NCBI GenBank assembly: GCA_022826645.1 | Contig: JAJDUM010000100.1 | Coordinates: forward strand, 62,001-126,000 | DNA from: Candidatus Poribacteria bacterium | GTDB taxonomy: Bacteria > Poribacteria > WGA-4E > PCPOR2b | Length of the DNA: 64,000 nucleotides | Reading direction: 5' to 3' | Part shown: positions 1-64,000 of the stretch, piece after piece | Position numbering within the stretch: the stretch's first letter is position 1 | How the letters are laid out: each line of letters opens with the position of its first letter | Translations under genes and position numbers: made by a program | Notes under the pieces: model-generated | The model's input: only the letters and a program-made list of their open reading frames with translations | Databases searched by the model: none | Told to the model about the DNA's origin: nothing

Positions 1-544
1 CGTGATCCTGCCCATAGAAATCGCTATGACCGAGCAATCCCCACCTATGGGAGCCACGCACAAATTTCATGGGACCGGCTTCCGCTGTGACATCGCTGAG
101 TGCAATCCACGCTGTGAGGAGTTCGCTGCCTTCCTCCCATGTCTGCCAGTAGTGGCGGTCTTGGTGCCAGCCAATATTCGTGGGTGTAATTTCATCGGGG
201 TCAACGGAAGGCTTGTAGAGGAGTTGCACCCACCACACCTGTACCATCTCGGCGCCTGTAATCTCTGCTGCTAGTTGTCCTATTGATGACTGGCTGACCA
301 GATCCATTATGGCGTGGTTTGCAATTTGGGACATCTCAATCTTGCATAACTTCTTTGGATCATCACCGGGATTCCAAGCCGACGGACGCGGAGGTGTGCC
401 TGTTTCGTATTCTCCCGTCCGGACTGCGTCCATGCCCTCGACAGCACGCTCAATTACCATTTTATCGATAACAGGTTCGGGGAAAAGGTAGAATCCATCT
501 GCCTCATATTTTGTGCGTGCCTGAGAAGATCTTGGCGTTCCCAT
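1..544 (-). CDS. Phytanoyl-CoA dioxygenase family protein (3' end cut by window)
   Basis: The reverse strand reads open for 181 residues from an ATG at 544, with a GGAGGGAG Shine-Dalgarno just upstream, to the window edge, so the C-terminus is missing. The motif GWHQDRHYW gives the H-x-D iron pair (His127, Asp129) of the Fe(II)/2-oxoglutarate PhyH family, and the downstream GSHRWG stretch is also typical. The distal iron His lies outside the window. Family members hydroxylate small metabolites or lipids; the substrate cannot be read. It follows the TIM-barrel gene by 17 bases, so the two are probably co-transcribed. Confidence 0.88.
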   Translation of the reverse strand, partial: MGTPRSSQARTKYEADGFYLFPEPVIDKMVIERAVEGMDAVRTGEYETGTPPRPSAWNPGDDPKKLCKIEMSQIANHAIMDLVSQSSIGQLAAEITGAEMVQVWWVQLLYKPSVDPDEITPTNIGWHQDRHYWQTWEEGSELLTAWIALSDVTAEAGPMKFVRGSHRWGLLGHSDFYGQDH

Positions 545-561
545 CAATATCTCCCTCCTAC

Positions 562-1392
562 TCACGATAACTGAATCGACTTGAACGACTCAATCTGAGC
601 AGTAATCGCACGTTCTGTTGGTAGGCGCTCGGCACTTGATGCACCGTAGAATCCAACAACTCCATTCGTGTTATCAAGGATATATTGGGCATCTTCTGGT
701 TCGGCGATCGGACCGCCGTGACAGATGACCAAGATGTCGGGATTGACCGACTTCGCTGCATCGTGGATAGCTTGTACCCGTTTGGCGGATTCTTCAAGCG
801 TCAACGCTGTCTGTGCACCGATACTCCCCTTTGTCGTCAAGCCCATGTGTGCAACAAGAATGTCTGCGCCGGCATCTGCCATCTGTTCCGCCTCCGACTC
901 TTTGAAGGCGTAAGGGGTGGTCAACATGCCAAGATTATGGGCAGTGCGGATCATCTCCACCTCTGGTCCATACCCCATCCCTGTCTCTTCCAGATTCTGT
1001 CGAAAGGTGCTATCAATTAAGCCTACTGTCGGGAAATTCTGTACCCCAGAAAAGCCTATCGCGTCAATCTGTTTCAGGAATACATCCATCAAGCGAAACG
1101 GATCCGTCCCACAGACCCCCGCAAGCACTGGTATGTTCTGAACAACTGGTAACACCTCACTCGCCATTTCAACAACAATTTGGTTAGCATCACCATAGGG
1201 CATCATTCCTGCGAGCGACCCTCGACCCGCCATGCGGAAGCGACCTGAGTTATAAATCACGATGAGATCTACGCCGCCAGCTTCTTCACACTTGGCAGAG
1301 ATGCCGGTACCTGCGCCCGCACCGATAATCGGCTTGCCTGCCTCAACGTTTGCTCGCAGTCGGTTTAAAATGTCTTCACGTTTGAATTTCAC
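562..1392 (-). CDS. TIM-barrel enzyme, phosphoenolpyruvate hydrolase-like family
   Basis: A 276-residue protein matching the TIM-barrel 'PEP hydrolase' family (PF09370 type). Seen: the N-terminal [30 protein letters not shown], a central GVCGTDP, and [13 protein letters not shown] and CHGGPI stretches, which are the conserved strand ends of this barrel. The start is taken at a GTG (1392) with GGAGG six bases upstream. An ATG 13 codons earlier lacks a ribosome site and would add a non-conserved tail. The reaction is not firmly established for the family. It sits between prs and a PhyH dioxygenase on one strand. Confidence 0.85.
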
Positions 1393-1506
1393 TATACACC
1401 TCCAAATCCATTTGGAATAAACGAATATCAATCCTGTAGCAATTTATCTGGCGAATTCCTCAAATTCGGCTGTATGAAAGTTTCAAATTTCGCACGGCTT
1501 GAAACA

Positions 1507-2502
1507 CTACACAGGGAAAACCAGTTTCTGATCAAAGAAGACCTGACTCACGGAACGGCGCTGGTGAATCCTCAGAATCGCTTCGGCAAGCAGTGGGGCA
1601 ATAGACAGTACCTTGACTTTGTTGCCAAGCCGTTTCTCAGCAGGAACAGGGATCGTATTCGTGACAACGACTCCCTGAATCGAAGGGCGATTCAGACGTT
1701 CTAGCGCAGGACCAACAAGCACCGGATGCGTGATGCTAAGGTACGCTGGCTTGGCGCCCGCTTCAGCGATCGCATCCGCCTGTTGATAAATGCTTCCACT
1801 CGTTACGAGGTCATCAATGATAATTGGAGTCTTGTCCACAACATCGCCGATGATTTCGGTGACGACCTTTACATCTCTCCCACCGGTTCCGCTTCGCCGT
1901 TTGTGCATGACTGCCAATGGCATGCCGAGCATATCGACGTACTTATCCGCCAATTTCGCCCGACCAGCATCAGGAGACACGATTACGCCGTCTTCAATCT
2001 GCTTCTCCTTAAAATAATCTGCCAGTGTCGGTAGTGCCGTCAAATGGTCAGTGGGAATATCAAAGAAACCTTGAATCTGCGCGGCGTGCAAATCGACACA
2101 GACAACCCGATTCGCGCCCGCCGTTGTGAGCAGATTCGCTACCAGCTTCGCGCTAATCGGTTCGCGCCCAGTCGATTTATGATCTTGTCGCGCATAACCA
2201 AAATAGGGGATGACCGCAGTGATTTGTTGAGCAGAAGCGCGTTTCATCGCGTCAATTATGACCAACAACTCCATCAGACTATCGTTTGTCGGTGGACAGG
2301 TTGGCTGCACAATATAGATGTCAGCCCCGCGGATGCTCTCTTCAACCTGAGCATGGGTTTCATCGCCGGGAAACGTGCTGACTGACATTTTTCCCAAGTC
2401 AACCCCCAGAATCGTAGCAATTTCCTTCGCCAATTCCGGATTGGCGCGCCCGGCGAAAAGCCGGAAATCATCTCGAACTTCCCCGTTGGTTATTGCGGAC
2501 AT
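1507..2502 (-). CDS. prs: Ribose-phosphate pyrophosphokinase (PRPP synthetase)
   Basis: Makes PRPP from ribose 5-phosphate and ATP for nucleotide, histidine and tryptophan synthesis. Recognised by FPGDETHAQVEESIRG near the N-terminus, GYARQDHKSTGREPISAKL, the metal/ATP segment VCVDLHAAQIQGFF, SPDAGRAK, and a ribose-phosphate loop IIIDDLVTSGS, where most PRPP synthetases have DDxxxTGGT. The 331-residue length is normal. The start is the ATG at 2502 with GGAGG five bases before it; two upstream in-frame ATGs fall in repeat-bearing leader DNA. trpF, a PRPP-product user, lies two genes upstream on the same strand. Confidence 0.95.
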   Translation of the reverse strand: MSAITNGEVRDDFRLFAGRANPELAKEIATILGVDLGKMSVSTFPGDETHAQVEESIRGADIYIVQPTCPPTNDSLMELLVIIDAMKRASAQQITAVIPYFGYARQDHKSTGREPISAKLVANLLTTAGANRVVCVDLHAAQIQGFFDIPTDHLTALPTLADYFKEKQIEDGVIVSPDAGRAKLADKYVDMLGMPLAVMHKRRSGTGGRDVKVVTEIIGDVVDKTPIIIDDLVTSGSIYQQADAIAEAGAKPAYLSITHPVLVGPALERLNRPSIQGVVVTNTIPVPAEKRLGNKVKVLSIAPLLAEAILRIHQRRSVSQVFFDQKLVFPV

Positions 2503-2517
2503 AAAGACCTCCATAAA

Positions 2518-2542
2518 GCGTAATACGTGATGCGTAATACGT
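2518..2542. repeat. 11-bp direct repeat in the prs leader
   Basis: GCGTAATACGT occurs at 2518-2528 and again at 2532-2542, between the DUF402 stop and the prs start. It may belong to a dispersed intergenic repeat family or bind a regulator; only the repetition is seen. Confidence 0.6.
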
Positions 2543-2599
2543 AAGAAAACGGAAACGGGCAACCCCGTACTTGTTACGTGCTACTGGTTAGTTCTCTTA

Positions 2600-3088
2600 T
2601 CACCAGCGATTCGTAATCTCCGGTGGGAAAGCACCAGATTCAATCTCGGCAATCAAACCTTGCAGTGCGTTCCTTGCCTGATTTGCCAAATCGGTTTGTA
2701 TCCAATTGTGTGTTATAGCTGACTCGAATTCATCTTCATCTTCAACCTGATAGCTGCCATCCGGTGAAACCCACAGATCCAAAAATAAATCAGTTATTTC
2801 AAAATGAGTTTCCGTCCGTTTCATCGGTAAGATAATGTCGCAATAGTACCCTGTGAATTGGTCCTCAAGATTATAGATTTTCCCAATATCATACCAGCGA
2901 TTGGCAAAGACAAACCAAACTGCCCGGTAGTTGTCTCCAAGGACAGTCACGCCATCAATGACGATTGGACTGGAAGGCTTGATATGTTGCGTGGTGACAA
3001 TAACATCGTCATCTTCGTACAGCAGATTTTGTGGAAAGTGGTTCACGCGATCCGGTAGACGTTTGTAAATCAGTTCAATGGTTTCCAT
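2600..3088 (-). CDS. DUF402 domain protein, possible nucleoside di/triphosphate phosphatase
   Basis: 162 residues fitting the DUF402 (YgaC/Ntdp) family: N-terminal YKRLPDRV, central VWFVFANRWYDIGKIY, then TGYYCDI, TDLFLDLWVSPDG and the acidic EDEDEFE segment. Characterised relatives hydrolyse nucleoside di- and triphosphates using divalent metal bound by these Asp/Glu residues; the role here is inferred from family only. The gene begins 19 bases inside the end of trpF, so the two are translationally coupled. Confidence 0.8.
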   Translation of the reverse strand: METIELIYKRLPDRVNHFPQNLLYEDDDVIVTTQHIKPSSPIVIDGVTVLGDNYRAVWFVFANRWYDIGKIYNLEDQFTGYYCDIILPMKRTETHFEITDLFLDLWVSPDGSYQVEDEDEFESAITHNWIQTDLANQARNALQGLIAEIESGAFPPEITNRW

Positions 3089-3708
3089 TCCTGATCTACC
3101 TCTTTCACATTCTGAATGAATGCCTTCACTTTGACCGGATCCTTCCGCCCAGGACTTGCCTCGACGCGGCTACTGACGTCAACGCCATAAGGACGCACCT
3201 GCTCGACAGCCGATGCAACGTTATCGGGATCAAGTCCCCCCGCAAGGATAATCTGACCGTACTGTTTCGCCTTGACAGCGAGCTGCCAGTCAAACGCCAC
3301 ACCTGTACCGCCTAGCACTCCTTTGACATAAGTATCTAGCAGATACCCGCTGACGTGATAATCGGACAGGTGGGAAACACTCGATTCGTTTTTGATCCGC
3401 ACCGCTTTGATGATCCTGTGGTTAAGTGATTGACAGAATTGAGGGGATTCTTCTCCGTGCAGCTGTAGCATGTCTAGATGGCATTCATCGGCAGTTCCTT
3501 GAATCACCTCCGCATCTGCGTTGACAAACAGCCCAACCGTCGTGATGAAAGGAGGCAGTTGTTCAAGAATCTTTGCGGCAGCTTTTGTATCTTTCAGGTA
3601 GCGTGGGGTATTGGGAACAAAATTGAAGCCGAGGGCATCTGCACCCGCGTCAATTGCCATCAACGCATCGTCGATGTTGGTGATCCCACAAATCTTTATT
3701 CGGGTCAA
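3070..3708 (-). CDS. trpF: Phosphoribosylanthranilate isomerase
   Basis: Third step of tryptophan synthesis: isomerises N-(5-phosphoribosyl)anthranilate. The N-terminal KICGITNIDDA carries the catalytic Cys; LGFNFVPNTPRY, LQLHGEE, LLDTYVKGVLGGTG with its catalytic Asp, LAGGLDPDNV and GVDVSSRVEASPG follow in the expected TIM-barrel order. Normal length (212). The start is a TTG at 3708 behind GAGGGAGAAAC. No other trp gene is visible, so the pathway is scattered in this genome. Confidence 0.95.
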   Translation of the reverse strand: MTRIKICGITNIDDALMAIDAGADALGFNFVPNTPRYLKDTKAAAKILEQLPPFITTVGLFVNADAEVIQGTADECHLDMLQLHGEESPQFCQSLNHRIIKAVRIKNESSVSHLSDYHVSGYLLDTYVKGVLGGTGVAFDWQLAVKAKQYGQIILAGGLDPDNVASAVEQVRPYGVDVSSRVEASPGRKDPVKVKAFIQNVKEVDQEWKPLN

Positions 3709-3726
3709 TTTGTTTCTCCCTCTGCC

Positions 3727-5583
3727 CTATTTGATGACAATTGCAAACGGCATCACCGTTGCGGCAGGTTCATTGGCAAACAGGTGTAGCCAGTAAAGGC
3801 TCGGCAAAGTGTGCTCAATCGGTGTCGGTACAGCGAGATGAGGCATCATCGGAATCTGTATGTCCATTTCCATATCCTCTATCAGAGTCTCGAGGAATGT
3901 CTTCGGTTTTGGCAATATGTTGATATCAATCTCATCAGCGAGATCCAGTCCAATCTGCTTTTTGGCAATTGCGAGTGCAGTATCGAGTCCGCCAAGTTCA
4001 TCGACAAGTCCGATTTCTTTTGCCTGTTTTCCTGTCCAGATTCGTCCCTGTGCGAGTTCATGAATTTCCGCTCCAGTTTTATTCCGTCCTTCAGCTGCCT
4101 TTCGGACAAAATCCTGATAGATCGTCTCTAACAATTTCTGCAAGCGTTCACGTTCTGTCGGTGTAAAATCGCCGTAATCGGAATAGAGGTTCGCATTCTG
4201 TCCGCGCGTGATGACCTCTTTTGTCAACCCAACTTTGTTGTAGAGTCCTTTGAGGTTGAGTTTGCCGCCAAGCACCCCAATTGATCCGGTAATTGTTCCC
4301 GGCTCGGCGACGATTGTGCCTGCAGCCATCGCGATGTAATACCCACCTGATCCTGCAACATCCGACATTGATACGATCAGTGGTTTTTCCCGCTGCGTCA
4401 GCAGCACTTCCCTCCAAATGGCGTCTGATGCGATCGCAGATCCGCCGGGACTATCAACTCGCATTACCACCGCTTGAATGTCACTTTCCTCACGGGCTTC
4501 ACGAAGTGCTTTTGCCATCTTGCTGGGCGTCATGACCTGTCCGGTTGTAAATGGACTGGTAGGGGCATCGGACATGATAGGACCGGTAGCGTAAATCAAC
4601 GCAACCTTCGGTTTCCCCTCACTGGAGGTTGGCTGCTTTGACGATGCTAGCATCGAAAAGAGTTTCATAAAACCCGCAAAGCCGGTAAGTTCGGGTGCTT
4701 CCGTCGATTTTTTGCCGTATTCCGAAACAACCTCAACTTTTTCCTCCGCACGTTCCTCAATTGACTGCACAAGTTCGTCGTAGTATTGGAGTGCATCAAC
4801 CAACTTTGCTTGATATGCTTCTTCGGCCGTAAAGGGACCCTGACCAATGAGTTCAGCAGCCAACGCCGCATCGATTTCGCCTCTCCCATTGGCAAGCATT
4901 TCAACCTGCTGGGCATAAAGGTCATCGAGAATGGCATTCATCGCCTCTCTCTGAGCCTCCGACATACTGTCTCGCATGTACGGCTCAATCGCCGATTTAT
5001 ACTTGCCGACAGCATACATATCGGCTTTGATGTCTAGTTTATCCAGAAGACCCCGGAAAAACATCACTTCAGCGCGTAATCCCGTTAAACCGACCATCCC
5101 AGCCGGCATCAATACAATCCGATCCGCGGCGCAGGCAAGTAGGTATTCTGCATTACCGCCGCTTTCGAGATAGCTGATCACTTCGATCCCCTCGCTCCTG
5201 AGTTGAATGATCTTATCACGGAGTTCCTGTAGCTTTGCCCAACCGATCCCAAGTCCCTCGATTTTCAGTAAGACGCCGGCAACTTCATCGTCCTTGCGGA
5301 TTTTGTCAATCTCTCTTGTTATGCTTCGGAGGGTCTTGACTTGTGAGGAAAATACAAAGGTAGGTTTGACCTCTGCAAGCGGTCCCTTGATTGATAGCTC
5401 GACATATTTCCGGGACGATATCTTCTGTGTATCCGGAGTTTCGTCTGAGGTGTCGGCGGGCACCTGTGGCGCAACCGTTTCCTCTCCGTTCTGGGAGTCT
5501 AAGACTTGCGCGAAAGTGGGGGACCAAATGAGAAGGTGGATGATGAGGGTTAGCAGCCAGAATCGCTTTGTCAGTTTCGGCAT
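3727..5583 (-). CDS. sppA: Signal peptide peptidase SppA, 67K type
   Basis: A 618-residue membrane-anchored Ser/Lys protease that degrades cleaved signal peptides. An N-terminal hydrophobic segment (about residues 6-26) ends in a likely signal cleavage site. Two tandem protease-fold halves follow. The first holds VGKYKSAIEPY (catalytic Lys196 by analogy with E. coli SppA), the second DSPGGSA and GSGGYYIA (catalytic Ser412). ATG start with AAAGG 8 bases upstream. A near-consensus promoter lies about 55 bases before the gene, and trpF follows closely. Confidence 0.95.
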   Translation of the reverse strand: MPKLTKRFWLLTLIIHLLIWSPTFAQVLDSQNGEETVAPQVPADTSDETPDTQKISSRKYVELSIKGPLAEVKPTFVFSSQVKTLRSITREIDKIRKDDEVAGVLLKIEGLGIGWAKLQELRDKIIQLRSEGIEVISYLESGGNAEYLLACAADRIVLMPAGMVGLTGLRAEVMFFRGLLDKLDIKADMYAVGKYKSAIEPYMRDSMSEAQREAMNAILDDLYAQQVEMLANGRGEIDAALAAELIGQGPFTAEEAYQAKLVDALQYYDELVQSIEERAEEKVEVVSEYGKKSTEAPELTGFAGFMKLFSMLASSKQPTSSEGKPKVALIYATGPIMSDAPTSPFTTGQVMTPSKMAKALREAREESDIQAVVMRVDSPGGSAIASDAIWREVLLTQREKPLIVSMSDVAGSGGYYIAMAAGTIVAEPGTITGSIGVLGGKLNLKGLYNKVGLTKEVITRGQNANLYSDYGDFTPTERERLQKLLETIYQDFVRKAAEGRNKTGAEIHELAQGRIWTGKQAKEIGLVDELGGLDTALAIAKKQIGLDLADEIDINILPKPKTFLETLIEDMEMDIQIPMMPHLAVPTPIEHTLPSLYWLHLFANEPAATVMPFAIVIK

Positions 5584-5636
5584 GGTGCTATCCTTTTTGG
5601 TGTGATGTGTTTGATGCGGAAGATTTGAGCGGGTTC

Positions 5637-5665
5637 ATTTTAACAAATGGGCTGGTAGATTTCAA
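5637..5665 (-). promoter_or_regulatory. Sigma-70-like promoter for sppA-trpF
   Basis: On the minus strand TTGAAA (5665-5660) and TAAAAT (5642-5637) are separated by exactly 17 bases, about 53 bases before the sppA start codon. Confidence 0.6.
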
Positions 5666-5710
5666 CCCCAAACTAAGGATATTTCTTCCCTACCCGCGCT
5701 AATTTTCGGT

Positions 5711-6565
5711 TCACAGTGGACGGAACTCCACCAACCGGCTGTTGCCATCGAACCCGGGGGCTCCCACATACTGAGCAGCATTTAAATTGATGCTATCTGT
5801 ATGTGCAAAATGAATGTGGCCGCAAAATACAGCGACAAGATTCTCCGACTTTGCAAGGGCACGCGCAAATTCTAAGGTTGAAGGTAAATTTGCTCCGGTA
5901 CCCCATCGATCCCGCCCCTCAGGTGCCCAGTCTGGATCAGCGATTAAAATTGGATTCTCAAAGTGTTCTAATGTCGGTTCCCGTAGCGTTGGCAGGCTTA
6001 AAGGGATATGGGTAAGCAGCACCGTTGGCATACCATTTGCCAAATGCGTATTCACAAATGCTGCTTGTTCTTCTTCTACCTGATAAGTGGAATCATCAAC
6101 CAACAAGAATTGGATGCCACCGATTTCGTGTCGGGCATACGCCGCCTGTCCGTGATGCAGCGGTGTCAGTGCTTCCCACCACACCTCCCGTAATTCCTCA
6201 CGTCCTTCTACACCGGGATAGTGCCAATCGTGGTTTCCAGAGGTATACAGTGCCGGTATACCTACCTTATCTATCGACTTCACAAGGGTTTCGACACCCG
6301 CTTGAGAGGGGAAATGCACCATATCACCGGTCAGTGCCATCAGATCGAGCGAACTGTCTTTGGCTTCTTCCATCAATTTGTCAAAGATCTGCGCTCTCGA
6401 CTCAAAACGCTCGCAGGCACCCTGACAAGCCTCTATATGTGCAGCATCACGGTCATCGATGAGGGCGATGTGTGCATCAGTGACGTGGAGCATCCGAACC
6501 GTTTGATGCAACCCGTCGACGCGAATCGTTGCCGCGTCATCACTCCATTTGTGTGTCGTCCGCAT
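5711..6565 (-). CDS. Calcineurin-like metallophosphoesterase
   Basis: 284 residues with the full metallophosphatase signature in order: LHVTDAHI (Asp30, His32), TGDMVHF, SGNHDWHYPG, LLTHIPLSLP and FCGHIHFAHTD, which together bind a two-metal centre. No signal peptide, so probably cytoplasmic. The substrate is unknown; the length and the C-terminal NAAQYVGAPGFDG resemble phosphodiesterase-like members. ATG start with AAGGAG eight bases upstream. First gene of the leftward block, diverging from the hydrolase at 6918. Confidence 0.88.
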   Translation of the reverse strand: MRTTHKWSDDAATIRVDGLHQTVRMLHVTDAHIALIDDRDAAHIEACQGACERFESRAQIFDKLMEEAKDSSLDLMALTGDMVHFPSQAGVETLVKSIDKVGIPALYTSGNHDWHYPGVEGREELREVWWEALTPLHHGQAAYARHEIGGIQFLLVDDSTYQVEEEQAAFVNTHLANGMPTVLLTHIPLSLPTLREPTLEHFENPILIADPDWAPEGRDRWGTGANLPSTLEFARALAKSENLVAVFCGHIHFAHTDSINLNAAQYVGAPGFDGNSRLVEFRPL

Positions 6566-6917
6566 TATTGTGCTCCTTGTGAGATATTTCGGTCATCTGG
6601 TAGGTTGGAAATTTTAAGTCCTTATTTTGGTTCACTATTGAGGTGCTGAATCTGCCAATTTACCTGGAACAGGGGGAACCATAGTGCTGGAATTGTATTC
6701 GATGATAACTTCGGTTAGGGACCTCGATGCGAGTGTGATAGATTTGCAGGTCAGATCTACAGACGCTAGATCTTTTCCCATGCTTGATACTATTATACAT
6801 CTTTTTATATCGTTTATCAAACGGGGACTATAGTATAATTACGCCATAATCAGACCGAAAAAATCCCAAACAGCAGATTGTCTCAGAAAATCCACAATAG
6901 GGAAGAGGAGGTTAATC
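6566..6917. other. Divergent intergenic region without a gene
   Basis: 352 bases between two divergent genes. It should hold promoters for both. A TATAAT box at 6834-6839 points rightward, but no good -35 element is placed 16-18 bases before it (TTTATC at 6813 leaves 15). A 61-codon minus-strand open frame at 6635-6820 has no ribosome site and no family features. Confidence 0.5.
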
Positions 6918-7712
6918 ATGCGCGTTGAACTTTTAGCCATCGATTGCCAAAATGATTTCTGCGATCCGGGGGGCGCACTTTATGTGCCGGGCGCAGAGGA
7001 TGATATGTCCCGCTTGGCGGCATTTATCGGCCGGATCGGGGAGCGGCTCCACAAGATGCACTTCACTCTTGACAGCCATCACACGGTTGATGTAGGGCAT
7101 CCGATATTTTGGAAAAATAGTGCTGGTGAGTCGCCGGAACCATTTACCGCTATCACGCATCAGGATGTCAAAGTGGGCAACTGGCTGCCATACGATTCAG
7201 CATTTACGCAACGGATGTTAGATTACACACGGCTACTGGAAGAAAACAATCGGTATCAACTGACGATTTGGCCCATACATTGTCGGATCGCAACGTGGGG
7301 GAGTGGGCTCTATCCTACTGTGGATGAGGCAGTACAGGGTTGGGAGACATCTCAGTTGGGAGTCGTTGATTTCGTGACGAAGGGTTCAAATGTCTTCACC
7401 GAACACTACAGCGCGGTCAAGGCAGATGTCCCTGATCCAGAAGATCCCACCACGCAGCTCAATACCGACCTGATCCAGAAACTGGAACGGTGTGATCAGA
7501 TAATTGTCGCTGGCGAAGCGTTGTCCCACTGTGTAGCAAGTACGGTGCGAGATGTCGCCGCCGAGTTTGGAGATGCAGGGGCGAAGAAGCTTGTTATCCT
7601 TGAGGATTGTTCGTCAAATGTCCCCGGCTTTGAATCGCTCGGCGATGCCTTCCTGCACGATATGTCACAATTAGGGGTGACGATTACCAACAGCGCAGAT
7701 TTCATGCGGTGA
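6918..7712 (+). CDS. Isochorismatase/nicotinamidase-like cysteine hydrolase
   Basis: 264 residues of the isochorismatase-like fold. Seen: Asp9 in AIDCQNDF, Lys155 in VTKGSN and Cys205 in EALSHCVASTVRD, the Asp-Lys-Cys triad; Asp52 and His54 in LDSHH match the nicotinamidase metal site. The length exceeds typical nicotinamidases (about 200) because of an insert around residues 60-120 rich in aromatic residues. Nicotinamide or another amide is the likely substrate, but the pocket is not diagnostic. Strong ribosome site AGGAGG six bases before the ATG. Confidence 0.85.
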   Translation: MRVELLAIDCQNDFCDPGGALYVPGAEDDMSRLAAFIGRIGERLHKMHFTLDSHHTVDVGHPIFWKNSAGESPEPFTAITHQDVKVGNWLPYDSAFTQRMLDYTRLLEENNRYQLTIWPIHCRIATWGSGLYPTVDEAVQGWETSQLGVVDFVTKGSNVFTEHYSAVKADVPDPEDPTTQLNTDLIQKLERCDQIIVAGEALSHCVASTVRDVAAEFGDAGAKKLVILEDCSSNVPGFESLGDAFLHDMSQLGVTITNSADFMR

Positions 7713-7779
7713 ATCGTAGGGTGATTGGTGAAACCCCGTTGGCAGAGTGACGTTTCCAAGCAGTAGGAGGGTATTAACT

Positions 7780-7917
7780 ATGAAGCCGAAACGCAACCCC
7801 AAAAGTTTCGCAGGAACCGTCGCCCAAAACCTAACGCGAAAAAAGCAAGTTGAAACAATGCGGCAGCAGCTGTTAAAGGGTGCACAAAAGCGTCAAGATC
7901 GCAAAAAGAGCACCTGA
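7780..7917 (+). CDS. Small basic protein, 45 residues, function unknown
   Basis: An ATG at 7780 preceded by AGGAGG nine bases upstream opens a 45-codon frame ending at a TGA. The product is very basic (Lys, Arg and Gln dominate; only one Asp and one Glu), begins MKPKRNPKSFAG and ends KKST, with no hydrophobic segment. Such composition suits an RNA- or DNA-binding peptide or a small ribosome-associated protein. The strong ribosome site and position directly after the amidase gene (67-base gap) support translation. No family recognised. Confidence 0.6.
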   Translation: MKPKRNPKSFAGTVAQNLTRKKQVETMRQQLLKGAQKRQDRKKST

Positions 7918-7926
7918 TTGCACCCA

Positions 7927-9330
7927 TCACGCTCTGACGGCATTACAATATTGCCGCAGGTTTTCCTTGCCCAGTTTCTCATAAACCGCTTCCCGCAGCC
8001 GATGCTGTTCCAATCCGGAATCTTCCTTCAGCATCCGCTCGACCTCTTCCAACTTTCGGAATTCAAGTGGCAACGACTCCGCATTCGATTGACGGAGAAC
8101 AAGCCGCGCACCGAGTGCTGCTGCCTCTCGGATAGACATCACGTCCGTCTTATCCACCGTGTCGAACGCTGTGTGCCCGAACCCTCTGCCGGGCGGACGC
8201 CCAACCGTTGTTATACTACCGGTTGGAATACCTTTGAGGAAATAGGGGTAATGATCAGAGTAGCAACTCATACCCTGTCCAACGGAGATCTCTTGCCCCA
8301 TCTCTTCGGCTGCACGCTCAATGAAAGGCTCAAAGTCCGGTACGCGGTGGAGCTGAATCCCTTTTCGTCCACCGGGGCTGCCAGCAGAATCCAAATTCCA
8401 AGTGAAGCGGACTTGCGCTGGATTGTTGCCTAACTCTTCGGCATCGTGATAGGCGCCGAATAACCCCACCTCTTCATTGCTCCAAGCAATAAACCGCACA
8501 GTGCGAGCCAACCCATCCCCCGCATAAGCCGACAGGACACGTGCCATTTCTGTGACGACCACCATTCCACTGAGCGGATCATTGGCACCCTGTGTGATGT
8601 CATGTCCATCGTAATGGCAACCCACAATGATGACTTCGTCAGGATGCGTTTTTCCACGGAGTTCCCCCAGGATGTTCCACGCCGTTGTACTGCGATATGC
8701 GTCCGTGGTCTTAATTCTTACGCGCACTGCCTCATTTTGCCGGGACAATCGGTGAAGAAATTCACCAGTTTCGTAGGAGATCCCGATGCCGGGGATAACC
8801 GCCTCGTGATTCCAGCCAACGGTACCGGTCACCTCGCCATAGCCGGGATAGTGATTCTGAAAAATAAACCCCTTGGAGTCGTATAAAATAGCGCGGTCAT
8901 ACTTCTCCATACGGTGGATGCCGCCGCTCCGAGAAATGACGACATTTTCTGCAAGGCGATCTTTCGCTTTCTCAAAATCTTTCTCTACCCCTTCATCGAC
9001 GAAAACGAGATTTCCCTCTACCTCTGCAGCTGGGCAGTATGGCAGCGAGATGCACGGCACTTCACGTGCCACCGGACTGAGAATCTCCAAGGTTGCCTCG
9101 CCGCGATACCAGCCATCATAGTCGTAGGCATCCTTATGGACGTTAGCCAGCCCGTATGTGGCGAATTTCGCTTCCAGCAGATCTGCGGCAAGGGAGGCGC
9201 CTTCCGTCCCGCCGAATCGCGATCCGAAATCGTCACAGAGCGTTGTGATCAACGCCATCGGTTCAGTTGAGGTGTATATATCTCCAACGATTTTCTGGTC
9301 CAGTTCGAGATAAGGATTGGTTGTTGGCAT
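7927..9330 (-). CDS. M28 family zinc peptidase
   Basis: 467 residues. The C-terminal half is a M28 metallopeptidase: GCHYDGHD (His239), GANDPLSG (Asp251), WSNEEVGLFGA (Glu286/287), WNLDSAGSPGG (Asp314) and the late GHTAFDTVDK His, the co-catalytic zinc ligands and catalytic Glu. The N-terminal 200 residues resemble the PA-like insert of longer M28 members. No signal peptide is evident, suggesting a cytoplasmic aminopeptidase or dipeptidase. ATG start with AAGGAG ten bases upstream. It converges with the small basic gene, with a 9-base gap. Confidence 0.9.
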   Translation of the reverse strand: MPTTNPYLELDQKIVGDIYTSTEPMALITTLCDDFGSRFGGTEGASLAADLLEAKFATYGLANVHKDAYDYDGWYRGEATLEILSPVAREVPCISLPYCPAAEVEGNLVFVDEGVEKDFEKAKDRLAENVVISRSGGIHRMEKYDRAILYDSKGFIFQNHYPGYGEVTGTVGWNHEAVIPGIGISYETGEFLHRLSRQNEAVRVRIKTTDAYRSTTAWNILGELRGKTHPDEVIIVGCHYDGHDITQGANDPLSGMVVVTEMARVLSAYAGDGLARTVRFIAWSNEEVGLFGAYHDAEELGNNPAQVRFTWNLDSAGSPGGRKGIQLHRVPDFEPFIERAAEEMGQEISVGQGMSCYSDHYPYFLKGIPTGSITTVGRPPGRGFGHTAFDTVDKTDVMSIREAAALGARLVLRQSNAESLPLEFRKLEEVERMLKEDSGLEQHRLREAVYEKLGKENLRQYCNAVRA

Positions 9331-9440
9331 GTTCTCTGTTCTCCTTGAAGGGAAACCGCAGAAACACAGAGATCGGAGAGAAACGCAGAGAAAACCAGAA
9401 GATAGAAAATGAGCAAAATTTAAGCAAAGTCGAAAAGTTT

Positions 9441-9480
9441 ATCACAGATAACGCGGATGATTATCCGCATCATCTGTGAT
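9441..9480. repeat. Large hairpin inside the repeat block
   Basis: ATCACAGAT at 9441-9449 pairs with ATCTGTGAT at 9472-9480, and GCGGAT (9453-9458) pairs with ATCCGC (9463-9468), giving a nested 40-base hairpin with two small mismatches. No T-run follows, so it is not an ordinary terminator. Confidence 0.7.
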
Positions 9481-9596
9481 ATCTGCGATGTGTCTTAGTG
9501 TCCAAAATACCCGGCAGTTCGCGCGACGGCGAATGGAGAATTGGGTTAGATACGTTGGTGCAACGTTGTTGGTATTTCCGAGATTTTGCTGCGTTC

Positions 9597-9616
9597 AATC
9601 CCGATTTATCGGGATT
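9597..9616. repeat. Perfect short inverted repeat
   Basis: AATCCCGAT and ATCGGGATT are separated by two bases. It lies within the non-coding repeat block. Confidence 0.6.
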
Positions 9617-9723
9617 CCATTTTCCCGTTTTCAGGTCTACTTACTTTTACACTTTCATGGATTTTCTCTGTGTCCTCTGCGTCTCTGCGGTAAAAAAGAT
9701 AGAAATCGAAGTGACCCGGCTTT

Positions 9724-10491
9724 TCAATTCACATCTGGCATTGCCTCTACTTCTCCGGACGTATCCCGCTGCATTGTCGGTCTGATAACTACTGACGGGA
9801 GGTTCGTCCTTTGTGGGAGGCTAGCCATGAGACAGATTGTCGCGGAAGTTTCATCCACATCTACCATCTCTGGACGAGTTTCGTCGGGAGGTGGGACAGG
9901 GCGCTTATCGAGGATTGGGGTATCAACTTCGCCGGGAATAATGACGCTTGCCCGAATGCCGGTATTCCGAAGATCAACATTGAGGAATTCAGTGAAATTG
10001 ATGATCGCCGCCTTAGCAGGACCGTATGCCAACCCACTGAAGGGGCCAGGTGTTACACCAGCAAGGGACGAGACGTTAATTATAGTGCCCTGCTTTGCCT
10101 TCAGCATGGCAGGGACTACCGCCTGTGCGCAGTAGATACTGCCAGTTACGTTAGAATCGAAGACGCTGCGAATTTCCTCCGGGGTAATGGTTAGCAGCCT
10201 CCGGTTTTTGGAACTGTGGCCAGCGTTATTTACCAGCACATCAATCCGACCAAAGGTGTCGAGCACATCCTCTGCCATCTGGTGAACGGCATCGTGGTCA
10301 GCGACATCTAATGCAATAGCTATAGCCGTGCCACCATCGGTGGTGATCTCATCTCTGACCGCTTCGACCTTGGAGGCGGTCCTACCGACCAAGACAACCT
10401 TGGCACCCTGCTGTGCCATCATTATCCCCGCGCCGCGACCGATGCCACTGCCGCCGCCGGTGATGATACAAACTTTATCTTGTAAACTCAT
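9724..10491 (-). CDS. Short-chain dehydrogenase/reductase
   Basis: 255-residue classical SDR. The NAD(P) motif TGGGSGIG is at 11-18, NNAG at 88-91, catalytic Ser141/142 and YGPAK (Tyr156, Lys160) complete the active site. The C-terminus carries a divergent Pro/Asp-rich tail in place of the usual substrate loop, so the substrate is unclear. ATG start behind GAGGTGACAG. It stands alone between the repeat block and oligopeptidase B. Confidence 0.9.
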   Translation of the reverse strand: MSLQDKVCIITGGGSGIGRGAGIMMAQQGAKVVLVGRTASKVEAVRDEITTDGGTAIAIALDVADHDAVHQMAEDVLDTFGRIDVLVNNAGHSSKNRRLLTITPEEIRSVFDSNVTGSIYCAQAVVPAMLKAKQGTIINVSSLAGVTPGPFSGLAYGPAKAAIINFTEFLNVDLRNTGIRASVIIPGEVDTPILDKRPVPPPDETRPEMVDVDETSATICLMASLPQRTNLPSVVIRPTMQRDTSGEVEAMPDVN

Positions 10492-10619
10492 CTGTCACCT
10501 CGTTAATAATTGAATAGTTGGAGTGTTGGAGACTTAATGTATGAGTTGATTGGTTGACTCGCTCATTAATTGCCCAATGAACTAACTTCACGTTTCACAC
10601 ATTACAGAAGTATTGCCGC

Positions 10620-12710
10620 CTATTTGTCTATTCCCAATAGATCGAAGATAAACGCATACTCGAAAGCAATCTCCTTCAAGTAGTCATACCGTCCTGAAGG
10701 TCCCGCATGACCCGCCCCCATCTCAGTCCTGAGAAGCAGCCGATTGTCCACCGTTTTCAGCGCGCGCAGCTTCGCTGTCCATTTCGCGGGTTCCCAATAG
10801 TGCACCCGTGGATCGTTAAGACCCGCTGTCACCAATATATGTGGGTATTCTTTCGCCTCAACATTGTCATAGGGGGAATACGATTTGATGTAATCGTAAA
10901 ACTCCTTCTCATTGGGGTTGCCCCACTCGTCATATTCGATGACCGTGAGGGGGATCGAGGCGTCGAGCATCGTGTTGACGACATCGACGAATGGTACTTT
11001 CGCAATAACGATCTCAAAAAGTTCTGGACGCATATTTGTGACAGCGCCCATGAGTAAACCGCCTGCGCTGCCGCCTTGAATAATTAGCTTGTCGCTCGCA
11101 GTATAGTTCTCTGCAATCAAGTGCTCGGCACAGGCAATAAAGTCGGTGAAGGTGTTCCTTTTGTGGAGGAGTTTGCCATGTTCATACCACATTCGACCCA
11201 TCTCTTCGCCACCCCGGATGTGAGCGATGGCGTATCTGAATCCTCGATCTAACAGGCTTAGTCGGTTTGATGAAAAGTAGGGGTCGCTGTTGATGCCGTA
11301 GGAACCGTATCCGTATAGAAGTAGTGGGTTCTTTCCGTCTTTGGGCAGTCCTTTTTTGTACACCAGCGAGATAGGAATGGGGGTGCCATCTGCCGCTTCG
11401 GCGAAAATGCGCTCCGATTCGTAAAGGGACGGATCATATCCACCGAGGACTTCGTCCTGCTTCTTCAATTCGCGGGTTCTTTCGTCCATTTCGTAATCAA
11501 AGACTGACATTGGAGTAACCAGCGAACCGTAGTTGAAACGGAGGGTATCTGTATTGAACTCCGGGTTTCTTCCCTGATGAACCGTATAGACGGGTTCAGG
11601 GAAATCCACCGTGTGCTCTTTGCCGGTGACAAGGTTACGAATCCGAATTTTTCGAAGCCCACCTTCCCGCTCAGAAATCACCAGATGGTCCTGAAAAGCA
11701 CTAATACTGTCTAACTTTACCGACTCCCGGTGAGGAATCACTTCCTCCCAATTTCCCCTCGACGGATCGTTGATAGGAGCGCGCATCAGTTTGAAATTCA
11801 CTGCAGCCGCGTTAGTGACAATGAGAAACTGATCACTGTGATGTTCAACGGAGTACTCTAACTCCGTTTCGCGTGGCGAAATGACTTTGAAATCACCTGT
11901 AGGTTGATCCGCTTCCAGATAGTGGACTTCAGAAGTATTGATATTCTCCAGTTCCATCAGCAGGTAAGTCTTGCTTCTCGTCTTAGAAACGTCGAGAAAA
12001 AACGACTCATCGGTTTCATGATAGATGAGCGCATCTGTTGCTGGGGTGCTGCCGAGTTGATGTCTGTAAAGTTTATAGGGACGCTTTGCTGCATCCAGGG
12101 TGGTGTAAAAGAGGGTCTGGTTATCGTTTGCCCATTCAACGCTGTAGTAGGTGTCTGGGATCTGGTCCTCTAACAGTTGACCGGTATTCAGATCTTTGAT
12201 GTACAGCGTATAACTCTCCCCACCAGTTGTATCGGTGGAGTAAGCCAGAAGTTGATGATTCGGGCTAATTTTGAAGATACCAATCTCCAGATATTCGTGA
12301 TCTTGGGCAAGTGCGTTCTGATCCAAGAGCACCTCTTCCTCTGCCTCCAACCCTCCCTTTTTTCGACAGTAGATCGGATACTGTTTCCCTTCTTCAGTGC
12401 GGGTGTAATAAGAGTAGTCACCCAGCTTTTCGGGTACAGAGAGATCGGTCTCTTTGATTCTTGCCAGAAGCTCTTGATACAGTTGTTCCTGAAAATTTGC
12501 GGTATGCTGCATCACCGCCTCGGTATATCTGTTTTCGGCTTCGAGGTATTCGATAACTTCTGGATTTGATTTCTCCCTTAGCCAAAAATAGTTATCGATC
12601 CGTTCTTCCCCATGTACTGTGTCAGCTTTTGGTTGAGTCTTTGCGATAGGAGGAGACGTGGAAGTTGTGCTCGATGCACTCAGAACGGCGGTGGCTAACC
12701 AATATAACAT
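10620..12710 (-). CDS. ptrB: Oligopeptidase B-type S9A serine peptidase
   Basis: 696 residues: an N-terminal seven-bladed propeller (about 70-440) and an alpha/beta-hydrolase domain. GGSAGGLLMG (Ser548), GLNDPRVHYWEPAKW (Asp633) and GAGHAGPSGRY (His668) form the triad; the NDPRV-YWEPAKW block favours oligopeptidase B, which cuts short peptides after Arg/Lys, over prolyl oligopeptidase. The start at 12710 is preceded by AGGAGA; the frame is open further upstream but there overlaps the sulfatase gene. The first 14 residues are weakly hydrophobic and could be a poor signal peptide. Last gene of a four-gene minus-strand string. Confidence 0.88.
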   Translation of the reverse strand: MLYWLATAVLSASSTTSTSPPIAKTQPKADTVHGEERIDNYFWLREKSNPEVIEYLEAENRYTEAVMQHTANFQEQLYQELLARIKETDLSVPEKLGDYSYYTRTEEGKQYPIYCRKKGGLEAEEEVLLDQNALAQDHEYLEIGIFKISPNHQLLAYSTDTTGGESYTLYIKDLNTGQLLEDQIPDTYYSVEWANDNQTLFYTTLDAAKRPYKLYRHQLGSTPATDALIYHETDESFFLDVSKTRSKTYLLMELENINTSEVHYLEADQPTGDFKVISPRETELEYSVEHHSDQFLIVTNAAAVNFKLMRAPINDPSRGNWEEVIPHRESVKLDSISAFQDHLVISEREGGLRKIRIRNLVTGKEHTVDFPEPVYTVHQGRNPEFNTDTLRFNYGSLVTPMSVFDYEMDERTRELKKQDEVLGGYDPSLYESERIFAEAADGTPIPISLVYKKGLPKDGKNPLLLYGYGSYGINSDPYFSSNRLSLLDRGFRYAIAHIRGGEEMGRMWYEHGKLLHKRNTFTDFIACAEHLIAENYTASDKLIIQGGSAGGLLMGAVTNMRPELFEIVIAKVPFVDVVNTMLDASIPLTVIEYDEWGNPNEKEFYDYIKSYSPYDNVEAKEYPHILVTAGLNDPRVHYWEPAKWTAKLRALKTVDNRLLLRTEMGAGHAGPSGRYDYLKEIAFEYAFIFDLLGIDK

Positions 12711-12745
12711 CTGACGTGGATCTCCTTGCGTTGATTGGAAGAGGT

Positions 12746-14185
12746 TCAATCCAGATAGTCCATCTCTGGACGGCGGTCCCAACGGAATTGGTCGTTCGGT
12801 TTGGTGTGTTCTGCCCAGGAGCGAATTATCTCCAGGTCGGCCCGTTTCTCTGTCATCTTCTCGGCAACCGCTTCGGGATCCCACCCGTCCAGCACCTCGG
12901 TGGTCAGGCGTTCCCGTATCTCTCGGCAATTCGGATCCTGCGCACGATCTTGTAGTTCGTCAGGATCTTCAGCGAGGTTAAAAAGCTGCGGTTCTTGGCC
13001 GTGGTAGTAGTTTAGTTTCCACTCATCCCGTCGGATCATTCGATGCAAGCAGTCCTCGTAGGTACAGTATTCGGAGAAAGCGAGATCTTCCCACTCTGTA
13101 TCGCCATGACGAAGCAGCTCAAGAACACTCCTGCCGCGAGCGTTGGGTAGAGGCGGTGCGTCAAGGGCTTCCAGCATTGTCGCGTTTAGATCGAGCGAAC
13201 TGAGAACATGATCACACTGGACGCCTTCCGGCAAGGCACCAGGCCACGAGAGAATCGCCGGCACCTTAACCGATGCCTCATAGAACGTACGCTTCATCCA
13301 CAGCCCGTGTTCGCCGACCTGATCTCCGTGATCAGAACTGTAGATGATGAGTGTATTCTCGGCTAGGCCATTCTTTTGGAGCGCGGTAAGAATCTCACCT
13401 ATCATTACGTCCATCCGCGTTACCAACGCCCAATATGCTGCTCGTGCACTGAGAATTTCTGATTCAGGCACATCAATGAGACCGCCCCACTCCCTCCACC
13501 ACTTGAAGTAGGGATGGAGTGCATCGGAGAACGGTTCAGGATGTTTGGGGAGGGTCATCACGTCTCGATACAATTCATAATCCTCTTTGCGTGCCACATA
13601 GGGCGAATGCGGAAGCATGAATCCCACCGAGAGGCAGAACGGTTCCGCTGGCAAGCCAGCCCGTTTTTGTACACCGAGTCGGTCGAGGTAATTCACAGTA
13701 GCGGCAGTCACATCCTCGTCGTGGACCTGATAGCTGCTTTGGCCAGCCCCTGATTGTTGTAGGCTGCCCCGCGAATTTTTCGGAGCTGCACCGTTGCCGG
13801 GATAGTTGCCACCGTGATCACCGACCAACCGCTCCGCGTAACCGTGCAGTTGATCTGGTCCCAATCCGTGCATCCGACCAATCAGCACTGGGTGGTATCC
13901 TGCTGCTCCCATCGCATGTGCGAAGGTAGGGATCCCAGAGTCCAATATGTGATTGTTCGTCCATACCTCAATGTCAGACGGATACTGTCCCGCCAACATC
14001 GACATCCGTGATGGTACACATACAGGCGATGGGCAGTAGACGTTTGTGAAGATAGTTCCCTGTGCTGCAAGACTATCGAGGTTAGGAGTCTGCACCAACG
14101 GATCGCCATAACAACCGATGACGGCGGGGTTGTGTTGGTCGGAATGGATGTACAAAAAGTTCGGACGCTCTGTGCCTGTTCCCAT
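12746..14185 (-). CDS. Formylglycine-dependent sulfatase
   Basis: 479 residues of the arylsulfatase family. The activation motif CVPSR (Cys56 to formylglycine), the N-terminal metal site HSDQHNP, and YSSDHGDQVGEHGLW are plain; maturation needs an FGE or anSME enzyme not in this window. No signal peptide is seen, so it may act on imported oligosaccharides. It lies between a GH51 arabinofuranosidase and oligopeptidase B on one strand, suggesting removal of sulfate from a sulfated glycan. ATG start with AAGGAT upstream. Confidence 0.92.
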   Translation of the reverse strand: MGTGTERPNFLYIHSDQHNPAVIGCYGDPLVQTPNLDSLAAQGTIFTNVYCPSPVCVPSRMSMLAGQYPSDIEVWTNNHILDSGIPTFAHAMGAAGYHPVLIGRMHGLGPDQLHGYAERLVGDHGGNYPGNGAAPKNSRGSLQQSGAGQSSYQVHDEDVTAATVNYLDRLGVQKRAGLPAEPFCLSVGFMLPHSPYVARKEDYELYRDVMTLPKHPEPFSDALHPYFKWWREWGGLIDVPESEILSARAAYWALVTRMDVMIGEILTALQKNGLAENTLIIYSSDHGDQVGEHGLWMKRTFYEASVKVPAILSWPGALPEGVQCDHVLSSLDLNATMLEALDAPPLPNARGRSVLELLRHGDTEWEDLAFSEYCTYEDCLHRMIRRDEWKLNYYHGQEPQLFNLAEDPDELQDRAQDPNCREIRERLTTEVLDGWDPEAVAEKMTEKRADLEIIRSWAEHTKPNDQFRWDRRPEMDYLD

Positions 14186-14286
14186 AGTCTCTATATCCTT
14201 TACTTATTCCAGAGGAGAGTACCTCTGTTTCATATCGGAGGTTGCCAATTTTTACGCAGCTAACAGCAAGGCAGAGGTGAATAGTA

Positions 14287-15741
14287 TCACCCCAGGTATA
14301 CCTGCACCATCGAAATCGAATGTGGTGGTAGTGTGACTGTGAACGGATTAGATGGTACCTCCAATTCACGCTTGACCAGTTTTACATTTTCTTCGCCGAA
14401 GTCATTTGTCACTATGGGATCCTCACCGGTAATCTCAAACAGAATGCCATCGCGCTTGAGGCTGCCGTGCTGATTTTCGATTGTGACAGGCAGCGTATCC
14501 GTGCGATGTTTGTTAATTAAGTTAATCGAAATACGCCCAAGTTCCGGCTGATAGCTCGCGGACGCATCAAGGTATGGAACTGTGCCGTGTTCTTCCGTTT
14601 CAAAACAGTCCGATTCCCAGTGCGCGTCGAGTGCGATCGTCCCATTTTGGAGGGTGTGTAGTTGCAGGGGCCAGAAGATTGTCTGCAAAAACAGTCCTTC
14701 TGTATTGGTGTGGATGGGTGCAATAACATTGACCAATTGCGCCATGTTTGCCAGCTTGATTGCGTCCGCATGGCGGAGAAAAGCGTTGAGGAACATACCA
14801 ACCGCTAAGGCGTCCTGTAATGTGTATCGCTCATGCCGTGGATGCTCGGGATCGTGGCTGTACATCACATTCCATTCATCGAAGGCGATTTTAAGTTTCT
14901 TCCCATTTTCTGAATAGTAGACGCCAACGTCGATGATCCCGCGAGCGGCGCGGATAAATTTCTCAATATGTTCAGATGCGGCCATATACTCGTAATAACC
15001 ACCGTACCAATCGCCAACGTACATGTGGATAGCGAGGTAATCGGCGATGTCTGCCAGTTTTTCGACCACCACCTGATTCCATTTCATATCGGAGGCATTT
15101 TGTTCAAATGAGCCGCAGGCAGCCAGTTCGATATTTTTATCAACCAGTTTCATCACTTTCGCGTATTCGTACGCAAGGGCAGCGTACTCCTCTGCTGGCT
15201 TATGTCCGATTTTCCAGTGCCCTGAAACCTCGTTACCCAATGCCCAGTATTTCACTCGATACGGTTCGTCGTGTCCATTTTTCCGACGGAGATTGGCGTA
15301 GTATGTATCCTCCACCCCGTTGCAGTATTCCACCCAGTGCTGTGCCTCATCCATTGTGCCGTTGCCCATGTTGACGCAGATATACGGTTCCGTCCCTACT
15401 GCACGGCAAAATTCGATAAACTCATCTGTCCCAAAGCGGTTCGATTCGACCGTATTCCACGCCAGTTCCATCTTGCGTGGACGTTCCTCTTTGGGACCGA
15501 TGCCGTCCCTCCAGTGATACGCTGAGACAAAATTTCCACCGGGCCAACGGACATTGGGCACCTTTAATGACCTGATGGCTGCGAGCACATCCTGCCGGAA
15601 ACCTCTCTCATCGGACAATGGTGAGTTCTCCTCGTAGATACCGCCGTAGATGCAACGTCGCAGGTGTTCGATGAAATTCCCGTAGATATTCGGATGGATA
15701 GCGTCAATCTGCCGGCGCGGGTCAACCAAGATTGTTGCCAT
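14287..15741 (-). CDS. GH51 alpha-L-arabinofuranosidase
   Basis: 484 residues: a (beta/alpha)8 barrel plus a C-terminal beta domain. VRWPGGNF and YWALGNEVSGHW give the acid/base Glu171; KIAFDEWNV gives the nucleophile Glu289, the GH51 pair. It removes terminal arabinofuranose from polysaccharides or glycoconjugates. No signal peptide, so intracellular like most GH51 enzymes. It starts 14 bases after the membrane protein stop, behind GAGGGAGC, and precedes a sulfatase, so it is likely part of one glycan-processing operon. Confidence 0.93.
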   Translation of the reverse strand: MATILVDPRRQIDAIHPNIYGNFIEHLRRCIYGGIYEENSPLSDERGFRQDVLAAIRSLKVPNVRWPGGNFVSAYHWRDGIGPKEERPRKMELAWNTVESNRFGTDEFIEFCRAVGTEPYICVNMGNGTMDEAQHWVEYCNGVEDTYYANLRRKNGHDEPYRVKYWALGNEVSGHWKIGHKPAEEYAALAYEYAKVMKLVDKNIELAACGSFEQNASDMKWNQVVVEKLADIADYLAIHMYVGDWYGGYYEYMAASEHIEKFIRAARGIIDVGVYYSENGKKLKIAFDEWNVMYSHDPEHPRHERYTLQDALAVGMFLNAFLRHADAIKLANMAQLVNVIAPIHTNTEGLFLQTIFWPLQLHTLQNGTIALDAHWESDCFETEEHGTVPYLDASASYQPELGRISINLINKHRTDTLPVTIENQHGSLKRDGILFEITGEDPIVTNDFGEENVKLVKRELEVPSNPFTVTLPPHSISMVQVYLG

Positions 15742-15755
15742 GCTCCCTCACTTTC

Positions 15756-17705
15756 CTACCAGAACCAGACCACATACAACGGTGTCTCGATAATCACGCT
15801 CAGAATTGACCAATAGCATCCACTGGCGACGTCTCCCAAAATCAGCCCCAGGAAGAAGGGCAAGAAGCGCCGATATAAACGCGCCCCGCCAACCTTGAAG
15901 ACGATGAACTTAATGGTTCCACAGAGGATTAGGGCGAACCAGTAGTGATCCATGGTACCGCCGTTAATGCCCATTGCATATCCGACCGGGTGCAGGGGCC
16001 ACCAGATGAATTTGAGTCGCAGGAGGCCCAGCAGCATGGTAAACGCCAACCCCAAGCCGATTGCGAAGGTGCCAAAAATATCTATCTCACGAGGGAATTG
16101 GAACCAACCAGAGAGTTGATTGTAGACAGACTGTCCTGGTCCCAACACCTGTCCCGGAGCGTCTACGGCAATTGAGGCTCCGAAATCGTACAAGCAGTAA
16201 AGATATGCGAGAAAAGCGATGAACACGCTGGGCGCAATTCCAAGAAGCATAACTATCATCAACCGACGATTGTTGATCCCTGTGCGTTGGGCAAGTTTGA
16301 AGCCTTCAAGTTGATGGGGCATTGGGTGACTTCGGTTTGAGCCGTTAAACCACGAAAAAAGTGAAAACAGTGTCAAATCGCTCTTGCCGAAAGCCGTCAC
16401 ACCGGCTACGGAGGTCAGGATGGTCTGTGGATTGACGCCTCCCATATTATGCACGGGCGGACCAAGCTCGGCACGAATACGTGTGACAGCCGCTGCAATT
16501 ATCATATATATGCCGAAAAAGAGCGGGAACACCCAGAAAGACATTCCCGCCTGACTGGAGATCACATAAAGGAGGAGCAGACAGATTAAGATACCAATGA
16601 CGGCAGTTCGATAGCGCACTGGTTCTTCTGAATCATCAAGGGGTGTATTCATGCCGACTACACGCTTGAGGATTTCCCGGAAGTGTTTCCGCCCCGCCCA
16701 TATAGCCATCGCGATAATTGCAAGGAAAGCACCAACCGCTTGGTTTGGCAGGAAGGGGTAGTAGGGAATCGTATACAAGCCAGCAGCCCGTCCCCCAATA
16801 AATTGCGCTTTTCGGACCCAGTAAAAGAATGCCATCGAGAGGCTTAAATCAATGGGTAGCAGAAAACACAATCCGATCATGAACAGTCGCAAGTGAAAAT
16901 AGGTTGTTCCGATCGCATCCCACGGCTCATTGTTCAGCCACAAGGCAAGATCTGCGGTCGGTTCACGGATTGGTATCAGTGGAACGGATGGATAAAGAAA
17001 GTTAAGCCCATTGATAATTTCGATTGTAGCCGCAATCCCGAATCCCCACCACATCGCACGGTTCTGGAAGAAACTCATCCCCGGAGCCGTCATATCGAGC
17101 GGCAATTGAGCGATTGGATATGGCATCCTCTCGTGTTCAATCCATTGGCGCCGGATTAGGACGTTCAAGAAGGCGACGAGGAAAAAGATCAGTGTAGCAA
17201 TTGCTGTCCAGCTCAGGATAGGTGCTATCCAGAAACGCAAATAGCCATCAGTGAAGAAATTCGCGCCACCTTCGTAAAATGGGCGTGCCACCTCGGTGTG
17301 TTCCATGACAAGCCATTTCGGGAGGTGGGGATGAATAAGCTGTTTCCATTCGTTTTCAGGTGAGGCGAACCAGAATGCGTGCGTGAGCGGACCCATAAGG
17401 CTGACCATGTTATCGTGGGCGATCACTGATGTCGTCGTTGCCATCATAATGTAAATGACAAGTAGTTCCGCTTGGGTCAGCGCGTGATCAGGAAAGAAAC
17501 GATAGACACCAGCGTTCACAAGGGCAAGGGTGAAAACGATGAAAATAACATTCATCGGGATGGAAGTCGCGGAGAAGTGGAAGCCGTGCCAGACCATCTC
17601 GACCATGGCGATCCAATAGGCGTTCACAGGCATTAGGATGAATCCTAATAGCACGGCGCGTAAGGTTATGCGCGACTCAGGACGCTGGGATGGAGATGTT
17701 TTCAT
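15756..17705 (-). CDS. Large polytopic membrane protein, DUF6785/DUF6784 type
   Basis: 649 residues with about a dozen hydrophobic segments; recognisable N-terminal LLGFILMPVNAYW and a central GPPVHNMGGVNPQT region typical of the DUF6785/DUF6784 proteins, which look distantly like oligopeptide transporters. The function is not established. The start is the ATG at 17705 with GGAGG four bases before it; an ATG ten codons upstream is weaker. It heads the membrane protein / GH51 / sulfatase / peptidase string, so uptake or export of a glycan breakdown product is a reasonable but unproven role. Confidence 0.75.
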   Translation of the reverse strand: MKTSPSQRPESRITLRAVLLGFILMPVNAYWIAMVEMVWHGFHFSATSIPMNVIFIVFTLALVNAGVYRFFPDHALTQAELLVIYIMMATTTSVIAHDNMVSLMGPLTHAFWFASPENEWKQLIHPHLPKWLVMEHTEVARPFYEGGANFFTDGYLRFWIAPILSWTAIATLIFFLVAFLNVLIRRQWIEHERMPYPIAQLPLDMTAPGMSFFQNRAMWWGFGIAATIEIINGLNFLYPSVPLIPIREPTADLALWLNNEPWDAIGTTYFHLRLFMIGLCFLLPIDLSLSMAFFYWVRKAQFIGGRAAGLYTIPYYPFLPNQAVGAFLAIIAMAIWAGRKHFREILKRVVGMNTPLDDSEEPVRYRTAVIGILICLLLLYVISSQAGMSFWVFPLFFGIYMIIAAAVTRIRAELGPPVHNMGGVNPQTILTSVAGVTAFGKSDLTLFSLFSWFNGSNRSHPMPHQLEGFKLAQRTGINNRRLMIVMLLGIAPSVFIAFLAYLYCLYDFGASIAVDAPGQVLGPGQSVYNQLSGWFQFPREIDIFGTFAIGLGLAFTMLLGLLRLKFIWWPLHPVGYAMGINGGTMDHYWFALILCGTIKFIVFKVGGARLYRRFLPFFLGLILGDVASGCYWSILSVIIETPLYVVWFW

Positions 17706-18080
17706 TATTCCTCCGGGATGGGGACCTAACCACATGGATCGCTGGCGTGATATGATGGGTTTGGGGAATCAAGCCGATATGTCAACACTGGCAATAAGCC
17801 AAAATTATCACGTTGGAGAACTGAGACGTGTGAATTATTACGAAGTGCATCCCTCGTGACACAGAGTCTTGATGGATTAGGAGGCAAGTTAAATGGAGAA
17901 ATGTCTCCAGCGGGACAAGCTACGATTCTCGCAATCTTAGGTAAGAAACCGTAACTGCATTACGGGCATGGTCTGTGCCCAAACTCACTTTCTCTCGAAT
18001 AATGCACACCCCAGATAATTGACAGGCAGTGTATGTATGCTGCGCTTCAATGTAATCAGGTATGTTGTTGAGCGACAGAT
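17706..18080. other. Intergenic region with small hairpins
   Basis: 375 bases between infA and the DUF6785 gene. Two short hairpins are visible (CCGTAA/TTACGG at 17949-17965, and GGAGA/TCTCC around 17895-17908). A 15-codon plus-strand frame starts at an ATG at 17893 behind AGGAGG, but it is too short to call. No clear promoter or terminator. Confidence 0.4.
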
Positions 18081-18569
18081 CTAACCTTGGGATCGTCGCC
18101 CTGGATCTCGATAAATGACGCGTCCGCGTGTCAAATCGTAGGGCGAAAGTTCGACAAGGACTTTATCCCCCGGAAGAATTCTGATGAAATTCTTTCGCAT
18201 TCTGCCGGAGATGTGCGCCAAGATCTCGTGTTTGTTGTCCAATTCGACTCGAAACATAGCATTCGGCAGGGTTTCAATCACTGTTCCTTGGACTTCGATC
18301 TTGTCTTCCTTTGCTCGGACTCGAGACTGGACACCATCTTTGGTGTCCTGAGTTTCTTGTTCTGCGCGAACTTCAACCTTATCCTTACGAAAGTCGCGCT
18401 TGTTTTTCTTTTTATTCCTGCTTTTTCCTGTGCTTTGTACAGGTCCTCTGCCTTGTGCAGGTCCTCGTCCTTGCCCAGGTCCTCTGCCTTGCCCAGAACC
18501 TCTACTTTGTGCTGGTCTATTCCTATTTGGTGATGTGTTTCTTCCTTGTGTTGGTCTTCTACCTCTCAC
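18081..18569 (-). CDS. infA: Translation initiation factor IF-1 with a long disordered N-terminal extension
   Basis: Residues 86-154 are a standard IF-1 OB fold: [45 protein letters not shown] and [17 protein letters not shown]-1 is normally about 72 residues; here 85 residues precede it. They contain GQGRGP-type repeats (23-45), a Lys/Arg block (49-63) and an acidic-basic linker. No ATG, GTG or TTG lies between the repeats and the core, so the core cannot start on its own. Translation starts at a GTG (18569) after AAGGAG. The extension suggests RNA binding or ribosome tethering, by analogy with RGG boxes. Confidence 0.9.
18440..18511 (-). repeat. 18-bp in-frame tandem repeats in the IF-1 extension
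   Basis: Four adjoining 18-base units (starting 18440, 18458, 18476 and 18494; the last is diverged) encode the repeated hexapeptide of the RG-rich segment. Their similarity suggests growth by slippage. Confidence 0.8.
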
Positions 18570-18631
18570 TGGTATGCATCTCCTTGTGTGGTTAAAGGGT
18601 TAAGGCATCGATCACAAATAGTGATTTTCCA

Positions 18632-18660
18632 AATGTAGCCTAACCGTGGTCCGGGTTCAA
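18632..18660 (-). promoter_or_regulatory. Possible promoter for infA
   Basis: Minus strand: TTGAAC (18660-18655) and TACATT (18637-18632) with a 17-base spacer, about 60 bases before the infA GTG. The -10 is weak. Confidence 0.35.
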
Positions 18661-18693
18661 CCGTCAAGCCGTAACCCTCATGAGTGTAACTGA

Positions 18694-19497
18694 TCATTCA
18701 TCGTCAAGACTGAAGATTTTTCCTTTTTTGGTGACAAGTGTGCGAAGCGAAGTCGCCGCTGCCCGAAGTTGCGATTGGGCCCTGCCTTCATCGCTGCCTG
18801 TCGAAACCAAATCAACGGGCATGTAATGATTGTCATCGCGTCGCAAGGCGACATAAGCCTTTAAGTAGACATCTGGATGTTCGCCCATTACCTGTTGCAA
18901 AAGCGGCGAAACTTCCGCTTCAAACATATTTACATAAACACGCAACGTGGCGATTTTGGCACTATAGCGTTCAGCAATCAGCGGCGCAATGTAGGACTCA
19001 AAAATGGATTTCATTTCCCGCGGAGGACCCGGCATCAGTAGGATTGAAGACGAATCTCTTTTGACACGTACGCACGGTGCCCAGCCGACCGGGTTCTGAA
19101 AGACTTCGGCAGTTTCGGGAACCGTTGCCATGTTGACCATCGCATCGGTCGCGTCGTCGCGTTCCGTTAAACCCCGTCTCTCCATAAAGGAAGCTAATGT
19201 TTCCTCATGTACAACAGACTGCACCCCGAGAATTTTTGCAATAATCTGCACAGTCATATCATCGGGGGTTGGTCCGAGTCCTCCGGTGGTGAGAATCAGA
19301 TCTGTCTTCCGATGAATCGCATCCCCAATGGCTTCAAGCATCTCATCAAACTCATCCCGAAGCATCGTCACACGACGTAGCTGCCCACCGAGCTGAAGAA
19401 TCTGCTGGGCAATCCAGTGGGCATTAGTATCCTGAATCTGCCCAAGGGTTAGCTCTGTTCCAATTGAAAATAACTCAATAACGGGCGTGCGTTCCAA
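18694..19497 (-). CDS. cinA: CinA N-terminal (MoaB/MogA-like) domain protein
   Basis: 267 residues matching the N-terminal half of CinA: IELFSIGTELTLGQIQDTNAHW, TTGGLGPTPDDMT, and LLMPGPPREMKSIFE. In other bacteria this domain has ADP-ribose/NMN-related pyrophosphatase activity and links to competence. The C-terminal NMN deamidase domain of full CinA is absent; the gene simply ends after residue 267. The start is taken at a TTG (19497) with GAGGAGG five bases before it; an ATG eight codons earlier has no ribosome site. It follows the esterase by 39 bases. Confidence 0.88.
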   Translation of the reverse strand: MERTPVIELFSIGTELTLGQIQDTNAHWIAQQILQLGGQLRRVTMLRDEFDEMLEAIGDAIHRKTDLILTTGGLGPTPDDMTVQIIAKILGVQSVVHEETLASFMERRGLTERDDATDAMVNMATVPETAEVFQNPVGWAPCVRVKRDSSSILLMPGPPREMKSIFESYIAPLIAERYSAKIATLRVYVNMFEAEVSPLLQQVMGEHPDVYLKAYVALRRDDNHYMPVDLVSTGSDEGRAQSQLRAAATSLRTLVTKKGKIFSLDDE

Positions 19498-19536
19498 CCT
19501 AACCTCCTCGCCGTTACCCATCTATCTGCATATACA

Positions 19537-20568
19537 TCATAACTTTTGATTAAGGAATTCAAATGCGCCAACCCCGTGGAAGCTATGGGCAGCGTCAAAC
19601 ACCTCAAGCCCCAACTGATCTTCGGCATTGAAGACGCGAAAAATTTCCTGCGCTTGGTCAAACGCAAACCGGGTTGCATTAATTGGGAAGATAGTGTCTT
19701 CCGTGCCCGACTCGACGAACATTGCCCGTGGCGCAATCAAACCAGCGATGTCATACATTTCCGCATACTTGAGAACGCCGGGGATATAGTTGTCGATGCA
19801 GTGACTGATACTCAAAATACTATCGCGGAATGTATTAAAATAGCCGCTGACGACCGCAACTTTGAACCGTTCATCTATTGCTGCCGAATAAAAGGTCGTT
19901 GTGCCGCCGCCGGAGATGCCCATAACACCGATCCGGTTCATATCGATTTCAGGACGTGTTGAAAGGTAGTCGAGAGAGCGCATTGCGTCGTAGACCCGCC
20001 AGCCGATCATGGTTTCTCCCAGCAGGAACGCCGCCCCGGAAGCAGGCAGACATGATGAGTTGCCAGCTCCCCGTTGACACGCCGCATCATCTCGACGATG
20101 TCCGAACCCAAACTGTTCTATGGCCAAAGCAGCGTAGCCTTGATTGACACACTGAAGGGCAAAATCGTTTTGGTATTCACCGTATTCGATCCGCATCGTG
20201 CCATCTTCCTGAATCCCGACGATGTCATCAACACCGCGTCCGTGTCCGTGAAGGCAGAGAATAGTGGGACCTGGCTTTTCAAAATCTTTGGGCAGCAGCA
20301 AATAGCCAAAAATAGTCATGTTTGGACGGCTTTGAAACAGCACTGTTTCACGGGTATAGGTTGAGAACTCCTTCGTTTCCGTGACTCTGGGCAGCAATTC
20401 ACACCTTTCGTCTGGGAAACCACCGAGCAGTTCAACAAGTTTGGCTCGCAAATCCCGCTGCCACCTCTCTGCGTCGGTGCCTGTCGAAGCCTGAAACGCC
20501 ATCGCACGAGAGACGTGATCATACATTGTATGTGAAAAGGTTAATGTATCTAAACAATCTTGAGACAT
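19537..20568 (-). CDS. Alpha/beta hydrolase, acetyl-xylan-esterase/dienelactone-hydrolase-like
   Basis: 343 residues. LCLHGHGRG is the oxyanion strand, GVMGISGGGTTT the nucleophile elbow, GTEDTIFPI the acid and DAAHSFHG the His, i.e. a complete triad. This resembles cytoplasmic acetyl esterases and the family of hydrolases next to sugar-degradation genes. The substrate cannot be told. ATG start 15 bases after the cysteine synthase stop; weak ribosome site (CGGAAA), suggesting coupling to the upstream gene. Confidence 0.85.
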   Translation of the reverse strand: MSQDCLDTLTFSHTMYDHVSRAMAFQASTGTDAERWQRDLRAKLVELLGGFPDERCELLPRVTETKEFSTYTRETVLFQSRPNMTIFGYLLLPKDFEKPGPTILCLHGHGRGVDDIVGIQEDGTMRIEYGEYQNDFALQCVNQGYAALAIEQFGFGHRRDDAACQRGAGNSSCLPASGAAFLLGETMIGWRVYDAMRSLDYLSTRPEIDMNRIGVMGISGGGTTTFYSAAIDERFKVAVVSGYFNTFRDSILSISHCIDNYIPGVLKYAEMYDIAGLIAPRAMFVESGTEDTIFPINATRFAFDQAQEIFRVFNAEDQLGLEVFDAAHSFHGVGAFEFLNQKL

Positions 20569-20583
20569 CTGAAAATTTCCGTT

Positions 20584-21513
20584 CTAATCCCACAGTCTTG
20601 TGCTGAAATATCGCTCTCCGAGATCGTTGAAGACCGTAACGATAACGCCTTCTTTTATCTCTTTGGCAACTTCATAAGCACCTTGCAGGTATCCTCCGGA
20701 GGATTGGCCAACGAACCAACCCTGCCTTGCTAGACGGCTGCACATATCATACGCGTGATCGATGGTAACAGAGATTTTCTGATTAATAATACTCTCGTCG
20801 AGAATCTCTGGAACGATGTCTTCGGGTCTTCCCATCGGCTTGAGTCCCTCAATGCCGGGAAATTCATCAGGAACAATACTGCAAATTTGAATATCTGGAC
20901 TATATTCTTTGAGACGTTTTCCGACGCCGGTGATTGTTCCTCCTGTTCCCACCCCTGCGACAAAGTGGGTAATCCGTCCCGCTGTTTGTTCCAAAATTTC
21001 TACCCCTGTTGTCTCATAATGTGCACGCCAGTTGTTTTCGTTTTTGTACTGATCGGCGAAGTAGTACTTGTCGGGAGTCGTTTCGTGGCGGCGGTGGACT
21101 TCGCGGAGGGCTTCGTCGTAACCAAGGATTGCGTCCGTGTAGATGATATTTGCGCCGTGTGCTTGAATCCGCTTTTTTCGCTCTTCGCTGGCGTTGCTGG
21201 GAATGACCAATTCAACTTGGTAGCCTAAGACAGCACCAATCATAGCGTAGGCGATTGCGGCGTTTCCAGAGCTTGAATCAAGAATAAACTTGTCACGCGT
21301 TAGCTGGCCGGATCGGATGGCTTCGGTCAACATACGCAGAACGGGTCGATCTTTAATAGAACCACCCGGATTGTACATCTCTGCTTTTGCATAGATTTCT
21401 ACATCAGGCAACTCATCGACAAATAGGTCTATTTTGACCAGCGGTGTATTTCCAATCTGTTGAAGCAGTGGATAATTTGAGAGAGAAACGGAGCCGGTCG
21501 ATTTTTTGCTCAT
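20584..21513 (-). CDS. PLP-dependent cysteine synthase family protein
   Basis: 309 residues. GGSIKDRP carries the PLP Lys54; SSSGNAAIAYA, GVGTGGTITGVGKRLKE and GQSSGGYLQGA bind the cofactor phosphate. The family makes cysteine from O-acetylserine (or O-phosphoserine) and sulfide; cystathionine beta-synthase-like activity is also possible. No cysE neighbour is visible. ATG start with AAAGGAAG about 11 bases upstream. It heads an apparent esterase-cinA-infA co-directional run. Confidence 0.9.
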   Translation of the reverse strand: MSKKSTGSVSLSNYPLLQQIGNTPLVKIDLFVDELPDVEIYAKAEMYNPGGSIKDRPVLRMLTEAIRSGQLTRDKFILDSSSGNAAIAYAMIGAVLGYQVELVIPSNASEERKKRIQAHGANIIYTDAILGYDEALREVHRRHETTPDKYYFADQYKNENNWRAHYETTGVEILEQTAGRITHFVAGVGTGGTITGVGKRLKEYSPDIQICSIVPDEFPGIEGLKPMGRPEDIVPEILDESIINQKISVTIDHAYDMCSRLARQGWFVGQSSGGYLQGAYEVAKEIKEGVIVTVFNDLGERYFSTRLWD

Positions 21514-21594
21514 TTAGGATGTTACTTCCTTTTTCTAACGGAGTTTTATTAAGAGATTGCTGTCGAGCAGTTTTGAAAAATGGTTCGTAATACA

Positions 21595-22218
21595 CTACAT
21601 GACTGACTCCGTTTGAGCCAGTCGCTGCTCAACTAACGAGCGAATATGGTCCTTAGCGGCATCTCCGATTAGTTCGCCGCTGAGAATGTCAGTGACTTCA
21701 AATTCCGCTATACGCAGGGTCGGTTTCAGTCCGTGCAACGGCGGTAGCCAGTCCCGAAAGGTGTCGAAAAAGGCGCGCTGTGCCGCTCGACCGTTGGGAA
21801 ACGGGAAATCCGCTGTCTTGCGCCGAAAGCGATCCGTGCCCTTCCGAATCGCCATCTCTTGATGTTTGACGCATAATTGGAGATATGCTTGGCGATCAAA
21901 GCCCAGAGCTAAGTCTTCCGGATACCCGCCCAAAGTCGTCTGACGAAAAGTGGTAAAGTGCTGTAGTTCATCGAATTCGAAGATGAAATTGTAGGGCGTG
22001 GGGAAATAGGCATCGGGTGTCAAGTATCCCTCCGCTTTTGTGGCCAAACCTTCCCAATCGCCGCCCATCTTCTCAAAGAGATCGACAATTCTTGAATAGT
22101 ATTGACCAAAATGTGTCGGAGACGGTTTGTTAATCAACCAATCGAATTGGGCGCGTCGTTCAGCAGGAACCCCTAACACCTCCTCAACGAGCGCGATGAT
22201 GCCGATTTCAAGACGCAT
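21595..22218 (-). CDS. Protein of unknown function
   Basis: 207 residues, soluble, no signal peptide or membrane segment. The central stretch YNFIFEFDELQHFTTFR is the best-conserved-looking part; a Lys/Arg-rich segment follows near residues 124-135. I do not recognise the family with confidence. Codon use and frame quality match the neighbours, and it is codirectional with the cysteine synthase 81 bases away. Confidence 0.6.
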   Translation of the reverse strand: MRLEIGIIALVEEVLGVPAERRAQFDWLINKPSPTHFGQYYSRIVDLFEKMGGDWEGLATKAEGYLTPDAYFPTPYNFIFEFDELQHFTTFRQTTLGGYPEDLALGFDRQAYLQLCVKHQEMAIRKGTDRFRRKTADFPFPNGRAAQRAFFDTFRDWLPPLHGLKPTLRIAEFEVTDILSGELIGDAAKDHIRSLVEQRLAQTESVM

Positions 22219-22611
22219 GTTACGCGACGGTTCCCTTCAATAGTTGGTTCTATACCGTTCCGGTTCTCGGCAACCCCTGGAAAATTCGCGCAAACTGATC
22301 GCACACAATCTTAATTTTACCTTTACTCTAATCCCTGAATCGAGCGGGGCTTTCTAACCTTGCGAAAGTTTGAGATCTTACCGAATCAAAAGCATACCAC
22401 AAATCGAATCTTCTTTCAACTGTAAATTGCGCTGATCGATAATACTCGCTTTCGATACTTGTATTGGTTATAATTATGGCTGATTGGCTGTCCTATCCTA
22501 ACTGGGGATACCTCCTGTTACGAGACGACTTACCGTTAAACAAAATATGATAGAGTAAATGTAGAGCTGCTGCGCCTGCCAAATGTCAGTTTACTACAGA
22601 AAGGACAGAAA
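22219..22611. other. Divergent intergenic region
   Basis: 393 AT-richer bases between divergent genes. A rightward TATAAT is at 22469-22474, but the matching -35 is poor. No gene or structured RNA is recognisable. Confidence 0.4.
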
Positions 22612-24045
22612 ATGACAGATCTCCTCGATGATGCCCAGATGCAACAATTTATTACTGATGGCTATATCAGTGTTCGATCCGACTACCCTCCCGAATTTCA
22701 CCAAGACATCTATCAACAGATTGAGGCGATGTTTGAAGGTGAGGGCAATACCGGTAACAATATCTTGCCCCGCATCCCACAGATCCAGAAGGTCTTCGAT
22801 CATCCGGCGTTAAAAGGTGCCTTGACCAGCCTGCTGGGGGAAGGATACATCATGAACCCCCACCGACACTGCCATCTCAATCCTCCCGACAGCAAAGGGC
22901 AGCAATGGCATAAGGATTGTTATGTGTTTGATCACAATATGCGTCACCCCCGCTTTCAGTGGGTACTTGCGCTCTATTATCCTCAAGATACAACCGAAGA
23001 TATGGGACCTACAGGGCTGCTGCCCGGCAAGCAATTTCACAAGAAAGTTAGTAATGCCGATCCGCAACTGGCGAGCGAACCTGCGTCGCCCTTATGTGGC
23101 GAAGCCGGCACCGTCTCGCTTGTCCACTTTGACGCGTGGCACCGGGCAACGCCGAATTACAGCACGAAGAAACGATACATGCTCAAATTTCAGTTTGCGC
23201 GTATGCAGCCCCCTGAAGCACCTTCTTGGGATCATAAACGTCGTGGGTGGGAAGGCGATGCAAGCGACGAAAATCGAGCCACATCGGTAGATGTCTGGAA
23301 CTGGCTATGCGGAAACTATGCTTCGGATCCGGAGGCGTCGGGAGATACAGCGTCAGCTTTGGTGGAGGCTTTGGGTGATGAATCAGAAAGCGTCCGTCTG
23401 AACGCTGCCTATACGTTGGGGAGGATGGGGCAGTCTGTCGTGCCTGTATTAATTGATGCTATGCGGAAGGAAACCCTTGCATCGATCGAGGAAACAACTG
23501 CCAAACCCCCCGACAATCTACATGGTACCAATCCGACTGCCGGATGTGCAGCGCAAGCGCTATCCGCAATCGGTTCAGAAGCAGTTCCGGGATTGATTGA
23601 CACGTTGACGGACGAGCATTGGTGGGTTCGTGCGATGACTGTGGACGTGCTAACAAAGATTGGGCAGTCAGCGGGGGATGCTGTGCCGGTACTGATGGAA
23701 CGCGCAAATGACGAGCACTGGTGGGTACGTCGTAACGCAATTGAAGCGTTGGGGACTATTGGGTCATGCAGCCTTGACGCAACGCCGCTGCTGTCCGAAT
23801 CGTTACAGGACGAGGATTACCGGGTTCGGCGGAACGCCGCGCTTACTTTGGCGAAATTAGGGCAACCCGCGGACGACGCCATACCTGCTTTGGTGGAGAT
23901 GTTAGAGGACGAGAATCGGTACAATCGCTTTTATGCAGCAAATGCGTTGCGAGGAATTGATACCTCTGCCGCACGAGAGGCGTTGATGAATGCCCTTTTC
24001 ACTGCCCGATGGTGTTCAATCACCACGAAGGATAACCAATACTAG
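22612..24045 (+). CDS. PhyH dioxygenase fused to C-terminal HEAT repeats
   Basis: 477 residues in two parts. Residues 1-230 are a PhyH-family Fe(II)/2-oxoglutarate dioxygenase with WHKDCYV (His100, Asp102) and AWHRATPNYS (distal His177). Residues about 243-465 are HEAT/PBS-lyase repeats, recognisable by units such as DEHWWVRRNAIEALGTIG and DEDYRVRRNAALTLAKLG. The repeats should make a curved protein-binding scaffold, so the enzyme may act on, or be held to, a protein partner. ATG start behind AGAAAGGAC. The 3' end faces an aminotransferase gene. Confidence 0.9.
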   Translation: MTDLLDDAQMQQFITDGYISVRSDYPPEFHQDIYQQIEAMFEGEGNTGNNILPRIPQIQKVFDHPALKGALTSLLGEGYIMNPHRHCHLNPPDSKGQQWHKDCYVFDHNMRHPRFQWVLALYYPQDTTEDMGPTGLLPGKQFHKKVSNADPQLASEPASPLCGEAGTVSLVHFDAWHRATPNYSTKKRYMLKFQFARMQPPEAPSWDHKRRGWEGDASDENRATSVDVWNWLCGNYASDPEASGDTASALVEALGDESESVRLNAAYTLGRMGQSVVPVLIDAMRKETLASIEETTAKPPDNLHGTNPTAGCAAQALSAIGSEAVPGLIDTLTDEHWWVRAMTVDVLTKIGQSAGDAVPVLMERANDEHWWVRRNAIEALGTIGSCSLDATPLLSESLQDEDYRVRRNAALTLAKLGQPADDAIPALVEMLEDENRYNRFYAANALRGIDTSAAREALMNALFTARWCSITTKDNQY

Positions 24046-24068
24046 AGAGGGACACCTTCTCATAAGAT

Positions 24069-25415
24069 TTAGTATCCTAAACGTTTTGAAACCTCGTCAA
24101 TCGTCGCTGTCAGCGCATCAACGGTTTGCAGAACCTCCGACTCGTTGATTGTGAACGGAGGGCTGATAGCGATGTGATCGCCAGCCACGCCATCAATCAG
24201 CCCAGGAGCACCGGGCATTATCAAAACTCCTTTGTCAAAAGCTAAATCTACGACGGCTGAGGTCACGCCTTTTGAAACATCAAATGGTGCGCCTGTCTCT
24301 TTGTTAGCAACAAATTCAATACCAGTCAGCAGCCCTTTCCCACGAATATTCCCGACAATTGGCGACGTTTGAAGAGGCTTCAATTTTTCAAGCATCAGAT
24401 CGCCCATCCGTGCACACTGCGTAACGAGATCATACTTCTCAATATAATTCTGTACGGCGAGTGCAGTGGCACACGATAGGGGATTTCCACCGTAAGTATG
24501 TCCATGTGTAAAGCTGCTTGATTTCTTATAGATAGCGTCATAGACTTTTTCATGAGCGATCGTTGCAGCGATAGGCGTGTAGCCGCTGCTCAACCCTTTT
24601 CCAGTGGTCATGATATCGGGGATAACGTCCCAATGCTCGATAGCAAAATTCACCCCTGTGCGCCCGAATCCGGTTACCACTTCATCAGTGATCATCAGTA
24701 TATTATGTCGATCACAAATCTCCCGAATAGTGGGGTAATAGTCCGGTGGAGGGGCTACCCCCGCTGCCGATGTGCCAAGAATTGGTTCAGCGATAAAAGC
24801 GGAGATATACTCACTACCTTCTTGATGAATTACGCGCTCAAGTTCGTCCGCACAGCTGAGATGACAGTCGGGATATTCCTGTCCGTATGGGCATCGATAG
24901 CAGTATGGGGCTGGGATGTGCGGAAAATCGAGCAGGTAAGGAACATAATCGTCCCGCCATGGTGTCCTTCCAGACATTGACAGCGCGCCGATCGTATTGC
25001 CGTGCCAGCTTTGCCACCGCGAAATCACCTTGTATTTTTTTGAGTTGCCGGTTTCAATATGATATTTTCGCGCCATCTTCATGGCGGATTCCGTCGCCTC
25101 AGAACCGCCGGAGACGAAAAATACTTTTGAAAGTCCCTCCGGCGCCATATCTCCGATTTTTTGTGCGAGGTCGATTTGCGCTTGCGTGAGGAAACGGCTA
25201 TATGTGAAACAGACTTGACTTGCCTGTTCGCCCATAGCATCGGCAATCTCTTTGACGCCGTGACCGATGCTTACCACATGCACCCCTGCACACGCATCGA
25301 GGTAACGTTTGCCGTCTGTATCAAATAGATAGACCCCCTCACCGTGAGAAATCTGTTGCCACTGCTGTTTAAGTGTTCTATGAAAAATATGATCATCGTT
25401 CTGAACTTCAGTCAT
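24069..25415 (-). CDS. Class III PLP-dependent aminotransferase
   Basis: 448 residues. GGSEATESAMK, Asp244 in ITDEVVTGFGR and Lys273 in TTGKGLSSGYTP are the PLP-binding hallmarks. A Cys-rich loop (CYRCPYGQEYPDCHLSC, about 172-188) marks a subgroup near omega-amino acid or taurine-type transaminases. Donor and acceptor are unknown. ATG start with AAGGAGA nine bases upstream. It follows an SDR by 56 bases on the same strand; together they could convert an amino compound to an alcohol through an aldehyde or ketone. Confidence 0.9.
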   Translation of the reverse strand: MTEVQNDDHIFHRTLKQQWQQISHGEGVYLFDTDGKRYLDACAGVHVVSIGHGVKEIADAMGEQASQVCFTYSRFLTQAQIDLAQKIGDMAPEGLSKVFFVSGGSEATESAMKMARKYHIETGNSKKYKVISRWQSWHGNTIGALSMSGRTPWRDDYVPYLLDFPHIPAPYCYRCPYGQEYPDCHLSCADELERVIHQEGSEYISAFIAEPILGTSAAGVAPPPDYYPTIREICDRHNILMITDEVVTGFGRTGVNFAIEHWDVIPDIMTTGKGLSSGYTPIAATIAHEKVYDAIYKKSSSFTHGHTYGGNPLSCATALAVQNYIEKYDLVTQCARMGDLMLEKLKPLQTSPIVGNIRGKGLLTGIEFVANKETGAPFDVSKGVTSAVVDLAFDKGVLIMPGAPGLIDGVAGDHIAISPPFTINESEVLQTVDALTATIDEVSKRLGY

Positions 25416-25471
25416 TCAGTAATCTCCTTAGAATAAGTTTATGCGCCCATTCCAAATGGTAAAATCAATGT

Positions 25472-26305
25472 TCAGTTCTTCTGACGTTTCGGTGGAGTTG
25501 CAGAGACACCTTCCATACCGCCGCTAACCCTAAGTACCTCGCCCGTAATCCAAGATGCTTGCGGGCTACATAGAAAAGCAACACCGCGGGCAATATCAGT
25601 GGGTTCGCCCCATCGTCCCAACGGAATGGCACTCCGGATACGCTCGATCATCTCGTCTTCAGTAATATTAAGTGTTTCGCAACGTTGCGCCATATTTCTC
25701 CTGTTAAATTCGGTATAGACCGGACCGGGACTCACGGCATTTACTCGGATTCCATAGGCTGCCAATTCGATAGCCAATGTTTTGGTCAGGCTGATTATAC
25801 CTGCCTTTGCTACGTTGTACGCTGCAACCAGTGCCGCTGGATTTTGACCATTGATCGAGGCAACATTAACGATGCAGCCCTGTTCCTGATCCTCCATAAT
25901 CCCACCGGCAGCACGGCAACAGTAAAATGCCCCAGTCAAGGTGACGTTTAACACGCGGTCCCACTCCGCATCACTTAGCTCGACGATGGGGGTGACCTTT
26001 TGACCCGTGCCAGCGTTGTTGACTAGGATATCCAACCGTCCGTGTTCACTGACTACCCTGTTAAAAAATGCTGTGATCTCAGTGCTATTGGTGATGTCCA
26101 AGTGAGCTGCGTGTACCTTCAAACCATCAGTTCGTAGCCTGTCAGCTTCCGCCTCAGCCTTCTCCAGTTGCAGGTCAGCGATGATTGTCGTAGCACCGTC
26201 ACGGGCAAGTTGCTCGACGATGCCGAGACCTAACCCCTGTGCCGCTCCAGTTACCACTGCGATTGAGCCGTTAAGATTTTGTAAGGCAATTCCATCATTG
26301 TTCAT
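25472..26305 (-). CDS. Short-chain dehydrogenase/reductase
   Basis: 277 residues from the ATG at 26305. TGAAQGLG is the NAD(P) motif, NNAG follows, and AYNVAKAGI is the Tyr-x-x-x-Lys active site; PLGRWGEPTDIARGVAFLCS and ITGEVLRVSGG are the usual C-terminal marks of 3-oxoacyl-reductase-like SDRs. The start is uncertain: in-frame ATGs occur at 26305, 26311 and 26341 with no strong ribosome site, and the frame stays open for another 50 codons without SDR features. Confidence 0.88.
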   Translation of the reverse strand: MNNDGIALQNLNGSIAVVTGAAQGLGLGIVEQLARDGATTIIADLQLEKAEAEADRLRTDGLKVHAAHLDITNSTEITAFFNRVVSEHGRLDILVNNAGTGQKVTPIVELSDAEWDRVLNVTLTGAFYCCRAAGGIMEDQEQGCIVNVASINGQNPAALVAAYNVAKAGIISLTKTLAIELAAYGIRVNAVSPGPVYTEFNRRNMAQRCETLNITEDEMIERIRSAIPLGRWGEPTDIARGVAFLCSPQASWITGEVLRVSGGMEGVSATPPKRQKN

Positions 26306-26517
26306 GCACATACCCCATTTCTTCCGACATAGCGAAACCATCTCAGGCTCCGGGATTGACAATCCCACGGCGCGGGTTGTGGTAGCTTTAATGTAAACGT
26401 TGAGGGCAACATCCAGCCTCCCAGTGAGACAAACTATAATTGTTTGGCAAATCACTCGTCCTTTAGTGGAGACGACGATCGCTTTTGCTGTCAAAGTTCA
26501 TTTTTGCTGCTCTTCCG

Positions 26518-28476
26518 TTAAGCAAATTCATTACCATATTTGTACATGTACCACGATGCAATACTTTGAAATGGCTTCCATTGATTAGCAATCTTCTGCA
26601 TTCCTTCAATATCATCAATGGCAATGTCATACACCTGACTGATGGTCTTTCTAAGAGCTAGATCCTGTATGGGAAATACATCTGGTCTCGCTAGGCCAAA
26701 TATCAAAAACATATTTACAGTCCAATCGCCTATCCCTTTGACGGTTTTAAGCACGGAACGAATTTGATCTTCAGTCATAGAAGATACTCTATCAAGAACT
26801 ATGTCTCCTTGTATAATTCTTTCAGACAGATCAGCAATGTATGAGTATTTACGTTGCGAAACTCCTATTGCTAAAATCTTGTCCGGTGATTTCTTGACGA
26901 AACGACGGGGAGTAATAGGCGATGGATCAAACAAAGCCCGGAATCTATGAAATATGGTGTCTGCTGCCTGTCGGGATATTTGCTGGCTAATTATCGATCC
27001 TGCTAAAAATTCAAAATGAAGCGTTTGGGGGTAAAGACTACACGGTCCAACCTGGTTTATAATTTCCCCCAAACGTTTGTCTCGCTCATGAAGATAATAA
27101 CAAATGCTACCGAAATCAGAAGATTCATTAATCTGTTGAGTTGGCATCTGAGCATTCTTAAGTAAGCCCGATTTCTGAAGCCAATCATTAACTATCTTCT
27201 GAACTTCAGTTTGATTGTTTTCTATCGCCGAAATGGAAAAATTGACAGTCGAGTTATGAGGTGAATTACTTGTGCTTGAGGCTTTATGAGTATCCATGAA
27301 CAGAGAGTCAAAAAGCGTTGGCTGATTGTCTAAATCCTCCTTTTTTTCCTTTTTCACATAATCACCCATGGGCTTGAGCCCATGAGAGAAACGATCTAGG
27401 ATTGTTGTAATCGCTTCAATGCTGTTATCAATCCCTATCCAGTTCCGTTGTAGTTCATCAGCTACAGCTAGGGTTGTTCCAGATCCCGCAAAACAATCTA
27501 AAACCAAATCCCCAGGATGGGACGAGGCTTGGATTATTCTTCGTAGTAAATCCGGATTTTTCTCTGTAGGGTAGCCGGTTATTTTGATGTTCTGGTTATG
27601 TGCATCTTTGAAGTCTAGCCAAATATCCTGCACACCGGCTCCGGGGTGTTGGTCAAGATAAACCTTGCGACGAGGATTCCCGTTCTTAGACCAGAAAATT
27701 TCACCACGCACATTCATTTTATCGAGTGTTGCTGGCGGATACTGCCAGTGTTTGCCCGGCGGTGGCATCATTCCTCGCCACGGTTTTCCTGTTTCTCCAT
27801 TCCTAGTCCCCGGTGCATGAATAGGAACTTTCATAAAACGGCGACCGGTTTCAGGTTCAACATAATGATATTCTTTTGCACTATCTTCGGATAAAGGTTC
27901 AACTGGGCGATTCCAAATATACTTGTCAGACTTTGTATAAAACAAGATCAAGTCAGCAATATTACCGTATGCCTTGCGTGTGTAATTTTTTGGATTACAC
28001 TTCTTTCGAACAATTAAATTGCGATAATTTGAAGAACCAAATACTTCATCCATTATCAATTTCATTTCAAACATCATCTTATCATCAAGATGAAGGTAAA
28101 TTGATCCTTGTGGTGATAATAGCTCGTGCAGAAGTATTAGCCTCTCCCGAAGGAATTCGATGAAATCACTGCCTGTTAATGAATCGGAATACGCTTTTTT
28201 TTGTTTCCTAGAAACGAAAGTGCTCTGTGTTGCGAAAGGCGGATCTATGTAAATGAGTGAAACTCTACCTTTCAATTGTTTTTCTTTCAATAGATATTGA
28301 AGTAGGAGTAGGTTGTCACCGAAATAGAGATCATTTCTAGATGAAGCAGTATGCAGCGTGCAGACTGCGGGAGATGGTGTTTCCAAAATTGAGGATATGG
28401 GTTTCTTTTTCTCGTATTCGAGACGCACGGAAGCGGTCTTTGCGCTGTTTGACCTTTTTGGGATACCTATAGCCAT
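26518..28476 (-). CDS. Site-specific DNA methyltransferase fused to AlkA-type DNA glycosylase
   Basis: 652 residues. Part 1 (about 45-370) is a beta-class amino-methyltransferase: motif IV IDPPF (78-81 for DPPF) precedes motif I DCFAGSGTT (328-334), so it modifies adenine N6 or cytosine N4. Part 2 (about 455-652) is a helix-hairpin-helix GPD DNA glycosylase of the AlkA/3-methyladenine type: SIISQQISRQAA, KTVKGIGDWTVNMFLI (hairpin, 578-593) and FPIQDLALRK with the expected catalytic Asp605. A polar linker joins them. ATG start behind AAGGAGGAATT. It lies nine bases after the endonuclease gene. Confidence 0.9.
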   Translation of the reverse strand: MAIGIPKRSNSAKTASVRLEYEKKKPISSILETPSPAVCTLHTASSRNDLYFGDNLLLLQYLLKEKQLKGRVSLIYIDPPFATQSTFVSRKQKKAYSDSLTGSDFIEFLRERLILLHELLSPQGSIYLHLDDKMMFEMKLIMDEVFGSSNYRNLIVRKKCNPKNYTRKAYGNIADLILFYTKSDKYIWNRPVEPLSEDSAKEYHYVEPETGRRFMKVPIHAPGTRNGETGKPWRGMMPPPGKHWQYPPATLDKMNVRGEIFWSKNGNPRRKVYLDQHPGAGVQDIWLDFKDAHNQNIKITGYPTEKNPDLLRRIIQASSHPGDLVLDCFAGSGTTLAVADELQRNWIGIDNSIEAITTILDRFSHGLKPMGDYVKKEKKEDLDNQPTLFDSLFMDTHKASSTSNSPHNSTVNFSISAIENNQTEVQKIVNDWLQKSGLLKNAQMPTQQINESSDFGSICYYLHERDKRLGEIINQVGPCSLYPQTLHFEFLAGSIISQQISRQAADTIFHRFRALFDPSPITPRRFVKKSPDKILAIGVSQRKYSYIADLSERIIQGDIVLDRVSSMTEDQIRSVLKTVKGIGDWTVNMFLIFGLARPDVFPIQDLALRKTISQVYDIAIDDIEGMQKIANQWKPFQSIASWYMYKYGNEFA

Positions 28477-28485
28477 AATTCCTCC

Positions 28486-29355
28486 TTACGATAATAACCA
28501 GTCAAGCGTGATTCTTTCCGTGACCATTCGTAAGGTGACAACCTTTACAAGGCCAGGCCATGAATCTTCTATGTATGTATAGTCTTGCCACATTGACCCG
28601 AGTAAAAGACCGGGACCATCATTTAAAAAAATAACTTTAATCGGTAGACCTTGCTGGTGTGCATAGCCTAGCACCTCATTGGCACAATCTCGGTATTGCC
28701 CGGTTCGATCGTCCTCTTGAGCTCCCCCACGGTCGGAATCATATCGAGCCAAACCAACTGCTACGGGCGTTTCATTGTGGTATAGAACAAAGTCTACTGG
28801 ACGATCCGGCTTAGGATAGCCTTCAAATATCTCGCCCAAAATTACATCTTTACCGGCTCGTTCAGGCCCAATAATATACAAATCTTTGTAATTCTCACGG
28901 ATAATTGTGAACAATCTTTCAGTAAGATCGTAGCCTTTCTTCCCGCGATCCTTGTATTCCCACAGGATAGCACAAAGTGCTTCATCTGGCATTGGTCGAG
29001 AATCAAAACATGATTGAACTTCAGTTATTGCGCGAAAACGTTGACCAAACTGCTCACAAATATATTGTGCGGCAGTCTTTTTTTTCAGCATTTCCACAGG
29101 AGTATCAGGACTTACGTACTTTCGGAAGACGCGGCAAAGTTGAATTCTCATCCATTGAGGCTTCGTTTCAGAAATAGCAAGAAATAAGTCGCTTGATGAG
29201 TGAGACTCTTTAAGCAATTGACCGAAGGTCACGAGAACGGGTTTATAGAGTTCACAGGCAAGTGGCAAGATGTCTGGATAATACTCGCCTGCAGACAAGG
29301 TAATCCATAGATGTCCATCTTCTCTGTATTCAGAAAAAGTCTTCTCCTTTGCCAC
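28486..29355 (-). CDS. Putative type II restriction endonuclease
   Basis: 289 residues with no membrane segment. Residues 162-222 carry the likely nuclease core: IGPERAGKDV, then RPVDFVLY (Asp188) and VAVGLARYDSDRGGAQEDDRTG. I read this as a restriction-endonuclease-like fold from these signatures and from the adjoining methyltransferase gene; the canonical E-x-K is not obvious, so the exact catalytic set is open. The start is a GTG at 29355 with GGAGG eight bases before it. It is first in the two-gene operon with the methyltransferase-glycosylase. Confidence 0.7.
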   Translation of the reverse strand: MAKEKTFSEYREDGHLWITLSAGEYYPDILPLACELYKPVLVTFGQLLKESHSSSDLFLAISETKPQWMRIQLCRVFRKYVSPDTPVEMLKKKTAAQYICEQFGQRFRAITEVQSCFDSRPMPDEALCAILWEYKDRGKKGYDLTERLFTIIRENYKDLYIIGPERAGKDVILGEIFEGYPKPDRPVDFVLYHNETPVAVGLARYDSDRGGAQEDDRTGQYRDCANEVLGYAHQQGLPIKVIFLNDGPGLLLGSMWQDYTYIEDSWPGLVKVVTLRMVTERITLDWLLS

Positions 29356-29511
29356 TGATCAGACCTCCAGTATTTTCTATGCCTAACTTACATTAAGCGA
29401 AACTACCATCTATTTTCAACTTTGGGTAAAACGCTTATCTTAGCACCATTCACTCAAGGCGTTCACTTTGTTCACACCTTGTACCTCCTGCATCTCTTCT
29501 CTAATTTTCCA

Positions 29512-29540
29512 TTGTCAGATTGTGTGCCTTTTGTTACAAT
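29512..29540 (+). promoter_or_regulatory. Sigma-70-like promoter for the GYD gene
   Basis: TTGTCA (29512-29517) and TACAAT (29535-29540) with a 17-base spacer, about 50 bases before the start codon. Confidence 0.65.
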
Positions 29541-29591
29541 GAGCCGTGCTTTGAGAGGACACCATAAATACCCATCAAGGGGAGGAATTCA

Positions 29592-29885
29592 ATGCCTACT
29601 TATATTGCATTAGGTCGTTACACACAACAAGGTATACAGAACATTAAAGAAGGACCTGCACGTACTAAAGCCGCCCAAAAAAACGCTCTCGCTCTTGGTG
29701 CAGAATTTAAAGCGTTTTATCTGGTGATGGGGCAGTACGACTTCGTTACTATCATTGAAGCTCCAGATGATAAGACCGCAGCCAAGTTCGCGCTTTCTAC
29801 TGCGTCAGAAGGTAACGTTCGTGTTGAAACCCTTCGCGCATTCACGGAGGAAGAGTACGGGGACATTGTTGCTGCTCTGCCATAA
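29592..29885 (+). CDS. GYD domain protein
   Basis: 97 residues of the GYD family (ferredoxin-like fold, AsnC-C-terminal-like): YIALGRYTQQGIQNIK, FKAFYLVMGQYDFVTIIEAPDD and TLRAFTEEEY. Such proteins are often small oligomeric sensors or enzymes of unknown role. Ribosome site GGGGAGG six bases before the ATG. Monocistronic with its own promoter. Confidence 0.88.
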   Translation: MPTYIALGRYTQQGIQNIKEGPARTKAAQKNALALGAEFKAFYLVMGQYDFVTIIEAPDDKTAAKFALSTASEGNVRVETLRAFTEEEYGDIVAALP

Positions 29886-30038
29886 ATTGCTCTTGGTGCA
29901 CAGTCCATATCATACAAAAAACGAAATCATACTGCAACACCCAACGACCAAAACACTAAGGACTTGCAGACCGGTTTTGGATCTGCAGCGAATGGGAACA
30001 ACGTTTAACGCCCTAAAAACAGTTGTAGAATTTCTGCA

Positions 30039-30689
30039 CTAGCCGGTCAATGTTCCAATGTCCTCAACAGCATGAACCAAGTAGGTAGGGTTCGCACGTT
30101 GTAATTCCAAAGGTGTGCCATATCCATAGGTCACCGCAATCGAGTCAATCGCATTACCTTCAGCCCCAATGACATCATGTTCCCGATCGCCTACCATCAC
30201 GGCGTTGCTTTCTTTCGGTTTTTCCAGCGTCGATAATGCGTGTGCGATAATCTCAGTCTTTGAAGTCCTTGTCCCGTCAAGATGGCTTCCGACAACGGCA
30301 GTGAAGTATTGATGGAGGTTGAAGGCATTTAAAATCTGATTAGCATAAACGGTTGGCTTCGACGTTGCAACAATTAGCTCCTTCCGCTTGCTCTTCAGAT
30401 CTGCCAAGAGATCGGGGATTCCGGGGTATACCTCATTTTCATATATTCCGGACGTAGAAAAATATTCGCGATAAAAATCAACAGCCCGTTGCGCTTGACT
30501 AGAGTCAAAGTCGTAATGTTTCTGAAATGACTCAGACAATGGCGGACCAATAAAAGGTTCAAGGTTATCAAGATTGTCTTCTCGGATCTTAAATTTGGAT
30601 AAAGCATATTGAACGGACTTGGTAATGCCAAGTTTTGAATCGGTAAGGGTTCCATCTAGATCAAATAAAACCACGGCGTAACCAGTCAT
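30039..30689 (-). CDS. HAD hydrolase, phosphoglycolate-phosphatase-like
   Basis: 216 residues. FDLDGTLTDS gives the nucleophile Asp10 and acid Asp12; ATSKPT (motif II), the Lys in TSKTEII (motif III) and MVGDREHDVIGA (motif IV) complete the HAD site, with a helical cap between. It resembles Gph/PpaX-type phosphatases. ATG start behind AAAAAGGACG. It precedes no further gene on its strand until the endonuclease. Confidence 0.88.
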   Translation of the reverse strand: MTGYAVVLFDLDGTLTDSKLGITKSVQYALSKFKIREDNLDNLEPFIGPPLSESFQKHYDFDSSQAQRAVDFYREYFSTSGIYENEVYPGIPDLLADLKSKRKELIVATSKPTVYANQILNAFNLHQYFTAVVGSHLDGTRTSKTEIIAHALSTLEKPKESNAVMVGDREHDVIGAEGNAIDSIAVTYGYGTPLELQRANPTYLVHAVEDIGTLTG

Positions 30690-30741
30690 GCTTATTGCGT
30701 CCTTTTTTTAGAGCCTTCATTTTAGAATATCCTCTAACGTC

Positions 30742-31677
30742 CTATTTTTCATCTGTCCGGTATAACTCTTTCAGGCGACGTATGTACTCTCGATCCCTTT
30801 TCTCGACCGCCTCATCGAACCTGTTCGGATCAACAAACCACGGTTTTCCTTCCGCCATACGTTCGCTGATTTTCTCAGCAACCTCGTCAGGTGGTTCGGA
30901 TCCTTTCCGTCTCCGCGTTCGTATATCTGCGGACCATTTCCAGATACCTGCTAAATCGTAGTGGAGAAATGGACCTTCGTGGGGCATCCGAAAACCAAAA
31001 GTAGACTGGATGCCGAGCTCAATGTCTTCAGCGGTTGCCACCCCCTCTGCCCACAATCGCGCTGCCTCGCGTCCCATCGCACCCTGTATCCGGTTCAGCA
31101 GATAGCCCGGTAACTCTTTGCGTACCCGGATTGGGATCTTCTTGACCTTTTTCATCAAGTCATAGATGATATTGTATGTTTCGTCGGTTGTGCCGGGACC
31201 CTTAGCGACCTCAACACCCGGTACGATGTGCGGCGGTGCGAAATAGTGTGTTAATCCAATTTTGTCTTGCCGTGTGACATCTGCACCAATGTCGCTCATA
31301 ACAAATCCGGAGGTATTGCTAACGATGATGGTATGCGGTGGGCACAGTTGATCCAGTGTCTTGAAGAGAACCTGCTTGTCCTTTAACCGTTCGACAATGA
31401 CTTCGGTGATGAAATCGCTTTGTGTTGCCACTTCCTCCAGATCGGTAGTAGTTGTGACTCGACTGAAGGTACCATCGGCTTCCGCTTGGGTGATCAGTTC
31501 CTCCTCGACAAAGAGGTCCATGGAGGCTTGGATATTTTTCATAGATTGCTGAAGAAGTGCATCACTGAGATCCCTGATTATGGTGGGGTACCCGCCTAAC
31601 GCAAAATTTATCGCGATACCGAACCCCATGGTTCCGCCCCCAACAACTCCCACCTTTTTAATGTCTGCTAACTCCAT
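30742..31677 (-). CDS. 3-hydroxyacyl-CoA dehydrogenase family protein
   Basis: 311 residues. KVGVVGGGTMGFGIA is the Rossmann motif; SNTSGFVMSDI, THYFAPPHIVPGVEV and ELPGYLLNRIQGAMGREAA are the catalytic His-containing and domain-junction segments of HAD/crotonase-associated dehydrogenases. It oxidises a 3-hydroxyacyl-CoA or a related 3-hydroxy acid (L-gulonate and carnitine dehydrogenases share the fold). No thiolase or hydratase is adjacent. Ribosome site GGGAGG before the ATG. Confidence 0.88.
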   Translation of the reverse strand: MELADIKKVGVVGGGTMGFGIAINFALGGYPTIIRDLSDALLQQSMKNIQASMDLFVEEELITQAEADGTFSRVTTTTDLEEVATQSDFITEVIVERLKDKQVLFKTLDQLCPPHTIIVSNTSGFVMSDIGADVTRQDKIGLTHYFAPPHIVPGVEVAKGPGTTDETYNIIYDLMKKVKKIPIRVRKELPGYLLNRIQGAMGREAARLWAEGVATAEDIELGIQSTFGFRMPHEGPFLHYDLAGIWKWSADIRTRRRKGSEPPDEVAEKISERMAEGKPWFVDPNRFDEAVEKRDREYIRRLKELYRTDEK

Positions 31678-31739
31678 ATTCGCCTCCCGTATTGACTACA
31701 CTCATTGTGGCCAGCATTTTAACCCGGTGGATCGGAAGC

Positions 31740-31779
31740 CGAGGTTTTAATCGAGAGCACGCTTCCCGCTAAAACCTCG
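31740..31779. repeat. Hairpin with a perfect 10-bp stem
   Basis: CGAGGTTTTA (31740-31749) and TAAAACCTCG (31770-31779) flank a 20-base loop, between two codirectional genes. Read leftward it follows the aldolase stop; there is no long T-run, so it may be a weak terminator or an RNA-stabilising hairpin. Confidence 0.5.
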
Positions 31780-31800
31780 ATCTCCAGATAGCATCCATTA

Positions 31801-32598
31801 TTAGAGGGGGGCTACAATTTTTCGAAGCCCTTCGCCGAGTTGGTTTAAGGTGCTTTGGTATATGAATCGGTCCCAGCCCATACAGAAGTGACGGACGCCC
31901 AGATCAATATACCGTTTTGCTTCTTCAGGCTGCCCAATTTCGATCCGTGGAGCAACGTCGTATTCTATTGACTTCTTGATGACAAGTTCTTCGAACGGCT
32001 GTATCTCCGGGGTGTTCATGAGGTTCGGTTCACCTCTGGAGAAGCCAAAATCTGCGGGACCCCATTGGGTCATATCAACCCCTTTTTCTTTTGCAATAGT
32101 CAGAATCTCGTCAATGTTGTCAACCGCTATGTTCTTCTCGATCATGATCAAAAACACAATCGAATTCAGATCTTCGATGTAGCCATCCGCGCTATAACCT
32201 GACAGTGCCGAACGACGAATCTTTACCCCCATGTGTCCATCGACACCCGGGAGGTCCGGTCTGATCGCACGGTGACATCGTTCAATATCCTCTACGGTAC
32301 GCACATCCGTAAAGAGAACCGCCTTAAAGCCCGCACCGAGGGCAGCTTGCGCCCAAAAACTCTCGCTTTTCTGGTCGAGTTTTGTCATTAGTGGTAAGTT
32401 CCCACATTGACCTGAACGCGCCATGTGATAGAGCAGCTGCATGTCAAAGGTGCTATACTCGGCACAGAACTCGCCGTAGTCAAATAGACCGGTATCCCCA
32501 ATGATCTCGGGAAGGTCTGGATCGCTGGAGAGGTAGTGTGTCCCAATGGTTGGTTTCCCTTGATTAAGTTTTTCTCGAAACGTATTATCCATTACCAT
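31801..32598 (-). CDS. HpcH/HpaI-type aldolase or citrate-lyase-like protein
   Basis: 265 residues with the PEP-utiliser TIM-barrel look of HpcH/HpaI aldolases: GTHYLSSDPDLPEIIG, FDYGEFCAEYSTF, a metal/active region MIEKN and WGPADFGFSRG. These class II enzymes cleave 2-keto-3-deoxy acids or related compounds. The start is taken at the ATG 32598 behind GAGGAG; the frame is open for 54 more codons upstream, but these are Cys-rich and non-conserved. A second HpaI-like gene lies 1 kb upstream. Confidence 0.82.
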   Translation of the reverse strand: MVMDNTFREKLNQGKPTIGTHYLSSDPDLPEIIGDTGLFDYGEFCAEYSTFDMQLLYHMARSGQCGNLPLMTKLDQKSESFWAQAALGAGFKAVLFTDVRTVEDIERCHRAIRPDLPGVDGHMGVKIRRSALSGYSADGYIEDLNSIVFLIMIEKNIAVDNIDEILTIAKEKGVDMTQWGPADFGFSRGEPNLMNTPEIQPFEELVIKKSIEYDVAPRIEIGQPEEAKRYIDLGVRHFCMGWDRFIYQSTLNQLGEGLRKIVAPL

Positions 32599-32689
32599 GT
32601 AGCCAATTTCTCCTCTTGTGATGTTGCCATATCTTAGACAAAATCCCCAATCATTGAAAGTGGGGTTAAAAGCCTGCCCGTAGCAACTA

Positions 32690-33499
32690 TTACAAAACTG
32701 ATGTCCGCCTATCTGGGTTGATGATGTAAGCCGTATAAGGCGTCGGCTTTGTAAACCCAAGTTTTTGAGCTAATGCCGCAGAAATTTCAGTTTCCCCTGC
32801 GTCTGCCCGGTTACCCGCATCCCAACATGGTTCGATATTATGCTCGATGCAGTAGAGAACCATTCGTGCCGCAACTGCTTGCGCTAACCGACGTCGTTGA
32901 TGATCAGGGCGCGTGGCAATGCCCAAATCGAATTTTCCGCCGCCAATTGCGTAAGATGTGCACCCCGAGACAATCTGCCCGTTGAACTCGACGGCAAAGG
33001 CAACGCCCCGGTTAAGGAAATCTTCGGGCGTCGGATAATTGCGGTGATCGACCAGCCAATCAACGATCCGCGTTAAACTTTCGATCTCCGTTGAGGTCGT
33101 CACTTGCTTAAGTGTATATCCTTGGGGAAGCCGCTGTGTCAACGCCATCAGTGTCTTGAGATTCCAATCGCCGGTGCTGAAGGCAATCCTTTTCCAAGGG
33201 ACCAATTGACTTCCCCAAATCCGCCGGAAGGCGTCTGTCCAAGCGGTGTCTTCGCCGATTAGCGTGGCTTGGGGCGGTATTTCTCTCAACATAGCTTCAG
33301 ATGCTCTGCTAGTTGCATCTCCAGCAAAGATGTGGGGCCATCCAAGGGTGAGTTGCCCAACCGTTGGATTATCCACATCGTCAACGAAAGCCGTGCCCAT
33401 CTCTCCACTGAGGACAGCAGCGACATAGCCACGCAAATAAGGATAACGGTGAAAGAGTGCGCTAGCAATATGCCGTTGGTCTGGTGAAAGTTCAATCAT
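32690..33499 (-). CDS. GNAT family acetyltransferase
   Basis: 269 residues resembling the two-part GNAT proteins of PF12746: a variable N-terminal half, then a C-terminal acetyl-CoA fold with FAVEFNGQIVSGCTSYAIGGG, FDLGIATRPDHQRRRLAQAVAARMV (the pyrophosphate loop) and a final strand ending ALAQKLGFTKP. The substrate is unknown. The start at ATG 33499 is provisional: AAGGAG lies 21 bases upstream, and the frame extends 20 codons further. Confidence 0.8.
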   Translation of the reverse strand: MIELSPDQRHIASALFHRYPYLRGYVAAVLSGEMGTAFVDDVDNPTVGQLTLGWPHIFAGDATSRASEAMLREIPPQATLIGEDTAWTDAFRRIWGSQLVPWKRIAFSTGDWNLKTLMALTQRLPQGYTLKQVTTSTEIESLTRIVDWLVDHRNYPTPEDFLNRGVAFAVEFNGQIVSGCTSYAIGGGKFDLGIATRPDHQRRRLAQAVAARMVLYCIEHNIEPCWDAGNRADAGETEISAALAQKLGFTKPTPYTAYIINPDRRTSVL

Positions 33500-33596
33500 C
33501 GTATTCGTTGTGCAATACAACTCCTTCTGCTTGCAGCTAGAATCTTGCGAAGGTGTCAAACCTTCGTAAGGAATGCTCTATACGAATTGGTGATGA

Positions 33597-34304
33597 CTAG
33601 AGGAACATCGTGATGCCCATATCAATATATCTATCGCGATCGTCCGGTGCAATACCCCGAAGGCAGACCGCAACGCCAGTGCCTTGCAACTGCTCTGCCA
33701 CATGACGCGCACAGTCATCAAGGGTTTTGAGCGAATGGTGGGGATAGCTTTCTAGGCTGAAGCTCAGATCCGCTGGTCCGAAAGAAAGACAATCAACACC
33801 CGGCTTAGCCAGTTTTCTCGCATTGGTGACCGCGTCAACGGACTCTATCTGCATCCAGAGGACGCCGTTTTCGTTCCACCATTGCGCATACTCGAGACGT
33901 CCGCTATGTTCCGGTGCGACCTTCCGAGAAGCACCGCCCCAACTGCGCTTACCGACCTGTGGATAGTAAAAGAAATCAATGGCTTCATCAACCGTTGATT
34001 CAAGTTCTACCTGCGGCACCTCAATGCCCGTCGGTCCCAGATCCAGGTAATTGCCAATAAGGTAGGCATTACGGGTGTGCTTAATCCGGAATTGAACCGG
34101 CATATCGAATTCGTCCGCAACTTCGCAAAAGGTTTTCAGGCGTTCTTCGTTAAATGCGGAGTGCTGGCTGTCGGTATTAATGAAATCGAAATCTGCCCCA
34201 TCAAGGATGGTTCTGAGATCATCCGGATCCGATGCAACGGGGGCTCCCCGCCCGATAAGTACCTCTCCATCACGTATGCGTTGTTTCAAACTTTTTTCTG
34301 CCAT
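33597..34304 (-). CDS. HpcH/HpaI-type aldolase
   Basis: 235 residues. FDFINTDSQHSAFNEE with its catalytic-base His, QFRIKHTRNAYLIGNYLDLGPTGI, VLWMQIES (metal Glu) and LSFGPADLSFSLE (metal Asp) match the metal-dependent pyruvate aldolase family (2-keto-3-deoxy-rhamnonate or -glucarate aldolase like). It ends a little earlier than typical 250-260-residue members. ATG start with AAAGGAAG upstream. Confidence 0.85.
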   Translation of the reverse strand: MAEKSLKQRIRDGEVLIGRGAPVASDPDDLRTILDGADFDFINTDSQHSAFNEERLKTFCEVADEFDMPVQFRIKHTRNAYLIGNYLDLGPTGIEVPQVELESTVDEAIDFFYYPQVGKRSWGGASRKVAPEHSGRLEYAQWWNENGVLWMQIESVDAVTNARKLAKPGVDCLSFGPADLSFSLESYPHHSLKTLDDCARHVAEQLQGTGVAVCLRGIAPDDRDRYIDMGITMFL

Positions 34305-34803
34305 CTGATACTTCCTTTCAAACTTGATTTTGCTATATAAATACTTCCAATCTAATCTTCACAATGTTGTGATGCCCATAACAGATAAACAACATCGGGA
34401 CTTTCACCGCTAACTGTTGGAAAGTCTTAAAAATCCATTGTACCTGTTTTTCGCTTTCCTATCAACATAAATCAGAGAATCTTACTTGAGTTCTATCCGG
34501 AGGCCATAGTTCCTGAGCAGAACAAAGGCACGAAACTGCGCTCCGAGTTGGTTGCTATATACAGCCGGGCAAACGGAGCCCCTAAAAGATCACACCGAGC
34601 ACGATCTCTGGAAATTATCTTCCATTTACCCACCGGATTTTTAACGGTTTTTCACCCGAAAGTTCTTTTGAGTGGTATAATTAACAAAAAAAGCGGTCCT
34701 TGACGTGCGGGTTGCAGAGCGCCTACCGACGCTTTCGCACCTTGCCTGTATACTATTATGGAATCGGTGTATTAGTAGCGATGTAAGATATCAGGAGGGG
34801 AGC
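34305..34803. other. Divergent intergenic region, 499 bases
   Basis: It holds a rightward TATAAT at 34676-34681 with a rough -35 (TTCACC, 34651-34656, spacer 19). Around 34490-34620 both strands show short open stretches of protein-like composition without start codon or ribosome site; this may be the remnant of a decayed gene. Nothing more can be supported. Confidence 0.4.
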
Positions 34804-35649
34804 ATGTCCACCGAAGAAAAGCTACATCAATTGAAAATGAATGGCTATTGCGTCCTTGAAGGAGTCATCCCGGATGACAAAATTGATGAGGTGCGAGAGA
34901 GTGTAGTGGCAGCACAAGCGGTACACCACGAAAAAGCAGAAGCAGAACTTGCCAAAACAAGATCGCGAGGACACCGTGTGGGCGTTCAGGGTGTTGCAAA
35001 TATGAGAGGGGTCATCAACGAAACCCAGACCTTCGCTCCATATTTAGCAGATGATCGGATTATGGTGCTCACCAACGCGCTGTTCGGGTCGTATGTGCGA
35101 ATATCCTGCACTGATTGCGTGATAAACTATCCCGGAAATGAGCGAGGCTACTGGCATGCGGACTGGCCCTACAATCAAACCAATGCAACGCATATCCCCG
35201 CACCGTATCCGGACACAATCATGCACCTATCAACGATTTGGATGCTGACCCCATTTGGTCCTGAAACAGGGGGCACCTATATCATCCCCGGCAGCCATAG
35301 AACTGACGACAATCCTTCCGCAGCAGGGATAGCGGGAATTGATCCCGATGCCCCATATCCGACGGAAACGCAGGTTTCGGGTTCCGCAGGCAGTGTGCTA
35401 CTCTACGACAGCCGGCTCTGGCATGCGGTACCGCCAAATCGTAGTGACAAACCACGTGTGGCCATCATTGTTCGCTACGCACCGTGGTGGCTTAATCTGA
35501 ATCCCACACAGGCTGGAAATCCAGAGCACACTCAAATAGTGATTGAGACGGACGGAAAAAATTACCATTCACCCCTCATACGATCAGATGTTTACGAGAC
35601 ACTGCCTGATAATGTCAAACCGTTATACCGGCATTGGGTGGAGACATAG
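34804..35649 (+). CDS. Phytanoyl-CoA dioxygenase family protein
   Basis: 281 residues. GYWHADWPYNQ (His118, Asp120), PGSHR and SRLWHAVPPNRS (distal His207) with Arg218 for 2-oxoglutarate form a full Fe(II) dioxygenase site. The central HLSTIWMLTPFGPETGGTY segment is typical. The substrate is unknown. The start ATG has an excellent AGGAGGGGAGC ribosome site; the frame is open upstream but without coding features. Third of four PhyH genes in this window. Confidence 0.92.
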   Translation: MSTEEKLHQLKMNGYCVLEGVIPDDKIDEVRESVVAAQAVHHEKAEAELAKTRSRGHRVGVQGVANMRGVINETQTFAPYLADDRIMVLTNALFGSYVRISCTDCVINYPGNERGYWHADWPYNQTNATHIPAPYPDTIMHLSTIWMLTPFGPETGGTYIIPGSHRTDDNPSAAGIAGIDPDAPYPTETQVSGSAGSVLLYDSRLWHAVPPNRSDKPRVAIIVRYAPWWLNLNPTQAGNPEHTQIVIETDGKNYHSPLIRSDVYETLPDNVKPLYRHWVET

Positions 35650-35778
35650 ACTATCCGATTTGAGAGTGTCAAATAACCTGAGTTGTGGCTTTAATTGGAC
35701 AGGAATTGTCTATACCAACTGATCTCTGTCAACCCGAAAGGCTAAAGAGATGATTTGAGATCAGAGGAGGAATGGCAG

Positions 35779-36726
35779 ATGCGACGGAGATACAATCTCG
35801 CATATCTGATTTTAGGTGGCGTTGTAGCCTTGGGTCTAACGCTGCTGATGATAGACGTTGACGCACAGGCGCGGGTTGCTTTCGTGTCTCAGAGGGACGG
35901 GAATCCTGAGATCTACGTGGTGAACATTGATGGGAAGAATCTGCGAAGACTGACCAACAATCCCGCTGTTGAATGGGACCCCTCATGGGCTCCGGGCGGT
36001 AAACACATTGTCTTTAGTTCCAAACGAGATCGGAACAGTGAAATCTACGTGATGGACGCTGACGGGAAGAATCCACGAAGACTCACCATTAATCGCCGTA
36101 ACGACTGGCATCCCTCATGGTCCCCTGACGGTGAATGGATTGCCTTTGCGTCCGATAGAGAAGGTAATTTTGAAATCTACCTGATAGACACCAATGGGAA
36201 GAATCAACAAAGACTGACTAATAATCGCCGTAGCGACTGGCATCCCTCGTGGTCACCGGACGGCGAGCGGATTGCCTTTGCGTCCGATAGAGATGGTAAC
36301 TTCGAAATTTATGTGATGGAGGCTGATGGGGAGAATCCACAAAGACTCACCAATAATCCGCGTGACGACTGGCATCCCTCGTGGTCACCGGACGGTGAGT
36401 GGATCGCCTTTGCGTCTGAAATGGATGGTAACTTTGAGATCTACATGATGGAGGCTGATGGGGAGAATCCACAAAGACTCACCAATAATCCGCGTAGCGA
36501 CTGGCATCCCTCGTGGTCGCCGGACGGAGAACGGATTGCCTTTGCGTCTGATAGAGACGGGAACTTTGAAATCTATATAATAGACACCGATGGGAATAAT
36601 CCACAAAGACTCACCAAGCATCCCGATGATGACACCGATCCTGCATGGTTTGACCCTACTTTCTCAGTTGCTCCCGCAAGCAAGAAAATCTCAATATGGG
36701 GGTGGCTTAAACAAGATGTCCAGTAA
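35779..36726 (+). CDS. TolB-like WD40/PD40 beta-propeller protein, secreted (copy 1)
   Basis: 315 residues: a signal peptide (RRRYNLAYLILGG then hydrophobic residues ending near DAQA, about 31) and six 44-residue PD40 repeats of the type DWHPSWSPDGERIAFASDRD / GNFEIYVMEADG. The repeats build a propeller as in TolB, probably in the periplasm. It lacks the N-terminal TolB domain, so it is not TolB itself. Repeats 3-6 are nearly identical at DNA level, a sign of recent expansion. ATG start behind GAGGAGG. Confidence 0.88.
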   Translation: MRRRYNLAYLILGGVVALGLTLLMIDVDAQARVAFVSQRDGNPEIYVVNIDGKNLRRLTNNPAVEWDPSWAPGGKHIVFSSKRDRNSEIYVMDADGKNPRRLTINRRNDWHPSWSPDGEWIAFASDREGNFEIYLIDTNGKNQQRLTNNRRSDWHPSWSPDGERIAFASDRDGNFEIYVMEADGENPQRLTNNPRDDWHPSWSPDGEWIAFASEMDGNFEIYMMEADGENPQRLTNNPRSDWHPSWSPDGERIAFASDRDGNFEIYIIDTDGNNPQRLTKHPDDDTDPAWFDPTFSVAPASKKISIWGWLKQDVQ

Positions 36727-36909
36727 CTGCTGTGATTGGGAAAACGGTGTTTGTTGAGGTCGGGGCATAAACACCGAGGAAGGACCGCAGTCTGCATGCG
36801 ATAATAATTTGAGTTATGCCTTTAGTTGGAAAGGGATCGTCAACACCAGCAGATCTCTATTAACCCGAAAGGCTAAAAAGATGATTTGAGAACAGAGGAG
36901 AAATGACAG

Positions 36910-37725
36910 ATGCGACAGAGATACAATCTAGCACATCTGATTTTAGCTAGCGCTGTAGTCTCGGGTCTAACGCTGCTAATAATAGCCGTTGACGCACAGG
37001 CACGGATTGCTTTCGTGTCTGAGAGGGATGGGAATCCTGAAATCTACGTGGTGAACATTGATGGGAAGAATCTGCGAAGACTGACCAACAATCCCGCTGT
37101 TGAATGGGATCCCTCATGGGCTCCGGGCGGTAAACGCATTGTCTTTAGTTCCAAACGAGATCGGAACAGTGAAATCTATGTGATAGACGCTGATGGCAAG
37201 AATCCGCAAAGACTCACCATTAATGGCCGTAACGACTGGCATCCCTCATGGTCACCGGACGGTGAACGGATCGCCTTTGCGTCTGATAGAGACGGAAACT
37301 TTGAAATCTACGTGATAGACACCGATGGGAAGAATCAACAAAGACTCACTAATAATCGCCGTAGCGACTGGTATCCCTCATGGTCGCCGGACGGAGAACG
37401 GATTGCCTTTGCGTCTGATAAAGATGGGAACTTCGAGATCTACGTGATGGCTGCCGATGGAGGTAATCAACAAAGGCTCACCGATAATCTCCGTAGTGAC
37501 TGGCATCCCTCATGGTCGCCGGACGGCGAACGGATTGCCTTTGCGTCTGATAGAGACGGAAACTTTGAAATCTATATGGTAGACACCGATGGGGGTAATC
37601 AACAAAAACTCACCAAGCATCCCGATGATGACTCTGATCCTGCCTGGTTTGACCCCACGTTTGCAGTTGCTTCCGCAGGCAAAAAATCCACGATATGGGG
37701 CTGGCTCAAACAAGTTGTCCCATAA
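36910..37725 (+). CDS. TolB-like WD40/PD40 beta-propeller protein, secreted (copy 2)
   Basis: 271 residues, a close duplicate of the preceding gene with the same signal peptide, leader and C-terminus (FDPTFAVASAGKK, GWLKQ) but five repeats instead of six; the 44-residue difference is exactly one repeat. Sequence changes are scattered rather than truncating, so both copies look functional. ATG start behind GAGGAGAAATGACAG. Confidence 0.88.
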   Translation: MRQRYNLAHLILASAVVSGLTLLIIAVDAQARIAFVSERDGNPEIYVVNIDGKNLRRLTNNPAVEWDPSWAPGGKRIVFSSKRDRNSEIYVIDADGKNPQRLTINGRNDWHPSWSPDGERIAFASDRDGNFEIYVIDTDGKNQQRLTNNRRSDWYPSWSPDGERIAFASDKDGNFEIYVMAADGGNQQRLTDNLRSDWHPSWSPDGERIAFASDRDGNFEIYMVDTDGGNQQKLTKHPDDDSDPAWFDPTFAVASAGKKSTIWGWLKQVVP

Positions 37726-37768
37726 CTGCCGTTATTGAGAAAACAGCGTTTGCCGCTTCCCTGTTTCA

Positions 37769-38173
37769 CTATTCCGCGTACTCATCAAAATTGGTGACCT
37801 TCCACCGTCCTTCAATCAGTTCAGTGAAAATCACAGTGTTGCGGACCGTGTTTGTAAAACTTGTGCCCTTGATAATCAGTTGGTATCTGAAAAATACGCG
37901 GTTTTCGTCCTCAATTTTTTTTCCTACCTGCTTATACTCAAGATTTGGCTTGACTTGGGATTGGTCACTACCGCTTCGGACTTCCCGTAAGATTTCGATT
38001 TCCGATTTCAACTTTTCCTTAGCAAGGCCTCCGCTCAAACGTAGTGCCATCGCTTGGTTTGCATGCAGGTAGTAGTTATAGACAAAATCCTCCGCAACAT
38101 CCTCAGGCGTGTTCCTGTCCGAACAAGCAGATATAATCAATAAAGGAATGAAGCCAATCCATACCCTTTTCAT
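37769..38173 (-). CDS. Small lipoprotein, DUF4878-like
   Basis: 134 residues. The N-terminus MKRVWIGFIPLLIISAC is a lipoprotein signal with lipobox Cys17. The rest (EDVAEDFVYNYY, a Lys/Glu-rich helix, and GRWKVTNFDEYAE) resembles the NTF2-like DUF4878-type lipoproteins. The start is taken at the ATG 38173 with AAAGGAAA upstream; an ATG 17 codons earlier would put a hydrophilic tail before the signal. It converges on the second propeller gene. Confidence 0.75.
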   Translation of the reverse strand: MKRVWIGFIPLLIISACSDRNTPEDVAEDFVYNYYLHANQAMALRLSGGLAKEKLKSEIEILREVRSGSDQSQVKPNLEYKQVGKKIEDENRVFFRYQLIIKGTSFTNTVRNTVIFTELIEGRWKVTNFDEYAE

Positions 38174-38224
38174 GGGGTTTCCTTTCGCTGAATCGTTCAG
38201 CAAAGATAGCAGTCCGTAATTCAT

Positions 38225-38253
38225 TTGACGTGACTTGGACGGGTTGATATAAT
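38225..38253 (+). promoter_or_regulatory. Near-consensus promoter with a long leader
   Basis: TTGACG (38225-38230), 17-base spacer, TATAAT (38248-38253). The next start codon is at 38430, so the transcript would have an untranslated leader of about 170 bases, room for regulation. Confidence 0.7.
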
Positions 38254-38429
38254 GCCCAATGAGTCTCTCGATCCGATGAAGTGTTCACATGCTAAACGGA
38301 AAGGAAGATTGGTGATTATCCGCGAGCAGGTTTGTACTTATCCCGTTCAAGGACATATCGAATGATAGCCCTTAACTTAGTGTGCGTCAAGAAAAATTAA
38401 ATATTCTGGCTTTAGGAGTACATTACAAG

Positions 38430-39530
38430 ATGAAAATTACCAAACTCGAAACATTCCTAATTGCACCCCGCTGGCTGTTCCTACGCGTGCATACGGACGA
38501 AGGAATCGTCGGCTTAGGCGAGCCGTATTTGGAAGGACGTGCCACAACCTCCGCTGAGGCGGTCAGGGAATTGGAGGACTACCTCATCGGTCAAGATCCA
38601 CGACGAATTATCCATCACTGGGAAGCGATGTATCGACAGCCATGTTATCATGGTGGCGCAATTATGATGAGCGCGATCAGTGGGGTCGAGGCTGCGCTTT
38701 GGGATATCCTCGGTAAAAGCGTCGGTTTGCCGGTATGGCAGTTGTTGGGTGGGCGTGCCCGAGACCGCATCCGTCTGTACAAAGGGGGCGGCTCCATTGA
38801 GCAGATGAAAGCAGATGTGGCACGCGGATTCAAGGGTTTTAAAATCGGGATCCCGGGACAGTATCCCAAAGTTCACGCCACAAAAGAATTTATCGACCAG
38901 GCGGTGGCTTGGGTAGGGGAAGTCCGTGACGCCGTTGGGCCTTCCGTTGATATCGCCATTGATCTACACGGGGCGTTTCTCCCCGCCGCCGCGGTGCCCA
39001 TCATAAAAGCGTTGGAGCCGTTACATCCAGCGTGGATCGAAGATCCGTGTCAGTGCGAAAACTACGATGAGATGGCGCGCATCGCTCAATCCACGAGCAT
39101 TCCTATCGCAGCAGGTGAGCGTGTTTTCACACGCTGGGCATTTCGTGAGCTTTTGGAGCGCGGTGCAGCAAAAATCTTAAACCCAGACCCCTGCCATGTT
39201 GGCGGCATTTTTGAGACACGCCTCATCGCGGGGATGGCAGAGATGCACTATGCCGGCGTCGCTCCCCATTGTCCGCTCGGTCCAATTGCTCTTGCAACCT
39301 GCCTGCAACTCGATGCCATGATGCCAAACTTCGTGTCTCAGGAACATGTTACGCTCGGTGAGGGCTACCTCAAAGAACCGTTCGTTCCTGTCGATGGGTA
39401 CCTTCCAATTCCTGACAAACCGGGGCTTGGGATCGAACTCGACGACGAAGCGATGGCGGACAAAATCGGTGCTATCTTCCGCCCGCAATCCCCGCTTCAC
39501 CCCGAAGATGGAACGGTTGTTGATTGGTAG
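38430..39530 (+). CDS. Enolase-superfamily sugar-acid dehydratase (mandelate racemase/galactonate dehydratase type)
   Basis: 366 residues. Metal ligands Asp178 (IDLHGAF), Glu204 (IEDP) and Glu230 (AGERVF) and the base His280 (APHCPLGPIA) follow the galactonate-dehydratase pattern; it would turn an aldonic acid into a 2-keto-3-deoxy acid. The start at ATG 38430 gives the usual MKITKLETFLI N-terminus; TAGGAG lies 12 bases upstream, and a GTG at 38382 is less likely. It directly precedes a DapA-type aldolase, the logical next enzyme. Confidence 0.9.
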   Translation: MKITKLETFLIAPRWLFLRVHTDEGIVGLGEPYLEGRATTSAEAVRELEDYLIGQDPRRIIHHWEAMYRQPCYHGGAIMMSAISGVEAALWDILGKSVGLPVWQLLGGRARDRIRLYKGGGSIEQMKADVARGFKGFKIGIPGQYPKVHATKEFIDQAVAWVGEVRDAVGPSVDIAIDLHGAFLPAAAVPIIKALEPLHPAWIEDPCQCENYDEMARIAQSTSIPIAAGERVFTRWAFRELLERGAAKILNPDPCHVGGIFETRLIAGMAEMHYAGVAPHCPLGPIALATCLQLDAMMPNFVSQEHVTLGEGYLKEPFVPVDGYLPIPDKPGLGIELDDEAMADKIGAIFRPQSPLHPEDGTVVDW

Positions 39531-39595
39531 ACGAAAGCCGATGACCAACCGCATCTGTTTTATTCCGTAGTACGAAGGAGGTCGTTCAAGTTGTC

Positions 39596-40507
39596 ATGAT
39601 AGATCGTTCGAGAGTTAGAGAAGCACTTACCGGACCCGTCGCCTCCGTCCATACCCCCTTTCTACGCAGCGGGGAAATCGACGAAAAAGGGCTGCGCAGC
39701 ATGATTGACCATGTGATTGACGCTGGCAGCGGAAGCATCATCTTGACATATGGGGATAGCCTATATTCGGTGTTGACTGACGAGGAGGTTGCTCATATCA
39801 CCAAAGTGACCGCAGAGCATGTAGCGGGGCGCGCCATGGTGATCGCGGCAGATAGACAATGGTGGACTGATAAAGAGGTAGAGTTTGCCAAATACGCTGC
39901 AAGTGTCAGCGCGGATCTATTGATGGTTCTGCCACCCAACTGGGCGAGATCCTGTACGGTGGAAACCTTTGTCGAACACTACGCTGCGGTGGCTGAACAT
40001 ATTCCGGTCATGGTTGTCACCAATGTGTTTGCAAATGCACCGAATCTCGGTTTAAAGACGCTAGAGGTCTTGCGAGATCAAGTGGATGGGGTTGTTGCTA
40101 TCAAGGATGACATCGTTGGGGCGTTTGCCAGGCGGATGGGATTGCTGTTACACGGTCATTGGGGCGTGATTTCCGGCGGTCAGAAACAGAACCATCTGGA
40201 CGTGCTGCCCTATGGCTGTGACGGCTATTTCTCCACCTTCATCCACTTCAGACCCGACATCACCCAAGAGTATTGGCGGGCAGTTCAGACGCAGGATTGG
40301 CAGCGCGTGAAAGAGATTATACACGACTACGATTTTCCGTATTTCGATTTTGTCGGTGGGCTGACAGGGGGCGGAGATGCCGGTATTCATGGAACGCTTG
40401 AACTGTTCGGGATCGCTGGACGCTGGCGCAGAAAACCCTATCACACGCTAAACGATGCGGAGATGGATCAGTTGAAGGGGTTTTTTCAAGATAAAGGTTT
40501 GCTTTAA
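39596..40507 (+). CDS. DapA/N-acetylneuraminate-lyase superfamily aldolase
   Basis: 303 residues of the class I pyruvate aldolase barrel. Lys170 in GVVAIKDD is the Schiff-base Lys. The usual YNxP segment is VTNVFAN here, so the catalytic Tyr of DapA is missing, which argues for an aldolase or dehydratase of another 2-keto acid rather than dihydrodipicolinate synthase. GGAGG stands 14 bases before the ATG. Probably cleaves the product of the neighbouring dehydratase (inference). Confidence 0.85.
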   Translation: MIDRSRVREALTGPVASVHTPFLRSGEIDEKGLRSMIDHVIDAGSGSIILTYGDSLYSVLTDEEVAHITKVTAEHVAGRAMVIAADRQWWTDKEVEFAKYAASVSADLLMVLPPNWARSCTVETFVEHYAAVAEHIPVMVVTNVFANAPNLGLKTLEVLRDQVDGVVAIKDDIVGAFARRMGLLLHGHWGVISGGQKQNHLDVLPYGCDGYFSTFIHFRPDITQEYWRAVQTQDWQRVKEIIHDYDFPYFDFVGGLTGGGDAGIHGTLELFGIAGRWRRKPYHTLNDAEMDQLKGFFQDKGLL

Positions 40508-41223
40508 TTCCGCTCTCTCCTCTTTCTTTTCCATTCCTCATATTCAGCAAGTGTTTTTTCATCCGGTGGATAGACGCCAATGATGCTTGCTCCAGCCTGT
40601 ATCTTTTCCGTGATAAATACCTCTTTCTCCTCCATTTCAGCAGCGGTCTGTGCGACCTCATCTGCTAATTGTGCCGGCACCACAACTACACCCTCTTCAT
40701 CACCTACGATGATGTCACCCGGACACACCGCCACGTCGCCGCAGGCAACGGGCACCTGAATCTCGCTTGGATGGTGTATAGTCTTGTTGGTGTGGGCGTT
40801 CATCGCCGCTGCATAAGCTGGAATACCGAGTTCTGCGATGACCGGACTATCACGGTAAGCACCATCAGTTACAATGCCTGCCGCACCGCGGCAGTGGAGG
40901 CGCGTGGCAAGGATTGACCCCATCGTTCCGGCGCGGGTATCCCCTCGTGCATCGACAACAAACACTTCTCCCTCACCAATTTGCTCAATCCCGACGCGTT
41001 GGACATCTTTTAGATTATCAACTGTACCCGGATCCAGATCTTCGCGCATCGGTAGATACCTAAGCGTAAATGCGGGACCTGCCATCTTCATATTGGGCCG
41101 TAGTGGTGCAACGCCGTGCATAAAGGTACGGGTAATGCCGTGTTGTCGTAGTACTGAAGTCAGAGTCGCAGTACTGGGAATCAAGAGAAGGTCAAGCGTC
41201 TCACGCGATATTTTTTGTGTCAT
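40504..41223 (-). CDS. RraA-like / 4-hydroxy-4-methyl-2-oxoglutarate aldolase family protein
   Basis: 239 residues. GPAFTLRYLP, VDARGDTRAGTMGSILA, GIVTDGAYRDS (the conserved DG and RD of the HMG aldolase/RraA family) and GDIIVGDEEGVVVVP are in order. The product either cleaves a 4-hydroxy-2-oxo acid with divalent metal or is a regulator-like relative; next to sugar-acid genes the aldolase or decarboxylase role is likelier. The C-terminus is a charged helix. Its stop overlaps the convergent aldolase stop by four bases. Confidence 0.88.
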   Translation of the reverse strand: MTQKISRETLDLLLIPSTATLTSVLRQHGITRTFMHGVAPLRPNMKMAGPAFTLRYLPMREDLDPGTVDNLKDVQRVGIEQIGEGEVFVVDARGDTRAGTMGSILATRLHCRGAAGIVTDGAYRDSPVIAELGIPAYAAAMNAHTNKTIHHPSEIQVPVACGDVAVCPGDIIVGDEEGVVVVPAQLADEVAQTAAEMEEKEVFITEKIQAGASIIGVYPPDEKTLAEYEEWKRKRRERN

Positions 41224-41439
41224 CTGTTTTCCCCTTTACAAAGTTAATCTTATGAAGGCCTTAAAAAATTACATAAACCTATCTTGCCGATATTATAAAC
41301 CAGAATGGTTACAATTCAACCCTTAAATTCGACTAGGATTTTCAGACTGCTTTAGATCCCAATATCATCGCAGATTAAAGGATTAACAGATGCTTACATC
41401 CCGATCCTATCGGAGATATTCTCGCGCCTCGGTTTTCGG

Positions 41440-41468
41440 TTGACGTGCGAAATTCGCTAATGTATAAT
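41440..41468 (+). promoter_or_regulatory. Near-consensus promoter for rsmD
   Basis: TTGACG (41440-41445), 17-base spacer, TATAAT (41463-41468), about 50 bases before the rsmD start. Confidence 0.75.
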
Positions 41469-41520
41469 CTGCCCATACCGCACTACATACCGGGCTTTAA
41501 AGCGTCATCAAGGATGCAGA

Positions 41521-42105
41521 ATGAGAGTTGTCGCTGGAAAATTCAAAGGCAGACGCTTAAAGACGATCAAGGGATCAGAAGTGCGTCCTACTGCCGACCG
41601 CGTCAAAGAAGCCCTATTTCGTATCTTGGGTGAACGGGTTGTTGATGCCGATTTTCTTGATCTTTGTGCAGGGACCGGGAACGTTGGACTCGAAGCGTTG
41701 AGCCAAGGTGCGAGGGCTACTACCTTTGTTGATAGCAACCATCACTGTATCCGCGTTATAGAATCAAATCTTGAGATGTGTGGATTCGACCGTAGGCAGC
41801 CTCAAGTCCAGCTCATTCACCTTGACGCACGAAAAGCGCTTGCCCGGCTTGGTAGGCGTAAAGCGAAATTCGACCTGATTTACTTCGATCCGCCATACGT
41901 CTCTAAAATCTACGAACCGTGCTTGAGACAGGTTGCGGAGGCGAATCTACTTTCTTCAACTGGCATGATAGTTGTTGAACATCGGAGAATTCAAGAAGCT
42001 GATTGGACCGAATCTCTGATGTTGGACGAACTGATTTTAAGTCGCCAAGAGCGGTATGGTGATACAATGCTCTCATTTTATCGGGCGGCATCCGTAAAGG
42101 ATTAG
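41521..42105 (+). CDS. rsmD: 16S rRNA (guanine966-N2)-methyltransferase
   Basis: 194 residues. N-terminal VVAGKFKGRRL and VRPTADRVKEALF, the SAM motif LDLCAGTGNVGLEAL and catalytic DPPY (123-126) identify RsmD, which methylates G966 in the small ribosomal subunit. ATG start behind AAGGATGC. Four bases after its stop a HEPN remnant begins. The usual neighbour coaD is absent. Confidence 0.93.
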   Translation: MRVVAGKFKGRRLKTIKGSEVRPTADRVKEALFRILGERVVDADFLDLCAGTGNVGLEALSQGARATTFVDSNHHCIRVIESNLEMCGFDRRQPQVQLIHLDARKALARLGRRKAKFDLIYFDPPYVSKIYEPCLRQVAEANLLSSTGMIVVEHRRIQEADWTESLMLDELILSRQERYGDTMLSFYRAASVKD

Positions 42106-42109
42106 AATA

Positions 42110-42514
42110 ATGCCAAATCGTGCTCCAGACTGGCTGAGACAAGTTGATCGAGATTTTGAACAGGCATTAGATTCCCGTCATGCTGAGCGACATGAATGGG
42201 TATGCTTCGCGGCGCAACAGGCTGCAGAAAAAGCCGTCAAAGCCTTGCACCTCCATGTCGGACAGGGGGCGTGGGGGCATATCATAGCGCAGTTATTTAA
42301 AGAATTACCAGACACCATTGATGTGCCAGAACTATTAATTGAAAAGGGGCGCGTTTTGAATAACTTCTAGGTTCCTTCCCGTTGTCCAAATGGCCATTCA
42401 GCAGGTGCCCCTTATGAGCATTACGGTCCCCTGCAAAGTGACGTGGCAATTCAACATGCCCGTGAGATTATTGAGTTCGTCCGTGCTCAAATGGCCGGAT
42501 GTGCAAACCGTTGA
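42110..42514 (+). pseudogene. HEPN-domain toxin gene interrupted by an in-frame amber codon
   Basis: The frame from ATG 42110 (AAAGGA upstream) encodes a HEPN protein: EWVCFAAQQAAEKAVKAL and GHIIAQLFKEL. At 42368-42370 it meets TAG, where relatives have Tyr (F-Y-x-P-S-R-Y-P). Past the TAG the same frame continues with conserved HEPN sequence (VPSRCPNGHSAGAPYEHYGP, then AIQHAREIIEFVRAQM) to a TGA at 42514. One base change (TAT or TAC to TAG) explains it. The truncated product lacks the last helix. HEPN proteins paired with MNT nucleotidyltransferases act as RNase toxins. Confidence 0.82.
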
Positions 42515-42814
42515 AAAAGCTGTACGTCGTTGGGCAGAAGTCATCGATCAAAACCGAAAAGATGTGCTGCGCATTGGCTACTTTGGTTCTTACGCGCGAG
42601 GGGAGTAGGAAGTGACCTTGATCTCATCGTCATCGTTAAACACTCCGATTTGCCTTTTGAAAGACGAAATATCAATTGGAATGTCGCCGCACTGCCGGTC
42701 CCTGTTGATCTACTGATCTATACTCAGGCGGAATGGGATAAACTTCGTCCGCGAAGATTTTATTCAACGGTGATGCGAGAAGCTATTTGGGTTTTAGATG
42801 GGGATCCAAAATAA
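42483..42814 (+). pseudogene. MNT-type nucleotidyltransferase antitoxin gene with a frameshift
   Basis: A frame from GTG 42483, overlapping the HEPN 3' end, encodes VLKWPDVQTVEKAVRRWAEV and FGSYARGE, then stops at 42606. The rest of the minimal nucleotidyltransferase (VGSDLDLIVIV, PVPVDLLIYTQAEWDKL, REAIWVLD) continues in another frame to 42814. The GS-x-ARG...SDxDL motif is split at the break. Loss of one copy of a 7-base repeat (GGGGAGT) would account for it. With its HEPN partner also broken, the pair looks dead unless recoding occurs. Confidence 0.82.
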
Positions 42815-42845
42815 CCGGTGCTCAGTTGTGTTAAGAGGAAGAATT

Positions 42846-43874
42846 TTGCAAAACAGAAATGCTACTGACGACCTACCGCGTGATCAGATTCTGTGCGGGG
42901 ATAATCTGGAGTTGATTCGAGAACTCCCGGATCGCTCTATTCAACTCGTTATCACCTCACCTCCCTATTTTCAACAACGAGACTACGGTGGTGGTATGGG
43001 CAATGAGGCGTGTTTAGAAGAATATCTTGACAGCTTGATATCCCTATTCCGTGAGTGTGTGCGCGTTGTGAGAGATGACGGAAGTCTTGTGTTTAATTTG
43101 GGGGATAAATATATAGATAGTAGCTTACTTCTTGTGCCATACCGCTTTGCGATAGGAGCGACAGAAACGGGATTGGTGAAGTTGGTCAATGATGTGACGT
43201 GGATAAAGAAAAATCCGACACCGCGCCAGTTTAGGCGGCGTTTGGTCAGCAGCACCGAGCCGTTTTTTCATTTCGCTAAAACCGAGGATTACTTTTACAA
43301 TCCCGATGCTTTCATGGCAGACGAAACCCCGCCCAAGAAATCGCAATCTCAAGGTATGAATGTAGGACGGAAATATTTTGAGTTAATTGATCAATCGGAT
43401 TTATCCGAAGACGAAAAACATAATGCCCGTGACGCCTTAGAAGAGGCAATCCAAGAAGTTCAGCGTGGGGAGATCGCTGGATTACGGATGAAAATTCGTG
43501 GTATCCACGCTGAAGCATTTGGTGGACAAGATGGCGGGCGCAAGATTCAGATAGAAAAAAATGGCTTCACGCTTATTCGATTACGAGGCAACAAACTCAA
43601 ACGAGATGTGATTGAGCACTCCGTTGAGTCAATTAAAGGAATCAGGCATCCAGCAATTTATCCGGTAAAAATTGTTGAGGAATTTTTATACCTTCTCACA
43701 CGCCCTGGCGATGTTGTGTTGGACCCCTTCATCGGTTCTGGCTCTACAGCTGTCGCCTGTAAACAGCTCGGACGGTATTTCATCGGCTATGATATTAACC
43801 CTGAGTATTGCAGGTACGCCCGAAGTCGTGTTGTAGAAGCACCGAGTAAAACCTTGACCTTTATTCGAGAATAA
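42846..43874 (+). CDS. Site-specific DNA methyltransferase, N4-cytosine type
   Basis: 342 residues. Motif IV TSPPY (37-41) precedes motif I DPFIGSGST (293-301); the Ser-Pro-Pro-Tyr form points to N4-methylcytosine. A long target-recognition region lies between. The start is taken at TTG 42846 with GAGGA six bases before it; an in-frame ATG at 42798 lies inside the antitoxin remnant and lacks a ribosome site. The endonuclease gene follows after three bases, so this is the modification half of a type II system. Confidence 0.9.
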   Translation: MQNRNATDDLPRDQILCGDNLELIRELPDRSIQLVITSPPYFQQRDYGGGMGNEACLEEYLDSLISLFRECVRVVRDDGSLVFNLGDKYIDSSLLLVPYRFAIGATETGLVKLVNDVTWIKKNPTPRQFRRRLVSSTEPFFHFAKTEDYFYNPDAFMADETPPKKSQSQGMNVGRKYFELIDQSDLSEDEKHNARDALEEAIQEVQRGEIAGLRMKIRGIHAEAFGGQDGGRKIQIEKNGFTLIRLRGNKLKRDVIEHSVESIKGIRHPAIYPVKIVEEFLYLLTRPGDVVLDPFIGSGSTAVACKQLGRYFIGYDINPEYCRYARSRVVEAPSKTLTFIRE

Positions 43875-43877
43875 TCC

Positions 43878-45005
43878 ATGAAAAACCCTCGCTTAATATT
43901 GGAAGAAGTATATCAAAATGCGCATGTAGAGCATAATATACTATCAGTGCTTTCACCAACAAAACGAGAATGGGTTAAAGTGGTCGTAGCGGGTGCAGAA
44001 TCACAAAAAGCAGTCCTTACTGTTCTTGTAACATCGTTGGTAAAAAAGATTGAGACACCTTCGCAAGATATTCGATATCATAAGGTGGAGTTACCTAACG
44101 GCTATTCTGGACGTTCATTCGATACTGAGTATGTTACCCCGTTTATTCGAAAGAAATTCTCAAGACTGGCGATGAGGGAAAGCGGTTGGCTCACACGTTC
44201 GCTAGAGCAAGTTCATGCTTTCACATTGGATTTTCCGGGGAAGATTCGGAACGCTTCTGTGAAGAACGCTTTTCTACAGATCTTGAATGATATTGAAGAA
44301 AACCAAGCAAGTCCAGAAGAGTATCTATTAGCTCTCTTTGAACTGCTGATTGATTACATGGAAAGTTATGTTGCTAATCCAGTATTGAGAGAAGGAAGGG
44401 ACTCTATCTTGATTGAAAATATCATTGAAATGTTAAAAGTCCACTTCTTTCATTCTTATGGGGTTTCGGGCGCATCACGACTTCCGGTCCTGGCTATTTA
44501 TTCTGCGTATGAGTTACTCATGCGTTATGATCGCTACATAGGTAAGGAACTCTGTCCGTTAAGAAGCCACACTACATCTGATACTAGATCCTCCGGCATC
44601 GGTGACATTGAAGTGCTAGATGAACAAGGGGACTTCTTTGAAGGGGTTGAGATTAAACATGGGATTCCCATTACGCCAATGCTGGTCCAAAATGCCTTTG
44701 ATAAGTTTATTACCACAGGAGTTTGCCGATACTATTTACTTACAACAGCAGAGCCAGAAGTGGAAGATGTGGCTGCTGTTAGAGAACTGATATACAGATT
44801 TCGCAGCGAACATAGGTGTGAAATTATTGTCAATGGTATTATTCCTTCGCTAAAATATTATCTGCGTCTACTGAATGATCCGGTGATGTTCTTGGATCGC
44901 TACGGAAACAATATGCAAGCTGACTTTAACGTTAGCACCGACATCAAGCGCATCCATTTGCAACGCTGGGATGAATTATTGGTTTCTGTCCCATACCGAG
45001 TATGA
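43878..45005 (+). CDS. Type II restriction endonuclease, PD-(D/E)xK fold
   Basis: 375 residues. SSGIGDIEVLDEQG followed by EGVEIKHG supplies Asp243, Glu258 and Lys260, a standard PD-(D/E)xK nuclease site. The N-terminal 200 residues are helical and probably read the target. No family name or recognition site can be given. It starts three bases after the methyltransferase stop and has a weak ribosome site, consistent with translational coupling that keeps nuclease behind methylase. Slightly more AT-rich than the genes around it. Confidence 0.82.
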   Translation: MKNPRLILEEVYQNAHVEHNILSVLSPTKREWVKVVVAGAESQKAVLTVLVTSLVKKIETPSQDIRYHKVELPNGYSGRSFDTEYVTPFIRKKFSRLAMRESGWLTRSLEQVHAFTLDFPGKIRNASVKNAFLQILNDIEENQASPEEYLLALFELLIDYMESYVANPVLREGRDSILIENIIEMLKVHFFHSYGVSGASRLPVLAIYSAYELLMRYDRYIGKELCPLRSHTTSDTRSSGIGDIEVLDEQGDFFEGVEIKHGIPITPMLVQNAFDKFITTGVCRYYLLTTAEPEVEDVAAVRELIYRFRSEHRCEIIVNGIIPSLKYYLRLLNDPVMFLDRYGNNMQADFNVSTDIKRIHLQRWDELLVSVPYRV

Positions 45006-45069
45006 TAACCGAAAGGTAGCTTGAACCACGACCCACATTGTTCCTACTCTTGAAGAGATTCAGACACAG

Positions 45070-46494
45070 TTGACGGCTTTCGATCTCTTTCGGTTGTTGG
45101 CTGACGAACCGCACAGTTTTTTCCTTGATAGCAGCACGGAATTCCTAAGTCCTGCAAAGCGAGGATTCCGCTATGCGGAGCTTGGGCGCTACTCGTTCAT
45201 CGGTTCGCAGCCCTTCCTGATTTTTCGCAGCAAAGGGACAAACCTTCAGCTTGATTGGAGAGACCGGGTTGAAAAACGATCGGGAAATCCGTTTGATGTG
45301 CTCCGGGAAATCCTGAATCGATTTCAGTCGTGTCCACTGCCCGACAGCCTGCCGTTTATTGGCGGGGTTGGATATTTGGGTTATCCGCTCCGCTGTTTCA
45401 TCGAAGAGCTGCCAACAACAGCACACGACGACCTCCAACTGCCCGATTGCTACTTTGCGTTTTACGATGCCATTGTTGCATTTGATCATTTCTCCAATCA
45501 GGTGTATCTGTGCCGATCCAATGTCAGCGAAAATTCTGATACTCGACATCGACAGTACCTCGAAAAACTCCGCTCAACTCTTCAATCTGAAAATTACGGC
45601 TCGCAGCGCTGTTGCGAAGAACTCAGCTCCTCCCTTCCACATTTCGTGAAATCGCCGATTCGATCTAATTTTTCAAAAGCGGATTACCTATCCACTGTGC
45701 AGCGCGCGAAGGCTTACATCGCATCGGGCGACATCTATCAGGTTAATCTGTCGCAGCGATTGTCAACCTCAAGTGATTTACCTCCCGCAGAATTGTACAC
45801 CCATCTGCGCCGGTTGAGCCCCGTTCCTTACGGTGCATACCTCCACTGCGGTGACTTCCACATTCTAAGTGCTTCCCCTGAACGATTTCTCCATTTTTCA
45901 CCAAGTTGCCGAACCGTCGAAACTCGTCCAATCAAAGGGACACGCCCACGCGGCTTGACGCCCGAGCTAGATCGTAAACTAGCGGTCGAGTTACTACATA
46001 GCGAAAAAGATCTCGCTGAGTTGCTAATGATTGTAGACCTTGAGCGAAATGATCTTGGCCGTGTCTGCGAGATCGCATCCATCTATGTGCCGGAACGCGT
46101 TGCGCTTGAAAGCTATTCCAACATACATCATCTTGTTGCAACTGTCAGGGGAACGCTCCGAGCGGACGCTGATCGTATCGATCTCTTGAAGTCGTGTTTT
46201 CCCGGTGGCTCAATCACCGGGGCACCAAAGATTCGGGCGATGGAACTGATTGATGAGCTTGAGCCGATGGATCGCGGCGTATATACCGGAGCAATCGGTT
46301 ACTTCGGGTTTGATGGGACGATGGATCTCAATATTGCAATTCGGACCTGTATCCTTAAGGACGGACGTGCCCACTTTCATGTGGGTGGCGGCATCGTCGC
46401 GGATTCAGAACCCGAAGCAGAATATCAGGAAACGCTGGATAAGGCGAGCAGCTGGATGGCTGTTCTGGAAGACAAAGCGAAACACGATGTATAA
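45070..46494 (+). CDS. pabB: Aminodeoxychorismate synthase component I
   Basis: 474 residues, chorismate-using enzyme of folate synthesis. RPIKGTRPRG (287-296, catalytic Lys289) is the PabB signature that separates it from anthranilate synthase TrpE; LLMIVDLERNDLGRVC, PGGSITGAPKIRAMELIDELEP and GYFGFDGTMDLNIAIRT follow. The first codon is uncertain: TTG 45070 is the only ordinary start, yet the frame stays open back to 45025 with plausible coding (PTLEEIQTQ), so an ATT or other rare start is possible. No pabA or pabC adjacent. Confidence 0.92.
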   Translation: MTAFDLFRLLADEPHSFFLDSSTEFLSPAKRGFRYAELGRYSFIGSQPFLIFRSKGTNLQLDWRDRVEKRSGNPFDVLREILNRFQSCPLPDSLPFIGGVGYLGYPLRCFIEELPTTAHDDLQLPDCYFAFYDAIVAFDHFSNQVYLCRSNVSENSDTRHRQYLEKLRSTLQSENYGSQRCCEELSSSLPHFVKSPIRSNFSKADYLSTVQRAKAYIASGDIYQVNLSQRLSTSSDLPPAELYTHLRRLSPVPYGAYLHCGDFHILSASPERFLHFSPSCRTVETRPIKGTRPRGLTPELDRKLAVELLHSEKDLAELLMIVDLERNDLGRVCEIASIYVPERVALESYSNIHHLVATVRGTLRADADRIDLLKSCFPGGSITGAPKIRAMELIDELEPMDRGVYTGAIGYFGFDGTMDLNIAIRTCILKDGRAHFHVGGGIVADSEPEAEYQETLDKASSWMAVLEDKAKHDV

Positions 46495-46568
46495 ACCGTG
46501 AAATCTGTTGGATTGTGTTTGACTGTTAAATTTGCGATCATGGGCTATCTGCTCATAAGGAGAACATC

Positions 46569-47618
46569 ATGAGCCAAACAAGAAAAGTTGTTGTGATGGA
46601 TAGTAACGGAAAAATCTGGACGGAGGAACAACCCACCCCTGAACTCGAGCCGGGACAGTTGCTAGTTGAGGTCGGAGCGTCTATGGTAAGCCCCGGTTCT
46701 GGACTCGGTGGAGTCAAGAGCAGGCGCGCGAATCCTCAGCCGAATCCAACCAAGCGTCCCTTCGGTTATACTAATGCCGGTGTTGTCATTGACACGAAGG
46801 GGGATTGCGACGAGTTCTCGGTCGGTGATCGCGTGTCGGGGATGGGCGGCGGATATGCACTACACGCGACACACGCCTGTATACCGCACAATCTGTGTGC
46901 AAAGATCCCTGAAAATGTGAGTGATGCGGAAGCGGCGTCCAACCACCTTGCGGCTACCGCTTTACATGCAGTGCAGCGCGGACGAATCGCAATTGGTGAA
47001 AACGTCGTCGTGGCAGGACTGGGTTTGGTGGGGCAGCTTTCCTGCCAAATCGCACAGATTGCCGGCGCATATGTTATGGGGATGGATCGTTTTCCGCGGC
47101 GGGTTGAGATGGCACGGGAGGCTGGTGTAGATCTGCCAATCCAGTTGACCGATACGGACCCGGTACCGATCGCAGAAGAATTCACGGGTGGATACGGGAT
47201 GGATTGCGGGATTATCGCATTCGGCGGTGATGGCACAGAGGCGTTTCGGCAAATTCGCGGTATGCTCAAGACAGCACCGGACACGCATAAGATGGGACGT
47301 ATCGTTATTGTCGGCGGCGCAACTATTACGCACGGTTATGCTGCCGGCCTTGGAAATGTGGATGTAATCAGCGCAGCCCGAACGGGACCCGGCTATCATG
47401 ACGAAGCCTATGAACATGGCGCAGATTATCCACCGGTTTTCGTCCATTGGCCCACCCAACGAAATCTGGAATTGGTACTGCGGTTCATGTCTGAAGGCAA
47501 GTTGAAGGTGAAGCCGCTGATTACCGACACGGTTCCGATTGATCAAGCGGCCGACGCGTGTGAGAAACTCATCCAAACCCCTGATGAGGCGTTGGGGGTT
47601 GTCTTCTCGATGCGCTAA
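46569..47618 (+). CDS. Medium-chain (zinc-type) dehydrogenase family protein
   Basis: 349 residues. GROES-like N-domain with FGYTNAGVVIDTKG and VGDRVSGMG, then a Rossmann domain with VVVAGLGLVGQLSCQIAQ. The classical catalytic-zinc Cys/His set near residue 40 is replaced by MVSPGSGLGG, so it is like the sorbitol/bacteriochlorophyllide-dehydrogenase-type relatives without obvious zinc site. The substrate is unknown. AAGGAG six bases before the ATG. Confidence 0.87.
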   Translation: MSQTRKVVVMDSNGKIWTEEQPTPELEPGQLLVEVGASMVSPGSGLGGVKSRRANPQPNPTKRPFGYTNAGVVIDTKGDCDEFSVGDRVSGMGGGYALHATHACIPHNLCAKIPENVSDAEAASNHLAATALHAVQRGRIAIGENVVVAGLGLVGQLSCQIAQIAGAYVMGMDRFPRRVEMAREAGVDLPIQLTDTDPVPIAEEFTGGYGMDCGIIAFGGDGTEAFRQIRGMLKTAPDTHKMGRIVIVGGATITHGYAAGLGNVDVISAARTGPGYHDEAYEHGADYPPVFVHWPTQRNLELVLRFMSEGKLKVKPLITDTVPIDQAADACEKLIQTPDEALGVVFSMR

Positions 47619-47636
47619 CCTACAGCCAGAAATGGA

Positions 47637-47665
47637 TTGACAATTGAAATATGGTACACTATACT
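47637..47665 (+). promoter_or_regulatory. Near-consensus promoter for the UbiA gene
   Basis: TTGACA (47637-47642), 17-base spacer, TATACT (47660-47665). It begins 18 bases after the previous gene's stop codon. Confidence 0.75.
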
Positions 47666-47736
47666 GACGGCGCCATATCTTACTGTTGAAAAAGGGGTGA
47701 GGCACGATTTTCCGAAAAATTAAAATTATCCTGGAC

Positions 47737-48558
47737 ATGATCAAGTTTGAGCACACAGTCTTCATGCTGCCTTTTGCAATCATGAGTGCATTCATCGCTT
47801 CAGACGGCTTTCCAAAGCTGAACAAACTTGGCTGGATACTCGTTGCCATGGTTGGGGCACGAAGTTGTGCCATGGCGTTTAACCGCCTTGCTGATGCTGA
47901 AATAGACAAAGCGAACCCACGAACATCAATGCGAGCCATCCCCGCCGGATTGATCGCAAAGGGGGCGGTATGGGCGTTTACACTTGTTTCAGCTGCGCTG
48001 CTTGTGTTTGCTGCATATAATCTCAATCAACTTGCCTTTGCACTTTCACCTGTCGCGCTCGTGGTGATTATGGGCTACTCCTACACCAAACGCTTTACCT
48101 CCCTCTCCCACATTTGGCTCGGAATTTCCCTCTCAATTGCGCCGATAGGTGCGTGGATCGCCATCAAAGGTCAGTTCGATTGGACGCCTATGCTGCTTGG
48201 ATTAGCGGTGCTGCTTTGGACGTCGGGATTTGATATTATCTATGCTTGTCAAGATTTTGATTTTGATCGCAAACAACGACTGCACTCAATTCCTGCAAAA
48301 TTCGGGATCAAACCGGCATTGTGGATTTCATCGGTGCTGCATGTGATCATGATTGCGATCTTGCTCGGTGTTACATTGTTGACAGACCTTGGGGTTGTTT
48401 ATCTGGCAGGTGTCGGAATTGTTATCATTATCTTGAGCTATGAACATGCTATCGTTAAGCCGCACGACCTGTCACGGGTAAATCTCGCTTTTTTTACATT
48501 GAACGGTATGGTGAGTTTGGTGCTGATGGCGTTATCTGTTGTAGATATGGTATGGTAG
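47737..48558 (+). CDS. UbiA-family prenyltransferase (4-hydroxybenzoate/menaquinone MqnP type)
   Basis: 273 residues, about eight membrane segments. NRLADAEIDKANPRT and DFDFDRKQ are the two Asp-rich motifs that hold the prenyl diphosphate through magnesium. IKFEHTVFMLPFA at the N-terminus is typical. It attaches an isoprenoid tail to an aromatic quinone precursor. ATG 47737 has no ribosome site, whereas an in-frame ATT at 47707 follows GGGGTGAGGCACG and would restore the usual longer N-terminus (IFRKIKIILD); initiation there is possible. Confidence 0.9.
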   Translation: MIKFEHTVFMLPFAIMSAFIASDGFPKLNKLGWILVAMVGARSCAMAFNRLADAEIDKANPRTSMRAIPAGLIAKGAVWAFTLVSAALLVFAAYNLNQLAFALSPVALVVIMGYSYTKRFTSLSHIWLGISLSIAPIGAWIAIKGQFDWTPMLLGLAVLLWTSGFDIIYACQDFDFDRKQRLHSIPAKFGIKPALWISSVLHVIMIAILLGVTLLTDLGVVYLAGVGIVIIILSYEHAIVKPHDLSRVNLAFFTLNGMVSLVLMALSVVDMVW

Positions 48559-48646
48559 CATGATACAAACGATTGCGCTGGCTGCCATTCAGGCGGGGCG
48601 TAGTCTATCATTCCAATCTGTAATCTTCGTAGAGAGAGGAAAACTT

Positions 48647-49576
48647 ATGGACATCAGTTTTAGCACGGGTGTTGGTGGAGGTGCATGGAGTCTCGAGGAA
48701 TGTGCCAAATGGGCAAAAGTAAACGATTTCGACGCAATTCGTCCGAATGCTACTGGAACGTTTGACCCTGAGCAGGTCCTGCGGGCGGGCGGTGATGAAA
48801 TCAATGAGACTTTGCGATCCCACGATATTTATCTTGCTGCGCTAAGTGCTCACAACAATTTGTTGGACGACGATCCCGAAGCGCGTGAAGCTGCCCGTGA
48901 AAATCTCAAACAAGCTATTGAAGCGACAAGCATCCTCGGCGCGCCAGTCCTCGTGACCTACGCAGGCAGCCCTGTCAGTTGGCACTTTTACGGACAATTT
49001 TCCTCAAACCCAGGAAATCCGGGCGATAGGTCCGTTGAACTCGTAGACAGGTTCAAGGAGATGTGGACACCGGTTATCCGCTTCGCTGAGGAAAAGGGAG
49101 TGACAATCGCGCTTGACTGTGCGGTGCGAATGGGCAATATCGCCTGTAATCCGGAGATGTGGGAACGCATCCTTGACGCAATTCCTTCTGATAACCTCGG
49201 GTTATCTTGTGATCCCTCTCACTGGCTCTGGATGGGGATTTTGCCGGCGGAGGACGCTATCCGCATGTTCTCCGGCAAGTGGTACTATGCCGATGTGAAA
49301 GATTGTGAAGTCAGTCCACAGATGCGTTTTCGTCAAGGAATTATCGGGAATTGGTGGTGGCAGTATCGGGTTCCCGGACGCGGACAGTTGAATTGGGGAA
49401 CAATCATCGGTGCACTGCTTGAATCGGGATATGATTATATCCTCTGTGTTGAAAATGAGGATCGGGGGATGCCGGGACTTGCCGGATTTGCATTGGGTGG
49501 ACGGCATCTGCGACAATTTCTACCTCAGCACGGGGAACCCTATAACCCAGCAACTCTCTGGAAGGTCAAGAACTAA
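48647..49576 (+). CDS. Sugar phosphate isomerase/epimerase (xylose-isomerase-like TIM barrel)
   Basis: 309 residues of the AP endonuclease 2/xylose isomerase-like barrel: LSAHNNLLDDD, VTIALDCAVRMGN, GLSCDPSHWLWMG, YYADVKDCEV and CVENED, with the metal-binding Asp/His/Glu residues of this fold. The sugar is unknown. The start is the ATG 48647 after GAGAGGAAAACTT; an earlier ATG at 48560 almost touches the UbiA stop and looks non-coding. Confidence 0.87.
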   Translation: MDISFSTGVGGGAWSLEECAKWAKVNDFDAIRPNATGTFDPEQVLRAGGDEINETLRSHDIYLAALSAHNNLLDDDPEAREAARENLKQAIEATSILGAPVLVTYAGSPVSWHFYGQFSSNPGNPGDRSVELVDRFKEMWTPVIRFAEEKGVTIALDCAVRMGNIACNPEMWERILDAIPSDNLGLSCDPSHWLWMGILPAEDAIRMFSGKWYYADVKDCEVSPQMRFRQGIIGNWWWQYRVPGRGQLNWGTIIGALLESGYDYILCVENEDRGMPGLAGFALGGRHLRQFLPQHGEPYNPATLWKVKN

Positions 49577-49651
49577 AATTGTAACCGAGAAGTGGCTGCT
49601 AACTCCTTACGGGTAACTTCGGATCATGGTCGATACCCTTTCAGGTTGGTC

Positions 49652-49681
49652 TTGCAATCGCTCCGTAAAATATGCTATTAT
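49652..49681 (+). promoter_or_regulatory. Probable promoter for the yggS operon
   Basis: TTGCAA (49652-49657), 18-base spacer, TATTAT (49676-49681), 50 bases before yggS. Confidence 0.55.
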
Positions 49682-49730
49682 TTAGCCGTTTCACACATCT
49701 CTGTTAATTCGTTCTTGCAGGAGGAAGACA

Positions 49731-50429
49731 ATGGCTTCTATTCACGAAAATCTTTCACAGATTCAAGATCGGATTGCTGCAGCTACCGCGCGCGTTGGAC
49801 GCGACCCAAGTTCGATAGATCTCGTTGCCGTATCTAAAACCAAGCCTGTCAGTCTAATTGTCGAAGCAATTAACGCTGGAATTACAGACATTGGTGAGAA
49901 TCGCGTCCAAGAGGCACAGAGTAAGCACCCCCAAATTGACCATCCTGTAAAGTGGCATTTGGTCGGTCATCTGCAGCGGAACAAAGTGAAACAAGCTTTA
50001 CAGATTTTTGATCTCATCCACTCTGTGGATAGTCCTCGTCTCCTCGCTGAAATAGATCGGCGATCTGCTGAGTTGAATCGTACGACCGAGGTCCTGATTC
50101 AGATCAATACCTCCGCCGAACCCAGCAAATACGGTCTGGAACCTGATCAGACGTTAGACTTCATCGAAAGTGCACACCCTTATTCCCATGTTCGGATCAA
50201 AGGATTGATGACAATCGGTGCTTTTCTGCCAGATCCCGAAGCGGTACGTCCAATGTTCGTATTGCTGCGCCAACTCCAGGAGAAGGTTAGCACCCAGCAG
50301 TTTCCAAACGTTGAGATGGACAGCCTGTCAATGGGAATGACTAACGATTTTGAGGTTGCCATTGAGGAGGGTGCAAATCTCATCAGGGTTGGGACCGCGA
50401 TTTTTGGAGAACGAGAACAAGACGTTTGA
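49731..50429 (+). CDS. yggS: PLP homeostasis protein, YggS/PROSC family
   Basis: 232 residues. Lys36 in LVAVSKTKPV binds PLP; GENRVQEAQSK, WHLVGHLQRNK, INTSAEPSKYG and LSMGMTNDFEVAIEEGA are the family blocks. It binds and balances pyridoxal phosphate and has no known enzyme activity. Ribosome site AGGAGG six bases before the ATG. First of the yggS-proC-yggT group. Confidence 0.95.
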   Translation: MASIHENLSQIQDRIAAATARVGRDPSSIDLVAVSKTKPVSLIVEAINAGITDIGENRVQEAQSKHPQIDHPVKWHLVGHLQRNKVKQALQIFDLIHSVDSPRLLAEIDRRSAELNRTTEVLIQINTSAEPSKYGLEPDQTLDFIESAHPYSHVRIKGLMTIGAFLPDPEAVRPMFVLLRQLQEKVSTQQFPNVEMDSLSMGMTNDFEVAIEEGANLIRVGTAIFGEREQDV

Positions 50430-50450
50430 CGCAGATAGGAGCGTAGCACT

Positions 50451-51266
50451 TTGGATACTAAACTTCGAATCGGTTTTGTCGGTGTTGGCAACATGGGAGG
50501 GGCAATTGTCAAAGGCGTTGTGCGTGATTTGCTACCGCCTGAGCAGGTTTGGATAACAGATGCCTATCGGCCCCTCGTTGACCAACTGTGCGAGGAGTTA
50601 GGTGTCAACAATGCGGAAAATATATCCCAGTTAGTAGAGAATGTGGATTGTGTGCTATATGCAGCCAAGCCGAATAACGTTCCAGATGTCTTCCCAGAGA
50701 TTGCGGCCACCCTTCAACCTTCTGCCCAGTGGATTATCTCCATTGCGGCAGGTGTCTCAACACCCCAACTAGAATCCTACTTCACCTCTCCGCTACCGCC
50801 AATCGTCCGTGTAATGCCAAATATCGCTGCCTCTGTGGGGGAAGCGATCTCCGCAATCGCAGCGGGAAGTGCCGCCACAACTAAACACCTCGCTATAGCG
50901 GAAGAAATTTTCAACGCTGCGGGTAAATCGCTAGTCATGGAGGAGAGGCATTTAAATGCTGTCACCGGTTTAAGCGGCAGCGGTCCCGCTTTCGTGTTCC
51001 TATTTGTTGAAGCCTTCGCTGATGCAGGGGTACAGGTGGGATTGACGCGTCCCGATGCATATCAACTTGCCCTACAAACCGTGCTCGGAGCATGTAGAAT
51101 GCTTGAGGAAACGGACGAACATCCGGCAGTGCTAAAAAATCGAGTGACAACGCCAGGTGGGACAACAGCGGCAGGATTATATGCACTGGAGAATGGGCGC
51201 CTGCGGGCAATTATCGCTGATGCTGTGAGTGCCGCTACAAAGCGGTCCGAAGAGCTTGCAAATTGA
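50451..51266 (+). CDS. proC: Pyrroline-5-carboxylate reductase
   Basis: 271 residues; last step of proline synthesis with NAD(P)H. IGFVGVGNMGGAIVKG is the cofactor motif; VRVMPNIAASVGE, VTGLSGSGPAFVFLFVEAFADAG and the C-terminal LKNRVTTPGGTTAAGL are diagnostic. The start is a TTG at 50451 nine bases after AGGAG. The gene follows yggS by 21 bases. Confidence 0.95.
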   Translation: MDTKLRIGFVGVGNMGGAIVKGVVRDLLPPEQVWITDAYRPLVDQLCEELGVNNAENISQLVENVDCVLYAAKPNNVPDVFPEIAATLQPSAQWIISIAAGVSTPQLESYFTSPLPPIVRVMPNIAASVGEAISAIAAGSAATTKHLAIAEEIFNAAGKSLVMEERHLNAVTGLSGSGPAFVFLFVEAFADAGVQVGLTRPDAYQLALQTVLGACRMLEETDEHPAVLKNRVTTPGGTTAAGLYALENGRLRAIIADAVSAATKRSEELAN

Positions 51267-51290
51267 GTGAGATTGGAAGGAATCTCGACC

Positions 51291-51563
51291 ATGGAAGTGT
51301 TAATACCTCTCTTTATTGAACTGCTTGGGATTTATTCAATCATTGTCTTTGCTAATGTTATATTATCTTGGGTTGTGAACTTATCTGGTAATACGACAGT
51401 AAGACAAATTTATTGGCTGACAAACCGATTTGTTGATCCAGCGCTAGATCCAATTCGCCGTGTCCTACGCCCCATGACAGGGGGCTTGGGGATTGACATC
51501 TCACCCCTTATTTTACTAATCTTTTTAAGAATATTACAGAGTATGTTGGGGCAAGTCTTTTAA
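51291..51563 (+). CDS. yggT: YggT family membrane protein
   Basis: 90 residues with two hydrophobic segments (about 5-25 and 65-85) around the conserved LTNRFVDPALDPIRRVLRP and GGLGIDISPLILLI. Membrane protein linked to osmotic or cell-envelope functions in other bacteria. ATG 51291 has GGAAGG eight bases upstream. Confidence 0.9.
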   Translation: MEVLIPLFIELLGIYSIIVFANVILSWVVNLSGNTTVRQIYWLTNRFVDPALDPIRRVLRPMTGGLGIDISPLILLIFLRILQSMLGQVF

Positions 51564-51628
51564 GCGTTCATCTGTTCAAAAGTTCTTAATTCTTGTAACT
51601 ATTCGATGCGTCCTAACGGTGGTTGAAA

Positions 51629-53986
51629 ATGCTGACTGAAGAAAAAATCTTGGAATTATGGGATGAGACTGATGTCTATGCTCAACTGATCCAACAGGCA
51701 AAATCCACGCCCTACATCCTTCGTGAAATGCCAACAGTTACCCAGCACTTGAGAATAGATATGCTTAAGGGTAAGGTCTGCCAGGACATCTTTCTTAAAT
51801 CTAATATGATGCAAGGGATGGGGGTAGAGTACATACCACATTGGGATTATTATACGCCAGCTGTCGAAACAAAGGCGTTGAGTCGAGAGTACAAAGGTGG
51901 GACGTTTGATGCAATCCGATTTCGCCGGCAGTGCCGACGTGAATTCCAGCGCGAAGTGGAACGACGGCAAAATCAACTGCGATCGCTGGGCATTTTTGCA
52001 GATTGGAAGAAGGGTAAAACTCTGGATTCGCGCGATGAAGCGAAAATTATAAATGCCTTCAGCACATTGCAGGAATTAGGTTATTTGCATAAGAATCAAG
52101 ATTTGGGGGCTTGGTGTCCGAAATGTAATACGGTATTAGATGCGGATGAGATGAAAATTCACCCTGCCCCGGCGTATTCTGGATATGTCAAATTTCCGGT
52201 TAGCACCGGCCTAGAGGAGTTTGGCGAGGACGTCTACTTGTTAGCATGGCTTCAGGATCTATGGTATCTTGCTGGGGGCGTTGCCATCGGATTGCAGGAA
52301 AGTGACGAATATTGGATGGTTGAGATAGGAGGTGAAATCCTTCTCCTCACCGAGGAAGATCTTTCAGGTTGCTTCCCATCAGCTCGTGAGGCGGATATAA
52401 ATCGATTGCAAATTTGTCCGATTGATATGTTGATGGATTGCATTTGCGCCCATCCATTTCTAGGTACAAACCTGCCGATAGTTGTTATCCCAGATCCTTC
52501 TCAATGCGATGATACATTGGACGAAATGCCTCAACTGTCAAGCGGGGTTAGACCTCTCACCCCAGGGCATCGCCCTATTGATTATCAGATTGCCCAAGCC
52601 TTACAACTGCCGATTACGTCGGTTATTGATGATGCTGGACGTTTGACAGAGGATTCTGAGCAGTTTTGTGGTCTTGAAGTTTCCGATTCTGGAAAATTCA
52701 TTGGCTTCGAATTGGAGAAACGAGGCTATCTAATATCAGCAGGATTTGAGGAAGTACACCAGCCTCACTGTTGGCGGTGTGATATGCCAGTCCTGTTTCG
52801 TTCGGTTCAACAATGGATGTTTTCCTTAGATAATAATCGATTGAGGGAGCGTGTGCTCTCTTCAGATGAACTTTTGACTCACTATAGCCCTAACGAGAGG
52901 GATTGGCTACAACAAACGATTCAAGAACTTTCGCCGCTGCTGGTTTCACGCCACAGCGGTTGGGGGACTCCGATTCCTATTTTTCAGTGCCAAAAATGTG
53001 GAAGAGAGCTTTCTGACGCACGGATTATCAAAGCCATCCGTTCGCTGGTGAGCCGTCGCGGTGCCGATACTTGGTTTAAGTTGAGTGCTGAGGATCTGTT
53101 ACCTCCGAATACCATATGTTCTAACTGTGATGCAAAGGAGTTTCGAAAAGAATTCACAACCCTTGATGGACGTTTCGCGATTCTTCTCAACACAATTAAC
53201 AGTTTTGGAGTCAAGGGAAATCAGATTAATCCAGTTAATGTTTACTTCTTTTACCCGCATCAGTTTCCTAAGTGGTTCGCCCAGTTCGTTTTAACTTCAA
53301 TTGCTATCTCCGATGCAGAGCCGCTGAATGTGGAGTTGGTAGGAGATCGCTCAAGTGCACAATCGGTTGATGTCGACCAAAGTTGGACGGATGAATTTCC
53401 AAAGGATGTGCTGCGTTTGCTCTACCTCCAACCTAGTTTGGATGCGTCATCAATTGAGGTGCATCTCCAACAGTGTCATCAAGAATACTCTGCTATTCAG
53501 GAACTATGCGCCACGATATTGAATTATGTAGAGGATTTTACTCCTGATCCGCATGAACGCCAGCGAGAACTGGCGCCACAGTTGGATACACCGGAGTTAT
53601 CTGCTACGGCTGGGATGATGGAATCCGTAGAGCTTGCCTATCAGCAACGCGACTATTATCAAGCGTGGCGCCTTCTAAGGGACTTTTGTCAATCAGACCT
53701 TCAGCAATTCCTCGATAATCTTTCCAATGGGGCGAAAAAAACGCAGGAAAAGAGAGCCAGCCAAGCGGTGCTCTTGGAGATTTTATATGTCTTGGTACAG
53801 CGGTTTGCACCAATCATTCCTTTTTTTTCTGAACAAACCTACGCCTTAATCCGAGCGCGGGTGGATACTACTTCACCTTCGGATTGCGACGTAAGCCAAG
53901 ATGAGTCTGAGTTGTCGAGCATTTTTTTGAAAGATTGGATTTCCCATACTAATTTTCCTTACGCTGCCGATACAGATATACTCTGA
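51629..53986 (+). CDS. Isoleucyl-tRNA synthetase-like protein lacking catalytic motifs, in the ileS position
   Basis: 785 residues colinear with IleRS (about 930): structural pieces persist, e.g. GAWCPKCNTVLDADEM, PHCWRCDMPVLFRSVQQWMF, HSGWGTPIPIFQCQKCGREL, CSNCDAKEFRKE and FPKDVLRLLYL. But HIGH is HLRI (40-43), the GWDCHGLPIE segment is HWDYYTPAVE, the editing TTTPWTLP is LQDLWYLAGG, the DVWFDSG segment is RFAILLN, and no KMSKS exists where SAQSVD stands. The C-terminal zinc finger is absent. So aminoacylation and editing should be dead, though the frame is intact. It sits between yggT and lspA exactly where ileS normally is. Confidence 0.85.
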   Translation: MLTEEKILELWDETDVYAQLIQQAKSTPYILREMPTVTQHLRIDMLKGKVCQDIFLKSNMMQGMGVEYIPHWDYYTPAVETKALSREYKGGTFDAIRFRRQCRREFQREVERRQNQLRSLGIFADWKKGKTLDSRDEAKIINAFSTLQELGYLHKNQDLGAWCPKCNTVLDADEMKIHPAPAYSGYVKFPVSTGLEEFGEDVYLLAWLQDLWYLAGGVAIGLQESDEYWMVEIGGEILLLTEEDLSGCFPSAREADINRLQICPIDMLMDCICAHPFLGTNLPIVVIPDPSQCDDTLDEMPQLSSGVRPLTPGHRPIDYQIAQALQLPITSVIDDAGRLTEDSEQFCGLEVSDSGKFIGFELEKRGYLISAGFEEVHQPHCWRCDMPVLFRSVQQWMFSLDNNRLRERVLSSDELLTHYSPNERDWLQQTIQELSPLLVSRHSGWGTPIPIFQCQKCGRELSDARIIKAIRSLVSRRGADTWFKLSAEDLLPPNTICSNCDAKEFRKEFTTLDGRFAILLNTINSFGVKGNQINPVNVYFFYPHQFPKWFAQFVLTSIAISDAEPLNVELVGDRSSAQSVDVDQSWTDEFPKDVLRLLYLQPSLDASSIEVHLQQCHQEYSAIQELCATILNYVEDFTPDPHERQRELAPQLDTPELSATAGMMESVELAYQQRDYYQAWRLLRDFCQSDLQQFLDNLSNGAKKTQEKRASQAVLLEILYVLVQRFAPIIPFFSEQTYALIRARVDTTSPSDCDVSQDESELSSIFLKDWISHTNFPYAADTDIL

Positions 53987-54016
53987 GGGAATTGCTGGAA
54001 GAAAGGGCATTTTCCA

Positions 54017-54517
54017 ATGCAAAGAAACGTACTAAAATTGATTTTACCGCTATTTGCTGTTGCTTTGCCTTTGCTATTGGTAGATCAATTCACTAAGTGG
54101 TTAATTCAACAAAATATTCCCCGCCATGGTCAGCATGTAATAATTCAGGGTATATTGAATCTACGCCACGACACGAATACCGGTGCTGCATTTGGATTGA
54201 TGCCGGGGCAAAGTCTACTACTGATTATAATATCGATTGTTGCGATTGGCTTCATTGGCTATTACTACAGGCAGTTCCATGAGAGTTTGTGGATGAAGAT
54301 TGCCCTCAGTTTCCTACTTGGAGGTGCCCTCGGTAACTTTATTGACCGCATCCGCATGGGAGAAGTCACAGATTTTATTCAGTTTCGGCTGCCCGGTTTC
54401 TGGTGGCCCACTTTCAATGTTGCCGATATTGCTGTTTGTATCGGTGCCGGCATGCTGATGATTTACCTATTTCAGCATCGGGGAGATTACGATGAATCGA
54501 AACAGATCGAAAATTAG
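54017..54517 (+). CDS. lspA: Lipoprotein signal peptidase (signal peptidase II)
   Basis: 166 residues, four membrane segments. The catalytic aspartates are Asp119 (GEVTDFIQF) and Asp137 (FNVADIAVCIGAG); NTGAAFG and GGALGNFIDRI are conserved. It removes lipoprotein signal peptides, such as that of the 37769-38173 product. ATG 54017, weak ribosome site. The next gene overlaps by 26 bases. Confidence 0.95.
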   Translation: MQRNVLKLILPLFAVALPLLLVDQFTKWLIQQNIPRHGQHVIIQGILNLRHDTNTGAAFGLMPGQSLLLIIISIVAIGFIGYYYRQFHESLWMKIALSFLLGGALGNFIDRIRMGEVTDFIQFRLPGFWWPTFNVADIAVCIGAGMLMIYLFQHRGDYDESKQIEN

Positions 54518-54992
54518 ATTAATCATCGTTCTGATGTTAGCTGCTTTGATTGCAAACAGTGCGCTTGGTCAATATCAGGAGAATTCGGAGGAAGGGCCGG
54601 CGTCTGCCCATCGCCAAGAAGACGAAGTCTACCATGAAAGCACGCTACGTCGTTTTGAAATTGTTACTCTTATTGCTTTACCGTTTACAGCAATTCATAG
54701 CTATGTCGGTGTCCGTGGCATCCAAATGATTCGGCAAAATGAATTTGCGCCGGAACTATCGAGCACAGATTTCAAAATCATCGGGGCATCCGCAGCGTCA
54801 CTCGCCCTCTTTATCGGTTTCTGGGATTGGCTGCATACGCATGACAAAAATCCTTCGGAAGAATTGATGCCAACTTCGCCCCAACGTATAACGCCTCCCA
54901 AGCGAACTCCGATCCAAGGTGTCGGACAGAACGATTGGGAACTCGATGAACCGGATACCCTTATTTTACCGCTCGTTCACGTTCGGTTCTGA
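54492..54992 (+). CDS. Exported or membrane protein of unknown function
   Basis: 166 residues: N-terminal signal (about 8-26, ending NSALGQ), a hydrophobic segment near 58-75 (IVTLIALPFTAIHSYVGV) and another near 95-112. The C-terminus is Pro-rich. It begins inside lspA behind GGGGAGATTACG, so it is probably co-translated. It has the look of small envelope proteins found beside lspA; no known family. Confidence 0.7.
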   Translation: MNRNRSKIRLIIVLMLAALIANSALGQYQENSEEGPASAHRQEDEVYHESTLRRFEIVTLIALPFTAIHSYVGVRGIQMIRQNEFAPELSSTDFKIIGASAASLALFIGFWDWLHTHDKNPSEELMPTSPQRITPPKRTPIQGVGQNDWELDEPDTLILPLVHVRF

Positions 54993-55061
54993 CAGGCTAA
55001 CGGTCCCAGAATACTTCAATTCATTTATCGGCTTACTCTTCCACACGTTACGCTTCACGAT

Positions 55062-55601
55062 ATGGCTGTCTTAGAAATTCAAACTAACGATGCTCCCGTA
55101 TTGCGTCAAAAAGCTGCTCTTATCCAAGAAATTGACGCAGATTTACATCCGTTCATCGAAGATATGTTTGAGACGATGTACGAGGCACAAGGAATCGGTT
55201 TGGCAGCGCCGCAGGTCGGTGTATCCAAAAGAATCATCGTCATTGACATTGAAAAACATCACCCGGAGTACCCGCGGATTGCATTGATAAATCCCGTCCT
55301 TACACTGACCGTTGGTGAAGAGCTGGGCGAAGAAGGCTGCCTAAGTTTGCCGGGAGTACGAGGAATGGTTCGGCGATCTGCGATGGTGAAGGTGGAAGGA
55401 TTGCTGCCGAATGGAAACAGAATTGAGTTTGACGCTGCTCATTTAATGGCACGGGTATTGCAACATGAAATTGATCACCTAAACGGGATTTTGTTCACCG
55501 ATTTGCTGCGCCCCGAAGATCAAGAACTGCTTGAAACTCGACCGGAATCATGTGAAAAAAGTGGTGATGAAAATGAAGATTCTCTTCATGGGAACAAGTG
55601 A
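55062..55601 (+). CDS. def: Peptide deformylase
   Basis: 179 residues. The three metal motifs are present: GIGLAAPQ (44-51), EGCLSLPG (Cys93) and QHEIDHLNG (His135, His139, catalytic Glu136). It removes the formyl group from nascent proteins. The C-terminal 20 residues are a charged extension that overlaps fmt by 29 bases; def-fmt pairing is common because the two enzymes act on the same formyl group. Confidence 0.96.
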   Translation: MAVLEIQTNDAPVLRQKAALIQEIDADLHPFIEDMFETMYEAQGIGLAAPQVGVSKRIIVIDIEKHHPEYPRIALINPVLTLTVGEELGEEGCLSLPGVRGMVRRSAMVKVEGLLPNGNRIEFDAAHLMARVLQHEIDHLNGILFTDLLRPEDQELLETRPESCEKSGDENEDSLHGNK

Positions 55602-56604
55602 ATTTGCGGTTCCGAGTTTAGAAAAATTAATTACGGTGGGATTTGACTTCGTTGGCGTTGTAACACAGCCAGACCGTCCAAGTGGTAGGGGGAAGCGACT
55701 TAACCTACCTCCTGTCAAGGTTACCGCCGCGAATCACAATCTACCGATTTATCAACCGGAACGAGTTCGGGATCGCGATTCGGTTCGTGTACTTAGAGAA
55801 CTTCAACCTGACGTAATTGTCGTCGTTGCCTTCGGGCAGATTCTTCCGACATCGGTGCTCGAACTTCCTCGTTTCGGCTGCCTCAATGTGCATCCTTCGT
55901 GTCTGCCAAAATATCGCGGTGCTGCTCCGATTCAATGGGCGCTCATAAACGGTGAAACGGAAACAGGGATCACAATCATGCTGCTCGACGAAGGCGAAGA
56001 TACTGGGGATATTATTTTGCAGAATAGCCTACCCATCGATCCTTTAGATGATGCTGCTACCCTTTCAGTTCGATTGGCAGATTTGGCACCTTCCCTGTTG
56101 CTTCAAGCGTTAGAAAGGATCTCAGATGGTCCACCACCGCATCGACCCCAAGATCATTCCCAAGCGACCCATGCCCCTCGACTCACTAAGGAGCTTGGTC
56201 AAATTGATTGGGACCAGCCAGCAGATCGGATTCGTAATTTGGTGCGCGGCGTTTCGATGTGGCCCGGTGCGTATACGTGGGTGCAAGCAGGTAAGCACTC
56301 CGTAGACAATGACTTCCGTTTAAAGATAACTGATTGTACTGTTATTGATCATCTGAATTCCGCAGGATTGCCCAGCGGTACAATCGAAATAACCTCCAAC
56401 AAAGAGCTCGTTGTCTTCACAGGGAAGGGCAGGCAGGATAGGATCGGGGAGCAAAACGAACACGACGAATTGGGGAGCAAGCAGTTACGGTTAAATCGTG
56501 TCCAACCCGAAAATAAGAAAGAAATGGACGTCGGTGCTTTTATAAACGGGTATCGGTTGAAAACTGGGGATCGGCTTTTTCGCAAGGAAACGCCAATAAA
56601 TTAA
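55573..56604 (+). CDS. fmt: Methionyl-tRNA formyltransferase
   Basis: 343 residues. KILFMGTSEFAVPSLEKL, VVTQPDRPSGRGK, NVHPSCLPKYRGAAPIQW (Asn105, His107) and LLDEGEDTGDI (Asp143) identify Fmt. A C-terminal OB-like domain follows. It adds formyl to initiator Met-tRNA. Start choice: ATG 55573 gives the usual MKILF; ATG 55567 is two codons earlier; either is inside def. Confidence 0.96.
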   Translation: MKILFMGTSEFAVPSLEKLITVGFDFVGVVTQPDRPSGRGKRLNLPPVKVTAANHNLPIYQPERVRDRDSVRVLRELQPDVIVVVAFGQILPTSVLELPRFGCLNVHPSCLPKYRGAAPIQWALINGETETGITIMLLDEGEDTGDIILQNSLPIDPLDDAATLSVRLADLAPSLLLQALERISDGPPPHRPQDHSQATHAPRLTKELGQIDWDQPADRIRNLVRGVSMWPGAYTWVQAGKHSVDNDFRLKITDCTVIDHLNSAGLPSGTIEITSNKELVVFTGKGRQDRIGEQNEHDELGSKQLRLNRVQPENKKEMDVGAFINGYRLKTGDRLFRKETPIN

Positions 56605-56617
56605 TAATAGGTCGGAT

Positions 56618-57601
56618 ATGCGCCTAAATGCCATACTGTTTGCTGTCGCTAAAGTTTTACTGGCTGCTCTTGTAGTGGTTGGTGTTGTTGGGTTGGTTTT
56701 CGTCTTTTGGATCATTCCGCGTCAGGTTAATACCCCAGAAGTTGCTGTGCCCAACTTAATTGGACAAAGTTACCAACAAGCGGTATTGCTGATCACGAGT
56801 TCAGGGTTGGCAGTCGATCCGGTCCAAGAACAAAAGCCAAGCCCCGACTTTCCAGTTGGGCAGGTTATCGAGCAAGATCCATCAGCGAATTTCAAGATTA
56901 AATTGAACAAGCCTATCCGGCTTACGTTGAGTTCGGGTAGTGAACAGGTGGCGGTACCCGACGTTGCAGGGATGTTAGTGGGCGATGCTGAGATGTTACT
57001 CGCGGACGTTGGATTGCGGCGAGGACGGGTTGCAGCAGTCTACACAGATCGGTATCCAAAGGCAGACACTGTCATCGCGCAAACTCCTCGAGCGAAGACG
57101 CTGCGCCCGTATGATAGTGAAATCCACCTGTTGTTAAGCTTAGGTATCCGTCCGAAGTTATTTCGAATGCCCGACCTTCAACTTGTATCAATTGATAAGG
57201 CACGTCCCTTACTCGAGTTACACGGACTGCGAATTGGTGATCTGGTGTATAAACCGCACCCGGAAATTGATCAGGGAGTGATCATCAATCATCAGCCCGA
57301 TGCTGGCGAGCTGCTTCGGGTTGGACAAACGGTCAATTTTGAAGTCAGTGGGTCTCAGCGAAAGAAGGAAGACAAGGGAGGCTATCTGCCGATAAAACAC
57401 ACGGTTTCTCCGACCGGTGCATCTCACAAACGGGTGCGGATTGTCATAGAGGATGAGCGCAAAAAACTGATAAAGGTCGTTGATGCGTGGTATAAGTCCG
57501 GCACACTTATTGAGAAGCCACCGGTGCGTGTCGTGGGTAAAGCAACGATGCGTATCTACGAAGATAACGTACTAGTCGAAACACGGGAATTTGATTGGTA
57601 A
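56618..57601 (+). CDS. Membrane-anchored PASTA domain protein
   Basis: 327 residues: a short cytoplasmic start, one membrane helix (about 10-32), then three PASTA domains (VAVPNLIGQSYQQAVLLI, VAVPDVAGMLVGDAEMLL, FRMPDLQLVSIDKARPLL, each with the Pro-Asp/Asn pattern) and a C-terminal beta segment. No kinase domain is attached. PASTA units bind cell-wall muropeptides, so a role in sensing or wall assembly is inferred. It follows fmt by 13 bases. Confidence 0.87.
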   Translation: MRLNAILFAVAKVLLAALVVVGVVGLVFVFWIIPRQVNTPEVAVPNLIGQSYQQAVLLITSSGLAVDPVQEQKPSPDFPVGQVIEQDPSANFKIKLNKPIRLTLSSGSEQVAVPDVAGMLVGDAEMLLADVGLRRGRVAAVYTDRYPKADTVIAQTPRAKTLRPYDSEIHLLLSLGIRPKLFRMPDLQLVSIDKARPLLELHGLRIGDLVYKPHPEIDQGVIINHQPDAGELLRVGQTVNFEVSGSQRKKEDKGGYLPIKHTVSPTGASHKRVRIVIEDERKKLIKVVDAWYKSGTLIEKPPVRVVGKATMRIYEDNVLVETREFDW

Positions 57602-57674
57602 CCAGAATTTAACGGTTTTCCAAACGAACTGGATAGGACATGTCGAGGTTAGACAGGGACTGTGAGGCAGACAA

Positions 57675-58346
57675 TTGTCAGACCGAGAAATTATGATCGC
57701 ACCCTCCATGCTTGCATCAGATTTCAGCCGAATCGGCGAGGAGGTGCACCGAGTAGCTGAAGCGGGGGCGGATCTCATCCACCTTGATGTGATGGATGGG
57801 CACTTTGTTCCCAACTTAACAATGGGCCCTCAACTTATCAAATCAATCCGGTCCTATACAGGCCTACCTTTTGACGTACACCTGATGATTACCGAACCAC
57901 AGGCGTATATTGATGCTTTCGTTGATGCTGGTTCAGATCTTATCACAGTTCACATTGAACTTGAGGAGCAGTTCCCAACGATTATCAATCAGATTAAAAA
58001 CAGCGGTGTCAAAGTTGGCATCGCCCTGCGTCCCAAGACTCCTATAGCAGCAGTTGAACCGTATCTCGATGATATTGACTTGGTCTTGCCAATGAGCGTT
58101 GAACCTGGATTCGGTGGTCAGTCGTTCCAAACGGATACGCTCAACAAGATTGATCAACTACACCAGCTGATTCAAACCCGGAAACTGGACCTGGCAATTG
58201 AGGTTGACGGTGGAATCAACCAAGAGACTGCAGCATTGGTTGGACGTTGTGGAGCGACAATTTTAGTGGCTGGCACCGCAATCTTCGGGCAAGATGACCT
58301 CCGAGCCGCAATCCGCGCCCTACGCGAAGCAGCTTCATCAGGCTAA
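57675..58346 (+). CDS. rpe: Ribulose-phosphate 3-epimerase
   Basis: 223 residues of the pentose phosphate pathway. IAPSMLASDFSRIGEEV, LIHLDVMDGHFVPNLTMGP (catalytic Asp, metal His), LPMSVEPGFGGQSF and EVDGGIN are all present. The start is a TTG at 57675 seven bases after GAGG; ATG 57693 would give a shorter but viable N-terminus. Confidence 0.95.
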   Translation: MSDREIMIAPSMLASDFSRIGEEVHRVAEAGADLIHLDVMDGHFVPNLTMGPQLIKSIRSYTGLPFDVHLMITEPQAYIDAFVDAGSDLITVHIELEEQFPTIINQIKNSGVKVGIALRPKTPIAAVEPYLDDIDLVLPMSVEPGFGGQSFQTDTLNKIDQLHQLIQTRKLDLAIEVDGGINQETAALVGRCGATILVAGTAIFGQDDLRAAIRALREAASSG

Positions 58347-58440
58347 GAGGCTGTTCGGCTGAATTAATAAAAGCATACTCATTCGAACCTCAAGTTGCGC
58401 CGGAACGTTCACCCGGTAAACTTTTTATGCTAATGTTCAC

Positions 58441-59391
58441 ATGAAATTGATGTCCCCCTTTTTTCTCCTCTGTTGGTGTTCGCTCTGCCTTTTTCTGTTC
58501 TTACCTTTTTCTGTCCATTCACAAACCTTTAATGCTGACGACCTATTAGGTTTTGCACAAGCCCTTTTTCGCGAAGGGGATTACCTGAATGCTCTGCATG
58601 AATATCAACGCTACCTATTCCTTTACCCGAATACAGCCCAAGCAGATTTTGTTCAACTCAATATCGCTGCAGCGCATCAGAATATGGGGCAATTGGACGC
58701 AGCGATAGAAGCCTACCAGTCGTTGATTCAACACTATCCGCAAAGCCCATTCATCGAGCGTGCTCGATCGAATATCGCCCAATGCCACCTCCTGAACGGC
58801 AATCAAGCCACATCGATCGCATCGTTGCGACAATTCTTATCGGACTACCCGATGAGCGGATTAGCGCCACGGGCACAGTTTATTATCGCAACAATCTATA
58901 TGGACAGAAAAGATTGGACAGCTGCAACGCAGGAGTGGCAACACGTCCGGGCACGGTATTCACAAACACCTTTTGCGGAAATGAGTGATCAGCTGATTCG
59001 TATAGCTCAACAGGCAGAATCGCTCCCTCGTCGATCTCCCCGCACCGCAGGCTTACTCTCAGCATTGTTTCCGGGACTGGGACAAATTTATGGTGGACAT
59101 TATTCGTCTGGAGTGTACTCCCTTTTGGTTGTCGGCGCGACTGCTGCAGGCACAGCTTACTACATTGATCAGGAGCGCTACGAGATCGCGATTCCAGTAG
59201 GTATAATTGGACTCTTTTTTTATGTCAGTAATATTTATGATAGCTTGCAGTATGCAAGAGCGTTTAACCAACAACACGAAAATCAACTCCGGGATAGACT
59301 ACGAAAACGGATTTCTGAATCCAATCTGTTCAGTGCTTCGGAGCCACCCCCGACTGATATGACGCTTGTGTTCTTAAACACCCGTTTCTAA
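58441..59391 (+). CDS. TPR protein with C-terminal membrane domain (first of a pair)
   Basis: 316 residues: signal peptide (1-28, ending VHSQ), TPR/Sel1-like repeats about 36-185 (ALFREGDYLNALHEYQRYL, NIAAAHQNMGQLDAAIEAYQSL, and so on), then LLSALFPGLGQIYGGHYSSG and two hydrophobic segments (about 218-262). The PGxGQxY-GG-x-x-x-G element recalls DUF5683/TM2-like proteins. Exported, anchored C-terminally; role unknown. Partly paralogous to the next gene. Confidence 0.8.
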   Translation: MKLMSPFFLLCWCSLCLFLFLPFSVHSQTFNADDLLGFAQALFREGDYLNALHEYQRYLFLYPNTAQADFVQLNIAAAHQNMGQLDAAIEAYQSLIQHYPQSPFIERARSNIAQCHLLNGNQATSIASLRQFLSDYPMSGLAPRAQFIIATIYMDRKDWTAATQEWQHVRARYSQTPFAEMSDQLIRIAQQAESLPRRSPRTAGLLSALFPGLGQIYGGHYSSGVYSLLVVGATAAGTAYYIDQERYEIAIPVGIIGLFFYVSNIYDSLQYARAFNQQHENQLRDRLRKRISESNLFSASEPPPTDMTLVFLNTRF

Positions 59392-59486
59392 CGTCTGTGG
59401 GGTGTCGGGTTGGAAGAAAGCGTCGATATTCTGCAACCTTTCTTTTGTCTTCTCAACTGAGTCCACATATTTGGGACGATTTGCCA

Positions 59487-60344
59487 ATGATCTCCTACTT
59501 TTTGATTTCCTTGCTTACCATCGTTCAACCCCAACCCGAAACACGTCAGTTCCTCTACGCCGAACGCCTCTTCGACCAGCGTGCGTATCGCTCTGCAATC
59601 CTTGAGTACAAGCGGCTGCTGTTCTATCGTCCGGATATGCCGAAGGCAGATGTCGCGCGCTATCGGATTGGATTGAGTTATTATCATCAAGGGGACCGAA
59701 AACTAGCACAACAGAAGTTTGAGGAAGTTATGCGAAATTTTCCCGGCTCTCCGCTTAACCTCCAAGCGCAATTAATGCTCGGCAAGATCTATTTTGATGC
59801 CGAAAGCTATTCGACTGCCCGATCAACTTTTTTTGCTGTTGCTAACACAGCTGGAGATGAAGAGATAGCAGCGCAGGCACGATACCTCCGAGGTTGGTGC
59901 TATATCCATGAGCAGGCTTGGTTCAAAGCTATAGCGGAATTTCGCACGGTGCAACAACTCGAATCGGATACCCCACTGAGTCAGGCTTCCGCTCGACTTG
60001 CTGATCTAACCTATGCAAATACGCCTTTACCCTTCAAGTCTCCCCGGCTGGCTGAGTGGATGTCCACCTTTCTTCCGGGAACTGGGCAGATCTACGCTGG
60101 CAAACTGGAAAAAGGGTTGATATCAGGTGCAATCAGCGCAGCTATCTTCTACCTATTGGCGGATTCAATACGTGAGGAACGTTATGTGGATGCGGTTGGA
60201 ATCTGCTTGGTGAGTTCACGATTCTATCTCGGCAATCGGATCAATGCGCGGGAGTGGACGATTGAACATAACCGTCAGCTTGAGGTTGATTTCATCCGTC
60301 AATTGAAGCAACAGGCGCGAGATATCACACCATCAACACTTTAA
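59487..60344 (+). CDS. TPR protein with C-terminal membrane domain (second of a pair)
   Basis: 285 residues from ATG 59487 with a short signal-like segment (ISYFLISLLTIV), repeats about 20-170 (YAERLFDQRAYRSAILEYKRLL, YRIGLSYYHQGDRKLAQQKF), then FLPGTGQIYAGKLEKG and a hydrophobic segment. Same architecture and order as the preceding gene but well diverged, so an old tandem duplication. The ribosome site is weak and the start could lie up to 30 codons earlier. Confidence 0.8.
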   Translation: MISYFLISLLTIVQPQPETRQFLYAERLFDQRAYRSAILEYKRLLFYRPDMPKADVARYRIGLSYYHQGDRKLAQQKFEEVMRNFPGSPLNLQAQLMLGKIYFDAESYSTARSTFFAVANTAGDEEIAAQARYLRGWCYIHEQAWFKAIAEFRTVQQLESDTPLSQASARLADLTYANTPLPFKSPRLAEWMSTFLPGTGQIYAGKLEKGLISGAISAAIFYLLADSIREERYVDAVGICLVSSRFYLGNRINAREWTIEHNRQLEVDFIRQLKQQARDITPSTL

Positions 60345-60476
60345 TCGAAACTGCCGGGTTAATGTGGTGAACAGGAACCGGGTAGTTTTGCCAGAGACAA
60401 CGCAGCTGTTGTTGAACTTGAACCAACCCCTCTATTCAGTAAGCTTGGTTGTGGACACTTACAACTGACACCCGTG

Positions 60477-61298
60477 CTATGCAGCGGTTTCAGCTTCAGC
60501 AAGTACACGTGCCACTTCCTGCTCCCAAGTTCCTTCAATCTTGACACCATACTCCTTGACGCCACCCGTTGCTTCCTTACCTGTCAGATAGGGGCGAGTC
60601 GTCCGATCATCCTCGACCAGCTGCGGTTCAGCATAATCAGTATGCAGAAAATGAATCGCCAAGCCAGCGCGCGATTGGGCGGTGTTGTTGTGACTAGTCG
60701 CATGAGCGGTGCCGTAGCAGAAAAATGCGACGCCTCCTGCGGGTAGCTCAAGAGATACAGCGCGCTCTTCTGGTGGGTAACATCGGATGTGATGGTCACT
60801 GTGGGGATCGCGGGAGTGTTCATACTGCTCACGATGAGAGCCGGGAATGACGCGAAGCGTTCCGTTAGCAACGGTTGCGTCGTGGATGGCTGTCCACATT
60901 GCTGTGCCGCGCAAAGGGTCGCTAATCTTGAAATAGGCGTTGTCCTGATGCCAATTGGTAGGTGAGCCTGTATGACTAGGTTTCAGAAAAATCTGGTCCA
61001 GATGTTCGATGATTCGGTCCCCGATGAGTTGTGTTACTACTTCAATGATTTTCGGATCGAACGGCATTGCTCTGAAGAAGTGGCTCTTATGGTAAATCGG
61101 ACAGATCTGGAAGTTGAACTGTGTGGTTGAATGTGTTTTCCCATCGCCATCGGTTGCGACGTTGCGCAACGAGCCTTCTCGGAACAGGCGGTCGAGTTCA
61201 GTCTGCATTGCCTTTACCTCGCGCGGAGAGAAAAATTCAGGAATAGCGAGATACCCCTGTTCTTGAAATTGGTCTATGTCCTGTTGCGTTAATTCCAT
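60477..61298 (-). CDS. Phytanoyl-CoA dioxygenase family protein
   Basis: 273 residues. NWHQDNAYF (His117, Asp119), PGSHREQYEHS and YGTAHATSHNNT (distal His199) with Arg210 make an intact Fe(II)/2-oxoglutarate site; the layout resembles ectoine-hydroxylase-like PhyH enzymes but no ectoine genes are nearby. The start is the ATG 61298 with TAGGAGATAAC upstream; 24 more codons are open but non-coding in character. It diverges from the methionine-salvage operon. Confidence 0.92.
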   Translation of the reverse strand: MELTQQDIDQFQEQGYLAIPEFFSPREVKAMQTELDRLFREGSLRNVATDGDGKTHSTTQFNFQICPIYHKSHFFRAMPFDPKIIEVVTQLIGDRIIEHLDQIFLKPSHTGSPTNWHQDNAYFKISDPLRGTAMWTAIHDATVANGTLRVIPGSHREQYEHSRDPHSDHHIRCYPPEERAVSLELPAGGVAFFCYGTAHATSHNNTAQSRAGLAIHFLHTDYAEPQLVEDDRTTRPYLTGKEATGGVKEYGVKIEGTWEQEVARVLAEAETAA

Positions 61299-61392
61299 TA
61301 TGTTATCTCCTACTTGTGGCTGTATGATGGCTTCGGTAATTGGAAACATTTTGCGTTCACGGTTGCCCATGTTCTGCGGGTGCTGCTTTCGC

Positions 61393-61421
61393 TTGATGTC
61401 TCTCGTTGAATGCGCTACAAT
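61393..61421 (+). promoter_or_regulatory. Probable promoter for mtnBDC
   Basis: TTGATG (61393-61398), 17-base spacer, TACAAT (61416-61421), about 95 bases before the mtnB start. Confidence 0.6.
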
Positions 61422-61516
61422 ATTTTACCCGGTTCCGTTCTTTTGTCAAAGGAAAAACAGAAAATCCCCAAGACACCACTTCACATGTTGTCGCAGTGAA
61501 TCATAGGGAGAAGGCT

Positions 61517-62194
61517 TTGGATTTATCCGGGACAGCCCTTAAAGGTTTTGAAAAAGAGATAGACGCGCTACGCGAAGTTGGCAATCAATTTTACACTCGT
61601 GGTTGGTCCCTCGGCACGAGTAGTAACTACAGTGTGGTGACTTGTCGTGAACCGCTGGAATTGCTAATCACTGCGAGCGGAAAAGATAAAGGTCGCCTAT
61701 CGCGGCACGATTTTGTACGTGTGGATGGCGAGGGACTCCCCATTGTTAACGAGCAGCCGAAAGCATCTGCGGAGACGTTGCTGCACATTGCTATCACTGA
61801 ACAACCTGAAGTTGGGGCGGTGATGCACACCCACTCCATCTGGGGGACGCTGCTGTCAGATTTTTATTTTCAGGACAGCGGTTTTGGAATCGAAGGTTAT
61901 GAAATGCTCAAGGGGCTTGCCGGCGTAACGACCCATGAACACGCTGAATGGGTGCCCGTTTTTGAAAATACGCAGGATATCCCGGCGCTATCCGAACAGG
62001 TCTGTCAATGCCTCAAGGATTCCCATTTTCCTATGCAGCACGGATTCTTAATTCGGCGGCACGGTCTGTATACATGGGGACACGATCTAGACGAGGCGAA
62101 ACGGCATATCGAAATTTTTGAGTTTCTATTTGAATGTGTTGCTCGGCGTCTGACATTTGCCGAAGTGATGCCGATTTCAGCAAGCAAACCCTGA
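61517..62194 (+). CDS. mtnB: Methylthioribulose-1-phosphate dehydratase
   Basis: 225 residues of the class II aldolase fold: GWSLGTSSNYSV, ITASGKDKGRL, MHTHSIWGTLLS (zinc His pair) and IRRHGLYTWGHDLDEAKRHIE (third zinc His). It dehydrates methylthioribulose 1-phosphate in methionine salvage. The start is set at TTG 61517, which follows AGGGAG by six bases; earlier in-frame ATG and GTG codons lack such a site. First of three mtn genes. Confidence 0.92.
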   Translation: MDLSGTALKGFEKEIDALREVGNQFYTRGWSLGTSSNYSVVTCREPLELLITASGKDKGRLSRHDFVRVDGEGLPIVNEQPKASAETLLHIAITEQPEVGAVMHTHSIWGTLLSDFYFQDSGFGIEGYEMLKGLAGVTTHEHAEWVPVFENTQDIPALSEQVCQCLKDSHFPMQHGFLIRRHGLYTWGHDLDEAKRHIEIFEFLFECVARRLTFAEVMPISASKP

Positions 62195-62215
62195 TTGAGA
62201 TTAAGGAGGAACATT

Positions 62216-62797
62216 ATGGCTCGCATTCGAGTGCAGGACGAAAACCGAGAAATCACCGATCCTCAAGAGATTAGCGAATTTCTAAAGCCATTCGGTATCT
62301 CGTATGAAAAGTGGGAGGTCGAAGGACGCGTTGGTCCCGAGGCTACAAACGAAGAAATTCTGGACGCTTATTCCCCAGAGATTGAACGTCTCAAGGAACA
62401 GGGCGGATTTGTAACGGCGGATGTTATTAATGTGATACCGGAGACACCCGGTTTAGAGGACATGTTAGCAAAATTCAACAAAGAACATACACATAGTGAG
62501 GATGAAGTCCGCTTCACCATCAAAGGCAGCGGACTCTTTCACATTCATCCAGATAACGCGCCTGTATTCGCAATCCAAGTGGAAAGCGGTGATCTAATCA
62601 GCGTGCCGACCGGAACTCAGCACTGGTTCGATCTGTGCGATGACCGCACCATCCGCTGCATCCGTCTATTTGAGGACACATCAGGTTGGACACCACATTA
62701 CGTAGACAATCCCGTCCATGAGAATTATACGCCTGTCTGCATGGGACCAGCCTACTTGTCTTCTGATAGCAACATAGAGCCCCTGGTACGAGTCTGA
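62216..62797 (+). CDS. mtnD: Acireductone dioxygenase
   Basis: 193 residues of the cupin fold. [17 protein letters not shown] holds His, His and Glu, and [12 protein letters not shown] the last His, the four ligands for Fe or Ni. With Fe it yields the methionine keto acid precursor. AAGGAGG seven bases before ATG 62216. It ends one base into the start of mtnC. Confidence 0.95.
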
Positions 62798-63537
62798 TGA
62801 AATTTTCCGGACGTGGAATCCTGCTTGATATCGAAGGGACAACTTCATCAGTCAGCTTTGTCTATGATGTCATGTTCCCATTTGTGCGTCGCGAATTGGA
62901 TCAATATCTGCGTGTGAATTGGGGTTCGCCAGCGTTAAACGAAGTGTGCGACCTGATTGCCAAAGATGCCGGTTATGGGTCTTTTGATGCGTGGTGTGGG
63001 AGCGGGAGAGAGAAAGGCAGAGGTCAACAACTGATTGGGGAAGAGATCCTTCGGTTGATGGATGGTGATGTCAAAGCCACAGGGTTGAAAGCAATTCAGG
63101 GCTTAATCTGGCGGTCTGGTTTCGAAAGTGGCGAAATGCAGGCACACGTCTACGGTGATGTTTTACCTGCAGTTCAAGCGTGGAACAATGCCGGATGCGA
63201 TATCCGAATTTACTCATCTGGGAGCATTGCAGCACAGAAACTGTTTTTCGGGCATACCGTAGTTGGAAACATGCTGCACCTGTTTCAAGGTCATTATGAC
63301 ACGACCACCGGTCCGAAAAAGGAAGTGGAGAGTTACTGCACAATTGCCAAAAACTTTGGTCTGCCGCCGGGAGAAATTCTTTTCTTGAGCGATGTGCTTG
63401 CTGAGTTAGAAGCCGCTCGCGCCGCCGGACTACAAACCTGCTTGTGCAAGCGGCCCGGCAATGCGGAAGTCGAAGCTGGGCGTAACCAGCCAGAGATTAC
63501 GGGGTTCGATCAGATTGAGTTGTTGAAGAGTGGCTAA
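62797..63537 (+). CDS. mtnC: Enolase-phosphatase E1
   Basis: 246 residues, HAD superfamily. LLDIEGTTSSVSFVYDVMFP (nucleophile Asp11), the central IYSSGSIAAQKLFFG and FLSDVLAELEAARAAGL are the MtnC signature. It enolises and dephosphorylates diketo-methylthiopentyl-1-phosphate to acireductone, the substrate of MtnD. TGATG overlap with mtnD indicates translational coupling. Confidence 0.95.
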   Translation: MKFSGRGILLDIEGTTSSVSFVYDVMFPFVRRELDQYLRVNWGSPALNEVCDLIAKDAGYGSFDAWCGSGREKGRGQQLIGEEILRLMDGDVKATGLKAIQGLIWRSGFESGEMQAHVYGDVLPAVQAWNNAGCDIRIYSSGSIAAQKLFFGHTVVGNMLHLFQGHYDTTTGPKKEVESYCTIAKNFGLPPGEILFLSDVLAELEAARAAGLQTCLCKRPGNAEVEAGRNQPEITGFDQIELLKSG

Positions 63538-63758
63538 GCGACATCACTGCTATATCAACGGCCTACTATGGTGAATTAGAGAAATAAGTGGACATTTTCC
63601 AATAACTCTGATTTCCACGAGGTTTCCAAAGGCGCCCTGATAAGCAGGATTTAGGGGGTTCGATGGATCGAGGTCAGAATTGGCTGTCCATTGGGCGTGT
63701 CTAAGTAATTCTAAAATCTACCATGGTTACACTGCTTTGGTTGAACCTTGCTATTCGG

Positions 63759-64000
63759 CTATGTGGCAGCTCTTGCTGCTTCAAACCCCGTGATCGCTGT
63801 TTCTAAATCTTCCGTTGTGTGGGACGCTATCACAGAAATCCGCAGTCGGCTTGTCCCTTCTGGCACAGTAGGAGGTCGAATAGCGGGCGCGTATACACCG
63901 TGTTCAAGCAAGACTTCAGCGAAGCGTGATGCAACCTCTACGGAGCCAAGCATCATCGGAAGAATTTGGGTTTGGCTCGGCAGCAGTTGGAATCCTCCTT
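63759..64000 (-). CDS. bioF: 8-amino-7-oxononanoate synthase-like aminotransferase (5' part beyond window)
   Basis: The last 79 residues are seen, ending at 63759; the frame is open through the window edge. SQTQILPMMLGSVEVA, LLEHGVYAPAIRPPTVPEG and TSRLRISVIASHTTEDLE match the C-terminus of BioF and the related alpha-oxoamine synthases (glycine C-acetyltransferase). The IRPPTVPEGTSRLRI block favours BioF, the pimeloyl-thioester plus alanine step of biotin synthesis. The PLP Lys lies outside the window. Confidence 0.85.
   Translation of the reverse strand, partial: GGFQLLPSQTQILPMMLGSVEVASRFAEVLLEHGVYAPAIRPPTVPEGTSRLRISVIASHTTEDLETAITGFEAARAAT

Follow-up and report, generated by a model that had tools for sequence, protein, structure and literature searches.

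A BstEII-type DNA methyltransferase joined in a single reading frame to a Mag/AlkA2-type DNA glycosylase domain

The window (i.e. the whole 64,000-nucleotide stretch of Candidatus Poribacteria DNA analysed here) carries on its minus strand a gene in which a DNA methyltransferase and a DNA glycosylase are encoded as one polypeptide, located directly downstream of a gene for a restriction endonuclease. The positions of these genes and their parts are collected in Table 1. The initial annotation, which gave no strand, had described one intact frame containing two enzyme domains, and this is borne out; no internal stop is encountered when the frame is read from its ATG through all 652 codons, and both domains are recognized by Pfam. 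The elements that it had named, i.e. DPPF, FAGSGT, the helix-hairpin-helix and the catalytic aspartate, are all present, and Asp605 aligns with an Asp of DrAlkA2 (PDB 2yg8). The same two-domain open reading frame occurs in five other genomes, so the fusion is not an assembly accident of one genome.

Table 1. Positions of the fused gene, its parts and the surrounding module in the window.
Feature	Position	Strand	Remarks
Fused methyltransferase-glycosylase gene	26518..28476	minus	652 aa; ATG at 28476, stop at 26518
Methyltransferase domain, residues 1-365	27382..28476	minus	PF01555
Motif IV DPPF, residues 78-81	28234..28245	minus	DPP invariant in 7 aligned rows
Motif I FAGSGT, residues 329-334	27475..27492	minus	7-row alignment
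Linker, residues 366-450, the native M.BstEII-type C-terminal tail	27127..27381	minus	Alignment with unfused M.BstEII-type enzymes
Glycosylase domain, residues 451-652	26521..27126	minus	HhH-GPD, Mag/AlkA2 type
Helix-hairpin-helix VKGIGDWT, residues 579-586	26719..26742	minus	7/8 positions invariant in six fused proteins; 584 varies
Presumed catalytic Asp605 codon	26662..26664	minus	Invariant in six fused and ten unfused glycosylases; aligned with 2yg8
BstEII-type restriction endonuclease, 289 aa, GTG start	28486..29355	minus	9ibq match; 9 bases upstream of the fusion gene
Restriction-modification module, approximate extent	26320..29505		Missing from three same-genus genomes; borders vary by up to ~45 bases

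The product of the endonuclease gene matches the structure of BstEII (PDB 9ibq) with an E value of 1.9e-87 over query residues 5-287 of 289. No match to it was found in Pfam, PADLOC or NCBIfam at E values up to 1, nor in PHROGs, so annotation pipelines may well label the gene hypothetical. The BstEII-type endonucleases in the records of plasmid pBSO1 and of an Acinetobacter plasmid are labelled hypothetical. The initial annotation had noted an endonuclease gene beside the fusion and had suggested a variant of a restriction-modification (R-M) system; the neighbour proves to be a BstEII homologue, which supports that suggestion. Because the upstream gene is a homologue of BstEII, the module is assigned by homology as a type II R-M system of the BstEII type. 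The window methyltransferase falls inside a clade of 22 BstEII-type rows with an SH-aLRT support of 100. We take the target of the window system to be GGTNACC, i.e. the site of BstEII, carried over by homology.

In the N-terminal half the N6_N4_Mtase family (PF01555) matches residues 72-359 (E 3.3e-49; 168.3 bits against a curated cut-off of 26.7), and the best PADLOC family, which models type II methyltransferases, covers residues 8-384 (E 1.1e-141). Motif IV (DPPF) comes ahead of motif I (FAGSGT), the order of a beta-class DNA amino-methyltransferase. The best relatives in the PDB (Mod, EcoP15I, MboIIA and CcrM) are adenine-specific, while N4-cytosine enzymes score lower. Since the nearest solved relatives are specific for adenine, N6-adenine is the likelier target over N4-cytosine. 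The window contains a second R-M-like pair on the plus strand (42798-45005), comprising an N6_N4_Mtase gene (42798-43874) followed 3 bases later by a gene for a protein of 375 aa. The latter has no Pfam family above cut-off and no PADLOC or PDB match, and is perhaps an unrecognized restriction endonuclease.

The sole Pfam match in the C-terminal part of the fused protein is HhH-GPD (PF00730), covering residues 493-624 (E 2.1e-10; 41.3 bits against a curated cut-off of 26.2). A profile made from the domain and 15 relatives matches 2h56 with an E value of 6e-59, the Schizosaccharomyces pombe enzymes Mag2 and Mag1, and DrAlkA2 (2yg8) with E 3.1e-44; the 3-methyladenine glycosylase II structure 1diz, of the AlkA kind, lies behind these Mag/AlkA2 structures at E 3.3e-15. 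Asp605 occurs without exception in the six fused proteins and throughout the 16 rows of the glycosylase alignment. On these comparisons the domain belongs to the Mag/AlkA2 group of alkylbase HhH-GPD glycosylases. An excerpt of the report on DrAlkA2 describes processing of 3-methyladenine, 7-methylguanine, 1-methyladenine and 3-methylcytosine (PMC5128194), and an excerpt on yeast Mag1 describes excision of 3-methylcytosine, and slowly of 1-methyladenine too (PMC6746446).

The locus was compared with genomes of the same genus. In three of them (G003, G004 and G002) the gene order on either side largely follows that of the window, but the site itself is empty of the module; matches to the window stop at 26319, 26317 and 26345 and resume at 29462, 29504 and 29506 respectively. 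A fourth (G001) retains the final 33-35 glycosylase codons and has lost everything from there through the endonuclease; a short sequence is common to the two sides at the break (L075 4408-4512; window 26521-26620 and 29446). Because glycosylase codons remain there, the glycosylase once stood at this site in that lineage, and by its position the whole module probably did too. In the fifth genome (G005) the two flanking genes used as queries met only distant matches. Such turnover by gain and loss is usual for R-M systems. We note also that the plus strand of the window at 22612-24045 encodes a protein of 477 aa with a PhyH dioxygenase domain and, behind it, HEAT repeats; it is kept in G003, where it is 90% identical.

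In all, six fused genes were found (that of the window and those of five genomes, including Nitrospira and Candidatus Entotheonella), each directly downstream of a BstEII homologue. Thus, where the initial annotation had asked whether fused homologues sit beside endonuclease genes or are always split and unlinked, they sit beside such a gene in six of six cases, although the endonuclease gene of one (G097, the genome containing locus L084) appears to be frameshifted. The five homologues have open frames of 658-722 codons with no internal stops, and Pfam confirmed both domains in 5/5. Endonuclease genes that appear broken or shortened beside open methyltransferase frames were observed at L084 4890-5995 and L089 5061-5903 (BstEII type), and at L100 495-1364 and L110 2059-2259 (Tsp45I type).

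Contigs were scanned with a methyltransferase alignment, taking the best 80 loci from genome contigs and the best 80 from viral contigs. The glycosylase is in frame in two of these 160, i.e. in Nitrospira sp. SB0677_bin_15 (L084) and an uncultured Candidatus Entotheonella (L085), and these are the two top matches of the genome-contig scan; it is found in none of the best 80 viral loci. A glycosylase of the Mag/AlkA2-type group is encoded at seven viral loci. When 196 genomes related to that of L084 were searched with the glycosylase, 78 matched at E ≤ 1e-25. The four best (G097, G111, G244 and G174) have open frames of 658-678 codons, all fused and each after a BstEII homologue, and the next match is 42% identical in a frame of 216 codons. 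A whole-protein match at E ≤ 1e-90 was obtained in nine of 395 genomes sampled from the same phylum (given as Nitrospirota for all four, after L084); the four full-length matches are again those above, while the other five have frames of 363-380 codons that encode the methyltransferase part only, with no glycosylase match in their loci. Among 241 genomes related to Entotheonella the glycosylase was matched at E 1e-45 only in the Entotheonella genome itself, and 97 relatives of the genome of the window gave no other fused gene. None of 419 matching plasmid records and none of 218 matching phage records has one place covering at least 80% of the fused query. The named carriers are presumably sponge-associated bacteria. 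We found no description of a methyltransferase-glycosylase fusion in the literature searched, which mostly excluded subscription journals.

Counted by locus, the glycosylase is fused or adjacent in 6/61 loci of BstEII or Tsp45I type (57 with at least 700 bases downstream; window excluded), in a set that includes L279, L280 and L281, chosen for having the glycosylase, and L081, added after the glycosylase had been seen there. For methyltransferase loci of other types the corresponding count is 0/113, and 99 of these extend at least 700 bases downstream. No split copy of the glycosylase was found within 1.5 kb of any BstEII-type locus examined.

One locus presents a different arrangement. In the distant genome G092 (L081) a Tsp45I endonuclease gene (PF06300, E 7e-120) is followed by a related methyltransferase gene and then by a separate glycosylase gene; if the TTG start is correct, the two are separated by the TAG stop and 30 bases. 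The other sampled genome of this genus (G536) gave no match at E 1e-20, and no glycosylase was found within 1.5 kb of the other Tsp45I-type loci examined, some of which have short flanks. G092 is suggestive of a second, independent link between methyltransferase and glycosylase, although it is a single case.

The three parts of the fused systems share their history in several lineages. In a methyltransferase tree of 57 rows, calculated by a quick method, the six fused enzymes form one clade (SH-aLRT 100) inside a BstEII-type clade that also comprises 14 unfused enzymes with a BstEII gene and two for which none was found; all 26 Tsp45I-type methyltransferases lie outside it. The endonucleases of five fused systems form one clade with support of 96/95 in a tree of 12 rows, from which the apparently frameshifted endonuclease of G097 was left out. 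In the glycosylase tree (54 rows) the six fused domains and the standalone glycosylases of G006 and G009 form one clade (98/93). The window branches first in all three, with support of 90 (methyltransferase), 87/88 (endonuclease) and 96/91 (glycosylase). The trees agree, and so point to one fusion; a single event followed by joint descent or joint transfer of the three parts fits them. Between the window and the other fused systems the identity is 74-80% for the endonuclease, 67-69% for the methyltransferase and 47-51% for the glycosylase.

The stretch between the domains aligns with the poorly conserved C-terminal tail of unfused M.BstEII-type enzymes. Thus the linker is the tail of the methyltransferase, and the glycosylase was added behind a complete enzyme. 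Simple counting for the pair L084 and L279 gave nearly equal dN/dS ratios for the methyltransferase (0.078) and the glycosylase (0.075), against 0.275 for the tail (dS 0.15-0.34 by part); in the other 14 fused pairs synonymous sites are saturated, or nearly so in the tail. In the one measurable pair, then, these ratios indicate that the glycosylase half is under purifying selection and is as constrained as the methyltransferase half.

The standalone gene of G006 (L080 9024-9872, minus strand) encodes a glycosylase that has the M.BstEII C-terminal tail at its N-terminus. The tail comprises 33 residues, 45% identical to that of L084 (E 4.8e-5 in a small search space), and no remnant of a methyltransferase or endonuclease was found upstream. 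Since the tail is kept and the domain is nested in the fused clade, the gene is best read as a fusion that has lost its methyltransferase half. The standalone glycosylase of G009 is perhaps also a former fusion; the tail is absent and the basis is its place in the tree. A chance fusion in the host of the window, with a gene already resident there, was considered and rejected, as the same fusion is present in other lineages and the closest unfused glycosylases (G006 and G009) nest inside the fused clade, that of G006 being tailed.

We propose that an alkylbase glycosylase was gained once by a BstEII-type methyltransferase and is tethered to it for the control of damage in cis, a reading to which we assign a probability of about 0.45. 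The most likely role would be repair in cis of alkylation damage, perhaps of the side products of the methyltransferase itself. The endonuclease would restrict and the methyltransferase protect, as in BstEII. The glycosylase half is expected to excise N-alkylated bases of the kind of 3-methyladenine, 7-methylguanine, 1-methyladenine and 3-methylcytosine, and the products would be passed to the base excision repair of the host. Less surely, the methyltransferase may now and then methylate a wrong base, or a ring nitrogen in error, and the tethered glycosylase may patrol the DNA on which it works. The proposed sense of the covalent link is then that it controls damage because the methyltransferase sometimes places a methyl group wrongly; the cost of self-modification would be lowered, to the benefit of a host that keeps the module. 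A precedent for such damage is that eukaryotic DNMTs form 3-methylcytosine as a side product, and that the presence of DNMTs tracks that of the repair enzyme ALKB2, according to an excerpt of PMC9246332. Repair of off-target alkylation, as the initial annotation had proposed, is plausible. Counting against damage control in cis, 14 other BstEII systems manage without a glycosylase. Lack of AlkB as the driver of the fusion was rejected, since AlkB-like genes (PF13532) are present in three of the six fused hosts (G000, G111 and G098, and not found in G097, G244 and G174).

The main rival to damage control is that the glycosylase is a beneficial passenger, i.e. a general alkylation-repair enzyme, fused by chance, that helps any host, so that the host keeps the R-M module while the tether itself adds nothing. 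Its survival without a methyltransferase in G006, and perhaps in G009, suggests general value over a need for coupling; no methyltransferase or endonuclease remnant was found upstream, and the loosely constrained tail between the domains is also in keeping with a tether of no consequence. By contrast, the lineage of the window, Entotheonella and four genomes of one phylum (Nitrospirota) have all kept the fusion intact; a split copy within 1.5 kb was seen at none of the BstEII-type loci examined; and G092 offers a second, independent link. We regard the passenger as less likely than damage control in cis, though a serious alternative. Considerably less probable is a second arm of defence, in which the glycosylase would attack modified phage bases that resist BstEII and, as Brig1 and Brig3 do, leave abasic sites. 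The window glycosylase does sit in a defence module, and DNA glycosylases act in anti-phage defence according to excerpts of PMC11078745 and PMC13160076. However, the structural neighbours of Brig1 are uracil DNA glycosylases, in contrast to the alkylbase HhH group found here. The window domain is by sequence HhH-GPD, with solved relatives at E 6e-59, and not of a uracil-DNA-glycosylase-like fold. Moreover, among the matches listed, the glycosylase half is the best stretch of no defence or phage family: it lies within residues 8-428 for every one of the 25 PADLOC families listed, out of 67, and for 9/9 of the PHROGs matches.

The domain might alternatively serve as a sensor of lesions, binding damaged or flipped bases without cutting and so placing or regulating the methyltransferase. 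Some relatives, e.g. S. pombe Mag2, may bind lesions without excision. Yet all six fused proteins agree at Asp605 and at seven of the eight positions of the hairpin, and we consider a purely sensory role improbable. A further idea, raised by the initial annotation for mismodified DNA, is a second, R.PabI-like route of cleavage in which bases would be excised where a site is unmethylated or mismodified; the encoding of a glycosylase together with a methyltransferase could be cited for it. This finds no support in the locus, and we give it very little credence; the domain is an HhH-GPD of the Mag/AlkA2 type, and a conventional BstEII-type endonuclease is retained, which is the least diverged of the three parts. 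A Pfam scan of the fused protein at E values up to 1 returned N6_N4_Mtase, HhH-GPD and a sub-threshold Cons_hypoth95 only, from a library that possibly has no R.PabI model.

If the glycosylase is indeed tethered for control of damage in cis, this could be the first known prokaryotic DNA methyltransferase with a built-in repair enzyme for alkylation damage that it causes itself, with G092 as a second, independent solution; we advance this tentatively. It would mean that toxic methylation of ring nitrogens by N6-adenine (or N4-cytosine) methyltransferases is frequent enough to reward a tethered glycosylase. Damage to the genome by self-methylation would then be a hidden cost, to be added to the account of the frequent gain and loss of R-M systems. 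The occurrence of the fusion in several lineages together with unfused siblings makes self-damage by bacterial amino-methyltransferases directly testable.

The closest known system is the BstEII R-M system of plasmid pBSO1 of Geobacillus stearothermophilus ATCC 12980, where the two genes are likewise adjacent, with a methyltransferase 58-60% and an endonuclease 51% identical to those of the present system. Its methyltransferase, however, ends after the tail without a glycosylase, and its endonuclease gene is on the opposite strand. A plasmid of Acinetobacter seifertii has the same pairing of endonuclease (33%) and methyltransferase (49%), also without a glycosylase. The Tsp45I-type system of G092 resembles the window in that its methyltransferase is 50% identical and a glycosylase of the same group (35%) is encoded directly downstream; it differs in the family of its endonuclease (PF06300), in the separate glycosylase gene and in being known from one genome only. 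The Mag/AlkA2 glycosylases (2h56, Mag2, Mag1 and DrAlkA2) match nearly the whole of the window domain, and the hairpin and Asp are kept in the fusion. The solved proteins are chains of 217-233 residues, whereas the window domain makes up the C-terminal end of a DNA methyltransferase.

Repair has been associated with DNA methylation in two further systems. Mig.MthI is a MutY-like enzyme with the T/G mismatch as its substrate; encoded by a separate gene, it accompanies an R-M system and serves one that produces 5-methylcytosine. Like the window domain it is an HhH glycosylase, and it repairs a side effect of methylation, i.e. deaminated 5-methylcytosine, according to an excerpt of PMC2714593. 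In the eukaryotic DNMT and ALKB2 the repair enzyme is a dioxygenase instead of a glycosylase, and the methyltransferases are 5-methylcytosine enzymes. The two are encoded by separate genes. As in the arrangement proposed for the window, a methyltransferase there goes together with an activity that repairs the alkylation damage of its own making, so far as the excerpt of PMC9246332 describes it.
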